A DNA stretch of 34,007 nt from assembly GCA_013152535.1 (NCBI GenBank), contig JAADGE010000048.1, positions 1 to 34,007 on the forward strand. The letters run 5' to 3'. A model generated the notes under the pieces. It ran no database searches. It had not been told where the DNA came from and was given only the letters and a program-made list of their open reading frames with translations. This document shows, one piece after another, positions 1 to 34,007 of the stretch. The first letter of the stretch is position 1, and each line of letters starts with the position of its first letter. A program made the translations under genes and the position numbers. This stretch comes from Chlorobiota bacterium (lineage in GTDB: Bacteria; Bacteroidota; Bacteroidia; Bacteroidales; JAADGE01).

Positions 1-82
1 ATTTGTATTGAAAAGCAAAAAGTAAAATCAGCTAAAATTATCGAATTTCCGAAAACTTTATGTTTTGAATACGGAATATATG

Positions 83-118
83 AAAAAGAGACACATTTAT
101 TAATATGTCTCTTTTTTT
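83..118. terminator. Bidirectional intrinsic terminator downstream of fabI
   Basis: An 11-bp perfect stem (AAAAAGAGACA at 83-93 with TGTCTCTTTTT at 106-116) encloses a 12-nt loop. It is followed by Ts on the + strand, and the A-run at 83-87 reads as a T-run on the - strand. It lies 26 bp beyond the fabI stop, so it should end fabI transcription. It could also end a + strand gene entering from the left. The first 82 bases show no recognisable gene: one + frame closes with a stop at 23-25 after only seven codons, which may be the tail of an upstream gene. Confidence 0.8.
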
Positions 119-143
119 CAAAACTCTTAAGAATTTTATTGAA

Positions 144-992
144 TTATTCATCATAACTTTCCGGTTCAACGGGATTGTCTAATGCCTGATTATACATTGT
201 CATAGCTCTTAAACTCATTCCCATACTTGAAAAACCGCCGTCGTGATAAAGATTTTGCATTGTTACCTTTTTTGTTAAATCGGAAAACAGAGTTATACAA
301 AAATTTGCAAATTCATCGGCAGTTGCATTACCGAGAGGCGACATACGTTCCGTAAAATCCATTAAGCCGTCAATTCCTTTAACGCCGCTTCCTGCAGTTG
401 TCATTGTCGGAGATTGTGAAATGGTATTAACTCTTATTTTCTTTTCTCTTCCGTAGATATAGCCGAAACTTCTGGCAATTGATTCAAGCATAGCTTTTGC
501 ATCGGCCATATCATTGTAGCGATATAAGGTTTTTTGTGCTGCAACATAAGATAAAGCAACTACGGAACCCCATTTGTTAATAGCATCTTTTTTCTTAGCA
601 GCCTGTAGTAATTTATGAAATGAAATTGCTGAAATATCCAATGTTTTATTTAAATATCCGTAATCTAAATTATCATAATTTCTTCCTTTTCGTACGTTTA
701 AAGACATTGCCACTGAATGAAGGATAAAGTCAATTTTTCCGCCGAAATGTTCCATAGTTTTATCAAGTAAATTCTCTAAATCTTTTACGTTTGTAGCATC
801 TGCCGGAACAACAATTGTATTGCATTTTTTTGCAAGTTCATTAATTTCTCCGAAACGCATTGAAACCGGTGTGTTTGTCAGTACAAATTCAGCTCCTTCT
901 TCATAAGCTCTTTCAGCAACTTTCCATGCGAGAGATTTGTCGTTTAAAGCACCGAAAATCAGTCCTTTTTTTCCTTTCAATAAATTATACAT
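144..992 (-). CDS. fabI: Enoyl-[acyl-carrier-protein] reductase (FabI type)
   Basis: This is a 282-residue short-chain dehydrogenase/reductase that reduces trans-2-enoyl-ACP with NAD(P)H in the last step of each fatty-acid elongation cycle, in the cytosol. The N-terminal Rossmann segment (residues 8-22, GKKGLIFGALNDKS) has the relaxed FabI glycine pattern rather than the classical GxxxGxG. The catalytic region shows Tyr149, Tyr159 and Lys166, the FabI Y-x6-K arrangement, followed by the SQSPTMTTAGSGVKG substrate loop and a LYHDGGFSSMGMS C-terminal segment. It is slightly longer than E. coli FabI (about 262 residues), which fits Bacteroidota homologues. The start is ATG. It is a single gene divergent from the symporter at 1152, with a candidate -7 box at 1018-1025 and a terminator at 83-118. 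FabI is the usual triclosan-target family; sensitivity is not deducible here. Confidence 0.95.
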   Translation of the reverse strand: MYNLLKGKKGLIFGALNDKSLAWKVAERAYEEGAEFVLTNTPVSMRFGEINELAKKCNTIVVPADATNVKDLENLLDKTMEHFGGKIDFILHSVAMSLNVRKGRNYDNLDYGYLNKTLDISAISFHKLLQAAKKKDAINKWGSVVALSYVAAQKTLYRYNDMADAKAMLESIARSFGYIYGREKKIRVNTISQSPTMTTAGSGVKGIDGLMDFTERMSPLGNATADEFANFCITLFSDLTKKVTMQNLYHDGGFSSMGMSLRAMTMYNQALDNPVEPESYDE

Positions 993-1017
993 ATTTTTTT
1001 GTTTTATATTTATGTCG

Positions 1018-1025
1018 CAAATATA
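1018..1025 (-). promoter_or_regulatory. Candidate -7 element of fabI promoter
   Basis: The - strand reads TATATTTG, matching the Bacteroidota consensus TAnnTTTG, 25 bp upstream of the fabI ATG. No good -33 TTTG is visible at the usual 19-bp spacing. A 10-bp perfect palindrome, TCTCCGGAGA at 1031-1040, lies immediately upstream of the box and could be an operator. Confidence 0.55.
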
Positions 1026-1091
1026 ATAACTCTCCGGAGATTAAATGTTTTTTAACACATTTTAAGATTTTCGGAGAATATGATTTATACG

Positions 1092-1128
1092 GTTTAATGA
1101 TTAAACTCAATATTTATTTTTATTTTTG
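1092..1128 (+). promoter_or_regulatory. Candidate promoter and operator of the symporter gene
   Basis: TATTTTTG at 1121-1128 matches the -7 consensus TAnnTTTG and lies 23 bp before the ATG at 1152. A perfect 7+1+7 palindrome, GTTTAAT-G-ATTAAAC at 1092-1106, covers the place where a -33 element would be, so a dimeric regulator could bind there. The regulator is not identified. Confidence 0.45.
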
Positions 1129-1151
1129 TGTGAATTTCATAAAATACTGAT

Positions 1152-2972
1152 ATGCACATTACAACTATTGATTGGCTGATAATCGGCGTTTATTTTTTAA
1201 TTAGTTTAAGTATCGGATTAATCATGTCGAAGCGTGCCGGAAAAGGAATGAATGACTTTTTTTTAAGCGGCAGAAAATTGCCTTGGTATATTGCAGGAAC
1301 AAGTATGGTCGCTACAACATTTGCTGCCGACACTCCGCTCGCAGTTACCGAATTAGTTGCAGAACACGGGATTGCAGGAAATTGGCTTTGGTGGAATATG
1401 CTTTTCGGAGGTATGCTGACTGTTTTCTTTTTTGCAAAACTTTGGAGACGATCAGGAATTATTACCGATGCTGAATTTGTAAGTATCAGATATTCAGGAA
1501 AACCCGCACGTTTTTTAAGAGGTTTCAGAGCAATCTATATCGGTATTTTTATGAATACAATTGTTATAGCTTGGGTAAATCTTGCAATGGTTAAAATATT
1601 TTCGGTAATGTTTCCGGATTTAACAATTTTCGGTCATTCTGATTTTTATTTTTTGGGAATTGAATTTAGCTCTCAATTGGTTGCCGTTGCGGGTTTAATG
1701 TTATTTACGACTTTTTATTCTGCTTTATCCGGACTGTGGGGTGTTTCATTAACCGACAGTTTCCAGTTTATTATAGCAATGACGGGCAGTATTATTTTGG
1801 CGGTTTTTGCTGTCAGAAATGTTGATGTTGGCGGTATTCAGGGTTTAAAAGAAAAACTTCCCGAGTGGAGTTTTGATTTCTTTCCGGCGATAGGGAATAC
1901 AGGAAAAGAAACCGGAGGAATCGGAGCTTCCGGTATTTTGAAGATGAGTGTTACGGCATTTATAGCATATCTCGGTGTGCAGTGGTGGTCAAGTTGGTAT
2001 CCGGGTGCCGAACCGGGCGGCGGCGGTTATATTGCTCAGCGTATGATGTCGGCAAAAAATGAAAAACATTCGGTGCTTGCGACACTCTGGTTTCAAATTG
2101 CTCATTATGCTTTACGTCCATGGCCTTGGATTATTGCTGCTTTTGCGGCATTAATTTTATATCCTGATGTCAGTGATAAAGGGGCTACTTATGTTATGTT
2201 AATAAGGGATTTATTGCCTTCCGGATTACTCGGATTGCTCTTAGCTGCTTTTTTAGCAGCATATATGTCAACTATTGCTTCACAAACAGTTTGGGGAACC
2301 TCTTATATTGTAAATGATTTTTATAAACCTTTCATTAATACAAAAGCTACAGAAAAACAATATGTTAAAGTTTCCAGAATAACAACTTTTATATTAATGT
2401 TTTTTGCAATAATTATTACTACGCAATTTGACAAAATAAGTGATGCTTGGAAATTTGTGTTGACAATGAGCGGCGGTATCGGATTGGTATTATTACTGAG
2501 GTGGTTTTGGTGGCGAATAAATGCATGGTCCGAAATTTCTGCAATGATTGCACCATATATTATATATCCTGTATTGCGATACATCTTTAAATTAGATGTT
2601 TTAAAAGATGATTTTGAATTAAGCCTGATTATCATTGTTATATGGTCAACAACTGTTTGGCTTACGGTTACTTTTCTGACAAAACCCGAAAAAGAAGAAA
2701 AACTGAGATCTTTCTATAAAACAATACATCCCGGAGGTGTCGGCTGGCGTAAAATTTCGGTCGAAATGCCTGAAGTCAGAGGTGATACCGGATACGGCAG
2801 ATTGTTTGTTAATTGGTTTGCGGGAAGCCTTATGGTAATGTTTGCTTTGTTCGGTATAGGAAAAATTATTTTTGCCGAATATTACAGCGGATTTATTTTT
2901 ATAGGAATTTCAATTCTTACCGGCATACTTATTTCATATAATTTGTCGAAAAATGAATTGTCAAACAATTAA
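1152..2972 (+). CDS. Sodium:solute symporter family transporter
   Basis: This 606-residue polytopic inner-membrane protein belongs to the sodium:solute symporter (SSS) family, which couples Na+ entry to uptake of a small solute. Hydrophobic segments run through almost the whole chain, starting at residues 6-24 (WLIIGVYFLISLSIGL). The family-typical stretch FFLSGRKLPWYIAGTSMVATTFAADTP lies near residues 35-60 and contains the small and hydroxyl residues expected in the first core helices. The length fits the longer Bacteroidota members with extra C-terminal helices. The substrate cannot be deduced: the sequence does not show a diagnostic proline, pantothenate or sugar signature that I can call. 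The glycosyltransferase gene starts 2 nt after its stop, so the two are almost certainly co-transcribed and translationally coupled. Confidence 0.9.
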   Translation: MHITTIDWLIIGVYFLISLSIGLIMSKRAGKGMNDFFLSGRKLPWYIAGTSMVATTFAADTPLAVTELVAEHGIAGNWLWWNMLFGGMLTVFFFAKLWRRSGIITDAEFVSIRYSGKPARFLRGFRAIYIGIFMNTIVIAWVNLAMVKIFSVMFPDLTIFGHSDFYFLGIEFSSQLVAVAGLMLFTTFYSALSGLWGVSLTDSFQFIIAMTGSIILAVFAVRNVDVGGIQGLKEKLPEWSFDFFPAIGNTGKETGGIGASGILKMSVTAFIAYLGVQWWSSWYPGAEPGGGGYIAQRMMSAKNEKHSVLATLWFQIAHYALRPWPWIIAAFAALILYPDVSDKGATYVMLIRDLLPSGLLGLLLAAFLAAYMSTIASQTVWGTSYIVNDFYKPFINTKATEKQYVKVSRITTFILMFFAIIITTQFDKISDAWKFVLTMSGGIGLVLLLRWFWWRINAWSEISAMIAPYIIYPVLRYIFKLDVLKDDFELSLIIIVIWSTTVWLTVTFLTKPEKEEKLRSFYKTIHPGGVGWRKISVEMPEVRGDTGYGRLFVNWFAGSLMVMFALFGIGKIIFAEYYSGFIFIGISILTGILISYNLSKNELSNN

Positions 2973-2974
2973 AT

Positions 2975-4084
2975 TTGGATAGTCGGAAAAAGAAGATATT
3001 AATTTCTCCGTTGAATTGGGGACTTGGGCATGCGGTCAGAGATATTCCTTTGATTTATATATTGCTAAAAAATAATTATGATGTTTTGATTGCAGGTGAA
3101 GGGAAAACCGGTATCTTATTAAAGAAAGAATTTCCGAACTTGCAATACGTAGATTTGCCTTCTTTTTCAATAAAATATCCGAAAAACAGTTTCTTTTTTT
3201 TAAAATTGTTATTCCAAATTCCTGCTGTCGTAAACGGAATTCGGAATGAACATAAACAGGTGCAGCAAATCATTAAGGAATATGATATTGATGTAATTAT
3301 TTCGGATAATCGTTACGGAATGTATTCCGAAGATATTCTTTCAATTTTTATTACTCACCAAATTTCGCTGAAATTACCGAATTATTTGAAATTTTTTGAG
3401 AAGTTGATCTTAAATATTCATAAATCAAGAATAAGAAAATTTGATAAATGTTTAATTCCGGATTATGCAGATAATACCCTGAATTTAAGCGGAACATTAT
3501 CACACGGCTTTTATCTTCCCGAAATGTATTCATTTATCGGTATTTTGTCGCAATTTCAATTTTCGGAACAAAAAATTAAAAAATATAAATACGATATAGC
3601 AATTATAATTTCAGGTCCGGAACCGCAAAGGAGTATTTTTGAAAAAATAATAATTGTGCAAGTTCTTAAAACAAAAAAAAGAGCAGTTTTAATTTCAGGT
3701 TTACCTGATTTGTCTTTCAGTAAACAAGATGATAACTTAATGATATACAGTCATGTGTCAAGGAATAAAATGAAAGATATTTTGTTGAATTCCGAAATAA
3801 TAATCAGCAGAGCAGGATATACAACGATTATGGATTTGGTCAGTTTGCAAAAAAAGGCAATATTAATTCCTACTCCCGGACAAACAGAACAGGAATATTT
3901 AGCAAAACATTTGAGAAACAAAGACTTATTTATTTTCAAAAAACAACATAATTTTAATTTAATTGAGTCTGTTAATGAATTAAAAAATCTGAAATCTGAT
4001 TTTAAAATTTTTACGAATAAAGGATGTCATGATTTTATAAGCAGTGTAAAATCCATTACAGTAAAGCATAATAAAACCAATTAA
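2975..4084 (+). CDS. MurG-like (GT28-type) glycosyltransferase
   Basis: This 369-residue protein has a GT-B fold pattern. The N-terminal SPLNWGLGHAVRDIPLI (about residues 11-27) carries the GxGH loop of MurG/UGT-like enzymes. The C-terminal half has SGPEPQRSIFE (near 214-224) and SRAGYTTIMDLVSLQKKAILIPTPGQTEQE (near 280-310), the nucleotide-sugar binding region of GT28-type transferases. It probably transfers a sugar from a UDP-sugar to an unknown, perhaps lipid or envelope, acceptor. It is not MurG itself: the sequence is divergent and the gene is outside a cell-wall cluster. The start is TTG, 2 nt after the symporter stop; no ATG is available before the conserved N-terminal motif, so the TTG start is well supported. 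Confidence 0.8.
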   Translation: MDSRKKKILISPLNWGLGHAVRDIPLIYILLKNNYDVLIAGEGKTGILLKKEFPNLQYVDLPSFSIKYPKNSFFFLKLLFQIPAVVNGIRNEHKQVQQIIKEYDIDVIISDNRYGMYSEDILSIFITHQISLKLPNYLKFFEKLILNIHKSRIRKFDKCLIPDYADNTLNLSGTLSHGFYLPEMYSFIGILSQFQFSEQKIKKYKYDIAIIISGPEPQRSIFEKIIIVQVLKTKKRAVLISGLPDLSFSKQDDNLMIYSHVSRNKMKDILLNSEIIISRAGYTTIMDLVSLQKKAILIPTPGQTEQEYLAKHLRNKDLFIFKKQHNFNLIESVNELKNLKSDFKIFTNKGCHDFISSVKSITVKHNKTN

Positions 4085-4096
4085 TCTTCAATAAGC

Positions 4097-4127
4097 TTTG
4101 TTTATTAAAACTTATTACTTAACTTTG
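4097..4127 (+). promoter_or_regulatory. Consensus Bacteroidota promoter for rimP-nusA-infB
   Basis: TTTG at 4097-4100, a 19-bp spacer and TAACTTTG at 4120-4127 together match the Bacteroidota sigma-ABfr consensus TTTG-N19-TAnnTTTG. Transcription would start a few bases downstream, giving a leader of about 60 nt before the rimP ATG at 4195. This is the best-matched promoter in the window. Confidence 0.8.
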
Positions 4128-4155
4128 CAGCCTAAATTAAAGATAAGAAGAAATT

Positions 4156-4176
4156 GAGGGGACGGGAAGTCCCCTC
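4156..4176 (+). promoter_or_regulatory. Leader hairpin of the rimP-nusA-infB transcript
   Basis: A perfect 8-bp, GC-rich stem (GAGGGGAC at 4156-4163 with GTCCCCTC at 4169-4176) closes a 5-nt GGGAA loop in an otherwise very AT-rich region. It lies between the predicted start site and the rimP ATG (18 nt from its 3' edge). No run of Ts follows it directly, so it is probably a leader regulatory or stability structure rather than a simple terminator. Confidence 0.65.
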
Positions 4177-4194
4177 GTTTATTGAAAAAATATT

Positions 4195-4680
4195 ATGTAT
4201 TCAAAAGAAATCATTTTAAAAATGTCAGAAGATATTCTGAAATCGGAATCGGAAGATTTTACGAATAGTGATATTTTTATTACTGATGTTAAAATATCGA
4301 ATGATAACAGAATAACAGTTTCAATTGACAGCTTTGACGGCATAAAAGTTAAAGATTGTGCATTATTAAGTAAAAAAATCGAAGGAAAGCTTGATCGAGA
4401 AAATGAAGATTTTGAATTGCTTGTTTCTTCTGCAGGTTTGGATAATGCTTTTAAAGTATTAAAACAGTATGAGAAGAATATCGGAAAATCAATAAAACTG
4501 CTTACTGTTGACGGTGAAAAACTTAAAGGAAAATTACTGTCTGTAACAGAAACTGAAATAGAAATTGAACCTGAAATTAAAAAAACGAAAAAGAATAAAT
4601 TAAAAACAGTAAATAAAGAAGAAAATATAAATATGGCAATGAATTTAATTAAAGAAGCAAAAGTTGTTATAACGTTTTAA
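4195..4680 (+). CDS. rimP: Ribosome maturation factor RimP
   Basis: This 161-residue cytosolic protein assists 30S subunit maturation. The N-terminal alpha/beta domain (about 1-80) includes VSIDSFDGIKVKDCALLSKKIEGKLD, matching the RimP core, and the LLVSSAGLDNAFKVLKQYEKNIGKSIKL segment corresponds to the conserved VSSPGL...RF..GR region. The C-terminal SH3-like domain (about 95-160) contains the DGEKLKGKLLSVTETEIEIE strand pattern. The usual SPG is SAG here and the C-terminal domain has a lysine-rich insertion near 125-145, both mild divergences. It is the first gene of the conserved rimP-nusA-infB operon, with nusA 11 nt downstream. The start is ATG, with the promoter and hairpin leader upstream. 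Confidence 0.92.
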   Translation: MYSKEIILKMSEDILKSESEDFTNSDIFITDVKISNDNRITVSIDSFDGIKVKDCALLSKKIEGKLDRENEDFELLVSSAGLDNAFKVLKQYEKNIGKSIKLLTVDGEKLKGKLLSVTETEIEIEPEIKKTKKNKLKTVNKEENINMAMNLIKEAKVVITF

Positions 4681-4691
4681 TATACAGTGTA

Positions 4692-5945
4692 ATGGATAAT
4701 TTAAATTTAATAGAAACTTTTTCAAGTTTTAAAGAAAATAAAGACATAGACAGAGTAACCATGATGGGGGTTCTTGAAGAAGTTTTTCGCAGTATGTTCG
4801 AAAAACAATTCGGAACTTCTGAAAATTTCGACTTTATTATTAATATCGATAAAGGTGACTTTGAAATATGGAGAAACCGAATTGTTGTTGCCGACGGTGA
4901 AGTTGAAGACCCGAACCTTCAGGTTGCAATCAGTGATGTTCACAAAATAGATGATGATTATGAAATAGGTGAAGAGTTTGCTGATGAGGTAAAATTAGAA
5001 GATTTCGGCAGAAGAAGTATCTTGTCATTACGTCAAAATTTATCCTCTAAAATATTACAATTGGAGAGAGAAAATGTTTACGAAAAATATAAAGATAAAG
5101 TAGGTGATATTGTAACAGGTGAAGTATATCAGGTGTGGAAAAAAGAAATGCTGATACTTGATGATGAAGATAATGAAATGATTTTGCCGAGAAGCGAACA
5201 AATACCGTCTGATTTTTTCAGGAAAGGTGATACTATGAGAGCTGTTATTGAGCGTGTTGAAATGAAAAATAATACACCTTTGATAATTATTTCAAGAACA
5301 TCTACGAAATTTTTAGAACGTTTATTTGAATTAGAAGTTCCTGAAATTTATGACGGATTAATTACAATTAAAAAAATTGTCAGAGTAGCAGGTGAGAGAG
5401 CAAAAGTTGCCGTTGAATCTTATGATGACAGAATTGATCCGGTTGGCGCATGTGTCGGTATGAAAGGTGCCAGAATACATGGTATTGTAAGAGAATTACG
5501 TAATGAAAATATTGATGTTATTAATTATTCCGAAAACTTAAAATTATATATCCAAAGAGCTTTAAGTCCCGCAAAAATAAAAAGTATTAAAATTTTTGAA
5601 GAAGATAAAAAAGCCGAAGTTTATCTTGATCCCGAAGAAGTTTCAAAAGCTATCGGTAAAGGCGGACTGAATATTAAACTGGCAGGGAAACTCGCGGGAT
5701 ATGAAATTGATGTTTTTCGTGATATTGAAGAAACTGAGATTGAAGACGATGTTGACATTATGGAATTCAATGATGAAATTGATGAATGGGTACTCGAAAC
5801 CCTTAAGAATATCGGCTGTGATACAGCTAAAAGTGTGTTAAATATTCCGAGAGAAGATTTAATATCAAGAACCGATCTTGAAGAAGAAACCATTGACAAT
5901 GTTATAGAAATTCTGAAAAGTGAGTTTGAGGATAACAAAGAATAA
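4692..5945 (+). CDS. nusA: Transcription termination/antitermination factor NusA
   Basis: This 417-residue RNA-polymerase-associated factor modulates pausing, termination and antitermination. Domains in order: the N-terminal RNAP-binding domain (about 1-130, with RVTMMGVLEEVFRSMF); an S1 domain (about 135-200, GDIVTGEVYQVWKKEMLILDDEDNEMILPRSEQ); two KH domains (about 205-350, including VGACVGMKGARIHGIVREL and VSKAIGKGGLNIKLAGKLAGYEIDVF); and a short acidic C-terminal segment with one helix-hairpin-helix-like unit (WVLETLKNIGCDTAKSVLNI). It lacks the two long acidic repeats of E. coli NusA, as is usual in Bacteroidota. It is co-transcribed with rimP and infB. Confidence 0.96.
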   Translation: MDNLNLIETFSSFKENKDIDRVTMMGVLEEVFRSMFEKQFGTSENFDFIINIDKGDFEIWRNRIVVADGEVEDPNLQVAISDVHKIDDDYEIGEEFADEVKLEDFGRRSILSLRQNLSSKILQLERENVYEKYKDKVGDIVTGEVYQVWKKEMLILDDEDNEMILPRSEQIPSDFFRKGDTMRAVIERVEMKNNTPLIIISRTSTKFLERLFELEVPEIYDGLITIKKIVRVAGERAKVAVESYDDRIDPVGACVGMKGARIHGIVRELRNENIDVINYSENLKLYIQRALSPAKIKSIKIFEEDKKAEVYLDPEEVSKAIGKGGLNIKLAGKLAGYEIDVFRDIEETEIEDDVDIMEFNDEIDEWVLETLKNIGCDTAKSVLNIPREDLISRTDLEEETIDNVIEILKSEFEDNKE

Positions 5946-6041
5946 AGTTTTGATACAGAAAAAATAATATTAATATTGCACTACAGTGCTGATTTTGTAT
6001 CCGTAACATATTAAAAGAATTGTTAAATATTTGTACAATAT

Positions 6042-8927
6042 ATGGCAGAAGTAATAAAAAATAAAAGACTGGCACAAATTGCCAGAGAACTTAATGTGGG
6101 CATTCCGCATCTTATTGAATTTCTTAAGAATAATGATATTAAGATCGATGCCAGACCTAATGCAAAAGTTTCTGCAGAAGGATATACATTGCTTTTGGAT
6201 AAGTTCAGTTCTGATAAGAAAGTAAAAGAGGAATCAAATAAAATTATTCAACAAAAGCGGGAATCGGAAATAGAAAATGAAATTCTTGAGGAAACTGAGA
6301 ATAAGAAAGAAATTATTCTTGAAGAAACAATTGTTCCTGAAGTTCCTGAAGAAAAACCGGTCGAAGATAAAAAAGATAAAATTATTGAAGTTCCGGATAA
6401 TAAAGAGAAAGTCCTTGCCAAAACTGTACCCGAAGTAAAAAAAGAAGAAGTAAAAGAAGAAATTGAAAGAATAAAAGAAGAACCGGTAAAGAAAAACAAG
6501 AAAGAAAGTTCAAAAAAAGTAGTTACGGAAGAAGATTCGAATAAGCCTAAAATTATCGGTAAAATAGATTTGAATTCAATTAATTCAAAAACAAAACCGG
6601 ATCCGAAAACAAAAAAAGAAAAAGTCGAAGAAAAGAAAAAGCTTAAAAAAGCATCTGAAGAAGCTGTTATAAAAGCAAAAGAAGAACGCGAAAAGGAAAT
6701 TGTAAGAAAGAAAAAAGAAGGAGAGAAAAGGATTGAAGAAGAAAAAGAAGCCAAAGCAGCGAAACAAAAAAAAGAAATTGAAGATAATTTTATAAAAACA
6801 GAAGTTCAAGAATTAAAGAAACCGAAAATTCTCGGTAAAATTGAAATTAAAGAAGAACCGAAAGATAAAAAAGGGAAAACTCAGAAAAAACATGAAAATA
6901 ATTCTGAAGCAGGTAAAAAAAGAAGAAGAAAAAGAATAAGGAAACCTGTTACTCCCGCAAATAAAATAGTGTCGGGCACAAATAAAAAGAAACCAAATAC
7001 TAAAAAATTTCATAAAAGACCGGAAGTCAGTGAAGAAGATGTTCAAAAACAAGTCAGAGAAACACTGGCAAAACTGACCAACAAAACAAAAAAAACCGGT
7101 GTTGTTCACAGGAAACAAAAAAGAGAAGAAAAGCAACAACAAATTCAAGATCAACTTGAATTACAGGAAAAAGAAAAATCAATTCTTAAAGTAACCGAAT
7201 ATATTTCAGCCAATGAATTGGCAAAATTAATGGACATTAATGTAACGGACATTATTAAAACAAGTTTTGACTTGGGTAAAATGGTTACGATTAATTCGAG
7301 ATTAGATGCTGAACTAATTGCTATTATTGCGGAGGAATACGGTTTCGAAATTCAATTTATTTCTACAACAGAAACAGATTTTATTGAAGAAATTGTAGAT
7401 AAAGAAGAAGATTTACTTGCACGTCCCCCTATTGTTACGGTTATGGGACATGTTGATCATGGTAAAACTTCATTGCTTGACTATATCCGAGATGCAAATG
7501 TAATTGCCGGCGAAGCCGGAGGAATAACTCAGCATATTGGTGCTTACAGCGTGAAATTGAAAAACGGAAAAATAGTTACATTTTTAGATACTCCCGGTCA
7601 CGAAGCATTTACGGCTATGCGTGCCAGAGGTGCAAAAGTAACAGATATTGTAATTATTATTGTTGCTGCGGACGATAATATTATGCCGCAAACAGAAGAA
7701 GCAATCAGTCACGCTAAAGCAGCTGAAGTTCCTATTATATTTGCAATAAATAAAATTGATAAAGCCGGTGCAGATCCTGAAAGAATAAAACAAGAATTAG
7801 CCGAAAAGAATTTATTGATTGAAGCATGGGGAGGAAAGTATCAATCGGTTGATATTTCAGCTAAGAAAGGTGAAAACATTGATGCACTGTTAGAAGAAGT
7901 TATTTTGGCAGCAGAAATGCTGGAACTTAAAGCAAATCCGAACAGACCGGCAAAAGGAACAGTTATCGAAGCCGAATTAGATAAAGGAAGAGGGTATTTA
8001 TCAACAATTTTAGTCGCAACAGGAACTTTAAAAGTCGGTGATATTATTTTAGCCGGAGCCTATTCCGGTAAAGTGAAAGCGATGTTCGACGAAAGAAACA
8101 ACCGTATAAAAATTGCAGGACCTTCTGCTCCGGTTCAGATATTAGGTTTGGACGGTGCACCTCATGCAGGTGAACATTTTTATGTGATGAAAAATGAAAA
8201 AGAAGCTCGTGATATTGCCGATAAAAACAAACGCATTCAAAGAGAGCAAACACTCAGGACTCATAAACATATTACACTTGATGAAATCGGAAGACGATTG
8301 CAACTTGGTAATTTCCAGGAAATTAATATTATTATTAAAGGTGATGTTATCGGTTCGGTAGAAGCTGTTGCGGATTCATTAATAAAACTTGGAAATGACG
8401 AAATTCAAGTAAATGTCATCCATAAAGGTGTGGGACAAATATCCGAAGCCGATGTTATGTTAGCTGCGGCATCCGATGCAATTATTATCGGTTTCCAAGT
8501 ACGTCCTGCATTAGCTGCAAAAAAATTAGCAGAGAAAGAAGAAATCGACATTAGATTATATTCTATTATATATCAGGCAATTGAAGAGCTTAAAGCTGCA
8601 ATGGAAGGGATGTTGTCTCCCGAAATTAAAGAAGAAATTACGGCAACTGTTGAAATTCGTGAGGTCTTTAAAATTACCAAAGTCGGAAAAGTAGCAGGAT
8701 GTTTTGTTCTTGACGGAAAAATTTCCAGAAATGACAAAGTAAGACTCATCAGAGAAGGAATTGTTAAATACGACGGTGAACTCGGTTCTTTAAAACGCTA
8801 TAAAGATGACGCTAAAGAAGTTGTTACCGGAATGGAATGCGGATTGAATATTGAGAATTATAATGATATAAAAGTCGGAGATATTGTTGAAGCATATCGC
8901 GAAACCGAAACAGCACGAACACTTTAA
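6042..8927 (+). CDS. infB: Translation initiation factor IF-2
   Basis: This 961-residue GTPase delivers initiator fMet-tRNA to the 30S subunit and promotes subunit joining. A small N-terminal helical domain ([28 protein letters not shown], about 6-33) precedes a very long Lys/Glu-rich, low-complexity linker (about 60-380), then a second helical domain (about 385-450). The G domain follows: G1 GHVDHGKTS (about 469), the [10 protein letters not shown] switch, G3 DTPGHEAF, G4 NKID and G5 SAKKG. C-terminal domains II, III and IV follow ([16 protein letters not shown] and the EIREVFK...[11 protein letters not shown] region). The linker holds two copies of PKI(I/L)GKI near residues 169 and 260. It is the third gene of the rimP-nusA-infB operon, 96 nt after nusA; that gap holds only a weak GCAC/GTGC hairpin. 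Confidence 0.97.
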
Positions 8928-8947
8928 TAAATATTTTTACAATACTG

Positions 8948-8980
8948 AAATGCTCTGTATCTTTGCAGGGCATTTTTTTT
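8948..8980 (+). terminator. infB terminator overlapping the hisS promoter
   Basis: A 10-bp stem (AAATGCTCTG at 8948-8957 with CAGGGCATTT at 8966-8975, one G-T wobble) is followed by a T-run to 8980. This is a good intrinsic terminator for the rimP-nusA-infB transcript. Its 8-nt loop is exactly TATCTTTG (8958-8965), a match to the -7 promoter consensus TAnnTTTG, 34 bp before the hisS ATG. The same 33 bases therefore appear to end one transcript and start the next. The -33 region is only TTTT. Confidence 0.75.
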
Positions 8981-8999
8981 GAAATTTATACTGTTGAAT

Positions 9000-10364
9000 A
9001 TGGCAAATTTACCCTCAATACCAAAAGGAACAAGAGATTTTTCTCCGGAAGTATCAGCTAAAAGAAATTATATTTTTGATACGATTAAATATGTATTTAA
9101 AAGATTTGCCTACCGTCAGTTAGAAACTCCGGCAATGGAAAATTTATCAACTTTAACCGGAAAATACGGTGAAGAAGGGGATAAATTATTATTTAAAATT
9201 TTAAACTCCGGTAATTTTCTTAAAAAAGTAAGCGATAAAGAATTATGTGAACGAAATACCGCAAAATTAGCACATCTTGTTGCCGAAAAAGGATTACGTT
9301 ATGATTTAACCGTTCCTTTTGCCCGTTATATTGTGCAACATCAAAATGAAATTACTTTTCCGTTTAAACGATTTCAAATTCAGCCTGTTTGGCGTGCCGA
9401 CAGACCGCAAAAAGGCAGATACAGAGAGTTTTATCAATGTGATGCCGATATTATAGGCAGCAATTCACTTATTAATGAATTGGAAATTGTTCAAATGATT
9501 GATGAGATTTTTACAAAACTTAATTTGAAAGTTACCGTAAAGATTAATAATCGAAAATTGCTTGCCGGTATTGCCGAACGAATCGGGTTTCCGGAAAAAT
9601 TTACAGAAATGACCGTTGCAATTGATAAATTGGATAAGATAGGTCTTAAAAAAGTTTATGAAGAATTAATACAAGCCGGAATTTCTGAAGATGCCGTAAA
9701 TTTATTGGAACCGATTTTAAATATCGGCGGAAGTTTTGATGATCAGATGCAGTGTATTGAAAAATTTTTGGGCGAAACCGAAAGCGGAATTACGGGAATT
9801 CAAGAAATTCACAAACTTTTTGATTATATCTCCCTGTTTCGTTTTAATAATAACATTCAGTTGGATTTAACTCTGGCAAGAGGTCTGAATTACTACACCG
9901 GAGCTATTTTTGAAGTCGTTTCCGATGAAGTGCAAATAGGCAGTATATGCGGCGGAGGCAGATATGACGATTTGACCGGAGTTTTTGGTTTAAAAGAAAT
10001 GTCCGGTGTAGGAATTTCTTTCGGTGCCGACAGAATTTATGATGTTTTGGAAAATCTTAATCGTTTTCCGAAAGATGTCATCAGTAATGTAAAATTAATG
10101 TTCGTAAACTTCGGAGAAAAAGAAGAAAAATATTGTTTACCTGTTTTGCAAAAATTAAGAAATGCCGGTATAAATGCCGAAATTTATTCTGATTCGGTAA
10201 AAATGAAAAAGCAAATGAAATATGCAAACAGCAATAATATCCCTTATGTTGCTCTTGCCGGAGAAACTGAAATAAGTGAAAATAAATTTACATTAAAAAA
10301 TATGCAAAACGGAACTCAAAAATTGGTTTCTGCAAATGAAATGATTAATATTTTGTCTGAATAA
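9000..10364 (+). CDS. hisS: Histidyl-tRNA synthetase
   Basis: This 454-residue class II aminoacyl-tRNA synthetase charges tRNA-His. It begins [17 protein letters not shown], the usual N-terminus for the family. The motif 2 region is seen in [31 protein letters not shown]. The histidine-specific [15 protein letters not shown] and the motif 3 stretch [10 protein letters not shown]...[15 protein letters not shown] are present, followed by the C-terminal anticodon-binding domain (about 350-454). I chose the ATG at 9000. An in-frame TTG at 8979 lies inside the terminator/promoter element and would add seven residues not seen in relatives. A strong terminator follows at 10368. Confidence 0.96.
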
Positions 10365-10367
10365 AAT

Positions 10368-10416
10368 ATTGCCGAAGTTAAATATTTGTATGGTTCAACT
10401 TCGGCAATTCTTTTTT
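10368..10416. terminator. Bidirectional terminator between hisS and the lipase-like gene
   Basis: A 12-bp perfect stem (ATTGCCGAAGTT at 10368-10379 with AACTTCGGCAAT at 10397-10408) has a 17-nt loop and a T-run at 10411-10416 on the + strand. On the - strand the stem is followed by the moderately T-rich ATTTTATT. It sits between the convergent hisS and the T9SS cargo gene, so it can serve both. Confidence 0.85.
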
Positions 10417-13400
10417 AATTCAATAAAAATTTCTTTATTTTAATATCTCCGTCGGAAAGTATTTTTACAAAATAAATACCTGAAGTCAGTTTGTTTAAAT
10501 TAATAACTTCTTTTCCGTTATTAACAGTTCCTGTCTTTATAACTTTTCCGTTTATGTTATAAATAGTGTAGTAAAAATTATTCGGAGCATTGAAGTAAAG
10601 CGTTTTTCCGGAAGCATAAACTGATATGTTATTTTCAGTTAATGAATTTACCTGTAACGCTCCTTTTGTAAAAATTACAGAAAAACGATTTTTGTTAATT
10701 CCTTGATACAGATAAGATTGAGCTATATTATTATTTCTTAAATCATAATTTTTCCCGGATAAATTATCTTTAAGAAAAATATTTATCTCTTCCGGAATAT
10801 TTTTCAAACTGTCAAATTTAAAAGTGTAATTTCCTGCAATGCTTATATCTGTTCCTAAAGGAATTATTGTTTCCGAAGAATGTAAATCCGGTAAAGCCTG
10901 AATTATCAAATCTTTATTTTCACAAACAGAATAAAAAGAAAAATCGTTTTTTATTTTCATTCTTTCGGCATCGTAAAAATTGTCAAAGTCGGAAGTTGCT
11001 TTATCTGTAAAAGCAAGCAGTATATTATTATTAAAATTTTCTCCGGATAAATTAACATATACACGCTTAATTGCTGACCGGGTATTTTTTTTGAAGAAAA
11101 CAGAATTGTTTATCGAGCGTATTGAGTTATTGAAATATACGGTTCCGTTTGAATTAGCTTTAACGAAAAAACCTTGTCCGGGTGCAATATAACCGTTAAA
11201 TAATTTTCCGCTGCCTGTTCCCGACACATACCCCGACAGATTGAATACTTCGTAGCCTTCCGAAGAGTAATCTGGCGAATAATCATCATTCCATAAATAA
11301 ACAGAGCCGTTTATTATTCCGAGATTATTCAAATTAATAAAATTTACAGCTGAAATTGCCGAAGGGTAGGGATTTCCTATAAGGTTCCAGCCGTCGGAAG
11401 TGATTCCAAAACCTGAGTCGGTTACCGGAGTACTTATATTTCCTGTATTCGGTTTTCCCGAAAGTTCAAAATAACTTTGTTCATAAGGACCGTAGTAGGC
11501 ATATCCTTTAGCCTGTTGCATAATTTCGCTTGCTTGTGTCCATCCGTATAACCAATCCGAATTATTTACTGTTTCATCGTAAAAGTAAAAATTAGGATTT
11601 GTATAACCGTTGTTCAGTTGAGTAAAAGCATCGCTGTTTCCGTTGCTTACGTGAGATGATAAATAGTGATATCCCCCGCTTTGCAAATTTCTTTCGAGTA
11701 TTACTGTTCCGTTTCCTGAAATATTTCCGTTGTCAAGGTATGAAGCCGTGTTAACAAAGTCTGATTTCAAAACAATATTTCCGTTCAAAATCATATTATT
11801 GTGTATGTTTACGGAAGCTGTCGGATTTATAGTAAGTTTGGAATTTGCAGGAATTTGCATTTTGTTACAGTCAATGTTTGTGTTAACAGCAGGCATATAT
11901 GAAGCTGTTTCCGAAATGTAAACATCATCATAAATATCAGCAACTCCTTTTGTCCAGTTTCCGGAAGTATTCCAATCGGAGGAAACAACACCCGTCCAAG
12001 AACCCGATACAATATTAAGTGTGTAAGGATGTTTCCATGTTTCCGAAGTTGCAGTTCCGGATATTTTTATATAAATTTCATTTGCTCCGTCCGGAACATT
12101 TACATATAATTTATTCGGAAAACTTGTAACCGGTTTTGAACATAAAACATTTCCCGAAGCATCATAAAAACCAATTGTATGAACTCCCGATAAAGAACCG
12201 TCAATTGTTATTGCAAGTGCATTTTTTCCTGTTGCATCAACTTTAAAAACATCGTCATCGGCAGTTTTTAAATTTTGCTGATAGGTTATGAAGCCGATTA
12301 TCGGTCTGTTATATTTAAGTTTATAAGCTAAATCAAAACGATGAGGCTCATCAATACCGCGAATAATATTATAATAATCAGATTCTTCGCTTGTATGAAA
12401 AATGTTATTTAAGGTTGTGTCTGCAAGACCTGCCGGTGTGGGAGTATTGCTTGAATTGTGCAGCCATTGTCTGTGAATATTGACGGCACCGTCGCCTATT
12501 AAATTTCCGCCCCAATCTGCCCAAATTGAAGTCATGTATGTATATTTAATATTCAAAGGCAAGGGCATCGCCGGATTATAATCGTAAGAATAATAACTTG
12601 CATTAATACCTACAATGTCATCACTTTGGCTGCCGTTGCAGTTTATGTCAACATTATCAAAAGTTGAATTATACCAAACACTTTTTATGCAATATTCGTT
12701 ACCTCCGAACATATATATCCCTTTCGGGAGACCTCCGCAGTTTGTATAATCGTCATATTCCCAAAGTAAATCTCTGTTTGCTTCCGAATCGCCGTTAAAA
12801 TCCGGTACGGTTGATTTGTCTTTTCCCTGTGCAGCTTTTGTGGGGTCAGGTGAAGTATTTGATCCGAGATGCGGTGTTCCGTATGTTGCAACACGGGCAA
12901 CTTTATGTCCGTCAGCTGAATACGGGTCAACCCAATTTGTGTGTATGCCGCTTGAATTTGTTCTTTGCAGGTATTCTCTTATGCAAAGCCCGCCCATTGA
13001 ATGACCGACTAATATAACTTTTTCGGCACCTGTATAATTCAGAACTTCTTGTATCATTTTGCCGAGTGCGTATCCTTGTTTGAAAATTCCGGCTTCGTTA
13101 CTTTTGTCAAAATAGTCGTTCAAAAATCCCCAAGCACCTCTTATTCGTTCTTCCTGAAAATTTATTGCAAAAATATTTGAACCTGTCCAGCCGTCTTTAA
13201 AATTATCTCTTTCGCTGTCATAATTTCTGCGTCCGACATTAATAAAATCACCGCTGTAATAAAAATCTGTCCATTTAACGTCTGAAGACATTAATGAATT
13301 GTCAACATCGTTGTCAGCATTTAAAACAATATCAAAGACATTAATATCTCCGAGATTGTATTGATCTCGTAAATAAGTCATTGTTTCTGCAAAACTTTCA

Positions 13401-13513
13401 TCGCTGCCGGCTAAACCGTGAACAAAAATAACAGGATAAGGTAAATTATTTTGCCCGAATACATTTAGGGACATAAATAAAATGAGTAAGAATGAGTAGA
13501 GTTTTTTTTGCAT
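10415..13513 (-). CDS. Secreted alpha/beta-hydrolase (lipase/esterase-like) with T9SS C-terminal signal
   Basis: This is a protein of about 1032 residues predicted to leave the cell through the type IX secretion system. I start it at ATG 13513, because the next residues form a signal peptide (MQKKLYSFLLILFMSLNVFGQ); the longer reading from 13561 puts 16 unrelated residues in front. The hydrolase domain (about 25-430) has VIFVHGLAG (His32-Gly33) and the nucleophile elbow GHSMGG with Ser172, as in triacylglycerol lipases and lipase-like esterases. The Asp and His of the triad cannot be assigned by eye. A middle region (about 500-900) is rich in Asn, Gly and beta-strand patterns like Bacteroidota surface proteins. 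The last 70-80 residues (YNINGKVIKTGTVNNGKEVINLNKLTSGIYFVKI...KKFLLN) form a type A T9SS sorting domain. The substrate is unknown; PorQ and PorT are encoded in the same window. Confidence 0.85.
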   Translation of the reverse strand: MQKKLYSFLLILFMSLNVFGQNNLPYPVIFVHGLAGSDESFAETMTYLRDQYNLGDINVFDIVLNADNDVDNSLMSSDVKWTDFYYSGDFINVGRRNYDSERDNFKDGWTGSNIFAINFQEERIRGAWGFLNDYFDKSNEAGIFKQGYALGKMIQEVLNYTGAEKVILVGHSMGGLCIREYLQRTNSSGIHTNWVDPYSADGHKVARVATYGTPHLGSNTSPDPTKAAQGKDKSTVPDFNGDSEANRDLLWEYDDYTNCGGLPKGIYMFGGNEYCIKSVWYNSTFDNVDINCNGSQSDDIVGINASYYSYDYNPAMPLPLNIKYTYMTSIWADWGGNLIGDGAVNIHRQWLHNSSNTPTPAGLADTTLNNIFHTSEESDYYNIIRGIDEPHRFDLAYKLKYNRPIIGFITYQQNLKTADDDVFKVDATGKNALAITIDGSLSGVHTIGFYDASGNVLCSKPVTSFPNKLYVNVPDGANEIYIKISGTATSETWKHPYTLNIVSGSWTGVVSSDWNTSGNWTKGVADIYDDVYISETASYMPAVNTNIDCNKMQIPANSKLTINPTASVNIHNNMILNGNIVLKSDFVNTASYLDNGNISGNGTVILERNLQSGGYHYLSSHVSNGNSDAFTQLNNGYTNPNFYFYDETVNNSDWLYGWTQASEIMQQAKGYAYYGPYEQSYFELSGKPNTGNISTPVTDSGFGITSDGWNLIGNPYPSAISAVNFINLNNLGIINGSVYLWNDDYSPDYSSEGYEVFNLSGYVSGTGSGKLFNGYIAPGQGFFVKANSNGTVYFNNSIRSINNSVFFKKNTRSAIKRVYVNLSGENFNNNILLAFTDKATSDFDNFYDAERMKIKNDFSFYSVCENKDLIIQALPDLHSSETIIPLGTDISIAGNYTFKFDSLKNIPEEINIFLKDNLSGKNYDLRNNNIAQSYLYQGINKNRFSVIFTKGALQVNSLTENNISVYASGKTLYFNAPNNFYYTIYNINGKVIKTGTVNNGKEVINLNKLTSGIYFVKILSDGDIKIKKFLLN

Positions 13514-13552
13514 ATCAGAAATTTTTTTTGCTAAGATATGTGTTTTACAGCA

Positions 13553-13582
13553 GATATGCAAATTCTTCGATATGCAAATTTA
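13553..13582 (-). promoter_or_regulatory. Direct repeat and candidate promoter upstream of the lipase-like gene
   Basis: Two identical 12-bp copies of GATATGCAAATT (13553-13564 and 13569-13580, + strand) are separated by CTTC, giving a 16-bp period. On the - strand the upstream copy overlaps TAAATTTG (13575-13582), a match to the -7 consensus. The gene start at 13513 would then have a leader of about 60 nt. The repeat could be an operator or a duplication. Confidence 0.5.
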
Positions 13583-13670
13583 TATTTATTTCATTACAGG
13601 AATTTTTTTCTTCTTCAAGTGTTCTTAATAAATTGACAATTAATATTTTCTGATTTTGCCGGCTGCTGCC

Positions 13671-14549
13671 TTATTTCAAACTGAATTTTGTTTCGCCTAT
13701 TTGACCGCCGTCCATAAAAATATCGACATCATAATTTCCGGGAACAATTTCAGTATTTGTTATAAAATATGTACAAGCATCGGTTTTCTTTCCGTTATAA
13801 GTTACTTCTCTTTTTGAAGAATAAGCAATTTCTCTGTCGTGAAAATTAAACATTCCTGATTCTGAATTCAAAAGAATAATTCCGTCAGGAGCAGCAATTC
13901 TGATATATGCAAATCTTGTTCCGGAGCGAGCTAAAACATTATCATTAATCGTAAAACAAACTTTTACTTTATAAAATTTTGAAGCTCTGCTTGTAGAGTG
14001 ATCTCTTTTGTTCAGCGGTAACACAATAATATTTTCTGCTTTTAATTCCTTTGCAATTCTTACTTGTGCCGACAAACTGTCTTTTAAATACGTTAATGTT
14101 TCCGTTTGAGCAACAGCATTATTGTAGTTTTCTTTGATTTGGTTATTTTCGATATGCAGTTTTTTATTTTCGGTATTCAAAGCATCAATTTGTTTTACAA
14201 AATCTTTCATAATGCTTTTTAAAGTCTCGGTTTCATCCTGTAACTGTTTAATTTTATAACGATCTGTATTTTTTACATGTTTAAGTTGTTCGAGAGTTTC
14301 TGCAATTTTCGCCTTTTGTACTTCTAACTTTTCATTTATTTCTTTGTTGTTTGTCTTTAATTCATCATATCGTTTAGAAATACTTGTTAATTCTTCTTCA
14401 ATAACGGCTTTATCACTTTTTACCTGAACCAGTTCATGTCCTATTTCTTTATTCACTTTTTGCTGTTGAAATTTGTCATAGAGCAACCATCCGATGAGTA
14501 AAGTTTCAATAATAACAACTACGATTAATATTTTTGATGTTGAGTTCAT
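13671..14549 (-). CDS. Membrane-anchored coiled-coil protein of unknown function
   Basis: This 292-residue protein is not assigned to a named family. It has one N-terminal membrane segment (residues 6-23, KILIVVVIIETLLIGWLL) with a short cytoplasmic head. A long Lys/Glu/Gln/Leu-rich coiled coil (about 27-172) with clear heptad character follows, then a globular, probably beta-rich C-terminal domain (about 173-292) containing FYKVKVCFTINDNVLARSG and PGNYDVDIFMDGGQIGETKF. The topology suggests a periplasmic coiled coil anchored in the inner membrane with a beta-sandwich-like tip. It lies 43 nt downstream of pdxJ on the same strand and is probably co-transcribed, although no functional link to vitamin B6 is evident. 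No terminator was seen between them. Confidence 0.7.
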   Translation of the reverse strand: MNSTSKILIVVVIIETLLIGWLLYDKFQQQKVNKEIGHELVQVKSDKAVIEEELTSISKRYDELKTNNKEINEKLEVQKAKIAETLEQLKHVKNTDRYKIKQLQDETETLKSIMKDFVKQIDALNTENKKLHIENNQIKENYNNAVAQTETLTYLKDSLSAQVRIAKELKAENIIVLPLNKRDHSTSRASKFYKVKVCFTINDNVLARSGTRFAYIRIAAPDGIILLNSESGMFNFHDREIAYSSKREVTYNGKKTDACTYFITNTEIVPGNYDVDIFMDGGQIGETKFSLK

Positions 14550-14592
14550 TTTTTTGTGTTTATGATTTTTTAATTTTTTCGAAAAATATTGA

Positions 14593-15306
14593 TTATTTTA
14601 ATTGTCGTAAATACATTTGCACGGTATTGTGTAACCCGTAATACAAAGCATCACAAATTAAGGCATGTCCTATTGAAACTTCCGACAGACCGTTTATTTG
14701 TTCATTAAAATATTTCAGATTATCTAAATCCAAATCGTGTCCTGCATTAAGTTCTAAGTTATTTTTAAGAGCAACTTCTGCTGCTTTTACAAACGGAGCA
14801 ACTGCTTTTTCTTTATTTCTGAAGAAATTTGCCGCATAAGGTTCTGTGTATAATTCAACACGGTCAGTTCCCGTTAATGCTGCGTGTTCTGTCATTTGCA
14901 AATCAGGTTCAATAAAAATTGATGTTCGGATTCCGTTATTTTTGAATTCTGAAATAATTTCTGTCAGAAAATCTTTGTTTTTTATGGTATCCCAGCCGGC
15001 ATTTGAAGTTAAAACATCAGGAGAATCCGGAACCAAAGTAACTTGTGCGGGTTTAATTTCCAAAACAAGATCAATAAATTTTTTATTCGGATTTCCTTCA
15101 ATATTAAGTTCTGTTTTTACAACTTCTTTTAATTTGTAAACATCATCATAACGAATATGTCGTTCATCAGGGCGCGGATGCACTGTTATTCCTTGTGCTC
15201 CGAAATTTTCACAATCAACTGCTGCTTTTACCACATCCGGATTATTACCGCCTCTGGCATTTCTTAATGTGGCAATTTTATTGATATTTACACTTAATCG
15301 TGTCAT
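14593..15306 (-). CDS. pdxJ: Pyridoxine 5'-phosphate synthase
   Basis: This 237-residue TIM-barrel enzyme condenses 1-deoxy-D-xylulose 5-phosphate with 3-amino-2-oxopropyl phosphate to form pyridoxine 5'-phosphate in the DXP-dependent vitamin B6 pathway. The N-terminal [23 protein letters not shown] and [16 protein letters not shown] segments are hallmark PdxJ sequences, holding the active-site Asn, Arg and His residues. The later [18 protein letters not shown] and [11 protein letters not shown] segments carry the conserved Glu and His of the barrel. The length matches the family. A candidate -7 box (TACTTTTG) lies at 15359-15366 on the - strand. Confidence 0.96.
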
Positions 15307-15358
15307 TTTCTTTTGTTCTGAAATAATTAAATAATATTTTTGATGTTTTAACAGACAG

Positions 15359-15366
15359 CAAAAGTA
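15359..15366 (-). promoter_or_regulatory. Candidate -7 element of pdxJ promoter
   Basis: The - strand reads TACTTTTG, matching TAnnTTTG, 52 bp upstream of the pdxJ start. No clear -33 element was found. The divergent CBS-domain gene has only a weak match, TATATTTC at 15378-15385. Confidence 0.5.
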
Positions 15367-15428
15367 TAAAATTGATTTATATTTCAGGGCTGTTTTATAA
15401 AAGTTTCAATTTTATTTCAATAATTTTT

Positions 15429-16097
15429 ATGCAGGCAAAAGAGTTAATATCAGATATTTTTCCCGCTGTGAATATAAATGATAAAGGTGAAAAAGCACTT
15501 GTCAGAATGGATTTTTTTAAAATTTCCCATATTCCTTTAACGGATTCTGACGGAAATTATTTTGGTTTAATTTCCGAAAATGAAATTTATGATTTTGATT
15601 TGGTGGAAAAAGCGTTTTCTTCTTATAAAAATGTCCTTGCAAGACCTTATGTTCTTTGTAATCAGCATATATATTCTGTTATAAATCTTTTTGCAAAAAT
15701 GAATATTTCAGTTGTGCCGGTATTAAATGACCGGGAAAAATATGTGGGTGCAATTTGTTTTCATGATTTAATCGCACATTTCGCAACGCTTACCGCTTCT
15801 GAAAATCCGGGTATTATTTTTATTCTGGAATTGGATTATAATAATTATTCTCTTTCGCAAATAGCTCAAATTGTTGAAAGTAATGACGCTAAGATTTTAA
15901 GTTTGTATGTTAATTCATTGAAAGATTCTACAAAATTGGAAGTTACCGTTAAATTAAATACAACTGATTTTTCTTCCGTAAGGCAAACATTTGAACGCTA
16001 CGACTATAAAATTAAGGCAGCTTTCAATGAAGATGACAAAATAAATGAACTTTTGGAAGAGCGTTTTGATGAATTTATGAATTATTTGAATATTTAG
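15429..16097 (+). CDS. CBS-domain protein with ACT-like C-terminus
   Basis: This protein of about 222 residues carries a pair of CBS motifs (about residues 1-130). The first contains SHIPLTDSDGNYFGLISENEIYDF; the second contains NQHIYSVINLFAKMNISVVPVLNDREKYVGAICFHDLIAHF. A C-terminal segment (NPGIIFILELDYNNYSLSQIAQIVESNDAKILSLYV..., about 137-205) looks like an ACT domain. CBS pairs bind adenine nucleotides and ACT domains bind small ligands, so a regulatory sensor is likely, with unknown partner. I start at ATG 15429 (MQAKELISDIFP), which matches a normal CBS N-terminus; an upstream TTG at 15372 would add 19 residues of hydrophobic sequence. It is divergent from pdxJ. Confidence 0.75.
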   Translation: MQAKELISDIFPAVNINDKGEKALVRMDFFKISHIPLTDSDGNYFGLISENEIYDFDLVEKAFSSYKNVLARPYVLCNQHIYSVINLFAKMNISVVPVLNDREKYVGAICFHDLIAHFATLTASENPGIIFILELDYNNYSLSQIAQIVESNDAKILSLYVNSLKDSTKLEVTVKLNTTDFSSVRQTFERYDYKIKAAFNEDDKINELLEERFDEFMNYLNI

Positions 16098-16141
16098 AAA
16101 AAAGTAATAAAGTTAATTTGTAAAGTACTAAGTTTTATGAT

Positions 16142-17767
16142 GTGCAAAAGAGAGTATTAAATATTAATTTGTTAATTGTTTTGGCTTCATCCTTATTGTT
16201 TATTCCTTTTTTGGGGAATGTTCATTTATTTGATTGGGATGAAATTAATTTTGCCGAATCGGCAAGAGAAATGATTGTTACGGGTGATTATCTTAATGTA
16301 AAAATTAATTTTAATCTTTTTTGGGAAAAACCTCCTCTGTTTATTTGGATGCAGGTACTTTCAATGAAAACTTTCGGAATTAACGAATTTGCGGCACGCT
16401 TTCCTAATGCTCTTGCAGGAATTATCACTTTGCTTGTTCTTTTTAATATCGGTAAAAAGCATTTTGACGAAAAGTTCGGTATCATTTGGATTTTTGCTTA
16501 TGCCGGTTCTTTGCTGCCGCAATTTTATTTCAAATCCGGCATTATTGATCCTTGGTTTAACTTGTTTATTTTTCTCGGTATTTATTTCTTTATTCGATAT
16601 TTACTTGAAGATAAAAATAGAACGAAATTCATTTTATTGTCTGCCGGTTTTGTCGGTTTGGGGACATTAACCAAAGGTCCGGTTGCATTGCTGTTATTTT
16701 TATTAAGCGGTTTTGTTTATTTGGTTTTGCATCGGTTTAAAATGCGTCTGACTTTTAAAGATATTGCATTATACATTCTCATTTATGCTTTTGTCGGCGG
16801 ATTTTGGTTTATTCTTCAAATTTTGAACGGAAATTTCACAATAATACAGGATTTTATTCAATATCAAATCCAACTTTTCAATAGTGATGTTGCCGGACAC
16901 AGAGGTTTTTTCGGCTATCATTTTGTTGTACTGTTTTTTGGTGTTTTTCCGGCATCGGTATTTGCTTTAAAATCTTTTCGTAAAGCAAAAAACGAAACTG
17001 CCGAAAGAAAAATGATTAAAGAATGGATGATGATTTTATTTTGGGTCGTTTTGATTTTATTCAGTATTGTGAAAACTAAAATTGTACATTATTCTTCAAT
17101 GGCGTATTTCCCTTTGACATTTTTAGCCGCTTATGCAATTTATAAAACGGATAAATCAGATTTTAAAAAATCGAGAGTTCTGTCCGGAATTCTGTTGTTT
17201 CTTGCATTTTTTTATATGATTGCTGTTTTTGCGTTGCAATACATCGGTATGCATCACGAAAAAATAATTCAATCAGGAATGATAAAAGATGCTTTTGCAA
17301 ATGCCAATCTTGAAGCGGCAACGTCCTTTACCGGATTTGAATTTTTGCTCGGAATATTTTTGTTCGGCGGAATTATTTTTGCATTGAAATATGCACAAAA
17401 AAAATATTTAAAAGGAATTTTACTTGTATTTATTTTCAGTATGATTTTTACTAATTTGACGCAAATAATTATTGTTCCGCAGGTTGAAAAAATATCGCAA
17501 AAAGCTGCAATTGATTTCTTTGTTTCTCACCAAAAAGAAGATGCTTATTTTATGACTTACGATATGAAAAGTTATGCACCGTATTTTTATGCAAAAAAGA
17601 TGCAGGCTGACTATATTTCAGGCAGTCAAATGCTCAGCGGTAAAATCACAAAACCCGTTTACGTGATGTGCAGAATAACGAAAAAAGATGAGTTCATAAA
17701 GCAATTTCCTCAATTTAAACTTGTTCAAAATAAAAACGGGTATGTATTTTTTCGGAGAGAGCCGTGA
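16142..17767 (+). CDS. ArnT/PMT-like GT39-type membrane glycosyltransferase
   Basis: This 541-residue integral membrane protein has many transmembrane helices and the GT39/ArnT signature near its N-terminus: DWDEINFAESAREM (Asp31-Glu34 provide the metal/donor acidic pair) and FWEKPPLFIWM (about 60-70). Such enzymes transfer a sugar from a polyprenyl-phosphate donor to lipid A or to proteins on the periplasmic face. The substrate is unknown here. The start is GTG at 16142; the ATGs at 16137 and 16140 are out of frame and stop at once. The C-terminal part (about 440-541) is soluble and includes EDAYFMTYDMKSYAPYFYAKK. The nearest clear terminator is missing; an imperfect hairpin lies at 17840-17881. 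Confidence 0.85.
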   Translation: MQKRVLNINLLIVLASSLLFIPFLGNVHLFDWDEINFAESAREMIVTGDYLNVKINFNLFWEKPPLFIWMQVLSMKTFGINEFAARFPNALAGIITLLVLFNIGKKHFDEKFGIIWIFAYAGSLLPQFYFKSGIIDPWFNLFIFLGIYFFIRYLLEDKNRTKFILLSAGFVGLGTLTKGPVALLLFLLSGFVYLVLHRFKMRLTFKDIALYILIYAFVGGFWFILQILNGNFTIIQDFIQYQIQLFNSDVAGHRGFFGYHFVVLFFGVFPASVFALKSFRKAKNETAERKMIKEWMMILFWVVLILFSIVKTKIVHYSSMAYFPLTFLAAYAIYKTDKSDFKKSRVLSGILLFLAFFYMIAVFALQYIGMHHEKIIQSGMIKDAFANANLEAATSFTGFEFLLGIFLFGGIIFALKYAQKKYLKGILLVFIFSMIFTNLTQIIIVPQVEKISQKAAIDFFVSHQKEDAYFMTYDMKSYAPYFYAKKMQADYISGSQMLSGKITKPVYVMCRITKKDEFIKQFPQFKLVQNKNGYVFFRREP

Positions 17768-17839
17768 AAAATTGCCGGAATTTATACGAAGTTTCATAAT
17801 TTAGAAAAGTTTGCCGGCAAATCAGAATATAAATAATCC

Positions 17840-17881
17840 GTCAGTAAACAATTTTCAAATTTATTCAGCCGTTTACCTGAC
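17840..17881. other. Imperfect hairpin between convergent GT39 and SafE-like genes
   Basis: GTCAGTAAAC (17840-17849) pairs with GTTTACCTGAC (17871-17881) with one bulged base, giving a 10-bp stem and a 21-nt loop. No run of Ts follows on either strand, so it may be a weakened bidirectional terminator. Further left, TTGCCGG at 17772-17778 and CCGGCAA at 17814-17820 form another inverted repeat. The rest of 17768-17953 holds no supported gene; a + frame of about 50 codons without an initiator is open across 17831-17990. Confidence 0.4.
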
Positions 17882-17953
17882 AATAAACAGAAAGGAGAAC
17901 TTTTTTCAGAAATCGCTTTAAAGAAAATTTTATTGCAGTTTATTATAAAAAAG

Positions 17954-18718
17954 TTAATGAAAATATTGTTGATAATTTTGAAGTTTACTTACAGATGATT
18001 GTTTATGCATCATCATTTCTTTTTTATGAGGTTTCAACATTTTATCCGGCGGACTTAAAAACGGTATTCCGAGACCCAAACCTCTCATTACAAATAAAAA
18101 GCCTATTAAAATTATTGTTAACGGAATTAATTTTGATAATTTCTTCTTTGATTTTAAACTGATTTTGCTTCCTAATAAAGAAATAGAAAACATAACAGGT
18201 ATTGTTCCGATACCGAAAATAAACATAAATACAGAGCCGGAAATTGCTCCGCCGGTTGCAATTGCTCCTGCTAAAGCTGCATAAACGGGACCGCAGGGTA
18301 ACAGTCCGTTTAACAATCCGATTAAAAACAAGCTTGTATATGTTCTTTTTCCGAATAGTTTTCCCAGGCGAAAACGTAATTTTCCGACATATTTGAAGGC
18401 ATATTTATCAATGTTAAAACGATTTTTAAAAATAGCAGGGAAAATAACATACAAAATCATCAAAATGCCCATTGTTAATGAAACCCATTTTTGAAATCCT
18501 GCCATTGCAAAACTTTGACCGAAGAAACCGAAAATTAATCCCATTACAGAATAAGTAATTGCTCTGCCGATATTGTAAAGTGCTGCACTGCCGATTTTTG
18601 AAGTTTTACTTTCTTTTTTAAGCGGTAAAGCAACAGCAATCGGTCCGCACATTCCTATACAATGAAAGCCTGTTACGAGTCCGAGAATAAGGGCTGATGT
18701 CAATATTTCAATATCCAT
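17954..18718 (-). CDS. TauE/SafE (UreH-like) family membrane protein of the cbb3 locus
   Basis: This 254-residue protein has six or so membrane segments. Two family hallmarks are visible: GFHCIGMCGPIAVALP (Cys20, Cys24) and LLNGLLPCGPVYAALAGA (Cys142). This subgroup of TauE/SafE-annotated proteins is commonly found in cbb3 operons and is thought to act in metal, probably copper, handling or redox maturation rather than sulfite export. The C-terminal tail (PPDKMLKPHKKEMMMHKQ) is rich in Met and His, compatible with copper binding, which is an inference. It starts with ATG 1 nt after the ccoH stop and is the last gene of the ccoG-ccoH-safE unit. Confidence 0.8.
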   Translation of the reverse strand: MDIEILTSALILGLVTGFHCIGMCGPIAVALPLKKESKTSKIGSAALYNIGRAITYSVMGLIFGFFGQSFAMAGFQKWVSLTMGILMILYVIFPAIFKNRFNIDKYAFKYVGKLRFRLGKLFGKRTYTSLFLIGLLNGLLPCGPVYAALAGAIATGGAISGSVFMFIFGIGTIPVMFSISLLGSKISLKSKKKLSKLIPLTIILIGFLFVMRGLGLGIPFLSPPDKMLKPHKKEMMMHKQSSVSKLQNYQQYFH

Positions 18719-18719
18719 A

Positions 18720-19172
18720 TTATTTTACTTCAATTGTTTTTTCCTGAAAATAAGTTTTATTATTGTATGACCAATCAACTTTAACGGAATACCTGCCTTT
18801 AGGAAAAGTGCTTATATCAATAAATTGGGATGTTTCTTTGTCAAGTTTTATGTTGAATATTTTATCATTTTTGTAACTTTTAATATAGTATAACAAAATT
18901 GTACCTTTAATTTTTTTTCGATTAGAAATAAAAGAAGGAAAGGTAACTTTTAATATATTATTTTTTGTATGAAAAGTTACTTTTTCTTTTAAAGCATTAG
19001 TATTTTTAATTTTATCAATTTTTAAATCATAGGCAATTTCATCCGGAAAATAATCCTCGGTAACTAAGTTAACATCTTTGGTGAAACTAAAAATTACAAA
19101 ACTGATAAAGAAACTTACAAATACAATAATTGTAAGTAATATTCCGGTTCCCCATGTAAATTTAAATTTCAT
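18720..19172 (-). CDS. ccoH: FixH/CcoH-family cbb3 oxidase assembly protein
   Basis: This 150-residue protein has one N-terminal membrane helix (about residues 8-30) and a periplasmic, beta-rich domain. The juxtamembrane DVNLVTEDYFPDEIAYDLKIDKIKNTNAL matches the FixH/CcoH pattern, in which a helix following the membrane anchor carries a conserved Tyr. FixH proteins help assemble and stabilise the cbb3 oxidase. Its position between ccoG and the SafE-like gene supports the call, since the primary sequence is weakly conserved. It starts 11 nt after the ccoG stop. Confidence 0.8.
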   Translation of the reverse strand: MKFKFTWGTGILLTIIVFVSFFISFVIFSFTKDVNLVTEDYFPDEIAYDLKIDKIKNTNALKEKVTFHTKNNILKVTFPSFISNRKKIKGTILLYYIKSYKNDKIFNIKLDKETSQFIDISTFPKGRYSVKVDWSYNNKTYFQEKTIEVK

Positions 19173-19183
19173 TCTTCTGTTTT

Positions 19184-20593
19184 TTAATTATTAATATTCG
19201 GATTTACAAAGTTTGTTTCGGCAGTTTCTATGAGCTTTTTGTTTGAATAGATGTCAAATTTCAGGATTTTACTTTTTTGCTTAAATTCAGATACAGGGAT
19301 GTAAATAAGCATTTTAGGTTCTGTTTTCTCACCGCTCTTAATTGTTAATTTATCTCCGAAAAATTTTATGATTCCTTTAAAATTATTCGGTTTAATTTGT
19401 AAATTAAGATTATTATGGGTTTTATTCAAAATTTTCACATTATAAACATTAATAATCGTGTCGTTTTGGATTTGCGGTAAAATATTTCTGTCTCTTATTA
19501 TATTTGCCTCAACATCGGGTCGGGTCATTAACATTGTTAAAAAGAAAATGACAATTCCTGTTAATAAAACTGTGTATGCAATATTTCGAGGTGTTAATTT
19601 AAAATCTTTTCCGGTTTTAATACCGTTTTCAGAAGCAAATCTAATTAATCCTTTCGGTTTCCCTGTTCTTTTCATTGTTGTGTTGCAGGCATCAATGCAA
19701 GCGGTACAATTTACACATTCTAATTGTGTTCCGTTACGAATGTCAATATTTGCAGGACAAACGTGAACGCACTGTTTACAGTCAATGCAGTCTCCGATAT
19801 TTTCTGCTGCTTCAGTATCTCCTTTTTTTGCAAGTCCTCTCGGTTCGCCTCTTAAATAATCATATGAAACAATGATAGTATTCGGGTCAACCAAAACACT
19901 TTGCAGCCGACCGTACGGACACATTAAAGAACAAACTTGTTCTCTGAACCAAGCGTAAATAAAGTAAAATGCCGAAGTGAAAATAATTAAAGCAATGAAT
20001 CCTGATTTATGTTCGGGGAACGGATGTTTTAAAAAATTTATGACAACTTCAATTCCGAGAATGAATGACAAAAGTGCCGAGACTGTTAAAAAAGAAAAAA
20101 TCCAGAAGACAGTATGTTTCAATATTCGTTTGAATATTTTCTCTAAATTCCAAGCCTGAGCTTTTAATTTTTTTTGCTTTGCAGGTGTTCCGTCAATTAA
20201 CCATTCGACAGGGCGAAAGACAAACTCTGAAAATATGGTTTGCGGACATGCCCAACCGCAGAACAATCTTCCGTAAACCACTGTGAACAGAACAATAAAC
20301 AGAATAAAGGACAACATCATTAAATAAAATAAAAATGAATCCTGAGGCCAAAATATAACACCAAAGATAATGAATTTACGTTCAATTACATTAAAAAGCA
20401 ATAAAGGTTCTCCATGGATTTTTATAAAAGGAATAATAAAAAGAAATGCTAATAATGAATATGCAAAAAGTTTTCTGTAATTGTAAATTCTGCCTTTAGG
20501 TTTTTTTGCATAAACCCAATTTCTTTTTCCTTTTTCATCAACTGTCGAAATAGTATCTCGGAATGTTACTTCGTGATTTTCATCAAGTTTCAT
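19184..20593 (-). CDS. ccoG: Cytochrome c oxidase accessory protein CcoG (iron-sulfur)
   Basis: This 469-residue membrane protein contains two 4Fe-4S ferredoxin-type clusters: CIDCKQCVHVCP (Cys269, 272, 275, 279) and CVNCTACIDAC (Cys293, 296, 299, 303). Several membrane helices lie at about 40-60, 75-108, 160-185, 197-215 and 335-355. Additional cysteine motifs GWACPQT (Cys116) and CSLMCPYG (Cys221, 225) are typical of CcoG/RdxA, which reduces Cu(II) for delivery to the oxidase. A C-terminal Ig-like periplasmic domain (about 360-469) follows, as in full-length CcoG. It is preceded by an intrinsic terminator at 20661-20694, so it may be transcribed separately from ccoSNOQP. Confidence 0.94.
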   Translation of the reverse strand: MKLDENHEVTFRDTISTVDEKGKRNWVYAKKPKGRIYNYRKLFAYSLLAFLFIIPFIKIHGEPLLLFNVIERKFIIFGVIFWPQDSFLFYLMMLSFILFIVLFTVVYGRLFCGWACPQTIFSEFVFRPVEWLIDGTPAKQKKLKAQAWNLEKIFKRILKHTVFWIFSFLTVSALLSFILGIEVVINFLKHPFPEHKSGFIALIIFTSAFYFIYAWFREQVCSLMCPYGRLQSVLVDPNTIIVSYDYLRGEPRGLAKKGDTEAAENIGDCIDCKQCVHVCPANIDIRNGTQLECVNCTACIDACNTTMKRTGKPKGLIRFASENGIKTGKDFKLTPRNIAYTVLLTGIVIFFLTMLMTRPDVEANIIRDRNILPQIQNDTIINVYNVKILNKTHNNLNLQIKPNNFKGIIKFFGDKLTIKSGEKTEPKMLIYIPVSEFKQKSKILKFDIYSNKKLIETAETNFVNPNINN

Positions 20594-20660
20594 ATTTAAT
20601 ATAATTTATGTAGTTGATCATGCAGAAAAAACAGAAAGAAAATTAATTATTAGATTGATT

Positions 20661-20694
20661 TAAAAACTACAAGCCGAAAATAAGCTTGTAGTTT
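20661..20694 (-). terminator. Intrinsic terminator or attenuator between ccoP and ccoG
   Basis: An 11-bp perfect stem (AAACTACAAGC at 20664-20674 with GCTTGTAGTTT at 20684-20694, 9-nt loop) is followed on the - strand by a five-base T-run (20662-20666). It is oriented to stop transcripts of the ccoS-to-ccoP genes 24 bp after the ccoP stop. Read-through or a separate promoter must supply ccoG. Confidence 0.75.
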
Positions 20695-20717
20695 GAACGA
20701 AAAAATACGTAGTCCGT

Positions 20718-21305
20718 TTAATTATTCGAATCTGTATTATCCTTTGTATCAGTTACTTTTGGCGGTTGCAGTTTCTGCAGAATGAAAGAAGTTACCTGCA
20801 TCAGCTTTTCATCGGATAATGAGCTGAAAGATGCCATTCCTTTATTTGTTCCGTTTTTAATAGTTTTAAAAATATTTTCAGGTGAATCTCCGTAAATCCA
20901 TTTGTTATCGGTTAAATTAACTCCTATACCTCCTTTTCCTTCAGGTCCGTGGCATGCAGCACAAGATTTTGCATAAGTGGCTGCACCGGCATTCAAGGAA
21001 GTTTCATCAGTTAATAATACAATTTGTTTTGTTCCTGCATCGGATTTTTTATACTTTTTTGCAGCTTCAGCCATCTCAATTTTATATTCTTCGGCTTGCA
21101 AAGGTCCTATATGAAAGAAATGAAAGTATGCAGCATAGCCCAAAGCCCAAAAAACAGTTAAATAAAATAACCACATTAACCAAGGCGGCGGAGGATTATC
21201 CAGTTCTCTGATACCGTCATAATCATGTTCAATCATTAATTTTTGATCGTATTTTTCATTGTATCCTTCAAAAACTTTTTTCGGATATGTTTTTTTATTT
21301 TCCAT
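20718..21305 (-). CDS. ccoP: CcoP-like membrane cytochrome c subunit with a single haem site
   Basis: This 195-residue cbb3 subunit III begins with the CcoP N-terminal motif EHDYDGIRELDNPPPPWLMWLF (about 26-47), then one membrane helix (about 42-64). A periplasmic cytochrome c domain carries one CxxCH (Cys115-Ala-Ala-Cys118-His119) and a likely Met157 ligand. Canonical CcoP is about 300 residues with two c haems; here there is only one, and a second cytochrome domain instead sits at the end of the fused CcoNO. Subunit III passes electrons from soluble cytochromes to CcoO. It starts with ATG, 34 nt after the ccoQ-like gene. Confidence 0.92.
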   Translation of the reverse strand: MENKKTYPKKVFEGYNEKYDQKLMIEHDYDGIRELDNPPPPWLMWLFYLTVFWALGYAAYFHFFHIGPLQAEEYKIEMAEAAKKYKKSDAGTKQIVLLTDETSLNAGAATYAKSCAACHGPEGKGGIGVNLTDNKWIYGDSPENIFKTIKNGTNKGMASFSSLSDEKLMQVTSFILQKLQPPKVTDTKDNTDSNN

Positions 21306-21339
21306 TTTACTTCAGTTTTAAAAATGACCTGTTATTTTA

Positions 21340-21537
21340 TTAATTATTTTTTGGAGAATTATCATTTTTGTCATCATCTAAGGGCATCTCCTTCCATTTT
21401 TTTACATCAGATTTTTTATATCTGATGACCATAATTACAATTATGATAAATATAATTGTAAACAAGACAACAGAGATGTCCGGCCAAATCGTTGCCCATT
21501 TATGGTCTTCTAAATATTTTAATTTATCTCCCAACAT
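21340..21537 (-). CDS. ccoQ: CcoQ-like small cbb3 oxidase subunit
   Basis: This 65-residue protein has one hydrophobic helix (about 20-42, ISVVLFTIIFIIIVIMVI) followed by a charged RYKKSDVKKWKEMPLDDD tail. It lies between ccoNO and ccoP, the usual position of ccoQ (subunit IV). The size, single helix, basic residues after the helix and position support the call; sequence conservation in this family is low. It follows ccoNO by 6 nt. Confidence 0.7.
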   Translation of the reverse strand: MLGDKLKYLEDHKWATIWPDISVVLFTIIFIIIVIMVIRYKKSDVKKWKEMPLDDDKNDNSPKNN

Positions 21538-21543
21538 AATACT

Positions 21544-24030
21544 CTATTTTTGGATTTCTTTTCCTTCCGGATCTTTTCCTTTTTTCGGATTTGTTCCTAA
21601 AAGTGAATATACATAGCTTGCAATTTGTCCTAATTTTTCTTGGTTAAATTGAGACTTATAACCTGTCATAATTCCTGCACCGTCTGAAATAACCTTGAAA
21701 ATATTATTTGCATTACCGCCGTGCAAAGTGAAATTATCACCCAAATTCGGACCTACAACACCTTCACCGTTTGCTCCGTGACATGCGGCACAACTACTTT
21801 TAAAAATTTCCGCACCTGCTTTTAAATCTTCCGGATTTGATGATGCCGTAAAGTTAACGGTTTCTGTTTTTTTATCAGTTGCATTTGATTTATTATCGGC
21901 TGTTGCCAAAGAAATATCCTTTCCGAGTTTATGCAGGTATGCAATCATTGCAATTATTTGTTTATTCCATGCAATATCTTTTCCTGCTTTTTTCAACTCA
22001 GCTGCAATTCCTTCTGCTTGTTTTTTTAAATCTGCTTCAGCTTGGTCTGCATATCCTACAGGATACGGGACTCCCAGCATTTGCATAACTTCAATTTTGC
22101 GTTTTATAGAGCTGTAATCCAAATCATTTTCAAAAAACCACGGATAGGCAGGCATAATTGAACCTTCAATAAATCCTTGCGGGTCTTTAAAATGTTCGTA
22201 ATGCCAAACTGCCGGACGGAACATTTTACCGCCTCGGTATCCTGAACGAGCCAAATCCGGTCCTGTTCTTTTTGAACCCCACTGGAACGGATGATCATAA
22301 ACAAATTCACCTTGTTTGGAGTATTCGCCGTAACGCTCTGTTTCAGAACGAAACGGTCTTATACTTTGAGAGTGGCAAGTATAGCAACCTTCTTTAATAT
22401 ATAAGTCACGTCCTTCGAGTTCAAGCGGAGTGTAAGGTTTAACGGCAGCAATTGTCGGAATATTTGATTTTACGGTAATCATCGGAATAATTTCAACAAG
22501 ACCGCCGACAATAATTGCAATAAGAACCCAAACTGTAAAATGTACAGCTTTTCTTTCAATCCATCTGTGAGGAGTTTCACCGGCAAGACGTTTTTTTGCA
22601 AGTTTTTCTCTCGGTGCCGCATAGGCTTCTTCGTTTTCAATAATATATCCTGATTTAATAGTCTTTATTAAATTAGGTAACATAATTATTATACCGGTAA
22701 TATATAAAATACCGCCGATTATACGTGTTATGTACATCGGAATGATTTGTGTAACGGTATCCAAAAATTCGGGATATGCCAAATAACCGGCATCTGTAAA
22801 TTCTTTCCACATTAATGTTTGTGTAAATGCTGCCCAATATAAGGGTACAGAATATGCCAACATCCCTAATGTTCCTATCCAGAAATGTGTATTAGCCGAT
22901 TTTTCGGAATGTAATTTTGTATTAAATAATTTTGGTATTAACCAGTAAAGCATACCGAAAGTCATAAATCCGTTCCAACCCATTCCGCCGATGTGAACAT
23001 GTGCAATAGTCCAATCAGTAAAATGCGTAAATGAATTAACTGTTTTAATAGAAAGCATCGGTCCTTCAAAAGTTGACATACCGTATGCGGTTACTGCAAC
23101 AACAAAAAATTTAAGTACGGCACTTTCTCTCACTTTGTCCCAAGCACCTCTTAATGTTAACAAACCGTTTAACATTCCTCCCCAAGAAGGTGCGAGCAAC
23201 ATTATAGAGAATACAACACCTAAAGTTTGTGCCCAATCCGGTAATGCTTGATATAATAAATGGTGCGGACCTGCCCACATGTATATAAATATCAAAGACC
23301 AAAAATGTATGATAGATAATCTGTATGAATAAATCGGTCGATTAGCAGCTTTTGGTAAGAAATAGTACATTAAACCGAGAAAAGGGGTTGTTAAAAAGAA
23401 AGCAACGGCATTATGACCGTACCACCATTGAACGACAGCATCTTGAACACCTGCATAAACTGTATAACTTTTAAAGAAATTAACAGGTATCTCAATTGAA
23501 TTTCCAATGTGTAGAACAGCAACAGCCACAAAACTTGCTAAAAAGAACCAAATTGCAACATAAATATGTTGAACACGCCTTTTTAATAAGGTTCCAATCA
23601 GGTTCCATCCGTATGATACCCATACAATTGCAATTAAAATATCTATAGGCCATTCTAATTCAGCATATTCTTTACTTACCGTAATGCCGAGAGGTAAAGT
23701 TATTGCAGCGAGAACAATAATAAGTTGCCAGCCCCAAAAGTTGAACTTGCTCAGAAAATCACTGAACATTCTTGCTTTTAATAATCGCTGAACGGCATAA
23801 TATGAACCTGTAAAAATGGCATTACCCGTAAATGCAAAGACAATGGCATTCGTGTGTAAGGGTCGGATGCGACCGAAAGTCAGCCAAGACAAATTTAAAT
23901 TCCACGAAGGAAATGCAAGTTCTGTTGCAGCCCATAAGCCGACTAACATTCCTACAATTCCCCAGAAAATAGTGGCATAGGCAAACAATTTTACAATTTT
24001 GTTGTCATAATAAAATTTTTCTTGTATCAT
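21544..24030 (-). CDS. ccoNO: Fused cbb3 oxidase subunits CcoN-CcoO with an extra C-terminal cytochrome c domain
   Basis: This 828-residue membrane protein is the catalytic core of the proton-pumping cbb3 terminal oxidase. Residues 1-460 form CcoN: His59 (PLHT, haem b ligand), H206 in WWYGHNAV (CuB), Tyr250 (the helix VII cross-link tyrosine), His256/His257 in WAGPHHL (CuB) and H344/H346 in HVHIGG (haem b3/b), spaced as in Pseudomonas stutzeri CcoN. Residues 490-700 form CcoO, with a membrane helix (about 495-517), CYTCH (549-553) and Met626 (SIMPAYPW). After a 30-residue linker, residues 735-812 form a second cytochrome c domain with CAACH (747-751) and a likely Met788 ligand. N/O fusions are known in Bacteroidota; the added haem domain is the unusual part. 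The ATG overlaps the end of ccoS by 4 bp. Confidence 0.95.
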   Translation of the reverse strand: MIQEKFYYDNKIVKLFAYATIFWGIVGMLVGLWAATELAFPSWNLNLSWLTFGRIRPLHTNAIVFAFTGNAIFTGSYYAVQRLLKARMFSDFLSKFNFWGWQLIIVLAAITLPLGITVSKEYAELEWPIDILIAIVWVSYGWNLIGTLLKRRVQHIYVAIWFFLASFVAVAVLHIGNSIEIPVNFFKSYTVYAGVQDAVVQWWYGHNAVAFFLTTPFLGLMYYFLPKAANRPIYSYRLSIIHFWSLIFIYMWAGPHHLLYQALPDWAQTLGVVFSIMLLAPSWGGMLNGLLTLRGAWDKVRESAVLKFFVVAVTAYGMSTFEGPMLSIKTVNSFTHFTDWTIAHVHIGGMGWNGFMTFGMLYWLIPKLFNTKLHSEKSANTHFWIGTLGMLAYSVPLYWAAFTQTLMWKEFTDAGYLAYPEFLDTVTQIIPMYITRIIGGILYITGIIIMLPNLIKTIKSGYIIENEEAYAAPREKLAKKRLAGETPHRWIERKAVHFTVWVLIAIIVGGLVEIIPMITVKSNIPTIAAVKPYTPLELEGRDLYIKEGCYTCHSQSIRPFRSETERYGEYSKQGEFVYDHPFQWGSKRTGPDLARSGYRGGKMFRPAVWHYEHFKDPQGFIEGSIMPAYPWFFENDLDYSSIKRKIEVMQMLGVPYPVGYADQAEADLKKQAEGIAAELKKAGKDIAWNKQIIAMIAYLHKLGKDISLATADNKSNATDKKTETVNFTASSNPEDLKAGAEIFKSSCAACHGANGEGVVGPNLGDNFTLHGGNANNIFKVISDGAGIMTGYKSQFNQEKLGQIASYVYSLLGTNPKKGKDPEGKEIQK

Positions 24031-24257
24031 ACATCTTTAATTTTATTGGTTTCAGTATTTTTTTGATTTGTATTATCAGATTTTTCAGGTTCTTTTTCTT
24101 CGTTTTCGATATTCGGATTGTTATCGTCAAACAAAATTCTTACGGAAGGTGTGTAATCATCATCAAACTGACCGTCTTTTACAGACCAGATATACAGGAA
24201 TAAAAATATTAATGCAACAATAAGACTAAAACCTATTAATATGAAAATTACAATCAT
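24027..24257 (-). CDS. ccoS: cbb3 oxidase maturation protein CcoS
   Basis: This 76-residue protein has one N-terminal membrane helix (about 2-25), then the CcoS signature YIWSVKDGQFDDDYTPSVRILFDD (about 27-50), and an acidic, Asn/Glu-rich tail. CcoS is needed for haem b and CuB insertion into the catalytic subunit. It is the first gene of the cbb3 operon and overlaps ccoNO by 4 bp (ATGA-type). A near-consensus -7 sequence, TATTTTCG, lies at 24284-24291 on the - strand; no cleaner promoter is seen downstream of the FNR-type palindrome. Confidence 0.9.
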   Translation of the reverse strand: MIVIFILIGFSLIVALIFLFLYIWSVKDGQFDDDYTPSVRILFDDNNPNIENEEKEPEKSDNTNQKNTETNKIKDV

Positions 24258-24453
24258 TCAGTGTTGTTGATTTTTAATAGCTACGAAAATAGAAATAAAA
24301 TTAAAAAGAGTAAAATATTTTTAAGTCTTTATATCATTTAATATTTAATATTTTTGTTATTATTTCTTTAGTTTAAAGGTTTCACACTTTATTTTAATAT
24401 TTTGTTTAACTCTCCAATTTAGAATTGTTCTAATTTGCTCAGTTGAATTTTTT

Positions 24454-24469
24454 ATTGATAATTATCAAT
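24454..24469. promoter_or_regulatory. Perfect FNR/CRP-type palindrome
   Basis: ATTGATAATTATCAAT is a perfect 16-bp palindrome containing TTGAT-N4-ATCAA, the classical FNR consensus half-site spacing. It lies between the cbb3 operon, a typical target of FNR/FixK-type regulators, and the DHOD-like operon. Its centre is 204 bp from the ccoS start and 151 bp from the DHOD-like start. It also falls where the -33 element of the distal + promoter (TAAGTTTG at 24483-24490) would be. Its activating or repressing role is not decided by sequence. Confidence 0.65.
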
Positions 24470-24577
24470 CTTTAAAATATATTAAGTTTGTTCTTTTTGT
24501 AAATAATTTATCTTATTCAAATTTTAAGATGTAGAAATCTTTTTTTGTTTAAGCTTAGGATAAAAGGAAAAATTATC

Positions 24578-24585
24578 TATTTTTG
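24578..24585 (+). promoter_or_regulatory. Candidate -7 element of the DHOD-like gene
   Basis: TATTTTTG matches TAnnTTTG and lies 27 bp before the ATG at 24613, a spacing seen for other genes in this window. The -33 position is TTAG, a weak match to TTTG. Confidence 0.55.
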
Positions 24586-24612
24586 TAGGTAATTAATTAT
24601 ACTTTTTTTAAC

Positions 24613-25593
24613 ATGGATTTAAGAACAAAATATTTGGGGTTGGAATTAAAAAATCCTTTGATAGTAGGGAGTTCCGGATTGACAGATAAAGTTGATAAAA
24701 TTAAGAGTGCAGAAGAGAATAATGCCGGAGCTGTAGTTATTAAATCTTTATTTGAAGAACAGATTAATGCTGAAATTAATAAAACTGTTTACAGCGGATC
24801 TAATGATTATCCCGAAGCCTATGAATATATTCAGGAATATACAAGAGATAAAACAATTACGGATTACTTGAATTTAATTAAAGATGCTAAATCTGTCGTT
24901 GATATTCCGGTTATAGCCAGTATTAATTGTGTGAATGATACTGAATGGACTTCTTTTGCAAAAGAAATTGAAAATGCGGGTGCCGATGCCTTGGAACTGA
25001 ATATTTCTTTATTACCGTCAGATCCTTTTGCCGATGCTAAAGAAACAGAAGAGATGTATTTCAAGATAACGGAAAAGGTTAATAAATCAATTTCAATACC
25101 GATTTCGTTAAAAATGAGTTATTATTCTGCGGGATTGGCAAAACTCATTTATAATTTGAGTGCATCAAAAAATGTTGACGGAATTACCTTATTTAATCGT
25201 TTTTATAATCCTGACATTGACATTAATACCTTAGAAATTATATCTTCAAATGTTTTCAGTACGCCGGATGAATATATTTTACCTTTGCGATGGATTGCAT
25301 TGTTATCGGAAAAAATTGATGCTGATATGGCGGCAACAACGGGTATTCATGACGGAATAAGTATGGCAAAACAAGTATTGGCAGGTGCATCTGCAGTACA
25401 TATTGTTTCAATAATTTATAAGCACGGATTTGAATATATCGAAACAATTCTTAAAGAATTTGAAAGTGTAATGAGTAAACACGGATTTAATAATATTGAT
25501 GAAATGAAAGGAAAATTAAGTTTTCATAATATAAAAAATAACAGAACTTACGAAAGAATTCAGTTTATGAAATATTTCGGAGGTATTTCTTAA
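24613..25593 (+). CDS. Dihydroorotate-dehydrogenase-like flavoprotein
   Basis: This 326-residue TIM-barrel protein is related to dihydroorotate dehydrogenases. The N-terminal MDLRTKYLGLELKNPLIVGSSGLTDKVDKI matches the start of the family, where the sugar-phosphate-like backbone loop for FMN would lie. GADALELNISLLPSD (about 119-133) and the C-terminal ATTGIHDGISMAKQVLAGASAVHIVS (about 242-267) correspond to the FMN phosphate-binding region. It belongs to the group annotated only as DHOD-like; whether it uses dihydroorotate is doubtful, and a different reductase or oxidase substrate is possible. It is followed by a ferredoxin-NADP reductase-type gene after 19 nt, suggesting an electron-transfer pair. 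Confidence 0.85.
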   Translation: MDLRTKYLGLELKNPLIVGSSGLTDKVDKIKSAEENNAGAVVIKSLFEEQINAEINKTVYSGSNDYPEAYEYIQEYTRDKTITDYLNLIKDAKSVVDIPVIASINCVNDTEWTSFAKEIENAGADALELNISLLPSDPFADAKETEEMYFKITEKVNKSISIPISLKMSYYSAGLAKLIYNLSASKNVDGITLFNRFYNPDIDINTLEIISSNVFSTPDEYILPLRWIALLSEKIDADMAATTGIHDGISMAKQVLAGASAVHIVSIIYKHGFEYIETILKEFESVMSKHGFNNIDEMKGKLSFHNIKNNRTYERIQFMKYFGGIS

Positions 25594-25612
25594 TAAAATA
25601 ATATTTAACAGA

Positions 25613-26425
25613 ATGGAAAATAAATTTAATGCAGTTGTAACACAAATTATTCAGGTGTCACCGTCAATGAAAATTTTCAGAATTGCTCCTGACGGATGGG
25701 AACTTCCTGATTTTAAACCCGGACAATTTACGGCTTTAGCACTTCCCGGTTCGGCACCCAGAGTAGCTGATGCAACACCGAATCCGAAAGAATTTGATCC
25801 TGATAAAATGATTAAGCGTGTGTATTCAATCGCTTCTTCATCAAAATCAAAGCAATTTATAGAATTTTACATTTCCTTGGTACGATCCGGTGCTTTAACT
25901 CCGAGACTTTTTGCTTTGGAGATAGGAGACAAAATAGAACTCGGCAAGAAAATGGTCGGTATGTTTACTTTGGAACAAGTGCCTGAGGATCACAACATTG
26001 TTTTGGTGGCAACCGGTACGGGAGTTGCTCCTTATGTCAGTATGTTGCGTTCTAATATTCTCGGCGGCGGAAAACGCAAAATTGCCGTTATCCATGGTGC
26101 TGCAAATTCTTGGGATTTGGGTTATAGTTCCGAATTAATGCTTTTAGAGAGTCTATCAGACAGATTTACATATATACCTACGATTCTTGACAGTCAAAAT
26201 GAACCTGCTGCTTGGAACGGAGATACTCGTTTCGTACAGGATATGTGGGCAGACGGTGTTATTGATAATGCATGGGGAATAAAACCGATGCCGGATAATA
26301 CGCATGTTTTTCTTTGCGGAAATCCTAAAATGGTGGAAAGTATGTTTGAATTATTGGCTAAAGATGGTTTTAAAGAACATAAACGAAAAGAACCGGGTGA
26401 AATTCATATTGAAAGTTGGGGATAA
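25613..26425 (+). CDS. fpr: Ferredoxin--NADP reductase-type flavoprotein
   Basis: This 270-residue protein of the FNR/oxidoreductase superfamily has an FAD-binding beta-barrel (about 1-120) carrying the RxYS motif (Arg69-Val-Tyr71-Ser72, RVYSIASS). The NAD(P)-binding half has GTGVAPYVSM (135-144) and the late HVFLCGNPKMVESMF segment. It transfers electrons between NADPH and ferredoxin or flavodoxin. The reductive direction is unknown. The C-terminus IHIESWG differs from the -YW/-Y ends that stack on the flavin in plant-type enzymes, as in several bacterial Fprs. It is probably an operon with the DHOD-like gene (19-nt gap) and is convergent with ispH. Confidence 0.85.
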   Translation: MENKFNAVVTQIIQVSPSMKIFRIAPDGWELPDFKPGQFTALALPGSAPRVADATPNPKEFDPDKMIKRVYSIASSSKSKQFIEFYISLVRSGALTPRLFALEIGDKIELGKKMVGMFTLEQVPEDHNIVLVATGTGVAPYVSMLRSNILGGGKRKIAVIHGAANSWDLGYSSELMLLESLSDRFTYIPTILDSQNEPAAWNGDTRFVQDMWADGVIDNAWGIKPMPDNTHVFLCGNPKMVESMFELLAKDGFKEHKRKEPGEIHIESWG

Positions 26426-26429
26426 TATA

Positions 26430-26562
26430 AAAAAAGAGCTGTCTGTTTTGTCATACTGAACTTGTTTCAGTATCTTCATGAAAATTTAATAATCAATCAA
26501 ATAAGATTCTGAAATAAATTCAGAATGACACTTTTGTATACTTTTCAGACAATTTCTTTTTT
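26430..26562. terminator. Bidirectional terminator split by a palindromic element
   Basis: AAAAAAG (26430-26436) plus TGTCTG (26440-26445) pair with CAGACA (26546-26551) plus CTTTTTT (26556-26562), giving 7+6 bp around a small internal loop. The tract is T-rich on both strands beyond the stem. It sits between the convergent fpr and ispH genes. The roughly 100-nt loop is unusually long and contains the nested palindrome at 26449-26530, so the terminator may have been interrupted by an insertion. Confidence 0.5.
26449..26530. repeat. REP-like or MITE-like nested palindrome
   Basis: Two 28-bp arms (26449-26476 and 26503-26530) form an imperfect inverted repeat with 24 of 28 matching positions. 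Each arm also contains a perfect 8-bp local hairpin: ATACTGAA/TTCAGTAT at 26453-26473 and ATTCTGAA/TTCAGAAT at 26506-26526. The 26-nt spacer is AT-rich. The outer ends read TGTCAT...ATGACA. This resembles the intergenic palindromes found in many copies in bacterial genomes; only one copy is present in this window. Confidence 0.6.
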
Positions 26563-27439
26563 ATAAATTTATATTTTTAATTGCAGACTTCATTTTTTGC
26601 ATTAACCAAGTCGGAGTGGATGTTGCTCCGCAAATACCGACAGAGTCTTCTTTTTTAAACCATTCTTTTTTTAATTCATAAGTTTCGGATACGAAATAAG
26701 AACGTTTATTTTGTTTCCTGCAAACTTCATAAAGAACTTTTCCGTTTGAGCTTTTTTTGCCGCTGACAAAAATGATAATATTGTGTTTTTTTGCAAAATC
26801 TTTTAGAAAAATATCTCTGTTTGAAACTGCTCGACAAGTAGAATCATTTATAATGAAATTGATTTCATCGTTTCCTGTTTCTCTTATCATTCGTTCTTTT
26901 ATTTTTTCAATTATTATATGATAACTTGACCTGCTTTTTGTCGTTTGTGAAAAAATATTTATCGGTTTGGAAAAATCAATTTTCTTCAAGTCTTTTTCGT
27001 TTGAAATTACAATACCTTTATTTTCGGTATGTCCGAGGAGTCCGATTACTTCGGCATGACCTTCTTTTCCGAAAATTATAATTTGACCGTGAACCGAGCT
27101 GAAATCAATATATGCTTTGTCTATTTTTTTTTGAAGATTTAATACAATCGGGCAGGAAGCATCAATAAGTTCAATATTATTCTTTTTTGCAATTTCGTAT
27201 GTTTCCGGCGGTTCGCCATGAGCCCTTAAAAGAATTTTTGTGTTTTTAAGTTTTCTGAATTCTTCATGACTTATTGTTATAAGTCCTTTATTTTCAAGTC
27301 GTTTAACTTCGGCATCATTGTGTACGATGTCGCCGAGGCAATAAAGCGTTTTATTTTTTTTAAGTTCCGATTCTGCAGTTTCAATGGCTTTTACCACACC
27401 GAAACAAAATCCGGAATTATTATCTATTTCAATATTCAT
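26561..27439 (-). CDS. ispH: 4-hydroxy-3-methylbut-2-enyl diphosphate reductase
   Basis: This 292-residue iron-sulfur enzyme makes IPP and DMAPP in the last step of the MEP isoprenoid pathway. The three cluster cysteines are Cys12 (SGFCFGV), Cys96 (DASCPIV) and Cys202 (DSTCRAV), spaced as in E. coli IspH. His40 (IVHND), His74 (RAHGEPP), His128 and catalytic Glu130 (GKEGHAEVIG) are present. The C-terminal GICGATSTPTWLM corresponds to the substrate-binding STP region. Its ATG overlaps the end of cmk by 4 bp, so translation is likely coupled. Confidence 0.97.
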   Translation of the reverse strand: MNIEIDNNSGFCFGVVKAIETAESELKKNKTLYCLGDIVHNDAEVKRLENKGLITISHEEFRKLKNTKILLRAHGEPPETYEIAKKNNIELIDASCPIVLNLQKKIDKAYIDFSSVHGQIIIFGKEGHAEVIGLLGHTENKGIVISNEKDLKKIDFSKPINIFSQTTKSRSSYHIIIEKIKERMIRETGNDEINFIINDSTCRAVSNRDIFLKDFAKKHNIIIFVSGKKSSNGKVLYEVCRKQNKRSYFVSETYELKKEWFKKEDSVGICGATSTPTWLMQKMKSAIKNINL

Positions 27440-28137
27440 TGTTCTTCTTTACATTTATTTTCTGCAAGTTTAATTGCAATTTTTGCCTGTTCTGTCATTG
27501 TGAGGTTTGTATTGTCAAGCAAAACGGCATCTTCGGCTTGTATCAGCGGATTTGTTTTTCTGTGCGAATCAATATAATCGCGTTCTTTTATATTTTTTAC
27601 GATTTCTTGTAAACTCACATCTTCTCCTTTGTTTTTTAGTTCGTCATATCGTCTTTTTGCTCTGACTTCGGCATCTGCCGTAAGGAAAATTTTTAAATCG
27701 GCATCGGGGAAAACATTGGTTCCTATATCTCTGCCGTCCATAACAATTCCGCCTTCTTTTCCCATCTCCCTTTGCAAATCTACAAGTTTTTTTCTCACGA
27801 AAGGAATAACAGCAACAGGGCTCACAAGATTTGAAACTTCAATACCTCTTATTTTATTTTCAATATTTTTATCGTTCAGTAAAGTTTCCGATTTTTTTAA
27901 TTCGGGATTATATTTGAAATCAATTTGTATTTTTCCGGCTTCTAAATCTTTTTTTAATGTGTTTTCGTCAATTTTTCCGTCTTTTAATAAATTGTTTTCA
28001 ATAACATAAAGTGTTACGGCACGATACATGGCACCGGTATCTATATATTTGTAATTGAAATAATTAGCTATGTCTTTTGCCAATGTGCTTTTGCCGCAGG
28101 ACGAATGTCCGTCAACAGCTATGATGAGTTTTTTCAT
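27436..28137 (-). CDS. cmk: (d)CMP kinase
   Basis: This 233-residue cytosolic nucleoside monophosphate kinase phosphorylates CMP and dCMP with ATP. The P-loop GHSSCGKSTLAK spans residues 10-21, the substrate region includes YIDTGAMYRAVTLYV (about 31-45), and the GGIVMDGRDIGTNVFPDADLKIFLTADAEVRAKRR segment carries the conserved Asp-Gly-Arg-Asp and lid arginines. It overlaps ispH by 4 bp, forming a cmk-ispH unit. A candidate -7 box lies 26 bp upstream within a heptad repeat. Confidence 0.97.
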   Translation of the reverse strand: MKKLIIAVDGHSSCGKSTLAKDIANYFNYKYIDTGAMYRAVTLYVIENNLLKDGKIDENTLKKDLEAGKIQIDFKYNPELKKSETLLNDKNIENKIRGIEVSNLVSPVAVIPFVRKKLVDLQREMGKEGGIVMDGRDIGTNVFPDADLKIFLTADAEVRAKRRYDELKNKGEDVSLQEIVKNIKERDYIDSHRKTNPLIQAEDAVLLDNTNLTMTEQAKIAIKLAENKCKEEQ

Positions 28138-28150
28138 AAAAATAGAGTAT

Positions 28151-28185
28151 AAAGTTGAAAGTTCAAAAGTAAAAGTTTAAAGTTT
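28151..28185. repeat. Heptad repeat over the cmk promoter
   Basis: Five consecutive 7-bp units (AAAGTTG, AAAGTTC, AAAAGTA, AAAGTTT, AAAGTTT) span 28151-28185. On the - strand the array contains TACTTTTG at 28164-28171, which matches the -7 consensus TAnnTTTG and lies 26 bp before the cmk start. Confidence 0.6.
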
Positions 28186-28260
28186 ATTTAATATTTTTTT
28201 TGAAAAAAACTCTGTAGGTTTTAAAATTCGTAGGATTTCTTGAAAGAATATTTAAAGTTT

Positions 28261-28881
28261 TTATTTCCTTTTATTGAGCTCACTTTTAGCAAAAATAATT
28301 ACTCTGTCGGAATAATTACTGTGACCGTTGATTATTTCTTGCAATTCTTTGTCGGATTTATTTTTCATAATTTTATCCCAATTGTAATATTTAATATTTC
28401 CTGCACCATATTTTAATGTATTCCTGAAAATATTTCGATGTCTTAATATCAGTAAAAATGCTTTAATTACCAGTATTACTATAATAGAGAATAGTATATA
28501 TAAAATAGTGAAAAATAAACCAAAATTTTCTATTAGCGAATCAAACTTTCCTGTTAAATAAAATACAACTAGGATAAAAGGGAGCACAACTATTCCGTAT
28601 TTTGTAAATTCTTTATATATGCCTGAGAAATCAATAACATATATAACTTTTTTAATTTCATTCTTAATAATTTTTATTGTAACATTCTCTTCGCCTTCCC
28701 ATGGCTTGTTAAAATCCCAGAAAGATTTCATATTATTTGAGGCACTTAATTTATTATCTCTTTTATTAAACGTATTTAAAGATTTTATTTTTAAATTAAT
28801 TATAAAACTGTTTAAAATTTCTTCATCTGAAATTTTATTATCAATTTCTTTCGTAAACGTTTTCTTTAAAGGTATTTTCAT
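28261..28881 (-). CDS. Unknown two-helix membrane protein between porQ and cmk
   Basis: This 206-residue protein has no function I can assign. The N-terminal part (about 1-90) is charged and soluble and contains FWDFNKPWEGEENVTIKIIKNEIKKVIYVIDF. Two hydrophobic helices follow (about 94-110 and 120-148). The C-terminal YYNWDKIMKNKSDKELQEIINGHSNYSDRVIIFAKSELNKRK (about 163-204) resembles a short helical motif seen at the ends of many Bacteroidota membrane proteins (ELQ.II..YS...I..AK.EL..R); I recognise it only by pattern. It is unusually Lys/Ile/Asn-rich compared with its neighbours. It lies 50 nt after porQ and 123 nt before cmk on the same strand. Confidence 0.6.
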   Translation of the reverse strand: MKIPLKKTFTKEIDNKISDEEILNSFIINLKIKSLNTFNKRDNKLSASNNMKSFWDFNKPWEGEENVTIKIIKNEIKKVIYVIDFSGIYKEFTKYGIVVLPFILVVFYLTGKFDSLIENFGLFFTILYILFSIIVILVIKAFLLILRHRNIFRNTLKYGAGNIKYYNWDKIMKNKSDKELQEIINGHSNYSDRVIIFAKSELNKRK

Positions 28882-28931
28882 TTATATCTAATAAAACATT
28901 AAAATTAAAAAATAATTAAAATGATACATTA

Positions 28932-29993
28932 TTAATTAACTTCAACACGTTCTTTTTTTTCGAATTTTGAAATATCAAAATACACAGAAAAATGATTGGA
29001 ACCGCCGGCAAGGTGATAGCTTGCTCTTCCGAAACTGAAGCCCATTTTCTTTAATTTAATACCAAAACCCCACGAAAATCCCGTAAATCCGCTTTTGTCG
29101 ATCAGTTTCATTTCTTGGTGTCTCTGATGATTATAACCAATTGATGCATAGAAACTTTTCAGAGGTATAAGCTCAATGCCCACAATTAAATGACGAGCTG
29201 CATTATCCAAAATATTATACAGTACTTCACCTTTTGCCGTGTCGGGTTCCTGAGCAAAAGAAATTTGTGTAACATCTTCCGGAACATCATATCGCAAATT
29301 CCATTTATACAAATGATGTGCTGTTACATTTACTCTGAAAGGTGCATGTTCCAGTTTTTTTGAAATGCCGGCTTGGATGTCAAATGAAACGGGTTCGTAA
29401 TGTCCTTTGTAGTAGGGTTTTATTTGAGTGCCAATATTTTTAAAAACAAGTGAAGCCGCAAAATTAGTTTCGGATTTATAATAAGTTATGCCGATATCTG
29501 CTGCAATACCGAACGAGTTATATGTTTCCAGATGGGAATAGACAGGTTTTAAATCAATACCGGCACGAACATTTTTATAAATGTCTTTTGCCCAAATAAT
29601 ATTTAAAGCATAATCCGAAGCTCCGAAATCTCCGGTTATTGTTCCTGTTTCATCTGCGGCAATAAAATTTCCGTAATTTATGTATTGAATGCCGACAGAT
29701 ACAGTTCCGAATTTTTTGAATTCCTGAGCATAACCGGCATAACCGTAATTTACTCCGGCAAAATAATTTACGTAATTCAAAACCAAACGATTATTCATAC
29801 TGTCGTTCAGCAATGCAGGATTTTCTCGTGCAAAATTCAAATCATCGTCATATATTGAAATATTTGTTCCGCCGAGAGCGGCAATGCGAGCAGAATTGGT
29901 TAAATTTAAGAAATCATAAACACCGTTTCCTCCGATTTGTGAAAATCCGGATACGGAAATTAAAAGCATTGCGAAAAAAAACAGTTTCTTCAT
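28932..29993 (-). CDS. porQ: Type IX secretion system protein PorQ
   Basis: This 353-residue outer-membrane beta-barrel protein begins with a signal peptide (MKKLFFFAMLLISVSGFSQ). It continues with GGNGVYDFLNLTNSARIAALGGTNISIYDDDLNFARENPALL, the characteristic PorQ N-terminus, in the PorV/PorP-like superfamily. The rest alternates aromatic and small residues as expected of membrane strands. In Porphyromonas gingivalis PorQ belongs to the attachment complex that helps release cargo of the type IX system. The porQ-cmk-ispH order is, as far as I recall, common in Bacteroidota, here interrupted by one unknown gene. A -7 candidate (TATATTTG) lies at 30044-30051 on the - strand. Confidence 0.92.
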   Translation of the reverse strand: MKKLFFFAMLLISVSGFSQIGGNGVYDFLNLTNSARIAALGGTNISIYDDDLNFARENPALLNDSMNNRLVLNYVNYFAGVNYGYAGYAQEFKKFGTVSVGIQYINYGNFIAADETGTITGDFGASDYALNIIWAKDIYKNVRAGIDLKPVYSHLETYNSFGIAADIGITYYKSETNFAASLVFKNIGTQIKPYYKGHYEPVSFDIQAGISKKLEHAPFRVNVTAHHLYKWNLRYDVPEDVTQISFAQEPDTAKGEVLYNILDNAARHLIVGIELIPLKSFYASIGYNHQRHQEMKLIDKSGFTGFSWGFGIKLKKMGFSFGRASYHLAGGSNHFSVYFDISKFEKKERVEVN

Positions 29994-30043
29994 CAGGTCA
30001 TTTTTATTTTTTTAACTCGTTCAAAGTAGCTTCTGCTGACATG

Positions 30044-30051
30044 CAAATATA
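30044..30051 (-). promoter_or_regulatory. Candidate -7 element of porQ promoter
   Basis: The - strand reads TATATTTG, matching TAnnTTTG, 50 bp upstream of the porQ ATG. It is divergent from the M3 peptidase promoter at 30079-30086. Confidence 0.5.
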
Positions 30052-30078
30052 AACTTTTTTAAATTCAGACTTGTTCAT

Positions 30079-30086
30079 TAGCTTTG
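30079..30086 (+). promoter_or_regulatory. Candidate -7 element of the M3 peptidase gene
   Basis: TAGCTTTG matches TAnnTTTG and lies 36 bp before the ATG at 30123. The in-frame TTG at 30084 is the last part of this element, so it is unlikely to be the translation start. Confidence 0.55.
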
Positions 30087-30122
30087 CAAAAAATCAGAAT
30101 TCAAAACATTAATTTTAAAACG

Positions 30123-31823
30123 ATGAAAATTAAAAGAAATTTTATACCCGAAGATTTTAATATCACATCACCCGAAGATATTTTGCCTTTTTTAAATGAT
30201 TTGAAAGACAGAAAAATAAATTCTGTAAAAGATTTGAAAAAATGGTGGACTGATAAAAGTGAAACTGAGGCATTTTTAGAGGAGGATATGGCTTGGCGTT
30301 ATATAAAAATGACTTGCAATACCGAAGATGAAAAATTAGCCGATGCTTTTAATTTCTTTGTAAAAGATATTGAACCCTTAGTTTCGGAATATTCGGATAT
30401 TTTTGACGGCAAACTGCTTGAAAGTCCTTTTGTAAATGAATTAGATAAAGAAAAATACGATATTGCTTTAAGAAAAGTAAAACGTTCAAAAGAGCTTTTT
30501 CGTAAAGAGAATATTCCGTTGTTTTCTGAATTACAACAGAAAGAACGAGAATTCGGCAGTATTTCCGGTGCTATGACGGTAACATACGGAGACGAAGAAA
30601 TGACTTTGCAAAAAGCCGGAAATTATCTGAAAGATACCGAACGAGAAGTAAGAAAAGAAATTTTTGAACTTATTCATGAACGACGTATAAAAGATGCCGA
30701 AAAATTAGATAATTTACTTTCCGATTTAATCGAAAAAAGACAAAAAGTTGCCGAAAATGCCGGGTTTGATAATTACAGAGATTATATGCACAAAGCATTG
30801 AAACGTTTTGACTATTCGATTGATGATGTTATAACTTTTCATAACTCGATTAAAGAAACGGTTTTGCCGCTTGCAAACCAAATTGATGAAAAACGAAAAC
30901 AAAAACTCGGTTACGATATTTTAAGACCTTACGATACGGCGGTTGACCCGGAATTAAAACCGGCATTGAAACCTTTTTCAGACGGTAAAGAGTTGATTGA
31001 TAAAGCTATAAATGTTTTTAATGAAGTTCGACCGCAATACGGTGCTTATTTAAAAATAATGAAAGATAATGCGTATCTGGATTTGAATTCTCGAAAAGGA
31101 AAAGCTCCGGGCGGTTATAATTATCCGCTTTACGAAAGCAATATTCCGTTTATTTTTATGAATGCAACCGGAAATCAGCGTGATTTGGAAACAATGATGC
31201 ACGAAGGCGGTCATGCCGTTCACTCATTCTTAAGCAGTAATTTGGGATTAGTTGATTTTAAGGAACTTCCTTCGGAAGTTGCCGAATTGGCTTCTATGTC
31301 GATGGAATTAATTTCATCGGAATATTGGGATATTTTTTACAAAAACGAAGACGATTTAAAACGTGCAAAACGCACACATCTTGAAGGAGTACTTAATGTT
31401 TTGCCTTGGATAGCCACGGTTGACAAATTTCAGCATCTATTGTATCTTACTCCGCATCATACCGCCGAAGAACGCAAAGAATTATGGGTGCAAACAGCAC
31501 AAGAATTTGGGAGTTCAGTAGTTGATTGGTCGGGTTACGAAAAATATTATACGAAACTCTGGCAAAAACAGATGCATATTTTTGAAGTGCCGTTTTATTA
31601 CATAGAATACGGTATTGCCCAGCTCGGAGCAATTGCAATATGGCGAAATTTTAAACAAAATCCCGAAAAAGCTCTTGACAACTACGAAAATGCGTTGAAA
31701 CTCGGATATTCCAAACCAATACCGGAGATTTACAAAACTGCCGGCATCGAATTTAATTTCGGAAAAGAGTACATTGCCGAGTTAATGGACTTTGTAAAAA
31801 GCGAATTGGATAAGTTGCAGTAG
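30123..31823 (+). CDS. M3-family oligoendopeptidase
   Basis: This zinc metallopeptidase of about 566 residues is of the PepF/thimet type, probably cytosolic because no signal peptide is visible. The HExxH zinc motif is HEGGH (His360-Glu361...His364), followed by the downstream acidic segment PSEVAELASMSMEL, which holds the third zinc ligand. GNQRDLETMMHEGGHAVHSF is a classic M3 active-site segment. It degrades short peptides. The start at ATG 30123 (MKIKRNFIPEDF) is preferred over a TTG at 30084 that lies in the promoter element. It is divergent from porQ. Confidence 0.93.
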   Translation: MKIKRNFIPEDFNITSPEDILPFLNDLKDRKINSVKDLKKWWTDKSETEAFLEEDMAWRYIKMTCNTEDEKLADAFNFFVKDIEPLVSEYSDIFDGKLLESPFVNELDKEKYDIALRKVKRSKELFRKENIPLFSELQQKEREFGSISGAMTVTYGDEEMTLQKAGNYLKDTEREVRKEIFELIHERRIKDAEKLDNLLSDLIEKRQKVAENAGFDNYRDYMHKALKRFDYSIDDVITFHNSIKETVLPLANQIDEKRKQKLGYDILRPYDTAVDPELKPALKPFSDGKELIDKAINVFNEVRPQYGAYLKIMKDNAYLDLNSRKGKAPGGYNYPLYESNIPFIFMNATGNQRDLETMMHEGGHAVHSFLSSNLGLVDFKELPSEVAELASMSMELISSEYWDIFYKNEDDLKRAKRTHLEGVLNVLPWIATVDKFQHLLYLTPHHTAEERKELWVQTAQEFGSSVVDWSGYEKYYTKLWQKQMHIFEVPFYYIEYGIAQLGAIAIWRNFKQNPEKALDNYENALKLGYSKPIPEIYKTAGIEFNFGKEYIAELMDFVKSELDKLQ

Positions 31824-31910
31824 TGCGGCAAGGTCAAGTTTTTTTTGTTTATCACAATTTTTTTTGATATTTGTTGTTTATAAAGCGTAAAAACACTGTT
31901 TAATCATTTT

Positions 31911-32633
31911 ATGAAAAAGCTTCTTTTATTGCCGGTTTTATTGTTTTTCGTATTATCTGTATTTGCACAAACCGAAAAAGTGCAAAATTTAAAATCATAC
32001 GATCAAAAACGTTTTCATTTCGGATTTACGGTAGGATTGAATACGTCTGATTTCTATATCAGAAATTCGGATAATTTTTTTGATACAACGCAAATTAAAG
32101 AAGTTTACAATATCGAAAATTACCAACAACCCGGTTTCCACCTGGGACCGATTTCAAATTTACGTCTCGGCAAATATTTTGATTTGCGTTTATTGCTTAA
32201 TTTAACGTTTACGCAACGCGATATGCATTACCTTATTCTGAAAGAAAACCAAGACGGCGGTAAATCTTTTGAAACGCATGTAATGAAAATATCTTCTACT
32301 TTTCTGCAACTTCCTCTGCTTCTGAAATATAAACAAGAAAGAATAAATAATTACAGATTTTATATAATCGGAGGCATTGACCCGACTTTGGATTTGGCAG
32401 CGAAGAAAAAAATTCCCGAAAATGAAATGCCGATGATACGTTTAAAACAACCGGATGTTTATGCGGAAATCGGTGTCGGAATTGATTTTTACTTACCCTA
32501 TTTTAAATTTTCTCCCGAGTTGAAATTCGGAATCGGATTTAATAATGTTGCCGTTGCCGATAATACCGAATACACCGGTGCAATGAAATATATGAAATCA
32601 AAAATATTTATGCTTTCATTCCATTTCGAATAA
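31911..32633 (+). CDS. porT: Type IX secretion system protein PorT
   Basis: This 240-residue outer-membrane protein has a signal peptide (MKKLLLLPVLLFFVLSVFAQ), a short periplasmic start and then a small beta-barrel. QQPGFHLGPISNLRLGKYFDLRLLLNLTFTQRD and VYAEIGVGIDFYLPYFKFSPELKFGIGFNNV are typical of PorT-family proteins, and the C-terminal aromatic-rich FMLSFHFE fits a terminal barrel strand. PorT is required for maturation and secretion through the type IX system in P. gingivalis and Flavobacterium. It is 87 nt downstream of the peptidase gene and ends at an intrinsic terminator. Confidence 0.88.
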   Translation: MKKLLLLPVLLFFVLSVFAQTEKVQNLKSYDQKRFHFGFTVGLNTSDFYIRNSDNFFDTTQIKEVYNIENYQQPGFHLGPISNLRLGKYFDLRLLLNLTFTQRDMHYLILKENQDGGKSFETHVMKISSTFLQLPLLLKYKQERINNYRFYIIGGIDPTLDLAAKKKIPENEMPMIRLKQPDVYAEIGVGIDFYLPYFKFSPELKFGIGFNNVAVADNTEYTGAMKYMKSKIFMLSFHFE

Positions 32634-32653
32634 ATATATAGTGAATTACACGG

Positions 32654-32688
32654 AAACCTTCAGAGTTTTTTAACTTTGAAGGTTTTTT
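32654..32688 (+). terminator. porT terminator overlapping the next gene's promoter
   Basis: A 14-bp stem with one G-T wobble (32654-32667 with 32672-32685) has a TTTT loop and a T-run (32683-32688). This is a clear intrinsic terminator for porT. TAACTTTG at 32671-32678, starting at the last loop base and running into the right arm, matches TAnnTTTG and lies 27 bp before the ATG at 32706, so the same bases may form the next promoter. Confidence 0.8.
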
Positions 32689-32705
32689 ATTTTAAAGAAA
32701 ATATA

Positions 32706-34007
32706 ATGCAAAAAATTATAAATCTCTCTTTGTCGCCGAAAAGGGCATCTGATGAAAAATATTATAAACACGATGCTGCTGAATTTATGCATATTAGCGA
32801 AGAAGAAATAACATCTGTTGAAATTCTCAGAAAATCAATTGATGCTCGAAAGAAATTCATAAAAGTCAATTTGCAATTGGAAGTTTGGTGGGGTGAAAAA
32901 CCGAATAAAAATCCTTTTGAATTAAAATTGAACGATGTTTCGCAAAAATCGCCGGTGCTTATTGTCGGTGCAGGTCCGGCAGGACTTTTTGCCGCATTAA
33001 AATTAATTGAAAAAGGATTGAAACCGATAATTTTTGAAAGAGGAAAAGAAGTAAAAGAACGAAAAAAAGATATTCAGGCATTAAATACAAATAAAAGTGT
33101 AAATTCTGATTCCAATTATTGCTTCGGCGAGGGCGGTGCCGGAACATTTTCCGACGGAAAACTATATACACGTTCTAAAAAACGCGGAGATGTTAACCGT
33201 ATTTTGAATATATTGGAATATCACGGTGCTCCCGAAAATATTTTGTCTGATGCACATCCGCATATCGGAACGAATAAATTGCCCGGTATTATCGTAAAAA
33301 TTCGGGAAACAATAAAAAATGCCGGCGGCGAAATTCATTTTAATACAAAAATTACTGATTTTATTATCGAAAACAGCGGAATAAAAGGTGTTGTAGCACG
33401 AAACGGCGATAAAGTTTACGGTAAAGCCGTAATTTTGGCAACCGGACATTCGGCACGCGATCTTTATGAACTTTTTTACAAAAAAAATATTCTTCTTGAA
33501 GAAAAATCGTTTGCCATGGGCGTACGTGTCGAACATCCGCAAGGGTTGATTGACAGCATTCAGTATTCCTGCAAAATCAGAAGTGATTATTTACCGGCAG
33601 CGGCTTATAATTTGGTTGCACAAGTGCAGAGCAGGGGTGTGTATTCGTTTTGTATGTGTCCGGGCGGATTTATTGTTCCTGCGGCAACGGCACCCGATGA
33701 GATTGTTGTAAACGGAATGTCGCCTTCGCAGCAAAATTCGAAATTTGCCAATTCGGGTATGGTGGTTGAAATACGCACCGAAGATTTTCCCGAAAGGGAG
33801 AAATACGGCGTGCTTGCGGGACTTAAATTTCAGGAAAATCTTGAAAAACTTGCTTTTCAAAACGGCGGCAGAGGACTTGTTGCACCTGCTCAACGGTTAC
33901 ACGATTTCGTAAACGATAAAATATCGGCTTCTTTGCCCGAAACTTCTTATCATCCGGGTGTGGTTTCATCGCCTTTGCATTTTTGGTTGCCCGAGCATAT
34001 CGGCAAA
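32706..34007 (+). CDS. FAD-dependent oxidoreductase of the COG2509 type (partial)
   Basis: The first 434 residues are visible; the frame is still open at the window end (relatives run to roughly 510-530 residues). After an N-terminal domain of about 80 residues, the Rossmann motif GAGPAG (88-93) and Glu111 (FERG) mark FAD binding. CFGEGGAGTFSDGKLYTR (about 139-156) and AVILATGHSARDLYE (about 238-252) are characteristic of the uncharacterised FAD-dependent dehydrogenase group COG2509. A later CPGGFIVPAAT segment (about 319-329) agrees. The substrate is unknown. The start is ATG 32706, close after the porT terminator. Confidence 0.85.
   Translation, partial: MQKIINLSLSPKRASDEKYYKHDAAEFMHISEEEITSVEILRKSIDARKKFIKVNLQLEVWWGEKPNKNPFELKLNDVSQKSPVLIVGAGPAGLFAALKLIEKGLKPIIFERGKEVKERKKDIQALNTNKSVNSDSNYCFGEGGAGTFSDGKLYTRSKKRGDVNRILNILEYHGAPENILSDAHPHIGTNKLPGIIVKIRETIKNAGGEIHFNTKITDFIIENSGIKGVVARNGDKVYGKAVILATGHSARDLYELFYKKNILLEEKSFAMGVRVEHPQGLIDSIQYSCKIRSDYLPAAAYNLVAQVQSRGVYSFCMCPGGFIVPAATAPDEIVVNGMSPSQQNSKFANSGMVVEIRTEDFPEREKYGVLAGLKFQENLEKLAFQNGGRGLVAPAQRLHDFVNDKISASLPETSYHPGVVSSPLHFWLPEHIGK

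Follow-up and report, generated by a model that had tools for sequence, protein, structure and literature searches.

Oxidase gene cluster

The window, i.e. the whole analysed stretch of 34,007 nucleotides of a Bacteroidales genome (contig JAADGE010000048.1), carries on its minus strand a cluster coding for a cytochrome cbb3 oxidase and accessory proteins. The genes follow in the order ccoS, the oxidase fusion gene, a gene in the ccoQ position, ccoP, ccoG, a FixH gene and a DsbD-like gene (Table 1). The largest product consists of CcoN, CcoO and an additional C-terminal cytochrome c domain in a single open frame, hereafter the triple fusion, and the separate CcoP has a single haem-binding motif. 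The original prediction had described both proteins from the nucleotide sequence, and its coordinates, lengths and motifs proved exact. In Pfam terms the fusion protein comprises COX1 (residues 11-442), FixO (488-706) and Cytochrome_CBB3 (735-807), while CcoP comprises FixP_N (24-66) and one Cytochrome_CBB3 domain (104-175). The small protein in the CcoQ position gave no family match in profile searches.

Table 1. Features of the cbb3 oxidase cluster in the window
Feature	Coordinates	Strand	Basis or details
ccoS assembly gene	24027..24257	-	shares 4 bases with the 5' end of the fusion gene
CcoN-CcoO-cytochrome c triple fusion, 828 aa, ATG start	21544..24030	-	open frame, NCBIfam and Pfam matches
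CcoN part, residues 1 to about 470, with haem/CuB ligand residues	22621..24030	-	domain and ligand columns
CcoO/FixO part, residues 488-706	21913..22569	-	Pfam FixO; CYTCH 549-553 at 22372-22386
Linker, residues 707-733	21832..21912	-	low predicted confidence, fast evolving
Added CcoP-type cytochrome c domain, residues 734-812	21595..21831	-	CAACH 747-751 at 21778-21792
One-helix protein, 65 aa, CcoQ position	21340..21537	-	assigned by position only
CcoP, 195 aa, one haem c, FixP_N and one cytochrome c domain	20718..21305	-	CAACH 115-119 at 20949-20963
ccoG	19184..20593	-	family matches
FixH/CcoH family gene	18720..19172	-	Pfam match
DsbD_2 (DsbD-like) membrane protein, end of cluster	17954..18718	-	family matches

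Judged by its subunit profiles, the enzyme is a C-family (cbb3) haem-copper oxygen reductase. The fusion protein scores 642.7 bits against the CcoN model TIGR00780 (cut-off 583.15) and 224.4 bits against TIGR00781, the mono-haem CcoO/FixO model (cut-off 200.65), with one CxxCH in the FixO region. H59, H206, Y250, H256, H257, E322, H344 and H346, which we take to be the haem and CuB ligand positions and the active-site Tyr and Glu, are conserved in all 44 aligned homologues; the original prediction had likewise noted the ligands of CcoN. The CcoNO model PRK14485 (NF011053) matches residues 3-715 with 1217.9 bits (cut-off 1080), leaving 113 residues, including the cytochrome c domain, beyond the match. 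The CcoO-cytochrome c model PRK14486 (NF011054) aligns with residues 491-809 and stays below its cut-off (253 against 447 bits), as does the di-haem CcoP equivalog TIGR00782 with the window's CcoP (87.3 against 179.95 bits). The arrangement also departs from the canonical CcoNOQP one in that CcoN and CcoO are not separate.

Occurrence of the triple fusion

Searches for homologues with two CxxCH motifs, of the kind suggested along with the original prediction, yielded 32 distinct triple fusions, 31 of them in genomes other than the window's. The two motifs are separated by 191-208 residues in 31 of the 32 and by 234 residues in the remaining one (L010). The window and eight congeners have an uninterrupted fusion frame; in one of the 32 (L114) a TGA interrupts the CcoN part in the assembly. 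The 31 further fusions, the nearly constant spacing, the open frames of the congeners and the low dN/dS ratios given below show that the triple fusion is not a product of chance or misassembly. The architecture is a genuine, maintained variant of a known enzyme.

In the window's family a match at E 1e-50 is found in 12 of 21 genomes, and all 12 carry the triple fusion. An even sample of the order, i.e. Bacteroidales in the GTDB sense, whose named members include Prolixibacteraceae, gave matches in 74 of 393 genomes; 67 of these are full-length, 20 being triple fusions and 47 plain CcoNO, and the remaining seven genomes contain fragments or distant CcoN only. At the level of the phylum 271 of 395 genomes match, and among the matches listed only the window's own passes query residue 747. 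The five longest frames among these (L200-L204) were considered as further triple fusions and fetched, and all turned out to be plain CcoNO. No match extends past query residue 720 in the 28 matching genomes out of 149 of Neomarinimicrobiota, the phylum of L055, nor in the 24 out of 40 of Calditrichota, the phylum of L040. The best 80 of 591 loci in named genomes include five triple fusions, two of them in Maribellus strains; some of the five are also present among the other sampled genomes. The two Maribellus records are not labelled as metagenome assemblies. The triple fusion is thus established in Bacteroidales and was not seen elsewhere in the groups sampled; unsampled groups may hold it. 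The fusion of CcoN with CcoO is itself usual in the phylum.

Haem content of the neighbouring CcoP

The CxxCH motifs of CcoP were counted at loci of 191 distinct sequences, namely the 32 triple fusions, 154 plain CcoNO and five proteobacterial outgroups, leaving out L136 (a second view of the L010 gene) and exact duplicates. Beside the triple fusions CcoP has one motif in all 31 cases in view; at the 32nd locus (L123) only 626 bases lie downstream and CcoP is out of view. The predicted combination of a three-part fusion with a one-haem CcoP is constant at these 31 loci, and a two-haem CcoP next to the extra domain, which the original prediction had named as evidence against itself, was found at none of them. 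Beside plain CcoNO one motif is found at 143 of 154 loci, two at four, and none at three; at the other four CcoP was not found. The three cases with no motif comprise two genes cut at the end of the stretch and L106, split in two frames, one of which has the motif. Three of the four loci at which CcoP was not found end less than 400 bases on, and at the fourth (L199) there is none within 1982 bases. In the two-motif proteins the extra domain lies before FixP_N (L074, L098 and L104) or behind the CcoP domain (L150), and in the latter it looks, by eye, unlike the second domain of proteobacterial CcoP. All five proteobacterial loci have a CcoP with two motifs.

In two families of the phylum (f131 and f136) CcoO is unfused, and a neighbour with a single CxxCH is present at all eight loci read; these neighbours were named CcoP by place and sequence rather than by family search. 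Since a one-haem CcoP is common beside both plain CcoNO and unfused CcoO, it predates the triple fusion, and it is likely to be older than the CcoN-CcoO fusion itself.

Origin of the added domain

The C-terminal domain is of the CcoP type, as had been proposed, and NCBIfam, PDB and pairwise scores agree on this. Its best PDB matches are CcoP chains, and among the pure cytochrome families of NCBIfam ccoP comes first with 56.2 bits, the next reaching 44.5. In the alignment of 28 triple and 16 plain sequences, 25 of the 44 members, counted irrespective of type, have a ccoP match at 1e-10. In pairwise comparison each of 29 added domains has a mean score with 136 Bacteroidota CcoP domains that exceeds its best score with 41 rows of other cytochromes, and in 28 of 29 it also exceeds the best with 10 proteobacterial CcoP domains. 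The 41-row panel was drawn from PF13442 and earlier matches, and three of its rows are repeats and seven come from one multihaem protein. The own CcoP is closer to the added domain than are the 1-10 other cytochrome domains sampled per genome in six of six genomes. A tail motif, picked after viewing the sequences, follows the domain in 11 of 29 added domains and in 64 of 136 Bacteroidota CcoP; a full-length search of 72 other CxxCH stretches found it in just one, the CcoP of genome G040.

In a tree of the domain, built on 91 columns, the added domains group with CcoP, apart from most soluble or ActE-like cytochromes; one long-branched soluble cytochrome sits among them. Tests in which the added domains were grouped with soluble or with ActE-like cytochromes on one side of a branch did not reject either grouping (p 0.82 and p 0.68, respectively, on few columns); the constrained tree scored better in both, so the free tree search was poor. 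The grouping with unrelated cytochromes that would have spoken against the original prediction is not borne out by the pairwise resemblance to CcoP. As Bacteroidota CcoP outscores the other cytochromes in 29 of 29 cases, the added domain is best read as a copy of CcoP, most likely an in-frame copy of the haem half of a Bacteroidota CcoP placed on the end of CcoO.

Order of events

The core of the protein, with the added domain excluded, was used to build a tree of 149 sequences selected with an identity filter. All 29 triple rows fall inside one 46-row clade (SH-aLRT 97) lying deep within plain CcoNO, and seven changes of the triple/plain label are needed. A more careful tree of 57 rows again requires seven changes; branches with good support make at least five of these unavoidable, and a single clade of triple fusions is rejected (p-AU 2.8e-87). 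In this tree the 48-row set that holds the triple fusions is separated from nine outgroup rows with moderate support (92/78), and the plain L171 pairs with the triple L119 at 100/100, the two sharing a family code. Because the triple fusions are not monophyletic, gains, losses or exchange must be combined in some mix; the trees would fit either one gain followed by several losses or more than one gain. The plain CcoNO nested among triple fusions suggest that the added domain is dispensable. A tblastn search for split or decayed remnants downstream of 19 plain CcoNO loci of the triple clade gave only the haem domain of the neighbouring CcoP among its best 30 matches. At 21 of the 154 plain loci another CxxCH frame lies on the same strand no more than 1500 bases away; most of these frames are as long as ccoG (469-545 aa, judged by size alone), and four are short.

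Since a one-haem CcoP is usual and the triple fusions are nested in plain CcoNO, the ancestral state in this group had two c haems. Two is the baseline, and the third was added later, with CcoP losing nothing at that point.

This order bears on two other accounts of how the domain came to its place. The original prediction had a haem domain moving from CcoP to CcoO: a two-haem ancestral CcoP would have lost its second domain to the end of CcoO, with three c haems kept throughout. The total of three, as in Pseudomonadota, would suit such a relocation, as would the type of the domain, which aligns to the second-domain end of TIGR00782 (positions 192-283 of 285). It is contradicted by the one-haem CcoP at the great majority of plain loci and at all unfused loci read, as well as by the nesting of the triple fusions, and the mean scores of the added domain point elsewhere too, being far higher with one-haem CcoP of Bacteroidota (175.7) than with the first or second domain of proteobacterial CcoP (105.9 and 109.2). 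Phylogeny and haem counts together lead us to reject relocation as barely credible, and the idea of a conserved three-haem total falls with it. It is conceivable, though we rather doubt it, that CcoP was copied onto CcoO independently in several lineages of the order. The seven changes in the core tree and the rejection of a single clade speak for such repeated fusion, and so do the two types of C-terminus, one bearing the CcoP tail and one lacking it, and the scatter of the added domains over more than one clade of the drawn domain tree. Against it, a single origin of the domains is not rejected (p 0.377, on few columns), the motif spacing is almost constant, and a domain at the end of a protein is easily lost by truncation, so that one gain with several losses fits too.

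Constraint and predicted structure

In seven overlapping within-genus pairs the dN/dS ratio of the added domain is 0.08-0.21, compared with 0.04-0.06 in CcoN (one pair being saturated), 0.04-0.14 in CcoO and 0.17-0.43 in the linker. The added domain is under purifying selection. All 29 added domains have a Met 40-75 residues past the CxxCH (the latter having been the criterion by which these rows were selected), and in the window's protein Met 788 is the probable sixth ligand of the haem. The AlphaFold model of the fusion protein, based on 44 alignment rows, has a mean pLDDT of 75.4 and a pTM of 0.73. It shows the CcoN fold, and confidence in the added domain is moderate to good; the linker (residues 706-724) and part of the poorly modelled CcoO haem region (550-587) have pLDDT under 50.

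Proposed role of the third haem

The explanation that best covers these results, and which we consider fairly probable, is a CcoNO-type cbb3 oxidase that acquired a copied CcoP-type input domain on a two-haem baseline. The haem half of CcoP would have been copied onto the C-terminus of CcoO in a lineage where CcoP was already a one-haem protein. As this terminus is periplasmic, the domain would lie on the electron-input side, held by a flexible tether, with its stoichiometry fixed by the fusion, as had been foreseen. It may take electrons from alternative complex III or the monohaem carrier of that complex and pass them to the CcoP or the CcoO haem, then to haem b and to the b3-CuB centre. An input wire of three c haems would thereby be formed again, through a subunit other than the one that bears the second CcoP haem in Pseudomonadota. 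The added domain would most likely act as a built-in carrier or as an extra electron-entry haem, and the changed entry route put forward in the original prediction is a plausible possibility.

The proposal can be set beside what has been described in other bacteria. In Rhodobacter capsulatus the CcoP haems are where electrons enter cbb3, to proceed to the CcoO haem and haem b; of the two CcoP haems, the second is proposed to be served by a soluble carrier and the first by an anchored one (PMC7876108). In a one-haem CcoP the second of these entry sites is absent. For Flavobacterium johnsoniae it has been proposed that complex III feeds cytochrome aa3 through a mobile haem domain of ActA that is anchored in the membrane (PMC8552683). 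NrfD, a family to which some complex III subunits belong, is present in 11 of 11 genomes tried; in two of these, both with the triple fusion (G018:C307 and G040:C145), the oxidase gene is separated from an NrfD gene by 1.9 and 4.5 kb. The window's genome has three NrfD matches, one adjoined by a cytochrome c gene, and none to PF13631, a cytochrome b family. The latter exceeds its cut-off in 8 of 40 genomes, four of them with the triple fusion (G018, G040, G164 and G326), which shows that the type of complex III is not uniform.

Replacement of a lost soluble carrier was also considered and rejected: separate CBB3-type cytochromes number 2.65 per triple-fusion genome and 2.85 per plain genome (p 0.82), counted as Cytochrome_CBB3 in 20 genomes of each kind and of mixed kinship, with two and one, respectively, subtracted by assumption for the domains of the cbb3 oxidase itself. 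As separate cytochromes thus count as no fewer in the triple-fusion genomes, the domain does not look like a substitute for such a carrier.

The domain might instead be a nearly neutral appendage, tolerated and still binding haem, yet contributing little; it is missing in nested relatives, and its constraint is weaker than that of CcoN and, in seven of seven pairs, than that of CcoO. The ratios of 0.08-0.21 in all seven pairs and the Met present in every added domain weigh against this, and we regard it as highly improbable. Somewhat better placed, though still unlikely, is a branch point: the extra domain would divert electrons from the oxidase to some other acceptor in the periplasm, a role proposed in Neisseria gonorrhoeae for the third haem of CcoP. 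There is a precedent in Neisseria, where the third haem domain of CcoP helps electrons to reach nitrite reductase (PMC2924362); the CcoP-like character of the added domain, which does not derive from another carrier, argues weakly against a branch.

A wider scheme may tentatively be suggested, which we hold to be possible and no better than that. Bacteroidota and close phyla would use a wire of two c haems, to which a third has been added again in various ways: on CcoO, on the N-terminus of CcoP (L074, L098 and L104), or on its C-terminus (L150). The CcoO form would then be caa3-like and be fed directly by alternative complex III, with no diffusing carrier.

Relation to known oxidases

According to PMC2924362, which refers to the IPR004678 annotation, the di-haem form applies to all CcoP but that of Neisseria. 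The Bacteroidota loci read here contradict a universal di-haem CcoP, the one-haem form being dominant, so a second CcoP haem is seemingly not needed for a cbb3 oxidase. Moreover, the natural presence and absence of the third haem on CcoO provides matched pairs of relatives, such as L119 and L171, in which the role of an extra entry haem could be tested. Searches of open-licence PubMed Central brought up no account of either the triple fusion or a one-haem CcoP, and absence from print is not claimed.

Among protein families the closest to the triple fusion is PRK14485, likewise a CcoN-CcoO fusion; its model has 716 positions, and the match stops at residue 715, before the window's cytochrome c domain. 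CcoNO fusions are known from the literature (PMC5492636). PRK14486 shares with the window's protein the order of CcoO followed by a cytochrome c domain, and its existence means that CcoO-cytochrome c fusions are already a named kind; its model, of 294 positions, is without CcoN, and no protein exceeded its cut-off in 61 genomes of the phylum or 14 controls. In caa3-type oxidases a cytochrome c is fused to subunit II. They resemble the triple fusion in having a carrier domain tethered to the oxidase and differ in both the oxidase family and the subunit concerned. The canonical cbb3 oxidases of Pseudomonas stutzeri (3mk7) and R. capsulatus (6xkw) are homologous to the window's enzyme along most of CcoN and CcoO and also have three c haems, but their CcoN and CcoO are separate and their CcoP is a two-haem protein, as at the five proteobacterial loci read. 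The tri-haem CcoP of Neisseria offers another case of a C-terminal cytochrome c domain added to a cbb3 subunit and lost in one lineage, although there the domain is situated on CcoP, originates from cytochrome c5 and brings the total to four c haems (PMC2924362). Finally, in the engineered CcoP-cytochrome cy of R. capsulatus a tethered cytochrome c carries electrons of complex III to cbb3, as proposed here for the domain on CcoO, the difference being that the construct is man-made and the tether is on CcoP (PMC7876108).

Occurrence and neighbourhood of the triple fusion

The fused oxidase, in which CcoN, CcoO and a CcoP-type cytochrome c domain share a single frame, had no match at E 1e-50 in nine of the 21 genomes of the window's own family, some of which are incomplete. 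One congener carries a longer version (see the table). The distance from the triple-fusion gene to a gene for NrfD, a family that includes complex III subunits, is 1.9 kb in G018:C307 and 4.5 kb in G040:C145, which belong to two different genomes. Elsewhere in the first of these genomes, at G018:C123:10397-10891, a cytochrome b match spans six TGA codons read through. Outside the oxidase cluster, the 1048-residue protein encoded at window 10415-13561 is perhaps an exported lipase-like enzyme.

Features of the window and of oxidase loci (L) from other genomes
Location	Feature	Length or spacing	Source
Window 10415-13561	Alpha/beta-hydrolase region and Por secretion tail	1048 residues	Window
L010:1501-4092	Longer triple fusion	864 residues; two CxxCH motifs 234 apart	One congener
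L074:8208-9596	CcoP, extra cytochrome c domain N-terminal to FixP_N		Bacteroidota
L098:8365-9834	As L074		Bacteroidota
L104:8286-9524	As L074		Bacteroidota
L150:99-1328	CcoP, second cytochrome c domain C-terminal to CcoP domain		Bacteroidota

Other arrangements of CcoO and CcoP

CcoO is unfused in loci L238-L245, from two other families of the phylum, and is adjoined there by a one-haem CcoP-like protein of 166-210 residues. The extra cytochrome c domain ahead of FixP_N in the CcoP proteins of L074, L098 and L104 is an alternative way to a third c haem. The second domain of the L150 CcoP, judged by eye, differs from the canonical second domain.
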